The translations under genes and the position numbers were made by a program. Shown here in pieces: positions 1 to 64,000 of a stretch of DNA of 64,000 bases. Under the pieces are notes generated by a model. That model was not told the DNA's origin. It ran no database searches and was given only the letters and a program-made list of their open reading frames with translations. The first letter of the stretch is position 1; every line of letters starts with the position of its first letter. The stretch is from Ferrimonas sp. YFM. Its GTDB lineage: Bacteria; Pseudomonadota; Gammaproteobacteria; Enterobacterales; Shewanellaceae. The stretch covers positions 3,644,839-3,708,838 of the forward strand of contig NZ_AP027368.1 of assembly GCF_030296015.1 (NCBI RefSeq), written 5' to 3'.

Positions 1-1
1 G

Positions 2-964
2 ACCGGACACAGCCTGGAGGTGCGCCTCTACGCCGAGGACCCCCAGCGGGAGTTTCTGCCCGCCACCGGCACCCTGACCCGCTTCGATGTGCCGGCCAGC
101 CTGCGCCTGGACAGCGGCGTGGTCGCCGGAGACAGCATCAGTGCCCACTACGATCCGATGATCGCCAAGCTGATCACCTATGGCGACAACCGCAGCCAGG
201 CCATCGCCCAGATGATTCGTGGCCTGCGCCAGACTCAGCTGGCGGGGGTCACCAGCAACCTGGCGTTTCTGGCCCGCATCGTCGCCCATGATGACTTCAG
301 AAACGCGGTGCTGGACACCGGCTTTATCGAGCGTCACTACCCTATGCTGACCAAGGCCGATGACCTACGTCAGCGGGCGGCCATCGCCGCTGCCCTGGTG
401 GCCAGCCGCCCAGATGCGGAGCACTCACCCTGGCAGAGCGCCGTCGGCTTCCGCCTCAATCAGCGCGCCCATCTGGGGCACCAGCTGGAGGATGAGCATG
501 GCGAACGTTACAGCCTCAACCTCAGAGGCGAATGGCCCGCCTTCACCCTGACTCTGGATGATCAGGAACACTCCGTGGTGGCCGACCTGGATGAGCAGCA
601 GATCCGCATGGAGCTGGATGGTCATCTGTGTCACTGGCCCTATGAGCGCTGCCACGAAGCGATCACCCTGTTCCTGCCCGACGGTCCCTTGCGCTTTACC
701 CAGGTTCGTCACGGCACCCAGTCCGGCGACGAGGAGGGGGAGGACTCGCTGAAGGCACCGATGAACGGCACCATAGTGGCGCTGCTGTGCGACCTGGAAC
801 AGCAGGTGGAAGCGGGCCAGTCCCTGCTGGTGATGGAAGCGATGAAGATGGAGTACACCATCACCGCGCCCTATGCCGGCAAGGTCACCGCCCTGCCCTT
901 CTCCCCGGGCCAGCAGGTGAGCGACGGTGTCTCCCTGGTGGCCCTGGAAGCGGCGGAGGAGTAA
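2..964 (+). CDS. liuD: Methylcrotonyl-CoA carboxylase biotin-containing (alpha) subunit, 3' part
   Basis: The gene runs in from before the window; 320 codons are visible. The first part is the end of the biotin carboxylase domain ([13 protein letters not shown], then [11 protein letters not shown]). A linker of about 120 residues follows, and the C-terminal 70 residues are a biotinyl domain with the motif MEAMKME; the biotinylated Lys codon is 845-847. The enzyme carboxylates 3-methylcrotonyl-CoA in leucine breakdown, with a partner carboxyltransferase that should lie upstream. Propionyl- and acetyl-CoA carboxylase subunits look similar. I choose methylcrotonyl-CoA because the next gene is HMG-CoA lyase, the following step of the pathway. 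The stop overlaps the next start (TAATG), so the genes are translationally coupled. Confidence 0.88.
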
Positions 965-1865
965 TGAACCAAGCAAAAATCGTCGAGGTAGGCCCCAGAG
1001 ACGGCCTGCAAAACGAAGCCGGGGTCACCCTGGCGCAGCGCATCGCCCTGGTGGATGCCCTGAGCCAGACTGGCCTCAAAGAGATCGAAGCGGGCAGCTT
1101 CGTCTCCCCCAAGTGGGTGCCTCAGATGGCGGACGCCGACCAGCTGTTCAGCCGCATCAACCGCCAACCGGGGGTGCGGTACAGCGCCCTGACCCCCAAT
1201 CTCCGTGGCCTGGAGTCGGCCCTGAGCGTAGGGGTGGACGGGGTGGCGGTGTTTGGCGCCGCCTCCGAGAGCTTCAGTCAGCGTAACATCAACTGCTCCG
1301 TGGCCGAGTCCCTGGAGCGCTTCCAGCCGGTGATGGCCGCCGCCCGGGAAGCCAATGTGCCGGTGCGTGGCTACGTCTCCTGCGTGCTCGGTTGTCCCTA
1401 TGAGGGCGACATTGAGGTGGCCAAGGTGGTGGAAGTGGCCCAGACCCTGTATCAGATGGGCTGCTACGAGATCTCCCTGGGGGACACCATAGGCGTGGGC
1501 ACCCCGGCCAAGGCCAAAGCCATGGTGGCGGCGGTGGCCCAACAGGTGCCGGTCTCGGCCCTGGCCCTGCACTTCCACGACACCTATGGCCAGGCCCTGG
1601 CCAATGTACTGGCCTGCCTGGAGCTGGGGATCACCACCTTCGACAGTGCCGTAGCCGGCCTGGGGGGCTGCCCCTATGCCGCCGGTGCCTCCGGTAACCT
1701 GGCTAGCGAGGATCTGGTCTATATGTTGGAAGGGATGGGGATCGACACCGGGGTCAACCTGGACGCCCTGGTGCTGGCAGGCGCGCAGATCTGCCGCAGC
1801 CTGAATAAAGCCCCCACCAGCCGGGTGGCTCAGGCCTGGCTGGCCAAACACAAGGAGAAGCAGGG

Positions 1866-1869
<4 letters not shown>
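964..1869 (+). CDS. mvaB: Hydroxymethylglutaryl-CoA lyase
   Basis: 301 aa, the usual length of the family. It cleaves HMG-CoA to acetoacetate and acetyl-CoA, the last step of leucine catabolism. The N-terminus [12 protein letters not shown] is the substrate and metal-binding signature of the DRE-TIM barrel family. [14 protein letters not shown] holds the metal-binding histidines, and GLGGCPYA near residue 230-240 is the catalytic-cysteine loop of HMG-CoA lyase. The ATG at 964 shares its A with the preceding TAA. The 3' end overlaps the next gene by four bases (ATGA). It is the middle gene of a liu-type operon with the carboxylase and the acetoacetyl-CoA synthetase. Confidence 0.95.
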
Positions 1870-3812
<1,943 letters not shown>

Positions 3813-3822
3813 CACCAAAAAC

Positions 3823-3863
3823 GCGGCCATTACCTGAACTTAACAGGGATGGCCGCACTTTTC
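3823..3863 (+). terminator. Terminator of the liu operon
   Basis: A perfect 8-bp stem, GCGGCCAT (3823-3830) with ATGGCCGC (3849-3856), has an 18-nt loop and is followed by ACTTTTCC. It starts 10 bases after the aacS stop. Confidence 0.75.
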
Positions 3864-4144
3864 CTATTACCATCAAAAACTTACACACTTAGTTAAGCTC
3901 AAAATGAACAAAATTAGGGGGTAAAGCAATCATAACTTAAAATGCTTTTTTAATAAAAACATCTGATAAAGCCCCTCTTAAATCAACCGCTTAAAGTTGC
4001 AAATGAAAAGTGTGAACTGCTACCTAAGCTGATCTATTGCGCAAATTCGTTACCGCATGTTAGATTCCGCGCCCAGATAGTTATCAAAATTTGACTAAGA
4101 TTCACTAACAAGACGAAATTAGTTTTTTTAACTCGGAAGGTGCC
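3864..4144. other. AT-rich intergenic region before the LysR gene
   Basis: About 280 bp without a plausible gene. It is clearly more AT-rich than the flanking genes and must hold the promoter of the LysR gene. A possible -35 is TTGACT near 4093. The translation start has a clear ribosome site, GGAAGG, five bases before the ATG at 4145. I see no convincing LysR T-N11-A operator. Confidence 0.5.
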
Positions 4145-5074
4145 ATGCCAGTTTTAATGCGGGACTTTGATTCCATCGATATACGGCTGCTGATCGTCTT
4201 CCGCGCCGTGGTCTTTACCGGGAGCTTGAGCAAGGCCGCTCGCAAGCTTTCCGTAACCCCAAGCGCAGTCAGCCAGTCACTGTCCAAGCTGAGTAAATAT
4301 TTCAGCCATCCCCTGTTCACCCGTACCAGCAACGGTCTGGAGCCTACCGACTTCGCCATGGAACTCTATGGCTACGTCAACTCCGCCCTGGACCTGCTCC
4401 AGGACGGCGTGGAAAGCCTGAGCGACTTCGACGCCGCCAACAGCAAGCGTCGCTTCCGCATCGCCGCCAACCACATCCTGGACCTCATCGTGCTTCACCC
4501 CCTGGCACGCCGGGTTGAGACCTTCAACAACCAGTTGAAGATCACCGTCAACAACCTGGTTGAAGAGGAATCCAAGATCATCGACAGCCTGCAGATCGAC
4601 AACAACGATCTCTGCCTGGTGGCCCTGAAAGTGGACATGAAGTCCATCATTCAGGAGAAGCTGCTGGAGGAGGAGATGGTGGTCCTGGGCTGCAGAAACA
4701 ACCCGCTCACCAAAGAGGTGATCGACATGGACACCTACCTGTCCCAGCGTCACGTCCGTTACGCCGTGGGCCAGATCGGTTACAAGATGGGTAACGCCCT
4801 GAACCTGGGCTATGTGGATGAGCGTGAGGTGTTCCTGGACACCAACAACCCTTTCAATGCCATGATGATGGCTCAGGAGAGCGACTCACTGGTCACAGTG
4901 TCACGCTGGCTGTGGGAGAAGTATGGCCGTCAATTCGATCTGGCCGAGGTCAAGACCTCCTTCGACATCCCCAAGGTGCCTCTGTACCTGACCTACCTGA
5001 AGAAGATGGAAGACAGCAAGGCCAACCGTTGGCTGCGTGATCAGGTCAAAGAGACCCTTAGCAAGATTCGCTGA
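4145..5074 (+). CDS. LysR-family transcriptional regulator (LeuO-like N-terminus)
   Basis: 309 aa. Residues 10-70 form the LysR winged helix-turn-helix: DIRLLIVFRAVVFTGSLSKAA, then SVTPSAVSQSLSKL, then the wing HPLFTRTSNGLEPT. The remaining 220 residues are a substrate-binding-like effector domain. The DNA-binding part resembles the LeuO/NodD-type subgroup. The ligand and target genes cannot be read from the sequence. The gene stands alone between the liu operon and the convergent tdk, so no adjacent target operon is obvious. The start is fixed by GGAAGG at -11. A 6-bp hairpin (GCAGGA/TCCTGC, 5082-5099) follows the stop but lacks a T-tract. Confidence 0.88.
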   Translation: MPVLMRDFDSIDIRLLIVFRAVVFTGSLSKAARKLSVTPSAVSQSLSKLSKYFSHPLFTRTSNGLEPTDFAMELYGYVNSALDLLQDGVESLSDFDAANSKRRFRIAANHILDLIVLHPLARRVETFNNQLKITVNNLVEEESKIIDSLQIDNNDLCLVALKVDMKSIIQEKLLEEEMVVLGCRNNPLTKEVIDMDTYLSQRHVRYAVGQIGYKMGNALNLGYVDEREVFLDTNNPFNAMMMAQESDSLVTVSRWLWEKYGRQFDLAEVKTSFDIPKVPLYLTYLKKMEDSKANRWLRDQVKETLSKIR

Positions 5075-5146
5075 TCTCTCCGCAGGAAAGGACTCCTGCC
5101 CTCCCCTCCCGAAACACCGCCACTTTATTCTCTCTCAGCAAGCAGC

Positions 5147-5176
5147 AGAAAAAGAAACAGCAGCCGAAGCTGCCGT
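5147..5176 (-). terminator. Terminator of tdk
   Basis: On the minus strand ACGGCAGC-TTCG-GCTGCTGT forms an 8-bp stem with one G-T pair, capped by a TTCG tetraloop. It is followed by TTTCTTTTTC and lies 20 bases past the tdk stop. Confidence 0.85.
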
Positions 5177-5195
5177 ATCTCATTGCGTCTGATGC

Positions 5196-5774
5196 TCAGT
5201 CCCAGGCCAGTTCCCGGTAGTGGGTCCGGCACATGGAAACATAGCTGTCATTGCCACCGATATGCACCTGATCGCCATTGCGAACCGGCTTGCCTTCCCC
5301 ATCCATGCGGACCACCATGTTGGCCTTGCGGCCACAGTGGCAAATGGTTTTCAGCTCCACCAGCTTGTCCGCCCAGGCCAACAGGTAATGGGAGCCCTCG
5401 AACAGCTCACCCTGAAAATCGGTACGCAGGCCGTAACAGAGTACCGGGATATCCATCTTGTCCACCAGATAGGTCAATTGACGTACCTGCTCCTTGGTGA
5501 GGAACTGACACTCATCAACCAACAGGCAGTTGACCTGCTGCTGCTCATTGCGCTCCAGAACCATGGTCAGGAGATCATCCTCACGACGGTAGATCAGCGC
5601 ATCTGAAGAGAGGCCGATACGGGAGGTCACCTTGCCCACCCCGTAGCGATCATCCAGACCGGCGGTCATCACCAGCACCTCCATGCCGCGCTCGCGATAG
5701 TTATAAGCGGACTGCAGCAAAGAGGTGGATTTTCCGGCATTCATGGCCGAATAGTAGAAGTAGAGTTGAGCCAA
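5196..5774 (-). CDS. tdk: Thymidine kinase
   Basis: 192 aa type II thymidine kinase, which phosphorylates thymidine with ATP in the salvage pathway. The P-loop SAMNAGKST is at the N-terminus, the magnesium-binding stretch LLVDECQFL is near residue 85, and the thymidine-binding lasso YGLRTDF and zinc-ribbon cysteines (CHCGRK, MCRTHY) follow. The reading frame is open upstream to 5813. Alignment with E. coli Tdk ([16 protein letters not shown]) and a strong AGGGGG ribosome site place the start at a TTG (5774-5772), giving the N-terminus LAQLYFYY. It is monocistronic, convergent with the LysR gene, and has its own terminator. Confidence 0.93.
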
Positions 5775-5874
5775 AATTCTTCCCCCTGAAAAATTCTCGG
5801 ACAGTCTAACCAAAAGGCCGGATCCGGACCAGAGTTAACCGCCTGAAACTGTGCGCCGGCTCGACGCTCTCTGC

Positions 5875-5903
5875 ATAAAGAAAGCCCCGCTAAGCGGGGC
5901 TCA
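5875..5903 (-). terminator. Terminator of the NhaC-family gene
   Basis: On the minus strand AGCCCCGC-TTA-GCGGGGCT is a perfect 8-bp stem followed by TTCTTT. It begins about 8 bases past the stop of the transporter gene. Confidence 0.85.
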
Positions 5904-5910
5904 TTTAACG

Positions 5911-7494
5911 TTACTCGGTGACCGCCGTCGTCCTGTTCGGCGCGCACAGGCGTCTGAGCACTAAGACCACCAGCAACAGGCCCAGGGTGGCCGTGGCAAA
6001 GCCCAGCACCACCGACCCGGTCATCCCCAGCACCAGGTAGCCCGCCAGGGAGATCACCGCCGTCAGCACCGCATAGGGCAACTGAGTGGTGACGTGGTCG
6101 ATGTGGTGACAACCCGCTCCGGTGGAGGAGAGGATGGTGGTATCTGAGATGGGCGAGCAGTGATCACCGAATACCGCCCCGGCCAGCACCGAGGAGAGCA
6201 TGGGCAGCATCAGTGCCAGATCCACCGCTTCCGCCATATTGGCGGCGATGGGCAGCATGATGGCGAAGGTGCCCCAGCTGGTGCCGGTGGCGAATGCGGC
6301 AAACCCGCTGAGGACAAACAGCAGCGCCGGCAAAGACCAGGCGGGCAGGTTGCCCTGGGCCAGGGAGGCCATGTACTCACCGGTGTTGAGATCGCTGATG
6401 ATACCGGCAATGGTCCAGGCAAACAGCAGGATATAAATAGCAGGCAACATCGACTTGGTGCCGCTGATCACCGCCTTCACCATATAGCCCACGGGCACAC
6501 CCTGCATCAGGCTGAACATCAGGGTGAAGATCACCCCGGCCAGGCCGGAGTAGAACAGGGACCAGGCCACATCGGTGTTTTCGAAGGCGCCGATCAGGCT
6601 GAAGGCTTTACCGTCGGCGGCCAGGGCCTGATTACCGGAGAACAGCATCAGGGCGACGGTGATGGCGATCAAAAAGCCGATGGGCGCCACCAGCCCGGCC
6701 ACCCGACCGTTGTCCGCTTCCGGCAGATCCAGCTCCTCACCGGGGGGCACGCCGCGGGACTCCTCCCACAACTGACCGGCACGGGCACGCTGCTCGGCCC
6801 GGGCCAGGGCACCGAAGTCCAGGCCAAAGTAGACCACCGCCAGCAGCAGCAGGAAGGCGAAGATGGCGTAGAAGTTCATGGGCACCATCTGAATAAAGGC
6901 ACTCAGGTAGCCGATCTCCGTCATGCCGTGGGTGGTGAGCAGGCCACCGATCAGGGCGATGATGTACGCTCCCCAGGAGGAGATGGGGGAGATCACGCAG
7001 ATGGGCGCCGAGGTGGAGTCGATGCAGTAGGCCAGCTTCTCCCGGGACACCTTGTAATGATCGGTCACCGGCCGGGCCACGGAGCCCACCACCAGGGTAT
7101 TGAAGTAGTCATCGATGAAAATCACCACGCCCAGCGCCATGGTCATCAGCTTGGCATCCCGCCCGGAGCGAATCCGCTTGCGGGCCCAGGCGGCAAAGGC
7201 CCGGGTCGCGCCGGAGACGGAGATCAGGGCGGTCATGATCCCCAGCAACACCAGAAATCCCAGGGTGTAGAGGTTCCAGGCGGCAGGCGCGCCATCGTCC
7301 CACACCAGGGTCAGGGCCCGGCCGGAGAGCTCGGACAGCGCCGTCATGGGCGCAAAGTCCACCAGCATCAGGGTGCCCAGCAGAATACCCAGCCCGAGGG
7401 AGAGCAACACCTTGCGGGTCATGATCGCCATCCCAATGGCAACCAGGGGAGGCAGAAGAGAGAGTGCCGAATCGGCGTAACTAATTAAGGCCAT
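5911..7494 (-). CDS. NhaC-superfamily transporter, predicted lysine carrier (LysW-like)
   Basis: 527 aa inner-membrane protein with about 11-12 hydrophobic segments, typical of Na+/H+ antiporter NhaC proteins. Family marks include SAPICVISPISSWGAYI, a FATGTSWGTFAIMLPIA segment and AVFGDHCSPISDTTILSS. NhaC proteins exchange sodium for protons. Members preceded by a lysine riboswitch are predicted lysine carriers, and such a riboswitch lies directly upstream here (7637-7785). I therefore infer lysine as the substrate or physiological partner, with transport direction unknown. The ATG at 7494 (MALISYADS) is preferred over an upstream in-frame TTG. Its ribosome site is weak (GATAAG). Expression should fall when lysine is plentiful and may be cAMP-CRP activated. 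Confidence 0.85.
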   Translation of the reverse strand: MALISYADSALSLLPPLVAIGMAIMTRKVLLSLGLGILLGTLMLVDFAPMTALSELSGRALTLVWDDGAPAAWNLYTLGFLVLLGIMTALISVSGATRAFAAWARKRIRSGRDAKLMTMALGVVIFIDDYFNTLVVGSVARPVTDHYKVSREKLAYCIDSTSAPICVISPISSWGAYIIALIGGLLTTHGMTEIGYLSAFIQMVPMNFYAIFAFLLLLAVVYFGLDFGALARAEQRARAGQLWEESRGVPPGEELDLPEADNGRVAGLVAPIGFLIAITVALMLFSGNQALAADGKAFSLIGAFENTDVAWSLFYSGLAGVIFTLMFSLMQGVPVGYMVKAVISGTKSMLPAIYILLFAWTIAGIISDLNTGEYMASLAQGNLPAWSLPALLFVLSGFAAFATGTSWGTFAIMLPIAANMAEAVDLALMLPMLSSVLAGAVFGDHCSPISDTTILSSTGAGCHHIDHVTTQLPYAVLTAVISLAGYLVLGMTGSVVLGFATATLGLLLVVLVLRRLCAPNRTTAVTE

Positions 7495-7602
7495 CGTTAT
7501 CTTATCGTTGTGGATTAGCGATGGAGGCAACTGACACGACTGTGCGTCGAGGGAGGGATATGCAGAGAATAGAAACCCACCGTCCTTTCAGTAGCGCTCC
7601 AT

Positions 7603-7632
7603 AGTAAAAAAGCATCCGAGCTCCTCTCGGAA
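7603..7632 (-). terminator. Riboswitch-controlled terminator
   Basis: On the minus strand TCCGAG-AGGA-GCTCGGA is followed by TGCTTTTTT, an intrinsic terminator about 110 bp before the transporter start. An outer helix, CCATAGTAAA (7642-7633) with TTTACTATGG (7608-7599), brackets it. The 3' edge of the riboswitch aptamer shares CCATAG with that helix, so the structures can compete. Confidence 0.8.
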
Positions 7633-7636
7633 TTTA

Positions 7637-7785
7637 CTATGGCAGTGCTGCTCCTGTTAAAAGCAGCCCCAGCGGCCAGGGATGATGCCCTGCCCACTTC
7701 GGCATCGACTCCTTTCCACCGGCGTCGTCGGGTATCAACCTCGACCGGCGTACTGATAGGCGATGCGCCTCTACCTAAATCGGTA
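7637..7785 (-). ncRNA. Lysine riboswitch (L-box)
   Basis: Read on the minus strand, the segment carries the lysine-riboswitch landmarks in order: AGAGGCGCATCGCC followed by CAGTA, then AAAGGAGTCGATGCCGAAG, a GGGC/GCCC-type arm, CGCTGGGGCTGC, a variable hairpin, and GCACTGCC closing P1. P1 can form between GGTAG (near 7776) and CTGCC (near 7644). It is followed by an intrinsic terminator before a poly-T stretch, the usual transcription-attenuation design: lysine bound means termination. No covariance model was run, so the limits are approximate. Confidence 0.9.
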
Positions 7786-7800
7786 CTCGCAAAAAGCGAA

Positions 7801-7812
7801 GGCGGCATTCTA
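7801..7812 (-). promoter_or_regulatory. Probable -10 and start region for the riboswitch transcript
   Basis: On the minus strand TAGAAT (7812-7807) is a fair -10 with no good -35 at 17 bp, as expected for an activator-dependent promoter. A start near 7800 puts the CRP palindrome centre at about -61. This is inferred from spacing only. Confidence 0.4.
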
Positions 7813-7853
7813 ACCGCAAGTGTCCCTCACTTGTCCGGCAGATGCCGCCATAA

Positions 7854-7869
7854 TGTGAGTTAAATCACA
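7854..7869 (-). promoter_or_regulatory. CRP binding site
   Basis: TGTGA-GTTAAA-TCACA matches both half-sites of the CRP consensus exactly, with the required 6-bp spacer and AT-rich flanks. It lies two bases from the etfA stop, upstream of the riboswitch-transporter transcript, at a class I distance from the proposed start. Confidence 0.75.
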
Positions 7870-7870
7870 T

Positions 7871-8797
7871 TTATAACAGTTCTGTGAGCTTAGGAACAGC
7901 CTCAAACAGGTCTGCTTCCAGGCCATAATCGGCAATCTGGAATATAGGCGCGTCCGGGTCCTTGTTGATCGCCACGATCACCTTGGACTCTTTCATCCCC
8001 GCCAGGTGCTGAATGGCACCGGAGATCCCCACGGCGATGTAGAGATCCGGGGCAACGATCTTGCCTGTCTGACCCACCTGCAGATCGTTGGCCACGAAGC
8101 CTGCGTCTACGGCTGCCCTGGATGCGCCGATGGCGGCACCCAGCTTGTCCGCCAGCTGTTCGATCAGGGCAAAGTTCTCACCGCTGCCCAGTCCACGGCC
8201 TCCGGAGATCACCACCCGCGCCGCACCCAGTTCAGGGCGCTCGGACTCAACCAGTTCCTCGCCGACAAACTGGGTCAACTCGCTCGACTTGACGCTGTCC
8301 AGGGCATGAATTTCCGCCGGTGCCTGCTCAGCCACCGCATCGAAGGCACTGGTCCTGATGGTCAGTACCTTCTTCTCATCCAGGCTCTGCACCGTCGCCA
8401 GGGCATTGCCCGCATAGATGGGACGGACGAAGGTATCGTCAGACTCGATGGCAATGACATCGGAGTGCTGTGCCACGTCCAGCAGGGCCGCAACCCGGGG
8501 CAACATATCCTTACCCTTGGCGCTGGCTGCCGCCAGAATGTGGCTGTAATCAGCGGCCAGTTCCAGCACCAGGTCGGCCACAGGCTCCGCCATCTGGTGG
8601 GCGTAGGCCGCGTTATCCGCCACCAGTACCTTGGTGATGCCGGCGAGCTTGGCGCCCTGCTCTGCGGCGGTCGCGGCGTTGTCGCTGGCCACCAGCAGAT
8701 GAAGGTCCTGCCCCAGTGCCGATGCGGCACCCACCACCTTGGCACAATCGGCACTCAGGCCCTGCTTATCTACTTCTGCAATAATGAGGATCGCCAT
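7871..8797 (-). CDS. etfA: Electron transfer flavoprotein alpha subunit
   Basis: 308 aa. With the beta subunit it forms the FAD- and AMP-containing heterodimer that takes electrons from acyl-CoA dehydrogenases and passes them to ETF-ubiquinone oxidoreductase. The N-terminal half is the ETF domain. The C-terminal half is the FAD-binding domain, with [54 protein letters not shown] and [20 protein letters not shown]. The ATG shares its A with the TAA of etfB, so the two are coupled. Electrons from isovaleryl-CoA dehydrogenase of the liu pathway would pass through it. Confidence 0.97.
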
Positions 8798-9546
8798 TAC
8801 ACCACCTTCGCTTCATTCTTCAGCTTATCCACCAGCTCTTCCACTGAGCCCACCATGACGCCGCCGCTGCGCTCAGCGGGCGCGGTCACTTTCAACGTCT
8901 TCTGATGAGACCCCAACTGCAATTCAAAATCTGCCACAGTCACGATATCCAGAGGCTTTCGCTTGGCTTTCATGATATTGGGCAGGGAAGCATACCTGGG
9001 TTCATTGAGACGCAGATCCGCCGACACCACGGCGGGCAGCTTCAGGCTCAGGGTCTGGATACCACCGTCAATTTCGCGGGCCACCTTAATCTGATCGCCG
9101 TCCACGTCCACACTGGAGGCAAAGGTGGCCTGACCCATACCGGCCAGCGCCGCGGTCATCTGAGCGGTCTGGTTGTTGTCACCGTCGATGGACTGTTTGC
9201 CGAAGAGCACCAGAGAGGGCTGCTCCTTGTCAATCACCGCCTTAAGCACCTTGGCGACAGAGAGGGGTTCCAGGGCATCATCATGCTCCACCAGAATCCC
9301 CCTGTCTGCACCCAGCGCCATGGCAGTGCGCAGCTGTTCCTGTGCCACCTTGAGGCCAATAGACACTGCAATAATCTCATCAGCGTGGCCTTTTTCCTTC
9401 AGCCTTACCGCTTCCTCTACTGCGATCTCGCAGAAGGGGTTGATCGCCATCTTCAGATTGGCCAACTCGACATCGGTCTCGTCTGCCTTAACCCTTACTT
9501 TTACATAGGGGTCGACCACCCGCTTAATGGGAACCAGAATCTTCAT
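8797..9546 (-). CDS. etfB: Electron transfer flavoprotein beta subunit
   Basis: 249 aa, the normal size. It binds AMP and holds the partner-recognition loop for acyl-CoA dehydrogenases. The sequence opens [20 protein letters not shown]. The ETF-beta signature [41 protein letters not shown] is present (positions about 155-195). The start has an AAGGAC ribosome site. An 18-bp palindrome lies 64 bp upstream of the start, probably within the promoter, and may couple etfBA to acyl-CoA degradation control. Confidence 0.97.
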
Positions 9547-9609
9547 AGTACGTCCTTTGTTGAGCGCCGGATTCGACTTTGCCTAACACTGCTCACCACT
9601 CTAATTACT

Positions 9610-9627
9610 GTTGACGTTAACGTCAAC
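9610..9627 (-). promoter_or_regulatory. 18-bp perfect palindrome upstream of etfBA (candidate LiuR-type operator)
   Basis: GTTGACGTTAACGTCAAC is a perfect palindrome with the ACGTNNACGT core typical of MerR-family operators. On the minus strand it lies in a 19-bp spacer between TTCAGG and TAATTA, the long spacing expected of MerR-type promoters. LiuR, the MerR-family regulator of branched-chain acyl-CoA breakdown, is the best guess. That identity is inference, because no regulator gene is in the window. Confidence 0.55.
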
Positions 9628-9775
9628 CTGAACCAAGGTCGCAAGGCCCCCAGGCGACGGCGAATCCGGCTCAGGAGAGTTTCAGATGACTTTTAAAAAG
9701 GAAGATGAACTTTAACAAAAGTAAAATGTCATCATTTGGGAATGCAAAACTCTATTTAATCGCTAAATTAATCGG

Positions 9776-9804
9776 AATATTTTGCAGACAAGTAATATTT
9801 TGCA
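9776..9804 (+). repeat. Direct repeat in the hns promoter region
   Basis: AATATTTTGCA occurs twice (9776-9786 and 9794-9804) inside a strongly AT-rich stretch of about 150 bp before hns. AT-rich, probably curved DNA here suits H-NS autoregulation. The function of the repeat itself is not known. Confidence 0.4.
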
Positions 9805-9857
9805 TGCTAGTCTAAACACTGATCTATATACACACTCATATTTAGGTTGATTCAACG

Positions 9858-10256
9858 ATGGCTGATTTCCTCGAAATTTTGACTCACGGTCGCCGCTTGA
9901 AGGCTCAAGTTAAAGAGCTGGAGCTGGATGAACTGAAAGACGTAATTGCTAAACTTCAAAAGATTGCTGATGAGCGCGAAGCGGAAGCTGAGGCTGAAGA
10001 AGCCGCTCAAGCTGAGCGTCTGGCGAAAATTGAAGCAATTCGTAAGCAACTGGCCGAAGACGGTATTAGTGTTGACGAGCTGAATGCACTGGAAGGTGCT
10101 GCTCCTCGTCGCAAGCGTGCTCCTCGCCCTGCCAAATACCAAATTGAAGTAGATGGCGAGATGATTACCTGGACCGGTCAAGGCCGTACTCCTAAGGCAA
10201 TCAAGGAAAAGCTGGACCAAGGCCACTCTCTGGAAGAGTTCCTGATCGAGCAATAA
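9858..10256 (+). CDS. hns: H-NS family nucleoid protein
   Basis: 132 aa. H-NS silences AT-rich and foreign DNA by forming filaments. Residues 1-65 are the oligomerisation coiled coil (FLEILTHGRRLKAQVKELEL, then the Glu/Ala-rich KIADEREAEAEAEEAAQAERL). A basic linker, RRKRAPRPAK, joins it to the C-terminal DNA-binding domain YQIEVDGEMITWTGQGRTPKAI, whose hook is TGQGRTP (usual TWTGQGRTP). StpA-like paralogues cannot be excluded, but this is a complete H-NS-type protein. The gene is monocistronic with a strong terminator. Upstream DNA is unusually AT-rich, consistent with autorepression. Confidence 0.93.
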   Translation: MADFLEILTHGRRLKAQVKELELDELKDVIAKLQKIADEREAEAEAEEAAQAERLAKIEAIRKQLAEDGISVDELNALEGAAPRRKRAPRPAKYQIEVDGEMITWTGQGRTPKAIKEKLDQGHSLEEFLIEQ

Positions 10257-10270
10257 ACTACAGTTTCCTG

Positions 10271-10305
10271 AAAAAGCGGTCGCCTATGGCGGCCGCTTTT
10301 TTTTG
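10271..10305 (+). terminator. Terminator of hns
   Basis: AAGCGGTCGCC-TAT-GGCGGCCGCTT, an 11-bp stem with one G-T pair, is followed by eight T. It starts 15 bases past the stop. Confidence 0.95.
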
Positions 10306-11099
10306 TCTGCGGGTAATAGAGGGCAGCGCTTAGCAGCGCCGATATATAGTATTCCAGGAGGATATAAAGACCCACCCAGCACGACATGGATAAAATCCTT
10401 TATAATCATGCACTAAACTCATATCCCTCCTCAGCCATTAGCCCCTTTGCCCCGGCCCCTATATCGTGCAGAAGGGTATTAACGCCCACCCGATGCCCCG
10501 ATAAGTCAGGGTGTATGCCCTCGGAGGATGTGACATTTCAATTACGTAGATTGAACCGGGATAAAAGCGAAGCTGAATTTAAGCTGAATATACTTATGCT
10601 ACGGCTACGATATCGAAGAATAGAAACCTTTGATGACCAGATGTCACCACCGGGCAGTGCTTTATTGAGCTCAACAAGGTCAGTTTGACCCTTTCAATTC
10701 AGCACTTTTGTAAACCTTTGTTGAGCATGACTCATCACCACCAAGTTCTCCGGGGGGCATACCATGGCTATTTCCACACTCTTTTAAGAGCAAGGCGATT
10801 TTGAAGTAACCAAATGTTAACTCCTGCTTCCTATATGAGGAGGCATAAGCTCAGCTCTCTTTTAGCTCTCCCTTTAACCCACCTAAGGACAGCCATCATT
10901 CCAATGGCTATTCTTTACCAGGTTAACCCGGCAACTAAAGAAGACTCATTGGTCAATTTTGCACCAGCATCGAATGTCATACTCACCAGTGGCAAGTTAT
11001 AAGCCGGCATTATATTTCAGTCCGGAGCCCCTCAGACTTTCTCAGGCCACATATACGCTGTGTTACACTAAGGCGATAAAAGCACCAAAGAGATCCCCC
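10306..11099. other. Long intergenic region without a recognisable gene
   Basis: About 790 bp between hns and rcsF. The open frames here (such as 10386-10688 on the plus strand) have mixed codon use, no family resemblance and no well-placed ribosome site, so I do not call them genes. The base composition is patchy and lower in GC than the genes around it. The last 60 bp should carry the rcsF promoter (TACACT near 11063 as a weak -10). I recognise no riboswitch or sRNA. Confidence 0.5.
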
Positions 11100-11465
11100 A
11101 TGAGACACTCCATCATCGCCACACTCTTGTTACTTGGCGGCTGTAGTGCCAATTTCGAGTTCAACAGTAATCTGGACTCCGAGGCAACCCGCGACTATTT
11201 CAAAGCCGGTCAGGTTGCCCTGTATCAGGGCGAGGCACCACCTCCGGGTAAGGATCTCGGTTGGCTGGAGGCCACCAGCTGCCAGCAGAGAGAATCCGAC
11301 CCCGCCGCCAGCCCGGCGGATGCCCGCACTCAGCTGCGTCGCAAGGCTGCAGAATTGGGGGGCAATGCCCTGTGGGTAAGCCGCTGCGCATCTCTGCCCG
11401 CCGATGACCACTGTCTCTCGGCCATCACCTGCTACGGCCAGGCCTTGGAGCAATATGAAGATTGA
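11100..11465 (+). CDS. rcsF: RcsF-like outer-membrane stress-sensor lipoprotein
   Basis: 121 aa. In enterobacteria RcsF sits in the outer membrane, partly threaded through BamA-OMP complexes, and signals envelope damage to the Rcs phosphorelay. The sequence has a lipoprotein signal ending LLGGC (Cys 15). The mature part has VALYQGEAPPPGKDLGWLEATSC, then ADARTQLRRKAAELGGNALWVSRC and CLSAITCYGQAL. These give the four cysteines that form the two non-consecutive disulfides of RcsF. It is shorter than E. coli RcsF because the proline-rich linker is nearly absent. It overlaps trmO by 11 bases, and rcsF, trmO and proS are also neighbours in E. coli. No Rcs phosphorelay gene is in the window. Confidence 0.85.
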   Translation: MRHSIIATLLLLGGCSANFEFNSNLDSEATRDYFKAGQVALYQGEAPPPGKDLGWLEATSCQQRESDPAASPADARTQLRRKAAELGGNALWVSRCASLPADDHCLSAITCYGQALEQYED

Positions 11466-12162
11466 GATTGAGCCGGTCGCCATCTGCCGCTCCCCCTATA
11501 AGCAGAAATTTGCCATCCCCCGACAACCTCGCCTGGTGCCCGCGGCCCTGGGCCGCCTGGAGCTGCAGGGTGAGTGCAACAACCCGTATCTGCTCAGAGG
11601 GCTGGAGCAGTTCGATACCCTTTGGTTGATCTTTGCCTTCCACGAAAACCTGGCACAGGGATGGAAGCCCACGGTTCGGCCCCCCAGACTGGGCGGCAAC
11701 ACCCGGGTCGGAGTTTTTGCCACCCGGGCCACCTTCAGGCCCAACGGCCTGGGGTTGTCGGCGGTCAAACTGAAAGGGGTTGGCCAGCACAAGGGCCAAT
11801 ACTACATAGACGTTGAGGGCATAGATCTGCTGGATGGCACCCCCATCTACGACATCAAACCCTACATCCCCTACTCCGACGCCCTGCCTGACGCAGCGGG
11901 AGGGTTCGCCCAGGAGGCGCCGCCCGCCATGCCAATGGAGGTCAGCCCTCAGGGCAAGGCGGCTTTGGCAAGGGCCGAAGCCCTCTGCCCAGGCTTCACT
12001 GAGCTGGCCTCCCAGGTTCTGGCCCAGGACCCTCGTCCCGGCTACAAAAAGGAGGAGGGGGAGCGGGTCTATGGCGTTCAGCTGCATCAGTTTGATCTGC
12101 GCTGGCAGGTAAAGGAGGGGCGCAACCTGGTGGTGGATGTGGTGCCTCTGGAGAACTCATGA
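11455..12162 (+). CDS. trmO: tRNA (adenine37-N6)-methyltransferase TrmO
   Basis: 235 aa. TrmO uses S-adenosylmethionine to methylate t6A37 of some threonine tRNAs to m6t6A. The N-terminal TsaA-type beta-barrel domain has [23 protein letters not shown], then [34 protein letters not shown] and [21 protein letters not shown]. These are the SAM-binding and catalytic stretches of the family. The C-terminal 80 residues form the tRNA-binding part. The ATG at 11455 (MKIEIEP) lies inside the end of rcsF, implying translational coupling. The next gene overlaps by ATGA. Confidence 0.93.
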
Positions 12163-12767
12163 GTGAGCGTTACCGACAGCAGCACAAGCGGCGCCTGAAC
12201 TGGATGCCCTGGCTCTACTACCGCCTCAAGCCCAAACACCTGGAGTGGGCTCGCCCCTGGCAGGATGAGCTGCAACGAGAGCTGGAGTCGATGGAGAGTG
12301 TCAGCTTTGGCCAGAACTGTTTTCTGGCCGAGGAGTGCGCCATCTTTGCCGAGCCCGGACGGGAGGTGAAGATCGGCGACCGCTGCATGCTGGCCACCGG
12401 CAGCTTCCTCCATGGCCCCATCACCCTGGGAAACGAGGTCAGCATCAACCATGGTTGCAGCCTGGATGGTGGCCGAGCCGGCCTGACCATCGGCGACCAA
12501 AGCCGCCTGGCCAATAACGTCAGCATCTATGCCTTTAATCACGGCATGGAGCTGGACCGCCCCCTCTACCAGCAGGGGGTCAGCTCCAAGGGGGTCACCA
12601 TAGGCAAGGATGTGTGGATCGGCGCCAGAGTCAGCATCGTCGACGGCGTCTCCATAGGGGATCACGCCGTGATCGGCATGGGCGCCGTGGTGACCAAAGA
12701 TGTGCCGCCCTATGCCAAGGTGGCGGGCAACCCGGCCCGCATCATAGGGGATCGCCGGGACACATAA
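12159..12767 (+). CDS. Left-handed beta-helix acetyltransferase (Maa/NodL-like)
   Basis: 202 aa hexapeptide-repeat acyltransferase, expected to form a trimer with acetyl-CoA bound between subunits. The repeat region (about 65-195) has steps such as [72 protein letters not shown]. The last stretch is the hallmark of the maltose/galactoside/NodL acetyltransferase group. The catalytic His is probably in AFNHGME. The N-terminal 60 residues are not the usual Maa cap, so the sugar or other acceptor is unknown. It is the last gene of the rcsF-trmO unit, overlaps trmO by four bases, and is convergent with the GGDEF gene. Confidence 0.85.
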
Positions 12768-12779
12768 GGAAGCGGCCGC

Positions 12780-14357
12780 CTATCCCAGGCTCAGATCGCC
12801 CCGTTCCTGATTGTGGTAAGCCACCTGATTACGCCCCTGGCTCTTCGCCTTATACAGGGCCTTATCCGCCAGCTCAAAGAACTGCTCCGGAGTCTGGTCC
12901 ACCTCAGGCACCACGGTGGCCACCCCGATGCTGATGGTGACATAGCCACAGATGTCCGACCCCTCATGGGGAATCCCCAGGGCTTCCACCATGGCGCGCA
13001 GGCTATCGGCAAACTTCACCGCCTTACGCCCGGTCTCCGGCAACACCGCGGCAAACTCCTCTCCGCCATAGCGGGCCAGCAGATCTCGAGGCCGATTAAG
13101 CTGACTGGAGAGCATACGGGCAATTTTCTTCAACACCCTGTCCCCGGCCAGGTGACCATAGCGGTCGTTGTAGTTCTTGAACAGGTCAACGTCGATGACA
13201 AACAGGGTCACCGGCTTGCCGGTACGGCGAGCACTCTCCCACTCCTGGCTGAGCCAGGTATCGAATTGGCGGCGATTGGCCACCTGGGTCAGTCCGTCGG
13301 TGAGACTCTGTCGGGTCAGCTGCTGGTTCACCCGGTTGAGCTCCTCGGTACGAGCACGCACCAGGGCTTCCACCTCGTGGTTTCTGCGGCGCATCTGCCA
13401 CAACATGCCGCCCACGGCCAGCATTGCCATGGAGCCTCCCAGGCCTACCACGTAGGGCGCCAGGCTGCGCTTGGCTGCAAAGAATTGGCCATTGGCCATG
13501 GCCACCAGCTCCCAACGGCGTCCCGCCAGCCCCTCGAACACGAAACTCTGAGTGCGGTCTCCGACCGACACTGGGTGCGGCGGCGCCCCCATCAACTGGC
13601 GACGGGTGTCCCCGGTGGTATCCCAGATCTGAAACTCGATGTTGGCTCGCTCCCCGTCCAGGACCAGATCATGCAACAGCTCCTCGAGCTGAAACACCCC
13701 CAGCAGGTAGCCTTTCAACAGCTTGCTGCGGCTGGCATCGGTCAGAGGCAGACTGTGGTAGATGGGGACCACCGCCATCACCACCTTGCCATAGGAGACA
13801 TCCATGGCCATGGGAGAGAGCAGCAACTCGCCGGCGCCCATCGCCTGGGTCAGCACCCCCATCAGTTTAGGATCCTGACCGAGGTCCATCCCCAGACGTG
13901 ATTCGTTGCCACTGAAAGGACGCAGGTAATAGACGGGGAAGTATTCGTTGCGCTGCTCGGCCACCACCCGCTGGCCCAGGGAGGATTCGGTGAAGCTGAA
14001 ATCGGGAAAGCGGTCGCGCATCGCCAGCTCCAGCTGCTCGCGCTCCTTGTGGGCCACCCGAGGCACCCACTCCAGCGCCTTGATCTCCCGCTGGCGGGCG
14101 AGGATGCCATCGGCCACCATCTCAAACTCGTCGGCGGTGACGTTGGTGCTGCCCTGGTACAGGGTAGAGAGGTAATTGAGCACCGACAGGGAGGAGTCGA
14201 TGCGCCACTTGATCTGCCTGGCCTGGTTACTGGCGTAGTGATCGAACTCCCTCTCCAGGGTGTACTGCTCTGTCTGGTAGAGGCGAAACGCCAACCAGGT
14301 CATCGACAGTACCCCGACCAGCACCAGGCTGGTGATACCCCATCGTTCACTCTTCAT
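12780..14357 (-). CDS. Membrane diguanylate cyclase with CHASE sensor
   Basis: 525 aa. A transmembrane segment (about 8-28) is followed by a periplasmic CHASE-type sensor (about 40-280, including the ALEWVPRV and RPFSGNESRLGMDL motifs). A second transmembrane helix (about 303-320), a short coiled coil and a GGDEF domain (about 355-515) complete it. The catalytic motif is an intact GGEEF, and RPRD five residues before it is an inhibitory I-site. It should make c-di-GMP and be product-inhibited. The signal sensed is not evident; CHASE domains often bind small ligands. The ATG at 14357 has a GGAG ribosome site; an upstream in-frame TTG does not. No EAL domain is present. Confidence 0.92.
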   Translation of the reverse strand: MKSERWGITSLVLVGVLSMTWLAFRLYQTEQYTLEREFDHYASNQARQIKWRIDSSLSVLNYLSTLYQGSTNVTADEFEMVADGILARQREIKALEWVPRVAHKEREQLELAMRDRFPDFSFTESSLGQRVVAEQRNEYFPVYYLRPFSGNESRLGMDLGQDPKLMGVLTQAMGAGELLLSPMAMDVSYGKVVMAVVPIYHSLPLTDASRSKLLKGYLLGVFQLEELLHDLVLDGERANIEFQIWDTTGDTRRQLMGAPPHPVSVGDRTQSFVFEGLAGRRWELVAMANGQFFAAKRSLAPYVVGLGGSMAMLAVGGMLWQMRRRNHEVEALVRARTEELNRVNQQLTRQSLTDGLTQVANRRQFDTWLSQEWESARRTGKPVTLFVIDVDLFKNYNDRYGHLAGDRVLKKIARMLSSQLNRPRDLLARYGGEEFAAVLPETGRKAVKFADSLRAMVEALGIPHEGSDICGYVTISIGVATVVPEVDQTPEQFFELADKALYKAKSQGRNQVAYHNQERGDLSLG

Positions 14358-14551
14358 CGCCACTCCGTCGGGCCTGAGATTCTTTAACAATTATTCCATA
14401 CGAAACAACCAATAATCATCAATATATTACATCAGCCTGATGATCCAGCCTTTATTAGTATTTCAGAGTTGCCCTCAAAGCGCTGCCCGAGTGACACCCG
14501 GGGCTCAGGACTGATAGACTATCCGCCTCTTTATTTTTACGGACATTATCG

Positions 14552-16267
14552 ATGAGAACCAGTCGTTACCTGGTCTCCACCCTGAGAGAGACCCCCTCTG
14601 ATGCTGAAGTGATCAGCCATCAGCTGATGTTGCGCGCCGGCATGATCCGCAAACTGGCTTCCGGGCTCTACACCTGGTTGCCCACTGGCCTGAAAGTGCT
14701 GAAGAAAGTTGAAAACATCGTGCGTGAAGAGATGAACCGCGCCGGTGCCGTGGAAACCCTGATGCCCATGGTTCAACCCGCAGACCTCTGGCAGGAGACC
14801 GGCCGCTGGGACGACATGGGTCCCGAGCTGCTGCGCATCAAGGACCGCCATCAGCGCGATTTCGTCCTGGGGCCCACTCACGAAGAGGTGATCACCGATA
14901 TCGTTCGCGATGCCGTGAAGTCCTACAAGCAGCTGCCTCTGAACCTGTACCAGATTCAGACCAAGTTCCGCGATGAAGTGCGTCCACGCTTCGGTGTGAT
15001 GCGCTCCCGTGAGTTCCTGATGAAGGATGCCTACTCCTTCCATCTGGACCAGGAGACCATGGACGAGACCTACCAGGCGATGTATCAGGCCTACTGCCGC
15101 ATTCTGGAGCGCATGGGACTGGAGTTCCGTCCGGTCCTGGCGGACACAGGCGCCATCGGTGGCAGTCACAGCCACGAGTTCCAGGTGCTGGCCCAAAGCG
15201 GTGAAGATGCCGTGGTGTTCTCCACCGAGAGCGACTACGCCGCCAACATCGAAAAGGCGGAAGCCCTGCCTCTGGGTGAGCATGGTGAACCCGGCCAGGA
15301 GATGACCCTGGTGGACACCCCGGATGCCAAGACCATCGACCAGTTGGTGGAGCAGTTTGACCTGGCCATCGACAAGACCGTGAAGACCCTGATCGTGCAC
15401 GCCAGCGACGAGTGTGATGCCAAACTGGTGGCACTGATGGTTCGCGGCGATCATGAGCTGAACGAAGTCAAAGCGGAGAAGCTGCCTGAAGTGGCCACCC
15501 CACTGCAGTTTGCCACCGAAGAGGAGATCCGCGATGCCATCGGTGCCGGTCCTGGCTCCCTGGGTCCGGTCGGCCTGAAGCTGCCTCTGATCATCGACCG
15601 CTCCGTGGCCACCCTGAACGACTTCGGTGCCGGTGCCAACATCGATGGCAAGCACCACTTCGGCATCAACTGGGAGCGCGATGTCGCCCTGCCCCGTGTC
15701 GAGGATCTGCGTAACGTGGTGGAGGGGGATAACAGCCCCTGTGGCCAGGGCGTGCTGAAGATTGCCCGGGGCATCGAAGTGGGTCACATCTTCCAGCTGG
15801 GCACCAAATACTCCGAGTCCATGAAAGCCACCGTGCTGGATGAGCAGGGCAAGGCCCGTCCGCTGATCATGGGCTGCTATGGCGTGGGCGTCTCCCGCAT
15901 CGTCGCCGCCGCCATCGAGCAGAACCATGACGACAGAGGCATCATCTGGCCCGCAGCCATCGCCCCCTTCCAGGTGGTGATCGTGCCGATGAACATGCAC
16001 AAGTCACACCGGGTTCAGGAAACCGCCGAGAAGCTCTACGACGAGCTGACCGCCGCCGGCATCGACGTGTTGTTCGACGACCGTAAGGAGCGTCCGGGCG
16101 TGATGTTCGCCGACGCCGAGCTGATGGGCATCCCCTACTCTGTGGTGATTGGTGAGCGCGGCATCGACGCCGGCAGCCTGGAGCTGAAGAGCCGGGCCGA
16201 CGGCAGCAAAGAGGACGTGGCCATGGACGCCGTCCTCGACGCGGTTCAAGCCAAGCTCAAAGGCTAA
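14552..16267 (+). CDS. proS: Prolyl-tRNA synthetase
   Basis: 571 aa bacterial-type class II synthetase that charges tRNA-Pro. Class II motif 1 lies in the N-terminal region ([25 protein letters not shown]). Motif 2 is [26 protein letters not shown], and motif 3 is [17 protein letters not shown]. The INS editing domain between about 225 and 400 (with FATEEEI and [12 protein letters not shown]) removes misacylated Ala-tRNA-Pro. The C-terminal anticodon-binding domain ends the protein. The gene stands alone with its own terminator. The minus-strand dgc gene is divergent; a promoter must lie in 14391-14551. Confidence 0.98.
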
Positions 16268-16282
16268 CAGCCGCAAACACGA

Positions 16283-16312
16283 AAAAGGGTTGGCATTGCC
16301 AACCCTTTTTTA
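16283..16312 (+). terminator. Bidirectional terminator between proS and the TetR gene
   Basis: AAAAGGGTTGGC-ATT-GCCAACCCTTTT is a perfect 12-bp stem with T-tracts on both strands. It serves proS and probably also the convergent TetR-family gene. Confidence 0.95.
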
Positions 16313-16339
16313 TTCCCTTGTCCCGTCCTGACACAGGCA

Positions 16340-16966
16340 CTAGGTCAGACGCTCCGGGGCACTGACCGCCCGCTCCACTCCCTGAATCAGCTCGCGGAAG
16401 ATCTTCTCCTTATCCAGCTCAACGGTGCACTTGCGCGCGCCGCACACCAGCTGCACCATGCCTCCATGGAGGGTATGGAACAGGGTAAAGGCGGTCTCCA
16501 CAGACATCTGAGGGTGCAGGGCCCCCTGCTCAGAGGCCAACTTCAGCGCCTGATACATGTGGGAGTCCTCCTGACAGTGCATCTCGTCGAGCTTTTCCGC
16601 CAGCTCCGGCACCTGCTCCGCCTGACGATAGAGCATCATCACCTGTTTCAGGGTGGACTCGGTGTTCAGTTCCAGCCAGAACGTATGGCTGGCCTGGAGC
16701 AGACACTTCAGGGGGTCGGCCCCCTCCTCGGTCATGGAGTGCCACAGCCGCTCCGCTTCCGGAGTGATGGAGCGCTCAAACAGGGCGTGCAACAGATCGG
16801 CCTTATCCTCGAAGTGCCAATAGATCGCCCCGCGGGTCATCTCGGCGTCGGCGGCAATCTGCGCCAGGGTGGTCTTGGCCACCCCCTTCTCGCTGAACAG
16901 CTTCATCGCCGAGTCCAGCAGCTGTTGGCGGGTCTTCTCCGCTTCCGCCTTGGTTTTTCGCGCCAT
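16340..16966 (-). CDS. TetR/AcrR-family repressor
   Basis: 208 aa. The N-terminal HTH domain reads RQQLLDSAMKLFSEKGVAKTTLAQIAADAEMTRGAIYWHFEDKADLLHALFE, nearly the AcrR/TtgR signature. The rest is an all-alpha ligand domain. Relatives repress RND efflux pumps and respond to hydrophobic toxicants, but no efflux gene is adjacent. The divergent neighbour is a patatin-like lipase, so that gene and the repressor itself are the likely targets. Two ACTTAAGT palindromes in the shared 211-bp spacer are candidate operators. The start has GAGGAGG seven bases upstream. Confidence 0.9.
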   Translation of the reverse strand: MARKTKAEAEKTRQQLLDSAMKLFSEKGVAKTTLAQIAADAEMTRGAIYWHFEDKADLLHALFERSITPEAERLWHSMTEEGADPLKCLLQASHTFWLELNTESTLKQVMMLYRQAEQVPELAEKLDEMHCQEDSHMYQALKLASEQGALHPQMSVETAFTLFHTLHGGMVQLVCGARKCTVELDKEKIFRELIQGVERAVSAPERLT

Positions 16967-17056
16967 GTTTCAGGCCTCCTCTGGGTCTGCAGACCCCTCA
17001 TCCGGCGACTATCACCTGGCCGGCGGAGGGTAAAGAATGGCGCAAATTATACCTAC

Positions 17057-17102
17057 ACTTAAGTTTGTATCAATGCGGTTATACCGTGAACTATACTTAA
17101 GT
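17057..17102. promoter_or_regulatory. Paired ACTTAAGT palindromes (candidate TetR operators)
   Basis: CTACACTTAAGT (17053-17064) and CTATACTTAAGT (17091-17102) are 38 bp apart in the divergent promoter region of the TetR gene and the patatin gene. The 8-bp core is a perfect palindrome. They are the only repeated motif seen there. Binding by the adjacent repressor is inference. Confidence 0.4.
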
Positions 17103-17177
17103 CACTGCAGCATAATGTAAATCAATGATTCTCTGTGGATTATCACACTCCACTCTCTTAAGGGGGGCCAGCGCTCC

Positions 17178-18392
17178 ATGAGGCCGTCGCATCAAACACA
17201 GAACCGGGCCCTGCAACTCAGCGGAGGTGGCAGCCGGGCCGCCTATCAGGTCGGCGTGCTCAAGGCGATCGCCAGCTTCTACCCGAGAAATCACGGCCTG
17301 CCCTTCCCCATTCTCTGCGGCACCTCGGCGGGGGCCATCAATGCCGCCACCCTGGGCTGTCACGCCGGCTCCTTTCACAAGGGCGTGCGCAAGCTCGAAT
17401 GGATCTGGCGCAATTTCCGCAGTCAGCAGGTGTACCATGCGGATCTCTGGCCCGCCTCCAGACACCTGTTGCGCCAACTGTGGCGCCGCAAAGACCCCAA
17501 CCTGCCACCCAGTCTGCTGAACAATCAGCCCCTGCGGGTCCTGCTCAACCGGGTGCTGCCCCTGGAGAAGCTGCAACGCCACATCGACACCGGCCACCTC
17601 AGAGCCCTGACGGTGGCCGCGTCCAGCTACTCCCACCCCTGCTGCATCAACTTCTATCAGGGCCAGCAGAACCTGGCGCCCTGGCAGAGGTTTCGCCGCC
17701 GCGGGCAGATTACCCAGCTGACCCTGGACCATCTGATGGCCTCCTCGGCCATCCCTCTGGTGTTCCCTTCGGTGGCCATCGACGGTGAGCACTTCGGCGA
17801 CGGTGCCATTCACCAGCTCTCCCCCCTGAGTGCCCCCATCCACCTGGGGGCAGAACGGATCTTCATCATCAACCTGGAGAGCCCCACCGACAACCAGCCG
17901 GTGCCCCACCCCCCCAACAGCGGCCGCATCACCGGTCACCTGCTGGATGCGGTGTTTTCCGATGCCCTGAGCTCGGATCTGGAACGGGTGGCGCGAATCA
18001 ACGCCTCCCTGGCGCTGATCCCGCCGGAGCGCCGGGTGATGCAGCCCCTTCGCACCGTGGAGACCCTGACCATCAAGCCCTCAGAGAACCTGGACGCCAT
18101 CGCTCTCAAGCACTACCGGCGCCTGCCCAGGGGCGCCCGTACCCTGCTGAAACTGATGGGGGTGGATGAGAACCGGGAGTCGAGCCTGCTCAGCTATCTG
18201 ATGTTTGAATCGGAATACTGCCAGGAGTTGATTGAGCTGGGGTACCGGGACGCCAGCGCCCAGCAACAGCAGTTGAAGATCTTCTTTGAGCTGGAGGAGA
18301 CTAAGGTCCCTCCAGCAGTGCTCGCTCCGCCAGCTCAACCTGATGAGGCGTCCCCATCAGCAGCAGCACATCCCCCCGCTGCAGGCGGGTAG
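17178..18392 (+). CDS. Patatin-like phospholipase
   Basis: 404 aa serine lipid acyl hydrolase. The oxyanion loop LSGGGSRAAYQVGVL is at residue 14, the nucleophile elbow GTSAGAIN near residue 54, and the catalytic Asp in FGDGAIHQLSPLS near residue 214, so the Ser-Asp dyad is complete. There is no signal peptide, pointing to a cytoplasmic or membrane-surface enzyme acting on phospholipid or acylglycerol. The C-terminal 120 residues are not a known domain to me. The last 30 codons (from 18301) overlap the convergent Kef gene. That tail is Pro/Ala-rich and low-complexity, as expected if the overlap grew by loss of an earlier stop. Confidence 0.9.
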   Translation: MRPSHQTQNRALQLSGGGSRAAYQVGVLKAIASFYPRNHGLPFPILCGTSAGAINAATLGCHAGSFHKGVRKLEWIWRNFRSQQVYHADLWPASRHLLRQLWRRKDPNLPPSLLNNQPLRVLLNRVLPLEKLQRHIDTGHLRALTVAASSYSHPCCINFYQGQQNLAPWQRFRRRGQITQLTLDHLMASSAIPLVFPSVAIDGEHFGDGAIHQLSPLSAPIHLGAERIFIINLESPTDNQPVPHPPNSGRITGHLLDAVFSDALSSDLERVARINASLALIPPERRVMQPLRTVETLTIKPSENLDAIALKHYRRLPRGARTLLKLMGVDENRESSLLSYLMFESEYCQELIELGYRDASAQQQQLKIFFELEETKVPPAVLAPPAQPDEASPSAAAHPPAAGG

Positions 18393-20250
18393 TGGGCACA
18401 AACTCCAGGGCCACCCCCTCCCGCTTGAGGCCGTCCAGCTGCACCCGCCAATGGTTCAGGGGCAGCTCCACCACGAAGTGGCCCACCGCCCAGGCGTTGT
18501 CCGACAGGGTTACCGCGTGCAGCAGCTCCCGCCCCTGCACAGGATCGGTGCCGCCGAAGAACCCATGGAGCATGCGGTAGCGATCGCGCCGCTCCCGCTC
18601 GATGCGCAGCAGGATGCGCGGCAGGGGCACCCCCAGTTGATACAGCACCTGAGACACCAGCATCAGGCTGCCCTCCAGGCTCTCAGGGATCACCTGGTCG
18701 GCCCCCGCCAGCTCCAGGGCCTCCAATGTGGCGTCATCCCGAGTGCGCACCAGGGTACGGATATGGGGGGCCATCAGCTTGATGCAGTCCAGCAGGTTGA
18801 AGATGTCGCGGCGATTGTCGAAGGTAACCACCACCAGCCTGGCCCGCGGCAGCCCCACCTCCTTGAGAATATCCTGGCGTCGGCCATCGCCGAACACCAC
18901 AGGTTCGCCGGCGGCCCTGGACTCCCGCACCCGAATGGGATCGAGATCCACCGCCACGAACGGCATCTTCTCCCGCTTGAGGAAGCGGGCGATGGTCTGC
19001 CCCACCCGGCCATAACCAAGCAACACCACATGATCCTGGGTGGCCAGCTCAGGGGCTTCCGGCTCCTCGCCGAACAACTGCTCCCTCTGTCCCAGAATCC
19101 GCTTGGCCAGCACCAGACAGTTGTCCACCATGAAAGGCGTCAGGGCCATGGAGATCACCCCGGTGGCCACCAGCAAATTGGCCAGTCCCTGCTCCAGCAC
19201 CTGCCACTTCATCGCCAGGGCGATCAGCACGAAGCTGAACTCCCCCACCTGGGCCAGACAGATACCGGTGGCCAGGGCGTCCTTGGTCTTCTCCCCGGTC
19301 AGGGTGGCCAGCATCCAGATGATGATCGCCTTGGCCAGCATCACCACCGTCAGCAGGCCGAGAAGCAGGGGCAGTTGGGCCCAGAGTAGGGAGAGATCCA
19401 GCAACATGCCCACCGACACGAAAAACAGGCCCATCAGCAGATCGCGGAAGGGGCGAATGTCCGCCTCAAGCTGCTGGCGATACTGGCTTTCTCCCAGCAG
19501 CATCCCCGCCAGGAAGGCGCCGAGGGTCATGGAAAGTCCCAGGGACAGAGTGACGAACCCCGTGGCCAGGGCCACCGCCAGGGTCGTCAGCAGGAACAGC
19601 TCATCGGAGCGGGAGCGGGCAACCTCATCGAAGATCTTGGGCAGAAGATAGCCCCCCAGCCCCAGCAGCAACACAAAGGCAATGGTGCCCTTGAGCAGGG
19701 CCCAGGAGAGTTCCATGGCCAGGGCGACGCCGCCGCTGTCTGAGCCCAGCAGGGGAATGATGATCAGCAGAGGGATCACCGCCAGATCCTGGAACAGCAA
19801 CACGCTGACGGAAAGCTCGCCGTGACGGCGGTTGATCCAGCCCTGCTCATCCAGCTGTTTGAGCACGATGGCCGTCGAGGAGAGGGCGATGGCGCCGCCA
19901 CAGACGAAGGCGGCCCGGGGATCCAGGCCCATGCCCCAGGCCAGGGCAAAGGTGCAGCCCAGGGTGACCACCATCTGGGCACTGCCCAAACCGAATACCC
20001 GGGCGCGCATGGCCCACAGGCGGGGCAGGGAGAACTCCAGCCCCAGGGAGAACATCAGGAATACTACGCCGATCTCGGCCACCAGGGCGATTTGATCACT
20101 CTGAAGCCAGTTAAACCCCTGACTGCCCGCCAGGCCGCCGGTCACCAGCCAGGCGAGGATCACCGGCAGCTTCAGCCGCCGGGTGATCACCAGGCCGGCA
20201 ATGGCCACCAGTGCCAGTAATAAGATGGGGGTCAGACCGCCGTGATCCAT
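18301..20250 (-). CDS. Kef-type monovalent cation:proton antiporter with RCK domain (CPA2)
   Basis: 649 aa. Residues 1-380 form a 12-13 helix Na+/H+ exchanger core with IALSSTAIVLKQL, LLFQDLAVIPLL, GAFLAGMLLGES and GICLAQVGEFSFVL. Residues 407-520 are an RCK (TrkA-N) domain with the nucleotide site VVLLGYGRVGQTIARFL and VVFGDGRRQDIL. A TrkA-C domain closes the protein. Such proteins release K+ or exchange cations for protons under NAD(H), glutathione-adduct or nucleotide control. Whether this is KefB/KefC or a YbaL-like paralogue cannot be settled. Two bases of its stop region lie deep inside the convergent patatin gene, an overlap of 92 bp. The start is ATG after AGGAGGAG. Confidence 0.9.
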   Translation of the reverse strand: MDHGGLTPILLLALVAIAGLVITRRLKLPVILAWLVTGGLAGSQGFNWLQSDQIALVAEIGVVFLMFSLGLEFSLPRLWAMRARVFGLGSAQMVVTLGCTFALAWGMGLDPRAAFVCGGAIALSSTAIVLKQLDEQGWINRRHGELSVSVLLFQDLAVIPLLIIIPLLGSDSGGVALAMELSWALLKGTIAFVLLLGLGGYLLPKIFDEVARSRSDELFLLTTLAVALATGFVTLSLGLSMTLGAFLAGMLLGESQYRQQLEADIRPFRDLLMGLFFVSVGMLLDLSLLWAQLPLLLGLLTVVMLAKAIIIWMLATLTGEKTKDALATGICLAQVGEFSFVLIALAMKWQVLEQGLANLLVATGVISMALTPFMVDNCLVLAKRILGQREQLFGEEPEAPELATQDHVVLLGYGRVGQTIARFLKREKMPFVAVDLDPIRVRESRAAGEPVVFGDGRRQDILKEVGLPRARLVVVTFDNRRDIFNLLDCIKLMAPHIRTLVRTRDDATLEALELAGADQVIPESLEGSLMLVSQVLYQLGVPLPRILLRIERERRDRYRMLHGFFGGTDPVQGRELLHAVTLSDNAWAVGHFVVELPLNHWRVQLDGLKREGVALEFVPTTRLQRGDVLLLMGTPHQVELAERALLEGP

Positions 20251-20301
20251 GGGTATCGTCTCTCCTCCTGAAAGTCTGCGTGGCGGAGAGGCGGCTTCGG
20301 C

Positions 20302-21627
20302 CTACTCCTGACGAACGGGAACCAGTCCAGGTCCCAGGGTCTCCAGCGCCTCCTGCTCGAGCCAGTAGCCCAGGGCGGCCACCAGCCTGTCGCCGAAGAA
20401 CAGCATGGGGATCTGGCCTCGCAGCCAGGGGGGCACACCCAGTTCCTGCCACACCTTCTTCAATGGTCTTGAGCCATTGCGGTTGGCGGGACGGACCCGT
20501 CGCGTCCCCAGAAGATCATAGCGCACCAGCACCGACTCTCCGGCCCGGGGCAGCCTGAGCCGCTCGCCATGGGCACGCTCCTCCAGGCACCAGTGCTCGC
20601 CGTTGGCCATCTGCTGACGCACCCTGGGGATCATCATCTCCAGCTCCGCATCCAGCGAGGGTCCTTCACCCACCAGGTACAGGGCATCACGAAAACGGCG
20701 CAGCTGGCAGTCACCCAACTTCAGTGTAGGTTGGGCGTCCTCTCTGGCCAGCCAGAACTGCTCCAGCTGCTGCAGCTGAACCTGGGAGGGCATTAATTGA
20801 TTATGCTTTCTTAACCAGTACCTTACCAGATTATTTCTTCGTGGCGCACTGAGGGCGGCCAGACCACTGATCCCCAAGCCGCCGCTGGCAACCTGGTGCT
20901 GGCGGAGATCCTCCGCCGCCAGTTCATCACACAGACTCTGCTGCTCACCACAGAGCTGGGCGCTGCGGTGGACCGCATGGTGAAAGCCGGGCCAGCGCGC
21001 CTTCATCATCGGCAGGACCTTATGGCGCAGGAAGTTACGGTCAAATCTCAGATCGGTGTTGCTGTCATCTTCGATGTGGGCCAGCCCCAGCTCGGCGGCG
21101 GCACTCTCCACCTCGGCACGGGAGTGCCCCAACAACGGCCGCAGCATGGTGGCACCGGCAAAGGGCTGAGAGGCCAGCATGCCCGCCAGCCCCAGGGGAC
21201 CGCTGCCCCGTTTCAGCGCCAGCAGCAGGGTCTCCGCCTGGTCGTCCTTGTGCTGGGCGGTCAACAACAGATCCCCGGGCAGCAGCAACTGGTTCAGGGC
21301 TGCGTAGCGGGCCTCACGGGCGGCGGCTTCCAGGCTGATCCTCGGCCCCTGCTCCACCGACACCTTGGTCACCGTCAGGGGCAGACCATAGAGCTCGGCA
21401 CGACGGCGGCAATGGGCCACCCAGCTCTCGGCGTTGTCCGATAAGCCATGGTTTACGTGAATAAGCAGGAAGGGACGGGAGGGGAATTCGGGACGGAGGC
21501 GGCCAAGGATGCTGGCCAGCAGCTCCGAATCGATACCGCCGCTGTAGGCCAGGACCACGCGGCGGGCATTGTCCAGATGGGCCGCCAGGGCGGCCCGAAC
21601 GCTGGACTCAAGCTGGGTTAACGACAA
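20302..21627 (-). CDS. tilS: tRNA(Ile)-lysidine synthase
   Basis: 441 aa N-type ATP pyrophosphatase. It attaches lysine to C34 of the CAU-anticodon isoleucine tRNA so that it reads AUA, and is essential. The P-loop is [30 protein letters not shown] and [27 protein letters not shown] are family signatures, followed by the TilS middle domain and the C-terminal substrate-binding domain. The frame opens with TTG (21627), eight bases after GGAG, inside the end of accA (10-base overlap). No ATG lies before the P-loop, so TTG is the likely start. Confidence 0.94.
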
Positions 21628-22577
21628 TAACCGTACTCCATCAATCGGTCGTAACGTTGTTCCAGCAGGGTATCCAGATCCAGCTTCTTCAACAAGCCCA
21701 GATCGTTCAAAATTTGATCTTTAAGGGAGGCAGCCATCGCTTCCATGTCCCGGTGGGCGCCGCCACGGGGCTCGGCGATCACCGTGTCCACCAGCTTGAG
21801 CTCATTCAGGCGCTCAGCGGTAATGCCCATGGCTTCCGCCGCCTTGGGCGCTTCCGCGGCGTCCTTCCACAGGATGGAGGCACAACCTTCCGGAGAGATC
21901 ACCGAGTAGGTGGAGTACTGCAGCATGTTGACCCGGTCACCCACGCCAATGGCAAGGGCACCGCCGGAGCCGCCTTCACCGATCACCGTGCAGATCACCG
22001 GCACCTTGAGGCCGGCCATCACCTTGAGATTGCGGGCAATGGCTTCACTCTGACCGCGCTCCTCGGCGCCAACGCCCGGGTAGGCGCCCGGGGTGTCGAT
22101 AAAGGTGATGATGGGCATCTTGAAGCGCTCCGCCATCTCCATCAGGCGCAGGGCCTTGCGGTAGCCCTCGGGGCGAGGCATGCCGAAGTTACGACGTACC
22201 TTCTCCTTGGTGTCACGGCCTTTCTGATGGCCAATCACCATCACGGGCACCCCATCCAGGCGGGCGGTGCCGCCGATGATGGCCGGATCGTCGGCGAAGG
22301 CACGGTCGCCACAGAGTTCATCGAACTCGGTGAAGATATGGTCGATGTAATCCTGGGTGTAGGGGCGCTGAGGATGGCGGGCCATCTGGGCCACCTGCCA
22401 GGCGCCGAGATCGTCAAACACCTTGGTGATCAGCTCCTCGCGCTTCTCCTCAAGCTGTTTGATCTCATCCTGCAGATCCATATCCAGGTTGCTGTTGCGG
22501 CTGACGTTCTTCAGCTCGTCAATCTTTGCCTGCAGTTCGGCAATGGGCTGTTCAAAATCCAAAAAATCCAGGCTCAT
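21618..22577 (-). CDS. accA: Acetyl-CoA carboxylase carboxyltransferase subunit alpha
   Basis: 319 aa, exactly the E. coli length. With AccD it moves carboxyl from biotin to acetyl-CoA to make malonyl-CoA. The sequence opens [19 protein letters not shown]. It has the crotonase-fold signatures [43 protein letters not shown] and [19 protein letters not shown] (oxyanion glycines), then [15 protein letters not shown]. It lies between dnaE and tilS in the same transcription unit. The start is ATG. Confidence 0.98.
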
Positions 22578-22611
22578 ACTCTGATCACCTAAAGGTGTCT
22601 GTCGACACTCA

Positions 22612-26088
<3,477 letters not shown>

Positions 26089-26091
26089 GGG

Positions 26092-26667
26092 TTACTCCAG
26101 GCCCAGTGCGCGGCGCACCGGTTTAAAGCTGGTTCTGTGGTGTGGGGTCGCGCCCTGGGTGGCCAGGGCCTCCAGATGGGCGGCGGTGGGGTAACCCTTG
26201 TGCCCGGCAAAGCCATAGTCCGGATAGAGCTTGTCCAGCTCCTTCATCTCCCGGTCCCGAACCACCTTGGCCAGGATGGAGGCGGCGCTGATGGCGGGCT
26301 CCTTGTCGTCCCCCTTCACCAGGGCTTCCGCCGCCAGGCCACCAAAGTCGGGGCAGCGGTTGCCGTCCACCCGCACCAACGTGGGAGTCAGGGTGAGGCC
26401 GGCCACCGCACGCTGCATCGCCAGCATGGTGGCGTGGAGGATGTTCAGGCGGTCGATCTCCTCGACACTGGCCCGGCCCACATGCCAGGCCAGGGCCTTC
26501 TCCTGGATCTCCACAAACAGCGCTTCGCGGCGCTTCTCCGACAACTTCTTGGAATCGCGCAAGCCCTCAATGGGATTGGCAGGGTCCAGGATCACCGCGG
26601 CGGTCACCACATCCCCCACCAGGGGGCCACGGCCCACCTCATCCACGCCGGCAATCAGCTCACTCAT
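26092..26667 (-). CDS. rnhB: Ribonuclease HII
   Basis: 191 aa. It nicks DNA 5' of embedded ribonucleotides and degrades RNA-DNA hybrids. The active-site residues are in [21 protein letters not shown] (Asp, Glu), [11 protein letters not shown] (Asp) and [15 protein letters not shown]. The C-terminus, [17 protein letters not shown], is typical. The ATG at 26667 overlaps the end of lpxB by eight bases; an in-frame TTG 12 bases upstream is less likely. The order lpxB-rnhB-dnaE is the widespread gammaproteobacterial arrangement. Confidence 0.96.
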
Positions 26668-27805
26668 TCTCGGCTCCAATCAGCTTCAGCACCGCCTTGG
26701 CGGCCTGTTCCGAGGCATCCAGGCGCAGCTCCTGGTGCATCTGGGTAAAGGTGGCCAACAACTCACTGTTGTCCCCCTCAAGATAACCGCTGACCTGCTG
26801 GGCCAGGGCATCGGCACTGCACTCGTCCTGAATCAGTTCAGGCACCAGATCCCGTCCCGCCAGCAGGTTGGGCAGGCTGTACCTGTCGATGTTCATCATC
26901 CGCTTGGCGATGCGGTAGGTCATGGGGGCCAGCTTGTAGGCCACCACCATGGGTCGCTTCACCAGCATCGCCTCCAGGGTGGCGGTGCCGGAGGCCAGCA
27001 AAATCACGTCGGAGGCGGCCATCACGGTACGGGACTGACCGTCCACCAGCACCAGTTCCAGCTCGGGAGCCAGCTCCGCCTTCAGGGCATCAAACTGGCT
27101 GCGGCGAGCCTGATTGGCCAGGGGCACCACTATGGTGAGGTGTGGATGGCGCGCCTTAAGCTGGGCGGCAGCCTCCAGGAAAGTGGGGCTCAGCCGCTTC
27201 ATCTCTCCGCCGCGGCTGCCGGGCAGCAGCGCCAGCACCTGTCCCTCCAGGGGCAGATTCAGGGCTTCTCTGGCCTCAGCCTGGTCACTGACCAGGGGGA
27301 TCTCATCCGCCAGAGTGTGGCCGACGAAGGTGCAAGGCACCTGATGCTGGTCGTAGAACGCCTTTTCAAACGGCAGCAGAGACAGTACCAGGTTGGTGGC
27401 CTTCTCGATCTTAAAGATGCGCTTGGGTCGCCAGGCCCACACCGATGGGCTGACATAGTGAACCGTGGGGATGCCTGCGGCCTTGAGCGGCGCTTCGATG
27501 CGCAGGTTGAAATCCGGGGCGTCCACACCGATGTAGAGATCCGGGCGGCGGTCCATCAGGGTGGTAATCAGCTGCTTCTTGATCTTCAGCAGGCGCGGCA
27601 GGCTGCCCAGAACCTCCACCAGCCCCATCACCGCCAGGGCTTCCATATCCGCCAGGTTCTCCATCCCCACTTCCTGCATGCGGGGACCGCCAATGCCGAT
27701 AAACTGGGCATCGGGGTGGCGTTTGCGAAGGGCCTTCATCAGGCCGGCACCTAAAATATCGCCGGAGAGTTCCCCGGCGACGATGGCTATGGTCAACTGG
27801 CTCAA
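26660..27805 (-). CDS. lpxB: Lipid A disaccharide synthase
   Basis: 381 aa glycosyltransferase. It joins UDP-2,3-diacylglucosamine and lipid X into the lipid A disaccharide at the inner membrane. Family motifs are [17 protein letters not shown] at the N-terminus, [28 protein letters not shown] and [15 protein letters not shown]. The only start that keeps the conserved N-terminus is TTG at 27805 ([12 protein letters not shown]), six bases after a strong GAGGAG. There is no ATG between the lpxA stop and the first conserved residues. The 10-bp gap to lpxA shows tight coupling. Confidence 0.96.
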
Positions 27806-27815
27806 GCCAAGCTCC

Positions 27816-28586
27816 TCAACGTACGATACCGCGGCTGGACTGCTCGACGAAGTCTGCCAGCATCCCCACCTCTGGGTGCTCGTCCGCCAGTTCCCTCAGC
27901 TGAGGCATCGCCTCGGCCGTGGTCAGGCTGGAGCGATAGAGTATCTTGTACGCCTTACGGATGGCGGTGATCGCTTCCTTGGAGAAGCCGCGACGCTTGA
28001 GACCTTCGTTGTTGATGCCCCTGGGCACCGCGCTCTGACCGGACGCCATCACAAAGGGAGGCACATCCTGCAGCACCAGGGAACAGCCTGCGGTGAAGGC
28101 GTGGGCGCCAATCTTCACAAACTGGTGAACGCCGGTCATGCCGCCGAGAATGGCGTGATCGCCTACCTGCACATGGCCGGCGATGGAGGCGTTGTTGGCC
28201 ATGATCACATGGTCACCGACCATGCAGTCGTGGGCCACATGGGTGTAAGCCATAAACAGGTTGTTAGAACCGATCTTGGTCAGCCCCTGATCCTGAACCG
28301 TGCCGCGATGCACAGTACAGCACTCGCGGAACACGTTGTTGTCGCCAATCTCCAGGCGGGTGGGCTCGCCGGCGTACTTCTTGTCCTGACACTCCTCACC
28401 GATGGAGGCAAACTGGAAAAACTTATTGCCCTTGCCGATGGTGGTGGGCCCCTTGATCACCACATTGGAGCTGATCCAGGTGTCATCACCTATGATGACG
28501 TCGGCACCAATGTAGCTGAATGGCCCTATGGTGACGTTATCGCCAATCTTGGCATCGGGGTGGATTACCGCCTGGGAATGGATCAC
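27816..28586 (-). CDS. lpxA: UDP-N-acetylglucosamine acyltransferase
   Basis: 256 aa if started at GTG 28586 ([15 protein letters not shown]). It transfers R-3-hydroxyacyl from ACP to UDP-GlcNAc, the first step of lipid A synthesis. The left-handed beta-helix has YIGADVIIG and similar hexads, then [25 protein letters not shown] and VHRGTVQ. The catalytic His is in [11 protein letters not shown], and GMTGVHQF follows. The C-terminal helical bundle includes [15 protein letters not shown]. The chosen GTG is nine bases after AGAGAGG and four bases past the fabZ stop. An upstream in-frame GTG at 28610 would add eight residues inside fabZ. Confidence 0.95.
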
Positions 28587-28590
28587 GGGA

Positions 28591-29040
28591 TCAAGCCTCT
28601 CTCTTGGCACACATCAGGTCTGCGGAGCAGACAACCTTACCGTCAACCTTGGCTTCGGCGGCATAGAAGCCGATGCCGCGCTTGGCTTTCTTGAAGTAGA
28701 CGTGCAGATCCAGGGTGTCGCCCGGGGTCACCTGGCGCTTGAAGCGCACATTGTCGATGCCGGCGAACAGGTACAGCTCGTTTTCACCCTTGCCGTAGGT
28801 CTTGAACGCCAGAATGGCGGAGGCCTGGGCCAGGGCTTCCAGGATCAGCACACCGGGCATGATGGGGGCTGCCGGGAAGTGGCCTGGGAAGAAGGGCTCA
28901 TTGTAGGTCACATTCTTGCGGGCGTGCAGAGACTCACCCGGAACGAAATCGAGAACCCGGTCCACCAGCATAAAGGGGTGACGGTGTGGCAGAAACTGGA
29001 GGATCTCATTGACCTCCATGGTGTTCATTTGCTCAGACAA
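28591..29040 (-). CDS. fabZ: 3-hydroxyacyl-ACP dehydratase FabZ
   Basis: 149 aa hot-dog-fold enzyme of fatty-acid elongation. It dehydrates R-3-hydroxyacyl-ACP, the same substrate used by LpxA and LpxD. The signature is [16 protein letters not shown], and the catalytic His and Glu lie in [31 protein letters not shown] at 29040 ([14 protein letters not shown]) gives the same distance to the conserved LPHR as in E. coli FabZ and lies six bases after GGAG. The internal ATG at 29028 would lose four residues and has no good ribosome site, so I prefer TTG. Confidence 0.95.
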
Positions 29041-29054
29041 GGTGGACTCCAAAC

Positions 29055-30092
29055 TTATTCACTATCTTGCTCTGACTCGGCCAGCTGTTTCTCCAACTGA
29101 CGCAAGCGCTGATACATATCTTCCAACTGGCGCGAACGCACCGAGTTGCGACGCCAGGACTTGTTGTCCTGAATGGGCGATCCCGATGAGTAGACTCCGG
29201 GCTTGCTCAGCCCCTTGGTCACCCGGGACATCCCGGTAACATGAACGCCATCGGCCAGCTCAATGTGGCCGGCGATGCCGCTGTTGCCGCCAATAATACA
29301 GTGGCGACCAATCTTGGTGCTGCCCGCAACCACGGTGCAGCCTGCCAGGGCGCTGTGGGCACCGATGACGTCGTTGTGGGCGATCTGACACAGGTTGTCG
29401 ATGATCACCCCCTCCTCGATGATGGTGTCATCGATGGCACCCCGGTCGATGGAGGTGTTAGAGCCGATCTCAACCCGGTCACCGATGATCACCGTGCCAA
29501 CCTGGGGAATCTTGATCCACTGGCCACGCTCGTTGGCGTAGCCAAAACCGTCCGAGCCGATCACCGCACCCGAGTGGATGATGCACTCTTCGCCGACCAC
29601 CACACCGTGATAGAGGGTGACGTTGGCCCACAGGCGAGTGCCGCGGCCCACACGGGCTCCGCGTCCCACTACGCTGCCGGCACCGATCTGGGCGTTATCG
29701 CCGATCACCGCGTCCGCTTCCACCACGGCGTTGGCGCCGATGCAGACTCCTTCACCCAACTGCGCATTGGGCTCCACCACCGCTGAAGGGTGGATGCTGT
29801 CTGCGGCGGCTGGGGTGGTATCCAGGATCTGGGCGATGCGGGCGAAGCAGACGTAGGGGTTGGCGGCCACCAGGGCATCACCCTGGTAATTTTCCGCATC
29901 CTGCGCAGACAAAATCACCGCTCCAGCGGCGGTGTTGTCTAACTGCTTACGATATTTGCTGTTTGCCAGAAAACTGATCTGGTCAGGGCCAGCATTTTCA
30001 AGGGTGGCCACTCGGGCCACCACTTTACTGCCGTCCCCCTGAACTGTGGCGCCGACCAGTTCGGCCAGCTCCACCAGGGTTTTGCTTGCCAT
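29055..30092 (-). CDS. lpxD: UDP-3-O-(3-hydroxyacyl)glucosamine N-acyltransferase
   Basis: 345 aa trimeric enzyme for the third step of lipid A synthesis. An N-terminal uridine-binding domain ([25 protein letters not shown]) is followed by a long left-handed beta-helix with repeated steps ([45 protein letters not shown]). The catalytic His is in [17 protein letters not shown]. The C-terminal helix ([13 protein letters not shown]) binds acyl carrier protein. The start is ATG; the gap to skp is five bases. Confidence 0.97.
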
Positions 30093-30097
30093 AGTGC

Positions 30098-30595
30098 TTA
30101 GTTGCCTTTACCTACAGCTTGAACCACTTTCTCGGAGATGTCGGCGGCGCTGTTCACGTAAACGGCGGCACCGCGCTGCAGGATCACGTCGAACTTCTCC
30201 TGCTCGGCCAGGCTGTTGATCGCCAGCTGTACCTGCTGCAGCAGTTTCTGTTGCTCTTCCTGCTGACGCTTCTGCATATCTTCCTGCAGGTTGCGGCCCT
30301 TGCGGTTGAAGTCAGCGTTCAGGCTCTCCATCTGACGGCTCAGCTCGGTTTTCTGAGCGTCGGTCATCAGCAGGGCGTCCTTCTGCTGCTTCTCGGACAG
30401 AGCCTTCAGCTCCTCCTGTAGCTTGCGTACGGCAGCCACACGCTCGGCGAACTCAGTTTCCAGGTTCTGCATCATGGATTCGGCCTGAGGCAGCTTGCTC
30501 ATTACCAGGCGCATGTCCACCACACCGATCTTCTGGGCCCAGGCGGAGGGAGCAACGGCAACCAACATCAGGGCAAGGGTCATTAACTTCTTCAA
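30098..30595 (-). CDS. skp: Periplasmic chaperone Skp (OmpH)
   Basis: 165 aa. Skp holds unfolded outer-membrane proteins on their way to BamA. A signal peptide (LKKLMTLALMLVAVAPSAWA, cut before QKIGVVDM) precedes a small beta body and long coiled-coil tentacles rich in Gln, Glu and Lys (residues about 50-120). The first start that makes a normal signal peptide is TTG at 30595, eight bases after AGAGGA. Another in-frame TTG lies two codons upstream but is too close to the ribosome site. The gene lies directly after bamA, as in most gammaproteobacteria. Confidence 0.94.
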   Translation of the reverse strand: MKKLMTLALMLVAVAPSAWAQKIGVVDMRLVMSKLPQAESMMQNLETEFAERVAAVRKLQEELKALSEKQQKDALLMTDAQKTELSRQMESLNADFNRKGRNLQEDMQKRQQEEQQKLLQQVQLAINSLAEQEKFDVILQRGAAVYVNSAADISEKVVQAVGKGN

Positions 30596-30621
30596 ACTCA
30601 AATTCCTCTGTCTTTATTAGG

Positions 30622-30639
30622 CGGCGACCGAAGTCGCCG
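30622..30639 (-). other. Intercistronic hairpin between bamA and skp
   Basis: CGGCGAC-TTCG-GTCGCCG on the minus strand forms a perfect 7-bp stem with a TTCG loop just after the bamA stop. There is no T-tract on that strand. It is more likely an mRNA-stabilising or partial attenuation hairpin than a full terminator. Confidence 0.55.
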
Positions 30640-30644
30640 TTTCT

Positions 30645-33134
30645 TTAGAAAGTACGTCCAATATTGAAGGAGAACACTTCACTGTCATCCCCTTCGTACT
30701 CCTTGATCGGCTTCGCCAGACTGAACACCATGGGGCCCATGGGGGACAGCCACTGCACGGACAAACCGGCTGAGGCGCGGATGCGGCTCGGGTCGGAGTA
30801 GTCCTGAATCTTTTCAAACTCCGACTGAGGCAGCGATCGGTAGCTCTCATAATCGAACTCAGTATCCCATACGTTACCGGCATCGACAAAGAAGCTGGTA
30901 CGGACGGAGTTCTTATAGGACTCGTCCAGGAAAGGAGTCGGAATGATCAGCTCGGCACTCAGGGTCGCGATGGCGTTACCACCAATGGAGCGTCCGCTGT
31001 TCACCGCTACGGTATCAGGATCCCCGGGCAAACTACAGCCGCCAAAGTTTCCGCCTGGCAGTGGGATACAGGGGGTACCGTCACCGGTCAGGTAGAAGGC
31101 GCGCGGGCCCACGGAGTTGGTCTTGAAGCCTCGCAGCACGGTGGAACCACCGGCGTAGAAGTTCTCCCAAAACGGCAGGATGTTGTCCTGGCCCTGATAC
31201 TGACCATAGCCGTTACCATAACCCAGCTTACCCCGGGTCAGGAACACCCAGTCGTGGGTGCGGTTCAGCGGGAAGTAGAAGCTGGTGTCGAAGCTGACCT
31301 TGAAGTACTGAACGTCGGAGCCCGGAATGGTCATCTTACCAAACAGCTTCTGGTTGTTACCGGAGGTTGGGAAGGTGCCCCGGTTCAGGGTGCTGCGGGT
31401 CCAGTTGGCGTTGAGCTCATAGTTGTCAAACGCCAGGGTGCTGCTGGAATCCGTGGGGTCACCGTAGATCTGGTAGAACTTCAGCACCTGCTGGTAAGGC
31501 GACACCTCAGACAGCTCGTTGTGACGGTAGAACAGGCCCAGACCCAGACGGTTGTACTCGTTCACCGGCCAGGACAGATCGGCACCGATGCCGTAGGAGT
31601 TGTTCTTATAGGACTCCAGATAGTACTCGTCGGCGTCAAACTCAGACCAGTAGACGTTGATGCCGGCGCTCACCCCATCCTTGGTGAAGTAGGGATCGCG
31701 GTAGGTGGCATTGACGCTCTTCTGATAAGAGTTGTTGTTCAGGTTGATGGCAACGTTGTTGCCAGTGCCCAGGAAGTTGCTCTGAGACACACCCAACTGC
31801 AGACTCAGCTTGCTCTCGGTACCATAGCCGACACCGAAGTTGAAGGAACCGGATGGCTGCTCCTTCACCTTGTAGCTGACGTCCACCAGATCCTCGCTGC
31901 CAGGCACCGGGGTGGTTTCCACCTCGACGGTCTCAAAGAAGCCCAGACGGTTCAGGCGCTCCTTGGACAGCTCAACGGAACGACTGTTGAGCCAGGCGCC
32001 CTCGAGCTGACGCATCTCACGACGCAGCACTTCATCTTTGGTCACCGTGTTGCCGGAGAAGCCCACAGAGCGCACATAGATCCGCTTGCCGGGATCCACG
32101 TTGATGTTCAGGGAAACCTCTTTGGTCTCCTCATCCACCTCAGGGTAGGTGGTGACCTTGGGATAGGCGTAGCCATAGCGGCCGAGGAACTTACCGATAA
32201 GCTCTTCGGTAAAGGTGACTTCGCCACCGTTGTACATCTCGCCGGATTCGATGGGCACCAGCGCCTTCATCAGTGCCTCTTTGCCCAGCAGCTCACCGGT
32301 GAGGTTGATCTCCTTGACGGTGTACTGTTCGCCCTCATCCACGTTGACGGTGACGTACAGACCGGTTTTATCCGGGGTCATCGCCACCTGGGTGGAGTCC
32401 ACCTTGAACTTGAGGTAGCCGCGATCGTTGTAGTAGGAGGTCAGGGTTTCCAGATCCCCCTCCAGACGCTGCTTCTGGTAGCGGCGGTCGCCGAAGAAGT
32501 CCCACCAGGCCACGTAGTCGGTCAGCTCGAACAGGCCGATCAGCTCCTCATCGGGGAACACACTGTTGCCCACGATGTTGATCTGGTGGATGTCGGCGGC
32601 GTCACCTTCGGTAAACTTCAGCTTCAGCTCAACCCGGTTACGGGGCAGGGTGATCACCTGCGCCTTTACCTTGGCGTTGTATTTACCGACGCTGTAGTAG
32701 AAATCCTGCAGGCTGCCCTCAATCTCGGTGAGGATGGTGCGGTCCAGGGGTTCACCGGTCTTGATGCCGGACCCGTCCAGACTCTCCTGCAGCTGCTCAT
32801 CCTTGATGTCTTTGTTGCCGTCGAACACGATGTCGGCGATGGTCGGCCGCTCACGCACCAGCACCACCAGGGTGTTGCCGTCGCGCGCCACGGCGATATC
32901 TTCAAAGTTATCGGAAGCATAGAGGGAGCGTATCGCCCGCTGCAGGGTCAGGGTGTCCACCTGATCCCCCACCTTCACAGGCAGATTCAGCAACGCCGCA
33001 CCAAGAGCAACCCGCTGTAACCCCTCAACCTTAATATCGTCAACCACAAAGGCGTCAAAGCCTGCAGCCTGCCCCTGTGCCGAAATGGCCGCACCGATGA
33101 ACACCATCGATGCCATAATTTTATTCAGTCTCAT
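30645..33134 (-). CDS. bamA: Outer-membrane assembly factor BamA
   Basis: 829 aa. BamA is the essential Omp85 insertase for outer-membrane beta-barrels. After a signal peptide (to about residue 23, AQGQAAG) come five POTRA domains (residues 25-425; for example [13 protein letters not shown] at the start of POTRA 1 and [22 protein letters not shown] at POTRA 5). A C-terminal 16-strand barrel follows, with [12 protein letters not shown], the VRGF-type lid lock. It ends SFNIGRTF, the C-terminal Phe of outer-membrane proteins. It is in the classic order rseP-bamA-skp-lpxD. The start ATG follows GAATCTTCGTCT with only a weak ribosome site. Confidence 0.98.
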
Positions 33135-33163
33135 AGACGAAGATTCTTATTATTTCCTTGGGC

Positions 33164-34513
33164 TTACAGTCGTGCCACGTCATTGACGATAGCGATAATC
33201 ATCAACATCAGAACCAGTGCGGATCCGATGCGATACCCCACATCCTGAATCCGTTCAGGAACCGGCTTACCGGTAACAAGCTCCACGGCAAAGTAGAGCA
33301 GGTGGCCCCCATCCAGTACCGGCAGAGGCAGTAAATTGATGATCCCCAGGTTGACGCTGATCAGCGCCAGGAACCCCAGGAAGTAGACCAGACCGAATCC
33401 TGCGGTGCTGCCTGCCCCCTGAGCGATGGAGATGGGACCACTTAGGTTACTCACCGCAAGGTCCCCAGTAAACAATTTACCTATTGTTTTTAACGTCAGT
33501 TCAACCAGCTGCCAGGTGCGATCGAGCGAGGGGCCCACGGCAGACACCAGCCCGTAGCTGAGATCCACCTGATACTCCTGGGGCCAGGGCTCCATGGTCG
33601 GGGAGATCCCCACCTTGCCCACCAGCCTGCCCGACTCATTGGTCACCTCATCGGGCACCACGGTCAGGGTCATGCTGTTGAAGTCACGCTGTACGGTGAA
33701 GCTCATCGGCTTGCCCGGGTGGGCTTCCACCTCGGCAACCAGCAGCTCCCAGTCAGAGTAAGGCTCACCATTGACCGCCATCAGCTTGTCACCGACGCGG
33801 ATGCCAGCCTCATAGGCCGCTCCCTCTTCGGTCACCAGACCCAGGACATTGCTGACCTGAGGCCGCCAGGGCATAACACCCAGGCTGACAAACAGCGGCT
33901 CTTTATCCGGCTGCACCTGCCAGTCTGAGATATCCAGATTGACGGTTCTGGGCCGACCATCCTCCTCCAGGGTCAGAGTCATCTGCTCGTTGCCGATGTA
34001 CTCCACCATGGCCAGGTTGACCGCCTCCCAATCCACCGTATCCCTCTGGCCAACCCGAGTGATGATCGACTTGGGGGAGATGGCCGCTTCGGCGGCGATG
34101 GTGCTGGGGGCGACCTCACCCACCACGGGACGCACCGTGGGCACGCCCATCAGGAACATCACATAAAAGGCGAAGATGGCGAAGGCAAAATTGGCCAAAG
34201 GCCCGGCGGCGACAATGGCGATGCGCTGCCAGACGGTCTTGGCGTCGAAAGCCTGATCTCTGAGGTGATCAGGCACCTCCTCAACACGGCTGTCCAGCAT
34301 CTTGACGTAGCCACCCAGAGGGATGGCAGACAGGCTGTACTCAGTACCGTCCTTGCCAATCCGACGAAGCAGCACCTTGCCGAAGCCGATGGAGAAGCGC
34401 TCCACCTTGACTCCGCAACGGCGAGCCACCCAGAAGTGGCCATATTCGTGGACGGCGATCAGGATTCCCAGGGCAACCAGAAAGGCGCCGAGACTCCAAA
34501 AAAACTGAAACAT
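33164..34513 (-). CDS. rseP: Site-2 protease RseP
   Basis: 449 aa inner-membrane zinc metalloprotease. It makes the second cut in anti-sigma factor RseA to release sigma E and also clears signal-peptide remnants. The HEYGH zinc motif is at about residue 22 in the first transmembrane helix. Two PDZ domains occupy the periplasmic region (residues about 115-310). The third zinc ligand is in NLLPLPVLDGGHLLYFAVE, followed by a last transmembrane helix. The start ATG overlaps the dxr stop (TAATG). Co-transcription with bamA and skp suits sigma-E control of envelope repair. Confidence 0.97.
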   Translation of the reverse strand: MFQFFWSLGAFLVALGILIAVHEYGHFWVARRCGVKVERFSIGFGKVLLRRIGKDGTEYSLSAIPLGGYVKMLDSRVEEVPDHLRDQAFDAKTVWQRIAIVAAGPLANFAFAIFAFYVMFLMGVPTVRPVVGEVAPSTIAAEAAISPKSIITRVGQRDTVDWEAVNLAMVEYIGNEQMTLTLEEDGRPRTVNLDISDWQVQPDKEPLFVSLGVMPWRPQVSNVLGLVTEEGAAYEAGIRVGDKLMAVNGEPYSDWELLVAEVEAHPGKPMSFTVQRDFNSMTLTVVPDEVTNESGRLVGKVGISPTMEPWPQEYQVDLSYGLVSAVGPSLDRTWQLVELTLKTIGKLFTGDLAVSNLSGPISIAQGAGSTAGFGLVYFLGFLALISVNLGIINLLPLPVLDGGHLLYFAVELVTGKPVPERIQDVGYRIGSALVLMLMIIAIVNDVARL

Positions 34514-35703
34514 TAAGCTCCTCTGGCGATCCAGCTGTCGGCCAGCACTCTGGCCTCCCTGTCCAGCTCACCGAGGGCGGACAAGGTCATCAAAGGGCTC
34601 AGGTCCGCCCGTTCCAGACAATGGGCGTTGACCCGGGCAATGTCGGTAAACCTGATCTGTCCCTTCAGAAACGCCGCCACCGCCTGTTCGTTGGCAGCAT
34701 TGAGAACCGTGGTTGCCTCCTGGCCAGTGTTGCAGGCGTCCATCGCCAGCTTCAGACAGGGGTAACGCTGGAAATCCGGCGCTTCGAAGGTTAATTGTCC
34801 GACCTTGAAGAAATCCAAAGGTTCCACGCCGCTGTGGATTCGGGTCGGATGGGAAAGGCTGTGGGCTATAGGGGTGCGCATATCTGGCTGCCCCATCTGG
34901 GCCAGCACCGAGCCATCCTGGTACTGCACCATGGAGTGGATGACACTCTGAGGGTGGATCACCACCTGAATCTGCTCCGGGGTGGCATTGAACAGCCAGC
35001 GCGCTTCGATGTACTCCAGCCCCTTGTTCATCATGGAGGCAGAGTCGACAGAGATCTTCTGCCCCATGCTCCAGTTGGGGTGGGCGCAGGCCTCCGCTGG
35101 GGTAATCAGGTCGAAACTGTCCAGGGCCCGGGTACGGAAGGGGCCGCCTGAGCCGGTCAGCAGCAAATGGGAGATGCCGTTGCCCGCCAGGTCGCAATGA
35201 CCCAGGGTGTCCTGCACCTGGGTCGGCAGACTCTGGAAGATGGCGTTGTGCTCACTGTCCACCGGCAACAGGGTGGCGCCGTGCTCGCGCACCGCGTCCA
35301 TAAACAACCGGCCGGAGACCACCAGGGCTTCTTTGTTGGCCAGCAGAATCCGTTTGCCCTTGCGCACCGCCGCCAGGGTGGAACTGAGTCCCGCCGCGCC
35401 GACGATGGCAGCCATCACCACATCCACGCTGTCCAGTTCGGCCACCTGAACCAGGGCCTGGTCACCGGTGAGCACCTGAGTATCCACCTTACCGCTCAGG
35501 GCCTTTTCCAGGGCCAGAGCCGCGTCGGCGTCCACCATCACCGCATAGGCGGGGCGAAACTCCTCACACAGGGCCACCATCGCCTGCCAGTTGCCATTGG
35601 CGGTCAGAACCTCGACCCCATACTGCTCTGGGTGACGGCGCACAACGTCCAGGGTGCTGCTACCAATGGAGCCGGTGGCCCCAAACAGCGCGAGTCTTTG
35701 CAT
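34513..35703 (-). CDS. dxr: 1-deoxy-D-xylulose 5-phosphate reductoisomerase
   Basis: 396 aa. It makes 2-C-methylerythritol 4-phosphate with NADPH, the committed step of the MEP isoprenoid pathway and the target of fosmidomycin. The nucleotide-binding motif [16 protein letters not shown] is N-terminal. The metal and substrate residues are in [53 protein letters not shown] and [12 protein letters not shown]. The ATG at 35703 is two bases past the cdsA stop; an in-frame GTG four codons upstream would overlap cdsA. The product feeds uppS in the same operon. Confidence 0.97.
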
Positions 35704-35705
35704 GG

Positions 35706-36563
35706 TCAAATCCACCAGTAAAGGTACAGCAAGGCAAACACCGGCATCGCGGCGGTGATGCTGTCGATTCGATCAAGGATACCACCATGGCCGGGCAACA
35801 GGCGACCGCTGTCCTTGATGTTGGCACTGCGCTTGAACATGCTTTCAGACAGATCCCCCAGGGCGGAGGAGAGTGCGGTCAGCAACACGGCCGCCAGCAC
35901 AGGAACAAAACCGTTGTTGGGCAGATAGTTCCAGGCGACCGTCGCCAGCAGGGCACACACCAGCAATCCGCCGGCCAGACCTTCAATGGTCTTGCCCGGA
36001 CTCACGTGGCGAGCCAGCTTATGCTTACCAAAGGCGCGACCGAAGAAGTAGGCGCCGGTGTCCGCGCCCCAGACAATCAGCAGCACCGCCAGCACCAGAT
36101 AGGCGCCATAGTGGGGGTCCTGCATTTGAGGGGCGCTGTGCAGCACCAGCATGGCCACAAAGGCAGGCAGCAGCGTCAGCTGACCAAACACCGCCTTGAG
36201 CACCATGGAGTGATGCCAGACGCGTACCGAACGCACATAGGTCACCACCAGCCCCAGGGCGATCAGCCACCAGAGGCCGCCCACCTGGAGCAGTCCCTCG
36301 GCCAGGGGATGCAATTTGTCGCCCAGCCACAGCAGGTCACTGGGTACCATGAAGTAGAAAGCCCCCATGAGCACGGCCATGGAGAGGGTAAAACTGGCTT
36401 GAATCAGGCGGTCGCCTGGTTGAATGAAGCTGCCCCACTCTTTGGAGGCCAACAGGATCACCAGGGCGATGGCCAGGGCGAAACCGTCCGCGGACAACAG
36501 GAAGATGGCGGCCAGTGCTGCCGGCAGCAGCAGCACGGCGGTTAAAACTCGTTGCTTAAGCAA
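35706..36563 (-). CDS. cdsA: Phosphatidate cytidylyltransferase
   Basis: 285 aa polytopic inner-membrane enzyme that makes CDP-diacylglycerol from phosphatidic acid and CTP. It has about eight hydrophobic segments and the CDS signature [14 protein letters not shown], then [33 protein letters not shown]. The start is TTG at 36563, giving [17 protein letters not shown], which aligns with MLKYRL of E. coli CdsA. GAGG lies six bases upstream and no ATG is near. The order uppS-cdsA-dxr-rseP is as in Shewanella, Vibrio and Pseudomonas. Confidence 0.96.
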
Positions 36564-36590
36564 AAAAAACCTCTTTGGGTTGAATTCTTG

Positions 36591-37349
36591 TTATGGGGCC
36601 GAGACCTGGGCGCTGGTCTGGCCGAAGCGACGCTGTCGTCCGCAATACTCGTCGAGGCAACTCTCCAGGGCCCGCTCGTCGAAGTCGGGCCACAACACCG
36701 GGCTGAACACCAGTTCGGCGTAAGCCGCCTGCCACAGGATGAAGTTGCTGATTCTGTGCTCGCCGCCGGTACGCACCAGCAGATCCACCTCGGGCAGATC
36801 CGCCATGGTCAGGTAACGGCTGATGGTGTCTTCACAGATCTGCTCCATATCCAGATGGCCCTGCTTCACCTCTTGGGCGATGCGGCAGGCCGCCTGCATC
36901 ATGTCCCAGCGGCCACCGTAGTTGGCGGCCACATTGAGCACCAGGCCCTGGCAGTCGGCGGTCATCGCCTCCGCCTTGCGGATACGTTGCTGCAAGTCGT
37001 TGCTGAAGGCAGAGACATCCCCCACCACCTTCAGGCGAACATCGTTGCTCTTGAGCAACTTTACCTCACGGGACAACACCGTCATAAACAGCCGCATCAA
37101 TAATGCGACCTCACGCTCCGGACGCCGCCAGTTTTCACTGGAAAACGCGAACAAGGTCAACGCCTTGATCCCGTGCTTACGGCAGACGCGCACCGCCTCC
37201 CGAACCGCTTTGACGCCGGCACGATGACCGGCAAACCTGGGGCGCCCCTTGGACTCGGCCCAACGGCCATTACCATCCATGATGATGGCAATGTGTCTCG
37301 GCAGAGACTCGGCAGATGCCGCTGGTGAGGAATCACGACTACTGAGCAT
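36591..37349 (-). CDS. uppS: Undecaprenyl diphosphate synthase
   Basis: 252 aa cis-prenyltransferase. It makes the C55 lipid carrier of peptidoglycan and O-antigen precursors. Family motifs are HIAIIMDGNGRWAESKG (catalytic Asp), GHRAGVKAVREAV, LTLFAFSSENWRRP and LLVRTGGEHRISNFILWQ. ATG 37349 (MLSSRDSSP) precedes the first conserved block by about 20 residues. The frame stays open to 37424, but that extension is hydrophobic and not typical. It is the first gene of the long envelope operon, after the frr terminator. Confidence 0.96.
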   Translation of the reverse strand: MLSSRDSSPAASAESLPRHIAIIMDGNGRWAESKGRPRFAGHRAGVKAVREAVRVCRKHGIKALTLFAFSSENWRRPEREVALLMRLFMTVLSREVKLLKSNDVRLKVVGDVSAFSNDLQQRIRKAEAMTADCQGLVLNVAANYGGRWDMMQAACRIAQEVKQGHLDMEQICEDTISRYLTMADLPEVDLLVRTGGEHRISNFILWQAAYAELVFSPVLWPDFDERALESCLDEYCGRQRRFGQTSAQVSAP

Positions 37350-37371
37350 GAAGGTGTTAATCCCGGCAAAT

Positions 37372-37410
37372 GAAAACAGAAACGCCGCGTAGTATATCCA
37401 AACGCGGCGT
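37372..37410 (-). terminator. Terminator of pyrH-frr
   Basis: On the minus strand ACGCCGCG (37410-37403) pairs perfectly with CGCGGCGT (37389-37382) around a 13-nt loop, followed by TTCTGTTTTC. It lies between frr and uppS and may act as a partial terminator. Confidence 0.75.
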
Positions 37411-37438
37411 CGATTCGCTAGCAAACAGGGACGTTTGC

Positions 37439-37996
37439 TTAGATCTCCATCAGCTCGGCTTCTTTCTCAGCCAGCACGGCGTCGACGGCCTTGACGAACT
37501 TGTCGGTCAGCTTCTGGATGTCATCCTCAGCGCGGCGGGCATCGTCCTCGCTGATCTCTTTCTCTTTTTCCAGCTCCTTGATGTGGGAGTTGGCATCACG
37601 ACGGATGTTGCGGATGGCCACTTTGCCGTTCTCAGCTTCGGCGCGAACCACTTTCACCAGATCCTTACGGCGCTCTTCAGTCAGAGGAGGCAGAGGGATG
37701 CGGATGGTGGTGCCGGCGGAGTTGGGGTTCAGGCCCAGGTCAGAGGCCATGATCGCCTTCTCAACCGCCTGAATCATGGAGCGGTCGAATACGGTGACCG
37801 CCAGGGTACGGCTGTCTTCGGTGGAGATGTTGGCCACCTGCTTCAGGGGGGTGTCGGCGCCGTAGTAGGAGACTACGATGGTGTCCAGCAGGCTGGGGTG
37901 AGCCCGGCCGGTACGAACCTTGGCCATCTGAGTGCGGCAGGCTTCCACACTCTTATCCATGCGCGCTTCGGCGTCTTGCTTAATGTCGTTAATCAC
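37439..37996 (-). CDS. frr: Ribosome recycling factor
   Basis: 185 aa, the standard length. With EF-G it splits post-termination ribosomes. The tRNA-mimic three-helix bundle shows [70 protein letters not shown] and [11 protein letters not shown]. The start is GTG (37996), seven bases after AAGGAAG; E. coli frr also starts with GTG. It follows pyrH by 38 bases. Confidence 0.98.
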
Positions 37997-38034
37997 GGTG
38001 AACTTCCTTACGGTGTCGACTCGATGCGTAAAAA

Positions 38035-38760
38035 TTAGTTGGTGATCAGGGTGCCGTTGGCTTCGCCCATCACCGCCCGGCGCAGGGCGCCCGGCTCGTT
38101 CATGTTAAAGACCAGCAGAGGCAGGTCGTGATCCCTGGCCAGAGTAAAAGCAGACAAGTCCATGACTTTCAGCTCTTTCTCCAGAACCTCTTTGTAGGTG
38201 ATTTTATCATACTTCACTGCGTCGGGATTGGTAACCGGGTCATCTGAGTAAACTCCGTCCACCTTGGTGCCCTTGAGGACCACGTCGGCTTCGATTTCGA
38301 TGCCGCGCAGACAGCAGGCGGAATCCGTGGTGAAGAAGGGGTTACCTGTGCCGGCAGAGAAGATCACCACCCGGCCCTGCTTCAGCAGGCTGATCGCTTC
38401 AGCCCAGCTGTAGTTGTCGCAGACGCCGTTGAGGGGGATGGCCGACATCAGTCGGGCGTTCACATAGGCACGGTGCAGTGCATCACGCATCGCCAGGCCG
38501 TTCATCACGGTGGCCAGCATGCCCATGTGGTCACCCACCACCCGGTTCATGCCGGCTTTTGCCAGGCCTTCACCGCGGAACAGGTTGCCACCGCCGATCA
38601 CCAAACCTACCTGCACACCCAGCTCAACCAGCTCCTTGATCTCCTGAGCCATACGGTCAAGTACCTTGGGGTCGATGCCGAAGCCCTCTTCGCCCTGGAG
38701 TGCTTCACCACTGAGTTTTAACAAGATGCGTCGAAATGCGGGTTTTGGATTGGTGCTCAT
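38035..38760 (-). CDS. pyrH: UMP kinase
   Basis: 241 aa hexameric enzyme of the amino-acid kinase fold that phosphorylates UMP to UDP and is essential. It has [97 protein letters not shown] and ALRRAVMGE near the end. ATG 38760 (MSTNPKPAF) with upstream AGAGAAAAAG is the natural start. The frame continues 19 codons upstream into the tsf terminator and is not coding there. Confidence 0.97.
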
Positions 38761-38780
38761 CTTTTTCTCTATCCTGAATA

Positions 38781-38810
38781 TTAAAAGACCGCGACAGGAG
38801 GCCGCGGTCT
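38781..38810 (-). terminator. Terminator of rpsB-tsf
   Basis: On the minus strand AGACCGCG (38810-38803) pairs with CGCGGTCT (38793-38786), followed by TTTAA. It starts 21 bases past the tsf stop and separates tsf from pyrH. Confidence 0.85.
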
Positions 38811-38830
38811 GCATCAACTAAGCGTTGGCC

Positions 38831-39706
38831 TTAGGCCTTCTTGGCAGCTTCGATTTGAGCCGCTACTTCAGCAGCGAAATCTTCTTCAGCTTTCTCGATA
38901 CCTTCACCCACTTCCAGACGTACGAAGTTGGTTACCTCGGCACCCTTGTCAGCCAGCAGCTTGCCACAGGAGATGGAAGGATCCTTAACGAAAGGCTGAC
39001 CGGTCAGAGAGATCTCACCGGTGAACTTCTTCATGCGGCCTTCAACCATCTTCTCAGCGATTTCCTGAGGCTTGCCGGAGTTAACGGCAATCTCAACCTG
39101 GATGGCGCGCTCTTTGGCAACCACGTCGGCATCGACGTCTTCAGGCTTCACGAACTGTGGGTTGGAAGCTGCAACGTGCATGGCGATGTCTTTGGCCAGC
39201 TCAGCGTCGCCGCCGTTCAGGGCAGCCACAACACCGATCTTACCACCGTGGATGTAAGCACCCAGGTTAGAACCTTCAACCAGCAGCACGCGGCGAACGT
39301 TCATGTTCTCACCGATCTTGGCAACCAGGTTGGCACGGGTTTCTTCAACGGTGATGCCGTCCAGCTCAGCAGCGTTCAGGGCGTCAACGGTGTCGATCTT
39401 GCCAGCCAGGGCTACTTCAGCAACCTTGTTGGCGAAAGCCAGGAAGCTTTCGTCACGGGCAACGAAGTCGGTTTCACAGTTAACTTCTACCATTGCGGCC
39501 AGACCGTCGTTGCTCTTAACGATGATCACACCTTCAGCAGCGATACGGCCAGCTTTCTTGGCAGCTTTGGCCTGACCGGACTTACGCATGTTCTCAATGG
39601 CCAGCTCGATGTCACCGTTGGTCTCAACCAGGGCTTTTTTGCAGTCCATCATGCCAGCGCCGGTGCGCTCGCGCAGCTCTTTTACCAGGGCAGCGGTAAT
39701 TGCCAT
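38831..39706 (-). CDS. tsf: Elongation factor Ts
   Basis: 291 aa guanine-nucleotide exchange factor that recharges EF-Tu. The N-terminal domain reads [32 protein letters not shown], with the [10 protein letters not shown] motif of the core contacting EF-Tu. ATG 39706 has AGAGGA eight bases upstream. Codon use is that of a highly expressed gene, unlike the neighbouring envelope genes. It is the second gene of rpsB-tsf, behind an intercistronic hairpin. Confidence 0.98.
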
Positions 39707-39742
39707 GTCCAATTCCTCTATGACTTGCGTCTTTTGAATACT

Positions 39743-39774
39743 TAAAAAAACAGGGGCCACGATGGGCCCCTGTT
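39743..39774 (-). terminator. Intercistronic terminator/attenuator between rpsB and tsf
   Basis: On the minus strand AACAGGGGCC (39774-39765) pairs perfectly with GGCCCCTGTT (39758-39749), followed by TTTTTAAG. A second helix, AATAAGG...CCTTATT, lies just after the rpsB stop. It should lower tsf transcription relative to rpsB, as in E. coli. Confidence 0.85.
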
Positions 39775-39827
39775 AACCAATAACCTTTTGGTTAATAAGG
39801 GGCGAGTAAACTCACGCCTTATTATGC

Positions 39828-40556
39828 TTATTCAGCTTCTACGAAACCGTCTTGCTCAGCTTGAACAGCCAGGTCCTGGTTGCGACCTTCGGTTACAGCT
39901 TCAGCAACAGCACCGGTGTACAGCTGGATAGCACGGATTGCATCGTCGTTACCTGGGATAACGTAATCGATGCCGTCTGGGTTGGAGTTGGTATCAACTA
40001 CGGCAACTACTGGGATACCCAGGTTGTTGGCTTCCTTGATGGCGATGTGCTCGTGCTCGGCGTCGATCACGAAGATAGCATCAGGCAGGCCGCCCATGTT
40101 CTTGATACCGCCCAGAGACTTCTCCAGCTTAACCATTTCACGAGTACGCATCAGCGCCTCTTTCTTGGTCAGCTTTTCGAAGGTGCCGTCTTGGCTCTGA
40201 GCTTCCAGGTCCTTCAGACGCTTGATGGACTGACGAACGGTCTTCCAGTTGGTCAGCATGCCGCCCAACCAGCGGTGGTCAACGTAGAACTGGTCACATT
40301 TCAGAGCAGATTCTTTGATGCTCTGACCAGCAGCGCGCTTGGTACCAACAAACAGGATTTTACCCTTCTTGGATGCAACGTTGCCCAGGAAAGCCAGAGC
40401 GTCGTTCATCATAGGAACGGTAGATTCCAGGTTGATGATGTGAACACGGTTACGAGCGCCGAAGATGAAAGGCTTCATCTTAGGGTTCCAGTAACGGGTT
40501 TGGTGACCGAAGTGCACACCGGCCTTCAGCATGTCGCGCATAGATACAGTTGCCAT
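39828..40556 (-). CDS. rpsB: 30S ribosomal protein S2
   Basis: 242 aa. It binds the 30S platform near S1. The sequence opens [32 protein letters not shown] and continues with [25 protein letters not shown] and [27 protein letters not shown]-type residues and [15 protein letters not shown] come near the end. ATG 40556 follows GAGG by eight bases. Codon use is strongly biased, as for ribosomal genes. A structured leader precedes it (40591-40643), probably the S2 autoregulatory site. Confidence 0.98.
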
Positions 40557-40590
40557 GAGATTCCTCAATAATATATGGGGTTAAGCCTCC

Positions 40591-40643
40591 ACGTATCCCA
40601 TGACCCGACCCCTGAGGGCACCCCGGACCATGTGCCGATACGT
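40591..40643 (-). promoter_or_regulatory. Candidate RpsB (S2) leader structure
   Basis: In the rpsB 5' region, on the minus strand, ACGTATC (40643-40637) pairs with GATACGT (40597-40591) and closes a GC-rich core containing GGGGTGCCCTCAGGGG. Position and layout fit the gammaproteobacterial S2 autoregulatory leader. I have not tested it against a covariance model. Confidence 0.5.
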
Positions 40644-40824
40644 GTGTGGTTTAATAACAATTTAACGATATAATGGCGCCATTGTTCGCTTGGGAGCCCA
40701 AACCTGATGGTCAGGGGTCCATTCAAGACTCAACAGAACCGGCGCGCTTTATACCATACTGGGGCATAAAGCTCAACCTGACCCGGTTTCCCAGAGCCCG
40801 AAATTCGATAGAAAGAGTAGACTA

Positions 40825-41613
40825 ATGAGCATCGTTATCAAAACCCCAGAGCAGATCGAAAAGATGCGCGTGGCCGGCCGCCTGGCTGCCGAGGTGCTGG
40901 AGATGATCGCACCCCACGTCAAGAAGGGGGTGACCACGGAAGAGTTGAACACGCTCTGTCATAACTACATTGTGGATGTACAGGAAGCGATTCCGGCGCC
41001 GCTGGATTACCACGGCTTTCCCAAGTCCACCTGCATCTCCATCAATGAAGTGGTGTGTCACGGCATCCCCTCTCACAAGAAGCTGAAAGAGGGCGACATC
41101 GTCAACATCGACATTACGGTGATCAAGGACGGCTTCCACGGTGACACCTCGCGGATGTTCATCGTCGGCCAGACCCCGCCGCGCAACAAGAAACTGGTGC
41201 AGGTGGCCCAGGACTCCCTCTACGCCGCCATCCGCCAGGTGCGACCCGGCCTGTGCATGAGTGAGATCGGCGCCATCATCCAGCCCATCGCCGAACGGGA
41301 AGGCTTCTCGGTGGTACGCGACTACTGCGGCCACGGCATCGGCGAGAAGTTCCACGAGGAGCCGCAGATCCTTCACTACCGCAACCGCGCCAAGCTGACC
41401 CTGCAGGCCGGCATGTGCTTCACCATCGAGCCCATGGTCAACGCCGGCGACTACCGCTGCAAGCTGAACAAGAAAGATGGCTGGACAGTGACCACCAAAG
41501 ATGGCCAGCCCTCCGCCCAGTGGGAACACACCCTGCTGGTGACCGAAGATGGCGTCGAGGTGCTGACCCTGCGCAGTGACGAAACCCTGGAAAGGGTGAT
41601 CTCCCACTCCTGA
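40825..41613 (+). CDS. map: Methionine aminopeptidase, type I
   Basis: 262 aa metallopeptidase that removes the initiator methionine. The five metal ligands are in place: Asp in DIVNIDITVIKDGFHGDTSRMF (two), His in YCGHGIGEKFHEEP, Glu in CFTIEPMVNAGD and Glu in QWEHTLLVTEDG. The substrate His is in VVCHGIPS. There is no N-terminal extension, as in type Ia. The gene is divergent from rpsB and heads a map-glnD-dapD unit. A GC-rich hairpin without a T-tract (41624-41645) separates map from glnD. Confidence 0.98.
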   Translation: MSIVIKTPEQIEKMRVAGRLAAEVLEMIAPHVKKGVTTEELNTLCHNYIVDVQEAIPAPLDYHGFPKSTCISINEVVCHGIPSHKKLKEGDIVNIDITVIKDGFHGDTSRMFIVGQTPPRNKKLVQVAQDSLYAAIRQVRPGLCMSEIGAIIQPIAEREGFSVVRDYCGHGIGEKFHEEPQILHYRNRAKLTLQAGMCFTIEPMVNAGDYRCKLNKKDGWTVTTKDGQPSAQWEHTLLVTEDGVEVLTLRSDETLERVISHS

Positions 41614-41668
41614 CCTCTCACCGACCCGCCGCCGGTGCGGCGGGTCCTTCACAAGGACCCTCGCCGGC

Positions 41669-44248
41669 ATGAACGCCCTGACCCTGACCCCTCCCCTGCT
41701 GAAACACCAGCTCGAACAGCACCGCCAACACCAGCAGCAAAAATTTGCCGAGGGGGAAGCCATCGGCATCCTCCTGGCGGAGCGCGCCGCCTTCATCGAT
41801 GCCATGCTGGTGCAGCTGTGGCAGGAACTGAACCTGGGGAACTGTCCTGTGGCCCTGGTGGCCGTTGGCGGCTATGGCCGGGGTGAACTGCATCCCAACT
41901 CCGACATCGACCTGCTGGTGCTCACCAGTGAGTGCTGCACCTCGGTGATGGAGGAGGCGATCGGCACCCTGCTCACCACCCTGTGGGACGCCAAGCTGGA
42001 CGTAGGCCACTCGGTGCGCACCGTGGAGGAGACCTTCAGCCAGGCCCAAGGGGACATCACCATCGCCACCAACCTGCTGGAGTCCAGGCTGCTCTGCGGC
42101 GACACCAGCCTGTTTCAGCAGCTGCACGCCAGGTTGGAGGATGAGACCTTCTGGCCGGTGGACCAGTTTTATCTGGCCAAGCGCGAAGAGCAGCGGGGTC
42201 GCCACAACCGTTTCTCCGCCTTCGACCTTGAGCCCAACATCAAATCCTGCCCTGGCGGGTTGCGGGACATTCAAACCATCACCTGGGTGGCCATTCGCCA
42301 CTTCAGCGCCGGCTGCCTGGCGGAGTTGGTCTCCCACGGCTTCCTGGCCAGGGAGGAGCTGGAGGAGCTCAATGCCTGCCGGGATTTCCTGTGGCGTCTG
42401 AGATTTGCCCTGCACCTGGCCGCCGGCCGGGCCGAGGACAAGCTGCTGTTTGACCACCAACCCAAGGTGGCCGAGCTGCTGGGCTATACCCAGGGCACCC
42501 AACTGCCGGTGGAGCAGATGATGAAGCGCTACTACCGCACCATACGTGCGGTACGGGAGCTCAACCAGATGCTGCTGCAGTTGTTCAAGCGGGAGGTGCT
42601 GCCTCAATTGGCGTTCAGCCAGCCCCTGCAGCCTCTGGACGAGGATTTCAGTCTGATGGGGCACTACATTACCGTGCGCCACGAGGGGGTGTTTGAGGAG
42701 CCGCATAAGATCCTGACCCTGTTCCACCATGCCGCCGTGCAGGAGGAGGTGGAAACCGTGGCCGCCCCCACCCTGAGGCTGCTGCGCAACGCCCGGCGCC
42801 GGCTTAAGCTGCCCCTGAGTGACCTGCCCCAGTGCCGGGAGCAGTTTATGGCGATATTGCGCCATCCGAGGGGGATCAAGGCGATCTCCCTGATGCACAG
42901 ACACGGCATCCTCTCCAGCTACATCCGCGCCTGGCAGCAGATCGTCGGTCAGATGCAGTTTGATCTCTTCCATGCCTACACCGTGGATGAGCACACCCAT
43001 CGATTGCTTCTGTTTATCGAACGATTCTCCGATCCCGCCCATAAGGAGATCTTCCCTCTGGGCTCGCTGCTGATCGACCAGTTACCCAAGAAGGGACTGC
43101 TGGTGCTGGCCGCCATCTTCCACGACATCGCCAAGGGGCGGGGCGGAGACCACAGCGAGCTGGGTTCCGACGATGCCCTTAAGTTCTGCCATCTGCACAA
43201 CCTCAACGATCATGACGGCCGACTGGTGGCCTGGCTGGTACGCAACCACCTGCTGATGTCGGTCACCGCTCAGCGCCGCGACATCAATGATCCCGAGGTG
43301 GTGCGGGAGTTCGCCGAAAACGTCAGTGATCTCACCAGGTTAAGCTACCTTTACTGCCTGACCGTGGCCGATATCTGCGCCACCAATGACAACCTGTGGA
43401 ACAGCTGGAAAGGCTCCCTGCTCAGCCAGCTGTACCACAGCACCCGCGGCATGCTGCTCGGGGGACTGGAGAAGCCGGTGGACACCCGGGGCAAGATCCG
43501 GGAAAACCAAAACAAGGTATTGCACCAGCTAGGAAAAATGGGGCTGGAGGAGGCGGATGTCTCGCCACTTTGGCAGCGCTTCAGCGCCGACTACTTCCTG
43601 CGCTTTACCCCGGCCCAGGTGTTCCATCACACCCAGGCACTGCTGACCCGCCAGGACGACCAACCCCTGGTGGAGATGGTGGAGCACGAAGCCAGTGGCG
43701 GCACCGAACTCTTCGTCTACTGCCGGGACAGGGCGGGCCTGTTCGCCACCCTGATGGCGGTGTTCGACGGCAAGAACATCACGGTGCACGACGCCCAGAT
43801 CTTCACCTCCAGGGATGGGTTTGCCCTGGACAGCTTCATCATCCTGGAGCAGGACGGCAGCGCCATCAGTCACCCATCACGAATCAACAGTCTGCGCAAT
43901 GCCATCGTCCGGGCCCTGCTGGCCCCCATGCCGGCAAAAGTACGACAGCGGCCATTGCCAAGGCGGATGCGACAGTTTAAGGTTCGTACAGAGGTGAACT
44001 TCCTTCCGGCCAAGCGCAAGCAGGGTTCGATGGTGGAGATCATCTCCTTGGATTCTCCCGGCCTGCTGGCCCGAATCGGTCAGGTTGTGGATCAGTGTGG
44101 CCTCATTGTGCACTCCGCTAAGATCACCACCGTGGGTGAAAAAGCTGAAGATCTCTTCATGCTGGCTAACCCGGACGGTGCCGCCCTGACCCCGGAACAG
44201 CAAAGCCACTTCCGGGAATCCCTAACCCAAGCATTAACCACCGAATAG
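41669..44248 (+). CDS. glnD: Bifunctional uridylyltransferase/uridylyl-removing enzyme GlnD
   Basis: 859 aa glutamine sensor that uridylylates PII proteins when glutamine is low and removes UMP when it is high. Domains in order: nucleotidyltransferase with VALVAVGGYGRGELHPNSDIDLLVL (about 70-95), helical linker, HD hydrolase with LAAIFHDIAKGRGGDHSELG (about 480), and two ACT domains at the C-terminus (DRAGLFATLMAVFDGKNITVHDAQI; DSPGLLARIGQVVDQCGLIVHSAKI) that bind glutamine. All catalytic residues look intact. It links nitrogen status to the central pathway; dapD starts 15 bases on. Confidence 0.97.
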   Translation: MNALTLTPPLLKHQLEQHRQHQQQKFAEGEAIGILLAERAAFIDAMLVQLWQELNLGNCPVALVAVGGYGRGELHPNSDIDLLVLTSECCTSVMEEAIGTLLTTLWDAKLDVGHSVRTVEETFSQAQGDITIATNLLESRLLCGDTSLFQQLHARLEDETFWPVDQFYLAKREEQRGRHNRFSAFDLEPNIKSCPGGLRDIQTITWVAIRHFSAGCLAELVSHGFLAREELEELNACRDFLWRLRFALHLAAGRAEDKLLFDHQPKVAELLGYTQGTQLPVEQMMKRYYRTIRAVRELNQMLLQLFKREVLPQLAFSQPLQPLDEDFSLMGHYITVRHEGVFEEPHKILTLFHHAAVQEEVETVAAPTLRLLRNARRRLKLPLSDLPQCREQFMAILRHPRGIKAISLMHRHGILSSYIRAWQQIVGQMQFDLFHAYTVDEHTHRLLLFIERFSDPAHKEIFPLGSLLIDQLPKKGLLVLAAIFHDIAKGRGGDHSELGSDDALKFCHLHNLNDHDGRLVAWLVRNHLLMSVTAQRRDINDPEVVREFAENVSDLTRLSYLYCLTVADICATNDNLWNSWKGSLLSQLYHSTRGMLLGGLEKPVDTRGKIRENQNKVLHQLGKMGLEEADVSPLWQRFSADYFLRFTPAQVFHHTQALLTRQDDQPLVEMVEHEASGGTELFVYCRDRAGLFATLMAVFDGKNITVHDAQIFTSRDGFALDSFIILEQDGSAISHPSRINSLRNAIVRALLAPMPAKVRQRPLPRRMRQFKVRTEVNFLPAKRKQGSMVEIISLDSPGLLARIGQVVDQCGLIVHSAKITTVGEKAEDLFMLANPDGAALTPEQQSHFRESLTQALTTE

Positions 44249-44263
44249 CAGAGGATTAATTCG

Positions 44264-45088
44264 ATGACCGAACTGCAACAACGCATTGAAGCCGCTTTTG
44301 AGCGCCGCGCCGACATCACCCCAGCCAATGCCGACGCCGCCCTGGTTCAGGACGTGAAACACGCCCTGGATCTGCTGGATAAAGGCCAGGCCCGCGTTGC
44401 AGAGAAACAGAACGGTCAGTGGGTGGTGAATGAGTGGCTGAAGAAAGCGGTACTGCTCTCCTTCCGCCTGTTCGACAACCAGGTGATGGAGGGCGGCGAG
44501 ACCCGCTACTTCGACAAGGTGCCCATGAAGTTCGCCGACTACGACGATGCCCGTTTCCGTCAGGAAAGCATCCGCGTGGTGCCGCCCGCCACCGTGCGTC
44601 AGGGCGCCTTTGTTGGCCGCAACACCGTACTGATGCCCTCCTACGTCAACATTGGCGCCTACGTCGATGAAGGCACCATGGTGGACACCTGGGCCACCGT
44701 GGGCTCCTGTGCTCAGATTGGTAAGAACGTGCACCTCTCCGGCGGTGTTGGCATCGGCGGCGTTCTGGAGCCCCTGCAGGCCAGCCCCACCATCATCGAG
44801 GACAACTGCTTCATCGGTGCCCGTTCCGAAGTGGTGGAAGGCGTCATCGTCGAGGAGGGCTCCGTCATCTCCATGGGCGTTTACCTGGGCCAGAGCACCC
44901 GCATCTATGACCGTGAAACCGGTGAAGTTCACTACGGCCGCGTGCCTGCCGGCTCCGTGGTCGTCTCCGGCACCCTGCCCTCCTCCGATGGCTCCTGTAA
45001 CCTGTACGCGGCCATCATCGTGAAGAAGGTGGACGCCAAGACCCGCTCCAAGGTGGGCATCAACGAGCTGCTGCGCAGCGCTGAATAA
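44264..45088 (+). CDS. dapD: Tetrahydrodipicolinate N-succinyltransferase
   Basis: 274 aa, the same length as E. coli DapD. It succinylates tetrahydrodipicolinate in the succinylase branch of lysine and diaminopimelate synthesis. The N-terminal alpha domain is followed by a left-handed beta-helix: [51 protein letters not shown], then [36 protein letters not shown]. The ribosome site is AGAGGA. No lysine riboswitch precedes this gene, unlike the NhaC-family gene at 5911. Confidence 0.98.
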
Positions 45089-45132
45089 GCCACGCAGAGC
45101 AAAAAACGGTCCTAAAAGGCCGTGCCCCTGAC

Positions 45133-45160
45133 AAAAAGCCCGCTTAAGCGGGCTTTTTTT
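45133..45160 (+). terminator. Terminator of map-glnD-dapD
   Basis: AAAAAGCCCGCTTAAGCGGG (45133-45152), a self-complementary 10-bp-plus stem, is followed by CTTTTTTT. Confidence 0.95.
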
Positions 45161-45350
45161 GTTTCAGTGCAGACACACTTTTCTCAGGCTTTTCTCACCC
45201 AAATGAACCACCTCCATCTTTCTGGCCGTCTGGCCGCAATCAGGGACACACCCTTTTACCCTTTGTAACCACCTGAACATACCTGAGCCACCATGCTTAG
45301 TGGGACACGATCACCCCCAATCACCCCTGGGATATACCAAGGAGAAAGGA

Positions 45351-45692
45351 ATGAAAGCACTGACTCTTACCGCCGCCGCCCTGGGTATGGCCCTCGCTCT
45401 GCCCGCACAGGCGGCCATGACCTCCGCCATGGAGCAGTCATTGATCGCCACCTGCAAAGCCTCACTCTCCAACAGCCGTCTCACCTTCCACAACACCATG
45501 AAAGTGTACCGGGTCAATCCCTACCGGGTGCTGGACAAGCTGGTGTGCAACGGCGATGACGTGGCCACTTTTGCCGAAGTAAATGGGGCCGACAAGGTTG
45601 CCAATCTGATCAGAGACCGCTACTACGAAGGTCAGGTGACCATTCAGGATATCGCCTTCAATGGCCAGCGGCTGGAAGTCTGGTTTGACTAA
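45351..45692 (+). CDS. DUF3718 family exported protein
   Basis: 113 aa. A signal peptide (MKALTLTAAALGMALALPAQA) is followed by a small mature domain with two cysteines (IATCKASL and KLVCNGDD) that could form a disulfide. The pattern fits DUF3718, a family common in Shewanella and relatives and of unknown role. The ribosome site AAGGAGAAAGGA fixes the ATG. It is monocistronic, with about 190 bp of upstream DNA after the dapD terminator. Function unknown; location probably periplasmic. Confidence 0.75.
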   Translation: MKALTLTAAALGMALALPAQAAMTSAMEQSLIATCKASLSNSRLTFHNTMKVYRVNPYRVLDKLVCNGDDVATFAEVNGADKVANLIRDRYYEGQVTIQDIAFNGQRLEVWFD

Positions 45693-45715
45693 AAAAGACA
45701 AGCGATAGGGTAAGA

Positions 45716-45737
45716 GAAGCCGCTGCACAGCGGCTTC
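45716..45737. terminator. Hairpin between convergent DUF3718 and PTS genes
   Basis: GAAGCCGCTG-CA-CAGCGGCTTC is a perfect 10-bp stem. The T-tracts are poor on both strands (GTTCATTC; TCTCTT), so termination may be partial. Confidence 0.6.
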
Positions 45738-45754
45738 GTTCATTCACACCCATG

Positions 45755-47170
45755 TCAGGCGCGCAGCAACAGTTCCTGCATCTCCCCCCGCAGCTTCTCA
45801 GCCTGGGGGCCAAACACCACCTGGACACCATCGCCGATCACCACCACTCCCTTGGCGCCAAGCTGCTTGAGTTGGGGTTCCTTGACCATGGCGGCCTGAT
45901 GGACACTCACCCGAAGGCGGGTCAGACAGGCATCCAGATCCCGGATATTGTCCCCGCCGCCCAGGGCGCTGAGCACCTCCTCGGCGCTGATCTCCTCTTT
46001 GGCCTCGTGGGGGGTTCGCCCCGGAGTCGGCAGATTAAAGCGGGTGATCACAAAGCTGAACAGGAAATAGTAGGCCACCCCGTAGAGGATCCCCAGCACC
46101 CAGAACCAGATGTCGTTGCGGGAGAGGTGGTAGAACAGGCTAAAGTCCAGCAGCCCCTGGGAGAACACCAGCCCGTGGTGGAAATCCACGGCGATGGCCA
46201 GCACATAGGCCAGGCCGGTCAGCAGGGCGTGCACCAGATAGAGCAGCGGCGCCACAAACAGGAAGACAAACTCCACAGGCTCGGTAACACCGGTGATGGC
46301 GCAGGTCAGTCCGGCGGAGAACATCACCCCCGCGGTCTGGGTGCGCTGATTGACATCGGCACAGCGCCAGATGGCCAGGGCCGCCGCCGGCAACCCCCAC
46401 ACCTTCACCAGATAGCCTCCCGCCAGGTGTCCGGCATCGGGATCTCCCGCCAGGAAGCGCCCCACCTCGCCCTGAATCAGGTAGCCGGCAGGGGTGGAGA
46501 AGCTGCCCACCTCGTAGTAGAACGGCAGGTTCCAGATATGATGCAGCCCCAGAGGGATCAGCAGTCGCTCCACCAGACCATAGACTCCCCAGGCCAGCAT
46601 CGGTTGCTGATACACCACCCAGTGAGAGACCTTATCCAGCAGCAGGGTCATCCAGGGCCAGAGACTGGCCATCAACAGCCCCAGCAGGATGGCCGCAGGC
46701 ACATTGGCCAGAGGCACCAGCCGGCGACCGGCGAAGAAGCCGAGAAACTCCGGCAGTTCGGCCCGGTAGCAGCGGCGGTACACCATAGAGGTCACCGCCC
46801 CGCTGAGGACGCCCCCCAGGGCGCCGGTATTGAGCGTCGACATCCCCAGCACCGTGCTGGTCTCCCAGCCATACACCTGGGCCAGCACCGACATGGTGGC
46901 CAGCATCACCCCATAGCCAATGACCGCCGACACCGAGGCGGAACCGTCCTGATGACAGAAAGAGAGGGCGATGGCCATGGCGAACAGCAGGGGCAGAAGG
47001 CTGAAGATCACCGAGCCGGTCTGCAGCAGCAAACTCTGCACCACCTCGGGGAAGATACCCAGAGGGCTGGTGCCCAACCCCAACAGGAGACCCGCAGCCG
47101 GCAGCACCGCCACCGGCACCATCAGGGCCTTACCGACCCTTTGCAGACTGCGGAACCAGCTTTTGGTCAT
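45755..47170 (-). CDS. PTS sugar transporter EIIBC, glucose/N-acetylglucosamine type
   Basis: 471 aa. Residues 1-370 are the EIIC channel (RVGKALMVPVAVLPAAGLLLGLG, then the conserved ITGVTEPVEFVFLFVAPLLYLVHALLTG). Residues about 395-471 are EIIB with the phosphorylated Cys in NIRDLDACLTRLRV. No EIIA domain or gene is adjacent, so phosphate must come from a separate EIIA such as Crr. PTS families of this type carry glucose, N-acetylglucosamine or maltose; the substrate cannot be set from sequence. The ATG at 47170 has GAGGGG before it. It is transcribed with, or just after, yqcA. Confidence 0.88.
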   Translation of the reverse strand: MTKSWFRSLQRVGKALMVPVAVLPAAGLLLGLGTSPLGIFPEVVQSLLLQTGSVIFSLLPLLFAMAIALSFCHQDGSASVSAVIGYGVMLATMSVLAQVYGWETSTVLGMSTLNTGALGGVLSGAVTSMVYRRCYRAELPEFLGFFAGRRLVPLANVPAAILLGLLMASLWPWMTLLLDKVSHWVVYQQPMLAWGVYGLVERLLIPLGLHHIWNLPFYYEVGSFSTPAGYLIQGEVGRFLAGDPDAGHLAGGYLVKVWGLPAAALAIWRCADVNQRTQTAGVMFSAGLTCAITGVTEPVEFVFLFVAPLLYLVHALLTGLAYVLAIAVDFHHGLVFSQGLLDFSLFYHLSRNDIWFWVLGILYGVAYYFLFSFVITRFNLPTPGRTPHEAKEEISAEEVLSALGGGDNIRDLDACLTRLRVSVHQAAMVKEPQLKQLGAKGVVVIGDGVQVVFGPQAEKLRGEMQELLLRA

Positions 47171-47180
47171 AACCCCTCGA

Positions 47181-47651
47181 CTACGCCTCGACCAGTGCCT
47201 CGCAGAGCTGTCTCTGCCAGGACTCCACCCAGGGCAGAGCCACCTGCTCGGGCTCCATGGTCTCGCAGGCATCGATCTGCAGACGCTCTCCGATGCGCAC
47301 GGCGGTCAGTTCGGCGAGCAGCTCATCGAACTGGCGCCCGGCACCACAGAAGGTGTCTCCGTAGCTGGAGTCACCCAGGGCAATCACGCCGTAGCGCAAC
47401 TTGGGCACCAGGGGAAACTGCTCGTTGAGAGAAAGGAAAAGGGGAAGCAGGTTGTCGGGAAGGTCGCCGCTGCCTGTGGTGGAGGTCACCACCAGCCAGG
47501 CGTCGCTGCCCTCCGCCAGCAGTTGATCCGCAGACTGGGCATCACTGATGGCAGCCTGATGGCCTTGTACCTGCAGAGCCTGACATACCTGCTCCGCCGT
47601 GAACTCGGCTCCACCATACACCGACCCCACTAACACACTGATCCTGGCCAT
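47181..47651 (-). CDS. yqcA: Flavodoxin YqcA (MioC-like)
   Basis: 156 aa short-chain flavodoxin binding FMN. The phosphate loop is VGSVYGGAEFTAEQV. The isoalloxazine loops are VTSTTGSGDLPDNLLPLF and YGVIALGDSSYGDTFCGAGRQFDELL. The overall match is to the YqcA branch, and the gene order yqcA-truC-yqcC is as in E. coli, which separates it from MioC. Its redox partner is unknown. It lies 10 bases before the PTS gene on the same strand, an unusual pairing. Confidence 0.88.
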   Translation of the reverse strand: MARISVLVGSVYGGAEFTAEQVCQALQVQGHQAAISDAQSADQLLAEGSDAWLVVTSTTGSGDLPDNLLPLFLSLNEQFPLVPKLRYGVIALGDSSYGDTFCGAGRQFDELLAELTAVRIGERLQIDACETMEPEQVALPWVESWQRQLCEALVEA

Positions 47652-47673
47652 CGAACTACATCCTGTTAATGAC

Positions 47674-47706
47674 TTGATAAATTCCCAATTCCACCTTACT
47701 GTAAGG
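47674..47706 (+). promoter_or_regulatory. Candidate promoter with overlapping palindrome
   Basis: TTGATA (47674-47679), a 17-bp spacer and TACTGT (47697-47702) form a fair sigma-70 promoter. CCTTACTGTAAGG (47694-47706), a 13-bp palindrome, covers the -10 and could be an operator. It points at the small ORF at 47744. Confidence 0.45.
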
Positions 47707-47743
47707 ACCGAAAAGGCGCAACAACCGCGCCAACGGAGGCAGG

Positions 47744-47893
47744 ATGCAGTTCCGTCAGAGAGTACGTCGTACTCATCACAGGATTCACGTCAAGCGGCAG
47801 CGTATCCGCCGCCTGACCTATTTCACCCACACCCATATGGAGCGCCTGGGCTCCCTGCCTCAATCCGCCCCCAGCGGCTCCAAAAGGCGATAA
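47744..47893 (+). CDS. Small arginine-rich protein, unrecognised
   Basis: 49 codons: begins MQFRQRVRRTHHRIHVKR and ends SGSKRR. About a quarter of the residues are Arg, with many His and Lys, so it is very basic and could bind nucleic acid. Support: a perfect GGAGG ribosome site four bases from the ATG, a promoter-like sequence 40 bp upstream, and its place on the plus strand between two minus-strand genes. Against: it is short, resembles no family I know, and its last 34 bases run antisense over the 3' end of truC. It could be a chance ORF. Confidence 0.45.
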   Translation: MQFRQRVRRTHHRIHVKRQRIRRLTYFTHTHMERLGSLPQSAPSGSKRR

Positions 47894-48618
47894 GCCTGCT
47901 GCTCTGTTGACCAGCCAAATGCCTCGAACAGGCGCAGCCACTCCTCCTCCAGCTTAGTCTCCAACTCGATGCGCTCTCCGGTCACCGGATGATCGAAGCA
48001 CAAAGCCTTGGCCAATAACCACAGACGCTGCACCCCGAAATGATCCCGGTAGAACTTGTTATGGCGTCCGTCGCCATGGCTGGTGTCGCCGATAATGGGA
48101 TGGCGCAGGTGCGCCATATGGCGGCGCAGCTGATGCTTGCGACCGGTCAGCGGCTTCATCGCCACCAGGGTATAACGGCAACTGTCGTAACGTCCGACCG
48201 GATAGGGCAGCTCCACCCGATGAAGAGGACGATAACAGGTGACCGCTTCCTGAGCCTCCTTATCCTGATCCGCCTGGGCGTCGGCGATCTTATCCAGCTC
48301 CTCCTTCAGAGGGTAATCCAGCTCTCCCCCCTCATTGAGGTACCCCCTGACCAGGGCCAGATACTCTTTGTGGATACCGCGCTCGGCAAACTGGGGCTGC
48401 ATAATTCGGGCAATCTCTGCGGACTTGCCAAACAGCAGGATGCCCGACGTGGGCCGGTCCAACCGGTGCAGCGGGTACACATGACACCCCACCTGATCCC
48501 GAACCATCTGCATGGCAAACTCGGTTTCCCGCTTAGCCAACCAGCTGCGGTGCACCAGCAGGCCACTGGGTTTGTGCACCGCCACCAGATGCTCATCTTC
48601 AAACAGAATCTCAAGCAT
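47860..48618 (-). CDS. truC: tRNA pseudouridine(65) synthase TruC
   Basis: 252 aa RluA-family pseudouridine synthase that modifies U65 in the acceptor stem of some tRNAs. The catalytic Asp is in YPLHRLDRPTSGILLFGKS. Other family motifs are LVAVHKPSGLLVHRS, MKPLTGRKHQLRRHMAHLRHPIIGDTSHGDGRHN and LLAKALCFDHP. The ATG at 48618 (MLEILFED) overlaps the end of yqcC by eight bases. The yqcC-truC-yqcA order is conserved with E. coli. Confidence 0.94.
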   Translation of the reverse strand: MLEILFEDEHLVAVHKPSGLLVHRSWLAKRETEFAMQMVRDQVGCHVYPLHRLDRPTSGILLFGKSAEIARIMQPQFAERGIHKEYLALVRGYLNEGGELDYPLKEELDKIADAQADQDKEAQEAVTCYRPLHRVELPYPVGRYDSCRYTLVAMKPLTGRKHQLRRHMAHLRHPIIGDTSHGDGRHNKFYRDHFGVQRLWLLAKALCFDHPVTGERIELETKLEEEWLRLFEAFGWSTEQQAYRLLEPLGAD

Positions 48619-48931
48619 CTTGTGCCTCACTCATCAGGGAGTCCAGCTTCGACAACAGGGCAATCACCTCGTCACGGCCCGCCAGGGCCTCTTCCGCCAT
48701 GGGCGCCACCGCCACCTTGGTGGGCAAAGGCGCCCCGGCGTCCAGCAGGGCAAACAGCCTGGGCAGGTAGATAAACTGAAGCCACTGCTCAAACCTCAGG
48801 GTGTCCACGGCAAAGGGCTGAGTACTGGCCAGCGCCTGGGCCGGCACCGGCTCAGACTGCCACAAGCCATCTTGAATCAATTGCGCCTGCAACCGCTCAA
48901 GCTCGCGGCGAACCGCCATCTTCAGGGTCAT
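48611..48931 (-). CDS. yqcC: YqcC family protein (DUF446)
   Basis: 106 aa small acidic helical protein. The conserved block is LGLWQ-type residues followed by FAVDTLRFEQWLQFIYLPRLFALLDAGAPLPTKVAVAPMAEEAL. Its function is unknown. It is nearly always linked to truC and, in enterobacteria, lies next to csrB and syd; in this window both are also near. It overlaps truC, so it is co-translated. The promoter must lie in the 110-bp gap shared with the divergent DUF3549 gene. Confidence 0.88.
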   Translation of the reverse strand: MTLKMAVRRELERLQAQLIQDGLWQSEPVPAQALASTQPFAVDTLRFEQWLQFIYLPRLFALLDAGAPLPTKVAVAPMAEEALAGRDEVIALLSKLDSLMSEAQDA

Positions 48932-48965
48932 CTCTCACTCCCGGGGATCAAATGGTGCGGAATCA

Positions 48966-48994
48966 TACCATCGGATTCTGCTTGCCCCTATAAT
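48966..48994 (+). promoter_or_regulatory. Candidate promoter of the DUF3549-DUF3301 genes
   Basis: A perfect -10, TATAAT (48989-48994), has only a weak -35, TACCAT, at 17 bp. An inverted pair ATGGT/ACCAT overlaps the -35. It is divergent from yqcC. Confidence 0.5.
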
Positions 48995-49041
48995 AGCGCG
49001 CTCAATTGCTTTACAGCCGTGCCAGAAACCAGAGAGCGCTC

Positions 49042-50058
49042 ATGGAAAACATCACCACTTTGCATCAGTTCCTCCAGGCCGCAGGGGTCCAGTATCAGGT
49101 ATTCGACCTGGGACGCCGGGTGGTTCCCCTGGATCCCATCGAGTTTGCCCAGGTGGAGGCGACCCAAAGCCCCTACCCCTATCCCCGCAGCGGCCATGCC
49201 TGGCTTGGGGTACTGTTCTGGAATCCGGCCCTGTCCCAGGACCACTACATCTGGTTCATCAAGCTGCCCCTGGATGAGCGTGGCCTGCTGAACCCCGCCG
49301 CCCGCAGCCAGTTTCTGCAGACCGTGGTGGACGCCCTGGGCAAGGACCCCACCGCCCCCATGACCCAGGAGCAGCAGGAACAGCTCAAGAGTAACCCCTT
49401 TATCTTTCAGCCCAGTCAGGACAAGCTGGCGGTGTTCCATGCCCGCATCAATGCCCAGCTGGCCCGCCCCGCCTCCATCTATTACGAACACTGCCAAAGC
49501 TACCTGAAAGGTCAGTTGGGCTGGGACAACTGGCAGCAGCTGGGCCTGCAGGGACTGGCGGACAACCTGGCCCGTCTCAGCCTGGCGCAACGGGAGGAGG
49601 AGCTGCCGGTGGCCATCGGCCAGATGCCCCCAGAACCCCTGGCCGCCTTTGCCTCAGTGGCGGAGCACTTCCCCTGCTCACCCCAGATGGCCAAAGCCTG
49701 GCTGACCCTGATGGGAGAGGGGGATCACGACGCCATCAACCAGATGGCCCTGCGCGGATTGGCTGGACACAAAGCGTCCCTGACCAAGGCGATCGAGCTG
49801 GCCCTGCCCCAGGCCAGCGCCGACACTCTGGTGGTGATCGCCGCCCGCTGTTGGGAGGCCTTGACCCACCCGCCTCTGCTCAAGGCCTACCTGACCCGAC
49901 TGGCAAAACTGGACAAAACCCTGTTCGTAGCTCTTTACTCTGATCTGGTTTCCATGCCAACGTTACGTCAACAGGTTTTAAGTGTCCTGAGGGACCCCGA
50001 GCGGGATCAGGCCCTGGCGGAAGCCATCGGCCACCTCATGCAAAGTGTTAAGGCGTAG
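49042..50058 (+). CDS. DUF3549 family protein
   Basis: 338 aa soluble protein with no signal peptide or membrane segment. It has the conserved N-terminus TTLHQFLQAAGVQYQVFDLGRRVVPLDPIEFAQVEATQSPYPYP and HAWLGVLFWN, the DUF3549 pattern found in Shewanella, Vibrio and Pseudomonas. The C-terminal half is helical and repeat-like (LAGHKASLTKAIELALPQASADTLVVIAARCWEAL), resembling HEAT-type packing. Function unknown. It is followed after three bases by a DUF3301 gene, the usual pairing. ATG 49042 is chosen because the conserved part begins there. Confidence 0.8.
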   Translation: MENITTLHQFLQAAGVQYQVFDLGRRVVPLDPIEFAQVEATQSPYPYPRSGHAWLGVLFWNPALSQDHYIWFIKLPLDERGLLNPAARSQFLQTVVDALGKDPTAPMTQEQQEQLKSNPFIFQPSQDKLAVFHARINAQLARPASIYYEHCQSYLKGQLGWDNWQQLGLQGLADNLARLSLAQREEELPVAIGQMPPEPLAAFASVAEHFPCSPQMAKAWLTLMGEGDHDAINQMALRGLAGHKASLTKAIELALPQASADTLVVIAARCWEALTHPPLLKAYLTRLAKLDKTLFVALYSDLVSMPTLRQQVLSVLRDPERDQALAEAIGHLMQSVKA

Positions 50059-50061
50059 GGA

Positions 50062-50478
50062 ATGTTGAATCTCACCGATCTTATTCTGGGACTGGTGGTG
50101 TGCGGAATCGCCGCCATCTTCTGGCAGCTGAGGCAGATCTCCGAGATCGCCGAATTTCATGCCAAGCGGGTCTGCCAAAAACGGCGTCTGCAGTGGGTCA
50201 GCACCGCCAGAGTGCGCGCCCGTCTGGGCTTTATTGCCGGCCAGGGGCTGGGGTGGAACACCCGCTATCAGTGTGAGTTCTCCACCGATGGCATGAACCG
50301 GCTGCACGCCACTGTGGTGATGAGCGGCAAGAAGCTCAAGGATGTGGAGATGCCCTTCTACCCTGAGCCCGAGTGGCAAGAGGTGCCTCAAAGCAAAGGA
50401 CGCATCGGCGGTTGCGGCGGAGGCCGTGCACCGGCCTCCAATTGCTCCAGCGGCAGCTGCTCCAGTGGTTGCAAGTAG
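50062..50478 (+). CDS. DUF3301 family membrane-anchored protein with Cys-rich tail
   Basis: 138 aa. Residues 5-24 are one transmembrane helix (LTDLILGLVVCGIAAIFWQL). The middle domain carries KRRLQWVSTARVRARLG and FSTDGMNRLHATVVMSGKKLKDVEMPFYPEP, typical of DUF3301. The last 25 residues are Gly/Ser/Cys-rich with five cysteines (GGCGGGRAPASNC, SGSCSSGCK). That tail could bind metal or form disulfides and I do not know it as part of the family. It is probably a cytosol-facing protein partner of the DUF3549 product. A terminator follows. Confidence 0.78.
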   Translation: MLNLTDLILGLVVCGIAAIFWQLRQISEIAEFHAKRVCQKRRLQWVSTARVRARLGFIAGQGLGWNTRYQCEFSTDGMNRLHATVVMSGKKLKDVEMPFYPEPEWQEVPQSKGRIGGCGGGRAPASNCSSGSCSSGCK

Positions 50479-50491
50479 CCTAAAAAGCAAT

Positions 50492-50522
50492 AAAAAAGCC
50501 TGACGCGAGTCAGGCTTTTTTA
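50492..50522 (+). terminator. Terminator of DUF3549-DUF3301
   Basis: AAAAAAGCCTGAC-GCGA-GTCAGGCTTTTTT is a perfect 13-bp stem including A/T tails. It also gives a T-tract on the minus strand. Confidence 0.95.
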
Positions 50523-50589
50523 TTGCGGCTTCCTTTGGCCAGCCTCAACGGAGAGAATCTCTGACCCCGGGGCGATACTTTTTGAAACC

Positions 50590-50960
50590 ACAAATAGAAC
50601 GGGGCGCACAGAGTGCGCCCCTAGATATTACACGCTAAGCAATCCCGCTATAATTCGTGCTCCCTGCATCATCCTTGCGTACCACTCGCTTCCTGCGATC
50701 TTCCCTGTGCTGATCCTTCAGCATCCCTGTACATTGCTGTACTGTTCTCCTTAACACGATAACATCCTGTTATCGAACGCATCTCCGTCCTGGAGGTGTC
50801 CTGTACCTTCCTTGGGATTCTGCAATCCTGGCAGAGCGGCTCCCCTTTCAAGTCTCACCATCCTAGTGATGTCTGTCCGGTTCGCCCAAACCGTCTCTTA
50901 AATGGCGACTCCCTGTCACGCATCTCCAAGTCGGTTTAGAAGCCTGTTCCCTTGGCACAC
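50590..50960 (-). ncRNA. csrB: CsrB-family regulatory RNA (CsrA sponge)
   Basis: Read on the minus strand, this gene-free stretch has about 19 GGA motifs. Most are AGGA or CAGGGA set in short hairpin loops, for example CAGGATTGCAG, ACACCTCCAGGACGGAGATG, AACAGGATGTT, AAGGATGATG and GCAGGGAGCA. The second and last are nearly identical to stretches of E. coli CsrB. It ends in AGGGGCGCAC-TCT-GTGCGCCCC followed by GTTCTATTT, and its inferred length of about 370 nt equals E. coli CsrB. CsrB binds many CsrA dimers and relieves their repression of mRNAs. The location near yqcC and syd supports the call. Ends are inferred from promoter and terminator. Confidence 0.92.
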
Positions 50961-50965
50961 CTTAA

Positions 50966-50993
50966 AGTCTACTCAGATCACAGAAACAAACAA
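50966..50993 (-). promoter_or_regulatory. Candidate csrB promoter
   Basis: On the minus strand TTGTTT (50993-50988), a 16-bp spacer and TAGACT (50971-50966) would start transcription near 50960. That position gives the expected RNA length. Confidence 0.55.
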
Positions 50994-51132
50994 GATAGGG
51001 GACCAAATCAATGGCTGGTGGATTATTGGTCGATTCGAGGGTTGTAATTAGCCTTTATTCCTTACAATCAATTACTTGGATTTTGATAACGAGATTGGAC
51101 CTGCCAAAAGACCCACCATTTTCCTACAGGCT

Positions 51133-51150
51133 TGTAAGAGATCTCGCACA
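51133..51150. promoter_or_regulatory. GacA/UvrY-type upstream activating site of csrB
   Basis: TGTAAGAGATCTCGCACA matches the GacA box TGTAAG-N6-CTTACA in the whole left half, the central AT and four of six right-half bases. It lies about 180 bp upstream of the inferred csrB start, the distance usual for GacA- and UvrY-activated Csr/Rsm RNAs. Confidence 0.65.
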
Positions 51151-51157
51151 AAATCCA

Positions 51158-51802
51158 TCAGACCGATTGAGCCACACCATCCCGATCGGCCGCATCGAAG
51201 TACATTAATTGACCGGTAACGTCGCCCAATGTCACCTTTTCCATGGACTTGAACCCCTTTCGGGCAAACAACTGTTCATGCTGGGGCTGGGACACAAACA
51301 CCGCCAATCCCTGCGAGTCACTCTCAGACAACAGTTGCAGCAAAGAGGCCAGAACCTGGCCACCGATCCCCTGATTCTGATGCTGGGGATGGACGGCAAT
51401 CAACTGCAACAACCAGTAATCGTCCCCGGGCAACATCCCCTTGAGCTCATCTTCCCGCTCCATCCAGTGACGGGTAGGGCTCCAGCCTGTGCCCAAAGCC
51501 ATCTTCAGTCGCCAATACCAGTAACGGCTCTCCCCTTGCGGGTACTCCTTGTCGACGATACAGGCGACCGCCACCAGGACATCCTCCTGATAAAAACCCA
51601 CCAGCTTCTGTTTGTGCTGCCACAGCTCCGCCAGCTCCTCACGCAACGCAGCCCGGAGCTTCTGGCCATAGCCCTGCCGGCCGAAAGCCTGCTGAAAAAA
51701 CAGGTCATCGTGGTAGGCGTTGTAGAGCAACGAAGCCGCAACCCTCAGCTCTTCAGCCGTCAGGTAGCTGGCCTTGATCTCAGCGCTCTGCCCTTGGCCC
51801 AT
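51158..51802 (-). CDS. GNAT-family N-acetyltransferase
   Basis: 214 aa. The GNAT core is in the second half: WLLQLIAVHPQHQNQGIGGQVLASLLQLL is motif A with the acetyl-CoA loop (QNQGIG), and GLAVFVSQPQHEQLFARKGFKSMEKVTL is motif B. The N-terminal 80 residues (TAEELRVAASLLYNAYHDDLFFQQAF) are typical of small-molecule acetyltransferases. The substrate is unknown. ATG 51802 has AGGAG eight bases upstream. The gene ends eight bases from the GacA-type box, so its transcript could read towards csrB. Confidence 0.85.
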   Translation of the reverse strand: MGQGQSAEIKASYLTAEELRVAASLLYNAYHDDLFFQQAFGRQGYGQKLRAALREELAELWQHKQKLVGFYQEDVLVAVACIVDKEYPQGESRYWYWRLKMALGTGWSPTRHWMEREDELKGMLPGDDYWLLQLIAVHPQHQNQGIGGQVLASLLQLLSESDSQGLAVFVSQPQHEQLFARKGFKSMEKVTLGDVTGQLMYFDAADRDGVAQSV

Positions 51803-51951
51803 ACTCTCTCTCCTGCGTTCAACTCTCTCTGGATACACCTTGATAACACAAGATCTTTTTCCAGTGTACCCCGACCATTGGTTTAAGGCCCGGCCAAGGC
51901 TCAGCTTTGAGACTACACTCAAGGTGATTCTTCAATGGAAAGGATGCAGTT

Positions 51952-52185
51952 ATGGACACCACCAAAGCCAATCTGAACAACCTGTTCGACCAGCTGGGCA
52001 TGGCCAGTGATCCAGTTTCCGTCTCCCACTTTATTCAGGGCTATCATCTCGACGCCGACACCCCCATCGAAGCTGCAGGCTTCTGGACCCAGGCGCAGGC
52101 CGACTTTCTTAGGGAGGGACGCAGCAGCGACGGAGAGTGGAGTGAAGTGATCGATCAACTGGACACCCTGCTGCACAAAAACTAG
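51952..52185 (+). CDS. DUF2789 family protein
   Basis: 77 aa small acidic protein. The conserved pattern LNNLFDQLGMASDPVSVSHFIQGYHL, then AAGFWTQAQADFLREGRSSDGEWSEVIDQLDTLL, is that of DUF2789, a family of unknown role in marine gammaproteobacteria and pseudomonads. There is no signal peptide or membrane segment; it should be a helical cytosolic protein. It is monocistronic, divergent from the GNAT gene (149-bp gap) and closed by a strong bidirectional terminator. Confidence 0.8.
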   Translation: MDTTKANLNNLFDQLGMASDPVSVSHFIQGYHLDADTPIEAAGFWTQAQADFLREGRSSDGEWSEVIDQLDTLLHKN

Positions 52186-52192
52186 AGACAAA

Positions 52193-52216
52193 AAAACGCC
52201 GGCAAGGCCGGCGTTT
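52193..52216. terminator. Bidirectional terminator
   Basis: AACGCCGGC-AAG-GCCGGCGTT is a perfect 9-bp stem. On the minus strand it is followed by TTTTT, and on the plus strand by TCTGATTC. It serves the DUF2789 gene and the convergent DUF3192 gene. Confidence 0.9.
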
Positions 52217-52235
52217 CTGATTCTCTGCCTCCCCC

Positions 52236-52622
52236 TTAGATGGAGTTGCTGTAGGCCTTGTTGCCCCAGCCCACCACCTTGCCTCCCTCGAACACCACCG
52301 GGGTGCACTCGTCCTTAGAGGTCTTGCCGTCACCCTTGGTGCGGTGGGTTCGATAGAACAGCACCTGAACCTCTTTGCTCTCTTCACGGTAAAACTCATT
52401 AAACTCGGCGGTGCCCATCAGCGCCACCACCTGATCCACACTCATGCCGGGGCTCAGCTGGGACAGCCTCTCCCGATTGCGCTTCTCCACCTCCTCCCAG
52501 GAGCTGTGGCTATCGCCATCCCAGGAGTCGCCCTCCCAGCCGTCGCCGCCAACGGCAACAACACATCCGGACAGGCTCAGAGTCAGGGCAATGGCGGCAG
52601 GCAGCATCAGTTGGTTCTTCAT
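52236..52622 (-). CDS. DUF3192 family lipoprotein
   Basis: 128 aa. The signal peptide ends in a lipobox (LSLSGC, Cys 20). A Gly/Asp/Trp-rich linker (GGDGWEGDSWDGDSHSS) is followed by a SmpA/OmlA-like fold: LSQLSPGMSVDQVVALMGTAEFNEFYREESKEVQVLFYRTHRTKGDG, ending VVFEGGKVVGWGNKAY. The pattern is that of DUF3192, seen in Shewanella and Vibrio. With no Asp at +2 it should go to the outer membrane. The linker is unusual in composition. The ribosome site AAGGAG is clear. Confidence 0.82.
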   Translation of the reverse strand: MKNQLMLPAAIALTLSLSGCVVAVGGDGWEGDSWDGDSHSSWEEVEKRNRERLSQLSPGMSVDQVVALMGTAEFNEFYREESKEVQVLFYRTHRTKGDGKTSKDECTPVVFEGGKVVGWGNKAYSNSI

Positions 52623-52778
52623 TCTTCGTTCTCCTTGTCAAATTCGATAACGGCTAAGGAATAGCAAGAGGTTTGCCAAAAGTTAAAACCGTTAACTTTC
52701 AATAATTTAAATATATTCCTTGTGTCAGTTTTAGGATTTGCGCCACACTGTTGGTAAATCTCACTACTTTTTATCAAC

Positions 52779-53054
52779 ATGAACCAAGACATTCTTCTCG
52801 CCTTGGCCAAACTGCACCGTCAGGGGCAGGAGGTCACCCTGGCCAAGCTGAAGGCCGCCGCCACAGGGCGTCACCCCATGCCGGCGCTGATCCAGGCGAT
52901 CAAGGCTTACCAGGCGGATCCCGAAGGCGTTCTGGCGCAGGTGCCTGAATCACCGCAGCCGCCCCCCGCTGAGGAGGATCGCCTCAGCCAGCTGGAACGC
53001 CAGGTGCAGGAGCTGACTGCCCGGCTTGCCGCGCTGGAGTCCAAACTGGGCTGA
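52779..53054 (+). CDS. Small protein with C-terminal coiled coil, unrecognised
   Basis: 91 aa. Residues 1-50 (DILLALAKLHRQGQEVTLAKLKAAATGRHPMPALIQAIKAY) look like a small helix-turn-helix-type fold. A Pro-rich linker follows, and residues 67-91 (RLSQLERQVQELTARLAALE) form a leucine-heptad coiled coil. The layout recalls small DNA-binding oligomers, but I do not know the family. Codon use matches its neighbours. There is no good ribosome site before the ATG; AT-rich DNA lies upstream. It precedes the DUF2310 gene on the same strand, which has its own promoter. Confidence 0.65.
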   Translation: MNQDILLALAKLHRQGQEVTLAKLKAAATGRHPMPALIQAIKAYQADPEGVLAQVPESPQPPPAEEDRLSQLERQVQELTARLAALESKLG

Positions 53055-53088
53055 CGCCCCTCCAGGTCATAACGGGAGAGTCATCCCC

Positions 53089-53116
53089 TTGCTCCCCTTG
53101 GTCCGGTCGCTATAAT
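53089..53116 (+). promoter_or_regulatory. Promoter of the DUF2310 gene
   Basis: TTGCTC (53089-53094), a 16-bp spacer and a perfect TATAAT (53111-53116) lie 29 bp before the start codon at 53145. Confidence 0.65.
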
Positions 53117-53144
53117 TGCCCGCCTGACTGTATTGGAGCCCCCT

Positions 53145-53921
53145 ATGTATCTGGTTGAACTTCGCTTTGAGTGCTTTGCCGACACCACCCTCTCTCAGGT
53201 GGAGTACGCCATCAATCAACTGGTGGAAGCGTGGCGGGCCAATGGCCAGATTCTGGGGAAAGAGTTTCCGGTGATGCAGCACGACGCCGAGTTCAGGCTG
53301 CGCGCCCTGTGCCCGGAAGAGGAGAGCCTGCACCCAAGGTTTCACTCCGACTGGGCCCAAAGGCGCATCGACCTGCTGGCAGAGGCCAAACTGACCCGTC
53401 CCCGGCTCAAGGTGTTGGGCCGGGACATCAACAGTGAAGCCAGCTCCCCGGTGCTGCCCAGCAACTGGCAACTGCTGTACACCACCTATGTGCACACCTG
53501 CTCGCCACTGAGGGACGGCGAGACCATGATGCCCGTGCCCCTGTACCGGCTGCCCGCCACCTTCAACGGCGACCACAAGGCGCTGATCAAGTGGCAGAGT
53601 GAATGGCAGGCCTGTGATGAACTGCAGATGGCCGGCAGCGGCGCCGTGGAGTTCGCCGCCCTGGATGAGATCACCAGCGTCAACAGCGCCCTGTTCCGTC
53701 GGGGCTGGGATCTACGAGGTCGCCTCGAGTATCTGACCCAGGTCCCCACCTACTACTACCTCTACCGGGTCGGCGGGGGATCGCTGGAGGAGGAGAAGGC
53801 CAGGCCCTGCCCTCGCTGCGGCAATCAGGAGTGGTTCCTGGGCGAGACCATCCACGACCTGTTCCACTTCGTCTGCCACGACTGTCGCCTGGTCTCCAAC
53901 CTCTCCTGGGATCTGATCTAA
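53145..53921 (+). CDS. Zn-ribbon protein, DUF2310 family
   Basis: 258 aa. The C-terminal 60 residues hold a zinc ribbon, [31 protein letters not shown], with the four cysteines intact. The N-terminal 190 residues ([31 protein letters not shown]) match DUF2310, annotated elsewhere as a possible nucleic-acid-binding family. The ribosome site GGAG supports ATG 53145. Relatives are often close to syd, as here (about 2.5 kb away). Its biochemical role is unknown. Confidence 0.82.
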
Positions 53922-53946
53922 GCTCAGTTGGACCGGCTGAGGCAGC

Positions 53947-53983
53947 CCCATCGACCTCTGCCCCTACGACTAAAGTCGATGGG
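53947..53983 (+). repeat. 9-bp inverted repeat before the aldehyde dehydrogenase gene
   Basis: CCCATCGAC (53947-53955) and GTCGATGGG (53975-53983) are perfectly complementary with a 19-nt loop. There is no T-tract. It lies 25 bp past the DUF2310 stop and 148 bp before the dehydrogenase. It could be a weak terminator or an operator. Confidence 0.4.
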
Positions 53984-54130
53984 CAATGGCGCCCAACCCC
54001 GGCATACTCAGATATCGGCTCATCACAGAGCCACCATCCACAGAGCATTCGGCACCGCCGAAGCCCAAGTCGTATCAGGGCAGGTCGTCTCCGCCGTGCC
54101 GGAGCTCGCAAACCGCGAAGGAGACGCACC

Positions 54131-55648
54131 ATGATCTACCAGAAGCCCGGCACCCCAGGGGGCCTGTTCAGCTTTAAATCCCGTTACCAGAACTTCATCG
54201 GCGGCCAGTGGGTTGAGCCGGTTCAGGGTCGTTACTTCCCCAATACCACACCGGTGGACGGCTCCACCATCTGCGAAATTCCCCGATCCAGTGCCGAAGA
54301 CATCGAGTTGGCCCTGGATGCCGCCCATAAGGCCCAGCCCATCTGGGGTAACACCGCCGCCGCCGAGCGGGCCAACCTGTTGCTGAAAATTGCCGACCGC
54401 ATCGAGGCCAACAGCGAGGTTCTGGCCCTGGTGGAGACCTGGGACAACGGCAAGCCAATCCGCGAAACCCTGGCGGCGGATCTGCCCCTGTGCGTGGACC
54501 ACTTCCGCTACTTCGCCGGCGCCCTGCGCGCCCAGGAGGGCAGCATCGGCCAGCTGGATGCCCACACCAACGCCTACCACTTTCACGAGCCCATCGGCGT
54601 GGTGGGACAGATCATCCCCTGGAACTTCCCGCTGCTGATGGCTGCCTGGAAGCTGGCTCCTGCCCTGGCGGCGGGCTGCTGCGTGGTGCTCAAGCCTGCG
54701 GAACAGACCCCGGCCAGCATCCTGGTGCTGATGGAAACCATCGGCGATCTGCTGCCCGAGGGGGTGGTCAATGTGGTCAACGGCTTTGGTGAGGAGGCGG
54801 GACAGGCCCTGGCCAGCTCCAAGCGCATCCGCAAGCTGGCCTTCACCGGCTCCACCCAGGTGGGGCGACATATCATGCATCAGGGAGCGGATAACCTGAT
54901 CCCGGTGACCCTGGAGCTGGGGGGTAAATCCCCCAACATCTACTTCGAAGACATCATGGATCAGGATGACGCCTATATCGACAAGTGCGTCGAAGGGCTG
55001 TTGCTGGGCTTCTTCAATCAGGGGGAAGTATGTACCTGCCCGTCCAGGGCGCTGGTGCAGGAGTCCATCTACGACCGCTTTATCGAGCGGGTGCTGGAGC
55101 GGGCCAAGGCGATTAAGCAGGGCAACCCCCTGGATACCGAGACCCAGGTGGGCGCCCAGGCGTCTCAGGAACAGTTCGATAAGATCATGAGCTACATGAA
55201 AGTAGCCCGCGAGGAGGGCGCCGAGTTCCTCCTGGGCGGCGATGCCTTTACCCCGGCCGATGGCAGCGGCGGCTTCTATGTGCAGCCCACCCTGCTCAAG
55301 GGCACCAACGACATGAGGGTGTTCCAGGAGGAGATCTTCGGCCCCACCCTGGGGATCACCACCTTCAAGGATGAGGCGGAGGCGATCGCCATCGCCAACG
55401 ACACCAGCTATGGCCTGGGTGCCGGAGTGTGGACCATGGATCAGAACCGGGCCATGCGCCTGGGCCGGGCCATCGAAGCCGGCAGAATCTGGGTCAACTG
55501 CTATCACCTCTACCCGGCCCACGCCACCTTCGGCGGCTACAAGCAATCGGGCATCGGACGGGAAACCCATAAGGTGGCGCTGTCCAACTACCAGCAGACC
55601 AAAAACCTGCTGGTGAGCTATGACCCCAACCCTCTGGGCTTCTTCTAG
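54131..55648 (+). CDS. Aldehyde dehydrogenase, AldB/ExaC type
   Basis: 505 aa NAD(P)-dependent dehydrogenase, most like acetaldehyde dehydrogenase II. The cofactor site is [24 protein letters not shown], then [11 protein letters not shown]. The catalytic Glu is in [17 protein letters not shown] and the catalytic Cys in [15 protein letters not shown], the two-cysteine form typical of AldB. The C-terminus, [30 protein letters not shown], is also AldB-like. The likely job is oxidation of acetaldehyde or other short aldehydes to acids. The ribosome site AAGGAG is strong. It is monocistronic, with a 209-bp leader of unclear control. Confidence 0.92.
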
Positions 55649-55654
55649 TCCCTT

Positions 55655-55682
55655 AAAAAACGGCCTCATTCGAGGCCGTTTA
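55655..55682. terminator. Bidirectional terminator after the aldehyde dehydrogenase gene
   Basis: AACGGCCTC-ATTC-GAGGCCGTT is a perfect 9-bp stem with an A-run before it, giving TTTTTT on the minus strand. It overlaps the stop codon of the convergent hydrolase gene. Confidence 0.88.
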
Positions 55683-56348
55683 CCCCTTTGTAGCAGCCAT
55701 CCACTCTTTGACCGGCGCCAACCACGCCTGCCGAGGCAGATAGAAGGCACCGTGCCCCTGGCCTGTGGTGATCGCTACCTCTTCGAAGCTGCTGACGCCG
55801 GGGCTGCGGTCCATCAGAAACTGACAGGAGCCCACCTGATCCGTGGTCTCATAGATGGAGAGCACCCGGCCATAGGCTTGCACCTCAGGGTGCCCTTTCA
55901 CCAGCCCGGCGCAGCCTGCCAGAATCACCAGATTGATCTCCGTCTCCCTGAGCTCGTTGGCGGTCAGCACCGACAGGGCGCCCCCTCGGGAAAACCCCAT
56001 CAGGGTAATGTTGTGGGCCGGTACGCCATCGGCCATCAACCCCTCGACCCTGGCCGCCAGTGACTTGGCGTAACCAAAGGGCTCGGTGCCTGCAGGTCTG
56101 TGATGGGCAATCAGGCGGTACTCATCGCTGCTCAGGGCCCGAAGCACATCCGGGTAATCGTACAGCCCCCACCTGGGACTTATGGGCCTGGGATCGTCGC
56201 CCTCGACGATGTAGCCGTGGGAGTAGATGAGGTAGCGCGCGTCAGGGTCGGCCAGCTCCGGAAAGGCCTGCTCCAGGCTGGCAAGGGCGCTGAAAGACAA
56301 CAGCAGTAAGGTCCCCACAAGGGAACGCCAGGGGGTCATCACTGACAT
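55680..56348 (-). CDS. Exported alpha/beta-hydrolase
   Basis: 222 aa. A signal peptide (LVGTLLLLSFSALA) targets it to the periplasm. YLIYSHGYIVEG fits the oxyanion-hole strand, and the nucleophile elbow is LMGFSRGGALSVLTA (Ser about 119). The acid is probably in the SIYETTDQVGSCQF region, and the His in TGQGHGAFYLPR. The fold is that of small carboxylesterases or thioesterases; the substrate is unknown. The stop codon lies at the edge of the terminator stem. The start follows AAGGAGAGAG. It could be co-transcribed with syd, which ends 23 bases upstream of its start. Confidence 0.82.
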   Translation of the reverse strand: MSVMTPWRSLVGTLLLLSFSALASLEQAFPELADPDARYLIYSHGYIVEGDDPRPISPRWGLYDYPDVLRALSSDEYRLIAHHRPAGTEPFGYAKSLAARVEGLMADGVPAHNITLMGFSRGGALSVLTANELRETEINLVILAGCAGLVKGHPEVQAYGRVLSIYETTDQVGSCQFLMDRSPGVSSFEEVAITTGQGHGAFYLPRQAWLAPVKEWMAATKG

Positions 56349-56371
56349 AACTCTCTCCTTGGAATCGCAGA

Positions 56372-56992
56372 CTAACTGCGGCCGGTCAAATGCCCCAGCA
56401 TGATTTTCACCCTAGCCCAGAAACCGGGTCGCGGTGGCTCCACCGGCATGGGCTCTGGCAAAACCACCCTGGGGGAGAGGCTGTCAAACAACGCCTCCAG
56501 GGAATCCGCCACCCGGGTTTCGGGTTCCTTGCCCGGTAACTCCAGCCAGATGGAGCCGTCGCCGTTGTCCAGCACCAGCATCAGGTCCGAGTCCGCCATC
56601 ACGCCGATGAACCAGGTGGGCGGCTGCTTCAGTTTCTGCTTCATCAGGGCATGGCCGATCAGGTTCTCCTGGAGAAACTCGAAGTCCTCCTCGTTCCAGG
56701 GCTGCAGCAGTTCGCCGGCGCCGAAGGAGGCATCGAATCCCGGGTTACCCCCATAGAAGTGACCGTAGAACTCGGCCAGGGCGGGGTGCAACTCCAGCTC
56801 CAGGGCCTGGGCCAGGTTGCCGAAATCTGCCGCATCACGGGCCGCAGGCTGCCAGAGCTGTCCCAGCTCATGCTCTCCGGCACTGGCGGGGCCGGATTCG
56901 CTGCGATCGGTCACGGGCAGATGGCCGTGGGTCTGGGTCCAGGCAGAGGCGTGGCGGTCGAAAAACTGGCCAAGAGGCGAGCTGTGGTTCAT
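56372..56992 (-). CDS. syd: SecY-interacting protein Syd
   Basis: 206 aa cytoplasmic protein that binds SecY at the inner membrane and is thought to check translocon assembly. The conserved core is present: HPALAEFYGHFYGGN, LLQPWNEEDFEFLQENLIGHALMKQKLKQPPTWFIGVM, and VLDNGDGSIWLELPGKEP. The C-terminal tail, PEPMPVEPPRPGFWARVKIMLGHL, is longer than in E. coli. The gene is divergent from queF, the same neighbour as in E. coli, and csrB lies 5.5 kb away. Confidence 0.9.
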   Translation of the reverse strand: MNHSSPLGQFFDRHASAWTQTHGHLPVTDRSESGPASAGEHELGQLWQPAARDAADFGNLAQALELELHPALAEFYGHFYGGNPGFDASFGAGELLQPWNEEDFEFLQENLIGHALMKQKLKQPPTWFIGVMADSDLMLVLDNGDGSIWLELPGKEPETRVADSLEALFDSLSPRVVLPEPMPVEPPRPGFWARVKIMLGHLTGRS

Positions 56993-57049
56993 GGGGTTGG
57001 CATCTCTGGGTTAGAATAGCGGGATATTGTGCCACGTTTCGGAATCACT

Positions 57050-57904
57050 ATGACAGATCACCACGATCCCTATCAGGGCGCCGAAGCCCTCGAGGGGCTG
57101 ACTCTGGGCCACCAGACCCAGTACCAGGACCATTACGCCCCTGAACTGCTGCAGGGCGTGCCGCGCCAGTTGAACCGGGATGCCATCGGCCTGGACGATG
57201 CGCTGCCCTTTGACGGCGCCGATGTCTGGACAGGTTTCGAACTCTCCTGGCTGAATGGCAAAGGCAAGCCCATGGTGGCCATCGCCCATTTTACCCTGCC
57301 GGTGACCTCCAAGAACCTGGTGGAGTCTAAATCCTTCAAGCTCTACCTCAACAGCTTCAACCAGACCAAATTCGACAGTGTCGACGCGGTGCAGCAAGCC
57401 CTGACCAAGGACCTGTCCGAATGCGCTCAGGGCAAAGTGAGTGTTCGTATACTGCTGCCCGCGGAGTTTGAAGCAGAGCAGGTCGCCGAGCTGGAAGGTG
57501 AGCTGATCGATGATCTGGACATCGCCATCGACGACTACGAGTTCAATCCGGACTATCTGCAAGACGCGGCCACTGGAGACAAGGTGGAGGAAACCCTGCG
57601 CTCCAACCTGCTCAAGTCCAACTGCCTGATCACCTCCCAACCCGACTGGGGCAGCGTGCTGATCCGTTACCAAGGGCAAGCCATCGACCGGGAAAAGCTG
57701 CTGCGCTACCTCATCAGTTTCCGTCGCCACAACGAGTTCCATGAGCAGTGTGTGGAGCGGATCTTTATGGATCTCAAACGTTACTGCGGCTGCGAAAAGC
57801 TGACCGTCTATGCCCGCTACACCCGTCGCGGTGGCCTGGACATCAACCCCTACCGCAGCGACTTCGAACCGGTGCCCGCGAATATCCGACTGGCACGACA
57901 GTAG
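57050..57904 (+). CDS. queF: NADPH-dependent 7-cyano-7-deazaguanine reductase
   Basis: 284 aa long-type (YqcD) QueF. It reduces preQ0 to preQ1 for queuosine at tRNA position 34. The NADPH motif is [17 protein letters not shown]. The catalytic Cys is in [16 protein letters not shown], and the Asp and His in [29 protein letters not shown] ends the family core. ATG 57050 (MTDHHDP) is preferred to an upstream in-frame start. The stop codon TAG is composed of the TA target of an inserted element plus the first G of that element (see 57904). Confidence 0.96.
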
Positions 57905-58147
57905 GGTGTGTTGACCTTTGCTGAATATTTTTGCGCCAGCACCCGGTCGCCGAGGCCTCGAATTGATAGCACTATCTTCCAAATGGATTGCTACCTTGGC
58001 TAAACAGAGCGCCCTTCGGGGCCGGACTGACGACAACTACTCATCGTCGTTCGATTTTGACGTAGAGCAACTATGCCCACAATCGAACTCCTTGATTAGT
58101 CGTCGTCATCCTCGGCCAAATTCTAAACACCAAAGATAAACACACCC
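57904..58147. mobile_element. MITE-like fold-back element inserted at the queF stop codon
   Basis: A 244-bp insert is flanked by TA on each side (57902-57903 and 58148-58149). Its ends are inverted repeats: GGGTGTGTTGACCTTTGCTG at the left and, reversed, GGGTGTGTTTATCTTTGGTG at the right. Counting the TA, 19 of 22 bases match. Further in, GACGACAACTACTCATCG... and its partner ...GATTAGTCGTCGTC, and AATCGAAC with its complement, show that much of the element folds back. It has no transposase; the 73-codon frame inside is not credible. A TA duplication fits mobilisation by an IS630/mariner- or IS5-type transposase. Confidence 0.75.
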
Positions 58148-58248
58148 TAGTAACCACACAAAATTAGCGGCTACTTTATAATCAAAATTTGCATCCGGAG
58201 GCGGCCATTTGTAGAATGCCCGCCGCCTTGAGGAGCTTTAGGAACACC

Positions 58249-59622
58249 ATGTTTAAGCCAGAACTGCTGTCCCCAGCCGGGACTTTGAAAAATATGCGCT
58301 ACGCCTTCGCCTACGGTGCCGATGCGGTCTACGCCGGTCAGCCCCGTTACAGCCTGAGGGTGCGCAACAATGACTTCAACCTGGACAACCTGGCTACGGG
58401 TATCGACGAGGCCCACCAGCTGGGCAAGAAGCTGTATGTGGTGTCGAACATCGCTCCTCACAACTCCAAGCTGAAAACCTACCTGCGCGACATTGAGCCG
58501 GTGATTCAGATGAAGCCGGATGCGCTGATCATGTCCGATCCCGGGCTGATCATGATGGTAAAAGACGCCTTCCCCGAGCAGAGCATCCATCTGTCGGTGC
58601 AGGCCAACGCCATCAACTGGGCCAGCGTCAAGTTCTGGGAGCGCCAGGGGATCGATCGGGTTATCCTTTCCCGGGAGCTCTCTCTGGATGAGATCGAAGA
58701 GATCCGCCAGCAGTGCCCCGAGATGGAGCTGGAGGTGTTCGTTCACGGCGCCCTGTGCATGGCCTACTCCGGCCGCTGCCTGCTCTCCGGCTACATCAAT
58801 AAGCGCGACCCCAACCAGGGCACCTGCACCAACGCCTGTCGCTGGAACTACAACGTCCACGACGCCAAGGAGAACGAGTCCGGCGACGTGGTGGCGGTCA
58901 ACCCTGCCGACAACGGCGTGCAGATGATAGAGCCCACCCTGGGCCAGGGTCCCACCAGCGATCAGGTGGTGCTGCTGCAGGAAGCCAACCGCCCCGGCGA
59001 GTACATGCCCGCCTTCGAGGATGAGCACGGCACCTACATCATGAACTCCAAGGACCTGCGTGCCATCCAGCACGTGGAGCGCCTGGCCAAGATGGGGGTG
59101 CACTCCCTGAAGATCGAAGGCCGGACCAAGAGCTTCTACTACGTGGCCCGCACCGCCCAGCTCTATCGCAAGGCCATCGACGATGCCGCCGCCGGCCGTC
59201 CTTTCGACCCCAACCTGATGCTCTCCCTGGAATCCCTGGCCCACCGCGGCTACACCGAGGGCTTCCTGCGCCGTCACACCCACGACGAGTACCAGAACTA
59301 CGACTATGGCTACTCGGTCTCCGAGAAGCAGCAGTTTGTCGGCGAGCTGACCGGCGAGCGCAACGCTCAGGGTCTGGCAGAGGTACTGGTGAAAAACCGC
59401 TTCGAAGCGGGCAACAGCGTTGAACTGATGACCCCGGCGGGCAACCTCAACTTCAACCTGGAGCACATCGAGAACCGCAAGGGCGAGAAGATGGAGATTG
59501 CCCCGGGCAATGGCCATACCGTTTATCTGCCTCTGCCCGAAGAGCTGGATCTGAGCCACGCCATCCTGATGCGCAACCTGGATGAAGGGCAGACCACCCG
59601 CAACCCGGTCAAACCGGCCTAA
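58249..59622 (+). CDS. trhP: tRNA 5-hydroxyuridine modification protein TrhP (U32 family, YegQ)
   Basis: 457 aa. TrhP is needed, with prephenate as a source, for 5-hydroxyuridine at wobble U34 of several tRNAs. The U32 core opens PELLSPAGTLKNMRYAFAYGADAVYAGQPRYSLR. The family signature EVFVHGALCMAYSGRCLLSGYI is near residue 170-190, with further cysteines in GTCTNACRWNY; these probably bind an iron-sulfur cluster. The C-terminal domain has HIENRKGEKM and a beta-barrel. The length matches E. coli YegQ (about 453). ATG 58249 has AGGA eight bases upstream. Two more U32 genes (ubiU, ubiV) lie 1.6 kb further on. Confidence 0.93.
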   Translation: MFKPELLSPAGTLKNMRYAFAYGADAVYAGQPRYSLRVRNNDFNLDNLATGIDEAHQLGKKLYVVSNIAPHNSKLKTYLRDIEPVIQMKPDALIMSDPGLIMMVKDAFPEQSIHLSVQANAINWASVKFWERQGIDRVILSRELSLDEIEEIRQQCPEMELEVFVHGALCMAYSGRCLLSGYINKRDPNQGTCTNACRWNYNVHDAKENESGDVVAVNPADNGVQMIEPTLGQGPTSDQVVLLQEANRPGEYMPAFEDEHGTYIMNSKDLRAIQHVERLAKMGVHSLKIEGRTKSFYYVARTAQLYRKAIDDAAAGRPFDPNLMLSLESLAHRGYTEGFLRRHTHDEYQNYDYGYSVSEKQQFVGELTGERNAQGLAEVLVKNRFEAGNSVELMTPAGNLNFNLEHIENRKGEKMEIAPGNGHTVYLPLPEELDLSHAILMRNLDEGQTTRNPVKPA

Positions 59623-59639
59623 CCGGTTATCGCACACAG

Positions 59640-59665
59640 AAAAGGCGCCTCAGGGCGCCTTTTTT
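59640..59665 (+). terminator. Terminator of trhP
   Basis: AAAAGGCGCC-TCAG-GGCGCCTTTTTT is a perfect stem followed by six T, 18 bases past the stop. Confidence 0.95.
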
Positions 59666-59682
59666 CGGTTTCTCTCGCGGCA

Positions 59683-59961
59683 TCACAGGTCAGACAGATA
59701 CCACTGTACCGAGGAGCCGCAGGGCATGATCACCGGGCCATGGGTGCCGCCCAGGGAGACCCCGCCGGTGGCGGTGTTCATGTCCACATGCCAGTACTTG
59801 CCCTTGGGCGGGGTCAGGGTGCTGATGCCACCCTGGATCTCGGTTTCAAAGGCGTTGGCACCGCCCAGGTTCAGGGACACCTCCGGGCCATTGTTGCTCA
59901 GCTTGAGTACACGGGCATCGGCGCCGCAGGCATTGGTATCAAACTCATAGGTAATCGCCAT
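59683..59961 (-). CDS. Unrecognised 92-aa protein
   Basis: 92 aa, start ITYEFDTNACGADARVL, end VIMPCGSSVQWYLSDL. There is no signal peptide, membrane segment or coiled coil. It looks all-beta and Gly-rich (SLNLGGANAFETEIQGG, TATGGVSLGG), with one Cys near each end (11-12 and about 81). It is a real gene by its AAGGAAGAG ribosome site, biased codon use and position, and is convergent with trhP. I do not recognise the family; a small beta-sandwich or tailocin-like structural protein is only a guess. Confidence 0.65.
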   Translation of the reverse strand: MAITYEFDTNACGADARVLKLSNNGPEVSLNLGGANAFETEIQGGISTLTPPKGKYWHVDMNTATGGVSLGGTHGPVIMPCGSSVQWYLSDL

Positions 59962-60422
59962 TGTCTCTTCCTTGTATAATGGGTCTTGGAATCAACCGAC
60001 CCCGTGTCGGTTGCCCAACAAGTAAAGACGACAAAGACGCGCCGAGCAGCGGCGCCCCGCAAGGCGCTCTTCCCCGGACCTCCCATAAACTCAGCCACAA
60101 GGGCTCAGCGCCTGCACCTTGGCAGAGCAGCAAGACCGAGACAATAAGACTTAAAAAGCAGACATTTATAGAAGAAGAGAAGGGAGGATGACGTTGAAAG
60201 GCTGAGATGTCGCCCAGGTGCACCGGCACTTCACGTCACCGGGTGCCTCCATGATGACCACAATGCCTGACCTCTTTGGCAGGCAATGTGAGTCGGCAGC
60301 GGCTCACACCGACGACAGAAAGAAACCCGCCCCCGCCGCCACGTCAAGCGCAGCACGCTTTTGTTGCCCAGCTAAACTTATGGTAAAGTCGCCGCCCTTA
60401 GCGATAACCGACAGACGTAGAC
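59962..60422. other. Intergenic region between the 92-aa gene and yfhL
   Basis: About 460 bp with no credible gene. It must hold two divergent promoters. Open frames here lack ribosome sites and run across a GC-rich stretch with patchy codon use. I see no tRNA, riboswitch or terminator in it. Confidence 0.5.
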
Positions 60423-60674
60423 ATGGCCCTAATCATTCTCGACAGCTGCATCAACTGCGACATGTGCGAACCTGAGTGTCCCAACCAGGCGATCACCATG
60501 GGTGAGGAGATCTATGAGATCGATCCTGACCGCTGCACCGAGTGCGTCGGCCACTACGACAAACCCACCTGCGTCAGTGTCTGCCCCATCGACTGCATCG
60601 ACCCGGATCCCAAGCATCCGGAAGACGACGCCACCCTGATGGCTAAATACCTGATCCTGACAGGAAAGGCATAG
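60423..60674 (+). CDS. yfhL: YfhL family 4Fe-4S ferredoxin
   Basis: 83 aa two-cluster ferredoxin. The first cluster motif is CINCDMCEPECP, and the second CTECVGHYDKPTCVSVCPIDC, with the extra loop between cysteines typical of the YfhL/Alvin type. It is a low-potential electron carrier. In E. coli YfhL is linked to iron-sulfur-dependent RNA hydroxylation by a U32 protein (RlhA). Here three U32 genes flank it, so it is a plausible electron donor for them. It overlaps the convergent ubiT by 32 bases. Confidence 0.94.
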   Translation: MALIILDSCINCDMCEPECPNQAITMGEEIYEIDPDRCTECVGHYDKPTCVSVCPIDCIDPDPKHPEDDATLMAKYLILTGKA

Positions 60675-61083
60675 TCCTGAGCCTGGCCAGTGCCGCCAGA
60701 ACCGGCTCTGGCACAGGTGGCAACAGACTCACCCGCCCCAGCAGGGCCTTAAGCTCCATCGCCAGTTCTGTCTCACCCCGCATCTCCAGCTCCCGCTGGA
60801 AAAACAGTCCATCGGCGTCTCCCTCGCCACAGGCCAGGATGGCAAAGGCTTTCAGGCTCCCCTGAAGCTGCGCCGGCTCATCGCCTTTGGCCCACTCCAC
60901 CTGCCACTGTCCCTGCTCCAGGCCCAGAGCCAGGGCCCAGGGGGCGCCATTGAGTGCGATGGCGATGCGTCGTCCCTCAAGAAACGCCAGCTCTCCTTGG
61001 CGAACCAGTTCACCAAAACGATGAGTCAGCAGGGGCGTCAGGGCCAGTGCCACGGGAGCAACCGGCGGTTTAGGCAGATTCAT
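60643..61083 (-). CDS. ubiT: Ubiquinone biosynthesis accessory factor UbiT (SCP2 domain)
   Basis: 146 aa from ATG 61083 (an in-frame GTG at 61104 would add seven). It is an SCP2 sterol-carrier-like lipid-binding protein (GELAFLEGRRIAIALNGAPWALALGLEQGQWQVEW, then GSLKAFAILACGEGDADGLFFQRELEMRGETELAMELKALL). UbiT with UbiU and UbiV makes ubiquinone without oxygen. It is divergent from ubiU-ubiV, the usual arrangement. The 3' end overlaps yfhL by 32 bases. The 139-bp spacer to ubiU has no clear FNR box. Confidence 0.9.
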   Translation of the reverse strand: MNLPKPPVAPVALALTPLLTHRFGELVRQGELAFLEGRRIAIALNGAPWALALGLEQGQWQVEWAKGDEPAQLQGSLKAFAILACGEGDADGLFFQRELEMRGETELAMELKALLGRVSLLPPVPEPVLAALARLRTMPFLSGSGI

Positions 61084-61222
61084 AGCGGTCTGAAATCCAT
61101 TCACAGATCAAAAAACACATTGTAAACAGGGCATTCATCACAATCAGTGTTCAGGATCAAAGTCTGGTTTGTTGGTTTGGGTAGAGTGACACGACGCAAT
61201 ACTGGAACCTGGAACAAGGACA

Positions 61223-62218
61223 ATGGAACTGCTTGCTCCTGTGGCCAACCTGGCCGCCTTGGACAACGCCCTGGATGCGGGCGCCGACGCCGTCTATGTC
61301 GGATTAAAGAACGACACCAATGCCCGCCGCTTTGCCGGCATCAACTTCACCCCACAAGAGCTTGAGGAGGCCGCCCGCCGCTGCCAGAGCCGGGAGAAGG
61401 CCCTGATGGTGGCCATCAACACCTTCCCTCAACCGGGCCAGGAGTCCCGTTGGCAGGACGCGGTGGCGGTGGCCGCCGAGGCCGGCGTCCAGGCGCTGAT
61501 CATGGCCGACCCCGGCCTGCTCGCCTTCGCCCAGAAGCACTACCCCGAGGTAGAACGCCACCTGTCGGTACAGGCCAGCGCCGCCAATCTGCCCACCCTG
61601 AAACTGTTTCACCGGGAGTTTGGCATCACCCGAGCGGTGCTGCCCAGGGTACTGGACATCGATACCGTGGAAGCGATCTGTGCCGAAAGCCCGGTGGAGA
61701 TCGAGGTGTTCGCCGGCGGCAGCCTGTGCGTCATGGCCGAGGGACGCTGCCAACTCTCCCACTATGTCAGCGGTCACTCCCCCAACTCAGGCGGCGCCTG
61801 CTCTCCAGGCAGCCTGGTCAGTTGGGAAGAGCATCAGGGTGAACGCCACGTTCGCCTGGACGGTCACCTGCTGGACAAGGTGCAACCCGGGGAGGCCGGC
61901 GGCTACCCGACGGTTTGCAAGGGCCAGTACCTGGTGGAGGGCAAGCCTCTCTACCCCATCTCCCGCCCCTGCTCCCTCTCCACCCTGCCGCTGCTGGCGC
62001 GCTTTGGTCGAGCCGGGGTGGCGGCCCTGAAACTGGAAGGGCGGCAGCGCAGCCCCTATTACACCCGTCAGGTCACCCGGCTGTGGCGCGAAGCCATCGA
62101 CCGCTGGCTGGCGGATCCCGAGCATTACCGAAGCGAGCCAGGATGGCATCTGCAGCTCAAACCCCTGGCGGAAGGCGGCCTGGTGACCGCCGGCGCCTAT
62201 CTGAGCAGCTGGCACTAG
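61223..62218 (+). CDS. ubiU: O2-independent ubiquinone hydroxylase component UbiU (U32 family)
   Basis: 331 aa. UbiU and UbiV form a heterodimer with one [4Fe-4S] cluster each that hydroxylates the ubiquinone ring anaerobically, using prephenate. The start is ELLAPVANLAALDNALDAGADAVYVGLK. Cysteines at 169 and 176 (GGSLCVMAEGRCQLSHY), 193 (GGACS) and 232 (TVCKG) have the same numbers as the cluster ligands of E. coli UbiU. The ribosome site is AAGGACA. ubiV follows after eight bases. Confidence 0.96.
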   Translation: MELLAPVANLAALDNALDAGADAVYVGLKNDTNARRFAGINFTPQELEEAARRCQSREKALMVAINTFPQPGQESRWQDAVAVAAEAGVQALIMADPGLLAFAQKHYPEVERHLSVQASAANLPTLKLFHREFGITRAVLPRVLDIDTVEAICAESPVEIEVFAGGSLCVMAEGRCQLSHYVSGHSPNSGGACSPGSLVSWEEHQGERHVRLDGHLLDKVQPGEAGGYPTVCKGQYLVEGKPLYPISRPCSLSTLPLLARFGRAGVAALKLEGRQRSPYYTRQVTRLWREAIDRWLADPEHYRSEPGWHLQLKPLAEGGLVTAGAYLSSWH

Positions 62219-62226
62219 GAGGCCCT

Positions 62227-63102
62227 ATGAAACTGTCACTGACCCTCAACTGCTGGCCCCTGACCCGTCAGCAACAAAACCAGCAGCTGGATACCCTGAC
62301 CCAGGCGCCGGTGGCGCGCATCGTCCTCGGGGAAACCGTCTGCGAAAAACGGGATCGCCCCTCCCTGCGCACCCTGCTTGAGGTGGCCGAGGTTGCCCAG
62401 TCCAGAGGCATTCAGGTGGTGCTGGCCAGCCTGAACCTGGTCAATGGTCCGCGGGAGCTCAAGCTGGTGGAACAGGTGTGTGGCCAGCACTCCCTGATGG
62501 TGGAAGCCAATGACCTGACCGCCGCCTCCCTGCTCAAAGACCTGGATCAGCCGTTCTGGGCCGGGGCCAACCTCAACATCTACAACAAAGAGAGCCTGGC
62601 GTGGATCGCCAGGCTGGGGGCCATGGGCTACCAGCCCCCCATCGACATGAGCGAAGAGAACATGGCACTGCTGCTGGAAGCGGGCAATGAGCTGGGGCTG
62701 GAGGGGGAGATCCTCGGCTTCGGCTGGCCACAACTGGCGGTCTCCGCCCGCTGCGCCACTGCCCGAATTCATGGCCGCAATAAGGAGCACTGTGACAAGG
62801 TGTGCCAGCACCACCCGGTGCCCATGGCCAGCACCCTGGAACAGGAGCCTCTGCTGCTGCTCAACGGACCACAGAATCACGGCGTCAAACCGGTAGACAG
62901 GCTGGACAGCCTGGCACACTGGCAACAGGCGGGCGCCAGCTGGCTGAGGATCATCCCCGGCCCCTGGGCGCAGGGAGAGTGGTTACAGAGCCTGGAGGCG
63001 CTCAGCCATCCAGGGGGGGCGTCTCGTCTGCGTCGCGAAATACCAATACCAGGGCATAAAACAGCCACAGGGTTACGCACAACAGCAGCAGCCAGCCTGT
63101 AA
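62227..63102 (+). CDS. ubiV: O2-independent ubiquinone hydroxylase component UbiV (U32 family)
   Basis: 291 aa partner of UbiU. Cysteines 39 (LGETVCEKR), 176 (SARCATARIHGR), 189 and 193 (HCDKVCQHHP) keep the spacing of the cluster ligands known in E. coli UbiV. The ribosome site AGGAGG is strong. The last 33 codons overlap the 3' end of the convergent DUF998-like gene by 101 bp. The C-terminal tail encoded there (after about 258) is basic and Thr/Ala-rich and may not be conserved. Confidence 0.95.
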   Translation: MKLSLTLNCWPLTRQQQNQQLDTLTQAPVARIVLGETVCEKRDRPSLRTLLEVAEVAQSRGIQVVLASLNLVNGPRELKLVEQVCGQHSLMVEANDLTAASLLKDLDQPFWAGANLNIYNKESLAWIARLGAMGYQPPIDMSEENMALLLEAGNELGLEGEILGFGWPQLAVSARCATARIHGRNKEHCDKVCQHHPVPMASTLEQEPLLLLNGPQNHGVKPVDRLDSLAHWQQAGASWLRIIPGPWAQGEWLQSLEALSHPGGASRLRREIPIPGHKTATGLRTTAAASL

Positions 63103-63688
63103 GGGCTGGCCACCATATCGTAGGACGCACTTCGCCAAACAGGCCGTAGGGGTAGCGATCCTGCAACACCATCAGGGCATCCTGACGCAACAACAGGGTG
63201 GTGGCCAGAGACGCCGCCGCCACCGCGGGAATCACCCCCCAGCGCGGCGGCTTGTCCATCAAGATGGAACGGCAGTACACCAGGGCACAGAGGATGGTCA
63301 TCACATAGAAGGCCATCATCGCCTTGGAGTGCAAATTACCCACGTTCACCGGAAACAGCCCGCAGCCGGACAGACACAGACTCAACAGCACCCCACACAC
63401 CAGCAACGGCGAGCGGAATTTCCTGTTAATCAGCCAGTTAGAAAAGATAAACGACAGGCTCAGCGCCAAGCCGCCAAAGAACAACCCGCCATTGACCATC
63501 ACCGCCATCGGCGAAGTCTCACCATAACGGCCCAGTTCAGACAGGCTGTGATTGAGAAAACTGAAGTGCTCACCCGCTTCGCCACGAAACGCCAGGGCCG
63601 CCACCAGAGAGGGCAACACCAGCAGAGCCAGGGCGGCGATGCCGATGCGATTGGTGAGACGAACCAAAGGACGATGCTGATATTTCAT
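63002..63688 (-). CDS. DUF998-like integral membrane protein
   Basis: 228 aa with six hydrophobic segments. Motifs include FSFLNHSLSELGRYGETSP between helices 1 and 2, SGCGLFPVNVGNLHSKAMMAFYV around helix 4, and LFGEVRPTIWWPALTGW near the last helix. The NHSLSELG and FP...HSK motifs are typical of the DUF998 family; no function is known. ATG 63688 has only a weak GGAA site. The 3' end overlaps ubiV by 101 bp. Confidence 0.75.
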   Translation of the reverse strand: MKYQHRPLVRLTNRIGIAALALLVLPSLVAALAFRGEAGEHFSFLNHSLSELGRYGETSPMAVMVNGGLFFGGLALSLSFIFSNWLINRKFRSPLLVCGVLLSLCLSGCGLFPVNVGNLHSKAMMAFYVMTILCALVYCRSILMDKPPRWGVIPAVAAASLATTLLLRQDALMVLQDRYPYGLFGEVRPTIWWPALTGWLLLLCVTLWLFYALVLVFRDADETPPLDG

Positions 63689-63708
63689 GGGTTTTTCCGC
63701 ATAGATAA

Positions 63709-63736
63709 CCGGGCTAGTGTAGCTACACTAACCCGG
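63709..63736. promoter_or_regulatory. Palindromic hairpin between proA and the DUF998-like gene
   Basis: TAGTGTAGCTACACTA (63715-63730) is a perfect 16-bp palindrome inside an outer CCGGG/CCCGG helix. There is no T-tract on the minus strand after it. It may be a terminator for proA or an operator for the downstream membrane-protein gene. Confidence 0.5.
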
Positions 63737-63747
63737 CATTTAAAGAG

Positions 63748-64000
63748 TTATCCGCGGATGTGGTAATCCCCTTCGGCCAACCACTTATAGGTGGTCAGGG
63801 CTTCCAGCCCCATGGGACCGCGGGCATGCAGCTTCTGGGTGCTTACCGCCACCTCGGCCCCCAGGCCAAACTGGCTGCCGTCGGTAAAGCGGGTGCTGGC
63901 ATTGACGTACACCGCCGCCGAATTGATGCTGGCCGCAAAGTAGTTGGCGTTGGTCATATCCTGGGTGAGGATCGACTCGGAGTGGTCACTGGAGTGGCTG
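63748..64000 (-). CDS. proA: Gamma-glutamyl phosphate reductase, 3' part
   Basis: The gene enters from beyond the right edge; 84 codons are visible. It reduces glutamyl-5-phosphate to the semialdehyde in proline synthesis. The C-terminus [57 protein letters not shown] (63751 to about 63930) is diagnostic of ProA. The start and the catalytic Cys lie outside the window. proB would be expected nearby, beyond the edge. Confidence 0.96.

Follow-up and report, generated by a model that had tools for sequence, protein, structure and literature searches.

The minus strand of the gene-free gap between a DUF3301 gene and a GNAT acetyltransferase gene in the window (the whole stretch of 64,000 nucleotides that was analysed) carries an RNA gene that we assign, at a probability of about 0.96, to csrB, orthologous to csrB of Escherichia coli; under this assignment the RNA is expected to act via BarA/UvrY and to sequester CsrA. 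CsrB is here an ordinary, well-conserved addition to a known RNA family. A CsrB-family RNA in this gap had been proposed by a first-pass annotation, and the proposal is borne out by an Rfam match, synteny, a UvrY box and the proteins CsrA, UvrY and BarA, all of which agree. The label of a master switch, given to the RNA in the same annotation, would be carried over from the family.

50590..50960, minus strand: csrB RNA gene, approximately 369–371 nt with 20 GGA motifs, recognized by Rfam model RF00018 and by GGA density

Identification of csrB

The covariance-model search of the minus strand that had been suggested as a check was run, and RF00018 (CsrB/RsmB) aligns over model positions 1–356 to window positions 50888–50590 (minus strand) with a score of 86.2 bits, above the cut-off of 71. 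Only 5 of 14 Ferrimonas genomes exceed this cut-off, and one Ferrimonas genome (G006) gives no CsrB match with strict filters; both of its copies were seen by GGA density and terminators. The gap, previously put at 630 bp, measures 679 bp from stop codon to stop codon (50479–51157).

The GGA motifs, which had been estimated at about 19, number 20 in the 371 nt of 50960–50590 (minus strand), and ten of them are AGGA. None of 2000 dinucleotide shuffles of the RNA reaches 20 GGA (mean 12.2, s.d. 2.3), and four of 2000 reach ten AGGA. When both strands of the window are scanned in segments of 371 nt, 64 of 127258 reach 20 GGA, and all of them start at 50580–50643 on the minus strand. In the predicted ensemble, 15 of the 20 motifs show a mean unpaired probability above 0.5, whereas the remaining five are largely paired. 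The predicted fold has a z-score of -3.63, with none of 100 shuffles folding as stably, and 14 of the 51 predicted pairs show compensatory changes when 10 of the 22 Ferrimonas copies are aligned.

CsrB of E. coli K-12 (b4408, NC_000913) is 369 nt long and contains 22 GGA motifs, compared to approximately 369–371 nt and 20 motifs in the window. The best local sequence match between the two RNAs is limited to a core of 24 nt with 22 identities, a score that none of 300 shuffles attains. The 20-mer originally quoted as nearly identical to E. coli CsrB is identical at 17 of 20 positions. Local alignment with E. coli csrB scores 38 for the RNA and 40 for the region upstream of it; in neither case does any of 300 shuffles score as high.

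The genes around the gap were assigned by their Pfam matches.

50062..50478, plus strand: DUF3301 gene, convergent neighbour (PF11743, 86.7 bits)
51158..51922, minus strand: GNAT acetyltransferase gene, upstream neighbour (PF13508, 42 bits)
47181..48931, minus strand: yqcA-truC-yqcC-like cluster (flavodoxin, pseudouridine synthase, DUF446; Pfam matches)
56375..57010, minus strand: syd (PF07348, 172 bits)

The order in the window is the yqcA-truC-yqcC-like cluster, DUF3549, DUF3301, csrB, GNAT, other genes and syd. This resembles the E. coli order yqcA-truC-yqcC-csrB-syd, with shared neighbours on both sides of csrB, but DUF3549, DUF3301, GNAT and other genes are inserted between them. Among 75 relatives of the yqcC protein in one collection, the best is that of Ferrimonas futtsuensis, with 93% identity, which makes a Ferrimonas species the most likely host. 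A plasmid search of the csrB locus returned no match, and a literature search found no work joining "Ferrimonas" and "CsrB"; the assignment now places the Csr switch in this marine genus. Two other RNAs of the window are a lysine riboswitch at 7584–7781 (minus strand, 122.5 bits) and a t44 RNA at 40580–40666 (minus strand, 88.4 bits).

Upstream region, promoter and terminators of csrB

The following elements were located around the RNA gene.

51133..51150, minus strand: predicted UvrY/GacA inverted repeat TGTGCGAGATCTCTTACA, 17 of 18 positions as in the E. coli csrB repeat (PMC4682653)
51122..51128, minus strand: half-repeat TGTAGGA, 4 bp downstream of the UvrY box
51066..51078, minus strand: IHF-like site, reverse complement AATCAATTACTTG, a weak match found by eye between box and promoter
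50966..50971, minus strand: -10 hexamer TAGACT of csrB, read by eye together with TTGTTT at 50993–50988, spacing 16 nt
50601..50621, minus strand: intrinsic terminator of csrB, a 9-bp stem GGGGCGCACTCTGTGCGCCCC followed by GTTCTATTT
50487..50526, bidirectional: second terminator, between csrB and the convergent DUF3301 gene

The UvrY box begins seven bases past the stop codon of the GNAT gene, upstream of the 50590–50960 interval to which the first-pass annotation was confined, and is absent from that annotation. In E. coli, UvrY binds TGTGAGAGATCTCTTACA upstream of csrB, centred at -183/-182, and a partly conserved TGTAGGAGA lies 5 bp beyond the repeat (PMC4682653); the half-repeat TGTAGGA also occurs at E. 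coli csrB, as seen in our alignment with E. coli and in that paper. With the RNA starting at 50960, the box of the window is centred at -181.5, within 1 bp of the -182.5 in E. coli. It is identical in all six single-copy genomes, the window's included, where its centre ranges from -177.5 to -181.5. At up to three mismatches, the box pattern has a single site in the 4.66-Mb genome, read in both directions (1+1). A reversed control pattern, searched in the same way, has 2+2 matches, more than the box itself, and the weight of the box therefore lies in its single mismatch and its position and not in the count. The IHF-like site was recognized by comparison with WATCAANNNNTTR, which we take to be the IHF consensus; it is rated weak because no conservation is visible by eye in the six aligned upstream regions.

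The promoter, which had been proposed to give an RNA of about 370 nt, is poor in sequence but has a conserved -10 element. TAGACT is kept as the -10 element in 6/6 single-copy orthologues, including that of the window's genome, with RNA lengths of 367–369 nt. The -35 and -10 elements are poor matches to the consensus and are unlisted by a sigma-70 consensus scan; such a low score would fit a promoter that needs an activator. The 5' end (approximately 50960) was derived from the conserved -10 element and its spacing to the UvrY box. The sites that the sigma-70 scan does list near the gap, 50627–50654 (plus strand) and 51107–51080 (minus strand), were rejected, as neither fits the conserved csrB start.

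At the other end, the intrinsic terminator that had been claimed is present as the 9-bp stem at 50621–50601, though its T run GTTCTATTT is interrupted and poor. The seven outer pairs of the stem are kept in 10/10 aligned copies.

Copy number of csrB and alternative readings of the stretch

A csrB-type RNA lies between the GNAT and DUF3301 genes in all 14 Ferrimonas genomes, the window's included. Six of them, among them the window's genome, have a single copy and eight have two in tandem (for example, loci L112, L116 and L124). Phylogenetic analysis of the 22 copies gives a clade of second copies (100/100) and a clade of singles (100/99). The first copies group with weak support (68/41), too little to tie the singles to copy 1 by the tree; by eye, the terminator of the singles resembles that of copy 1. 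Most likely, the lineage of the window lost csrB copy 2. Most genomes of the window's family have a pair of csrB-type copies at this locus. CsrB1 and CsrB2 of Shewanella oneidensis are preceded by a UvrY box, as is csrB of the window; they are two copies, with predicted sizes of 420 and 421 bp (PMC3171408), compared to one here. Duplication of csrB is also known from vibrios (PMC6262261).

The reduced copy number bears on the reading of the stretch as a relic, that is, a csrB that was once functional and is now unexpressed, its work having been taken over by the CsrC-type RNA described below. The lack of the second copy found in 8/14 genomes leaves this lineage with fewer Csr RNAs, and the csrB promoter is weak. 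Nevertheless, the box, the -10 element and the length are conserved in 6/6 single-copy genomes, the terminator stem is kept in 10/10 aligned copies, and compensatory changes occur in the stems; a relic is highly improbable. Even less credit is due to a small protein encoded by the 60-aa open frame that starts from a TTG at 50851 (minus strand): the frame is indeed open, but it has no Pfam match, the longest open frame falls in differing reading frames across six orthologues, and the stretch fits an RNA family model with covarying stems. An equally negligible probability attaches to a chance GGA-rich stretch or an untranslated region of a neighbour, lacking Csr function. Purine richness does raise the GGA count, and shuffles of the same sequence still average 12.2, but none of the 2000 reaches 20; the Rfam match, the E. 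coli-like box and the synteny also speak against this reading, and both neighbours end towards the gap, so that neither can contribute a 5' leader.

Csr partners and proposed mechanism

The partners expected for csrB are encoded in the same genome. There is one csrA match, whose product shares 54 of 56 aligned residues with the CsrA chain 1y00_A. UvrY scores 399 bits (cut-off 280), with an intact uvrY frame of 213 aa, and BarA scores 1241 bits (cut-off 890). The best CsrD-like protein reaches 497 bits, below the cut-off of 663 but well ahead of the next, at 141.5.

By analogy with E. coli and S. oneidensis, metabolic end products would activate the kinase BarA. As in other members of the family, BarA would then phosphorylate UvrY, and phosphorylated UvrY would bind the box and turn on csrB. 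The transcript is anticipated to offer GGA motifs in loops and to bind many CsrA dimers, which would free the mRNAs under CsrA control. Expression of both csrB1 and csrB2 is reported in S. oneidensis, with levels that drop more than 100-fold when UvrY or BarA is missing (PMC3171408). Alongside CsrB, a second RNA, of the CsrC type, is expected to act in the window's genome.

A predicted CsrC orthologue upstream of yihI

The CsrB model gives a weak second match in the window's genome, at C1:4429694–4429881 (27.2 bits). It falls within a second RNA, outside the window, which is predicted to be a CsrC orthologue with Csr function that is missed by Rfam's CsrC model.

C1:4429555–4429956 of the window's genome G000 (L003:2056–2457), plus strand: second Csr-type RNA, approximately 400 nt, outside the window, in the csrC position

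The RNA has a cytochrome c gene on one side; on the other come, in this order, a methyltransferase gene, yihI and a radical-SAM gene. The order in E. coli is polA-spf-yihA-csrC-yihI-hemN. The second RNA is found in all 14 Ferrimonas genomes. Its -10 element is TA(A/G)AGT, and in 14/14 it is preceded by a UvrY-type box whose centre lies between -157 and -159. E. coli CsrC is similar in its place (between the Spot 42 gene and yihI), its -10 element (TAAAGT or TAGAGT) and its UvrY box. It differs in length, 246 nt compared to approximately 367–403 nt for the second RNA, and the Ferrimonas locus additionally contains genes for a cytochrome c4 and a methyltransferase. In two Ferrimonas genomes (G001 and G002), the box is one base off the Salmonella csrC box as printed in PMC4682653. 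Compensatory changes occur at 20 of 47 consensus pairs of the second RNA.

The upstream region was searched for Spot 42 RNA, which was matched in four of the five loci searched with scores of 58–62 bits, below the Rfam cut-off of 80.

L111:167–286, L120:269–389, L115:4823–4944, L118:4830–4951: Spot 42 matches near the csrC-type RNA, in the expected place

No Spot 42 match was found in the stretch searched for the window's genome, and a frame tested for engB near the second RNA has no Pfam match.

The 3'-terminal 191 bases of the second RNAs from the 14 Ferrimonas genomes were used to build a covariance model, R1. Among 60 genomes, R1 has matches in 39, namely 14/14 Ferrimonas, 20/22 others of the family and 5/24 others of the order, and in 39/39 the match lies upstream of yihI on the same strand. 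YihI itself is matched over its cut-off in 49 genomes, ten of them without an R1 match. R1 also finds the annotated csrC of E. coli, with 31.6 bits (E = 4e-7 in 90 kb), and gives a short match of 19.5 bits on the opposite strand of its terminator; it has no match in the stretches that carry E. coli csrB or the csrB of the window. The Rfam CsrC model RF00084 (cut-off 61 bits) is passed in 0 of the 60 genomes. Below the cut-off, RF00084 gives full-length matches at the R1 place in 13 genomes, the window's genome not among them: here it has no match at the second-RNA locus at E-values up to 0.01, and its sole match lies elsewhere, at C1:1746751 (18.1 bits).

When the second RNA is simply aligned with E. 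coli CsrC, the score lacks significance, as 95 of 300 shuffles do as well (35 of 300 for the upstream region), and orthology to CsrC therefore rests on position, box and model R1. The RNA aligns better with E. coli CsrB than with CsrC, with 10 of 300 shuffles as good. The excess of GGA in the whole intergenic stretch that contains it is moderate: shuffles as high number 0–28 of 500 in the 14 Ferrimonas genomes and, in nine other genomes counted, as many as 201 of 500.

Two earlier CsrC proposals refer, by their gene names, to other places. The "csrC" of S. oneidensis (mutM/SO_4727, not UvrY-dependent; PMC3171408) is at a different place, judged by gene names only. The CsrC call in S. piezotolerans, which PMC5471319 ties to a 3-oxoacyl-ACP synthase gene, is likewise elsewhere by name. 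Among the matches listed in a literature search for csrC with Shewanella or yihI, none dealt with a csrC of Shewanella or Ferrimonas at the place described here. If the orthology is correct, strains of this family stripped of csrB may keep a further Csr RNA.

Possible rewiring of CsrC control in sister genera

The upstream signals differ among the genera with an R1 match. A UvrY half-site, TGT(A/G)AGA(G/C/T)A(T/A), was sought in sense orientation within at most 700 nt before each of the 39 R1 matches. It is present in 14/14 Ferrimonas, in one of the five order-level genomes (G052) and in neither of the two genomes of genus g5. In the 18 genomes of g2 and g4, genera that probably correspond to Shewanella and to one of its close relatives, the half-site is found once (G034), at another position, and never at the expected place. 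Looser UvrY-like matches occur in g2 and g4 at other positions in G025 (4 mismatches) and in G030 and G033 (5 mismatches), and are reached by 4, 4 and 15 of 60 shuffles, respectively.

These observations touch on a broader proposal, to which we give even odds: CsrC would be an old, order-wide RNA upstream of yihI that has gone unseen beyond the enterobacteria owing to an overly narrow CsrC model in Rfam, and in g2 and g4 it would have lost its link to BarA/UvrY and come under the control of another signal. A palindrome, ACGTwwACGT, is located upstream of the csrC-type RNA in 14 of the 18 genomes of g2 and g4 (for example, L150 and L164) and in none of the 21 others; it may resemble the LiuR motif. 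A promoter of the TTGACA/TTTAAT type, a strong sigma-70-type promoter, is present in 7 of the same 18 genomes by a strict pattern.
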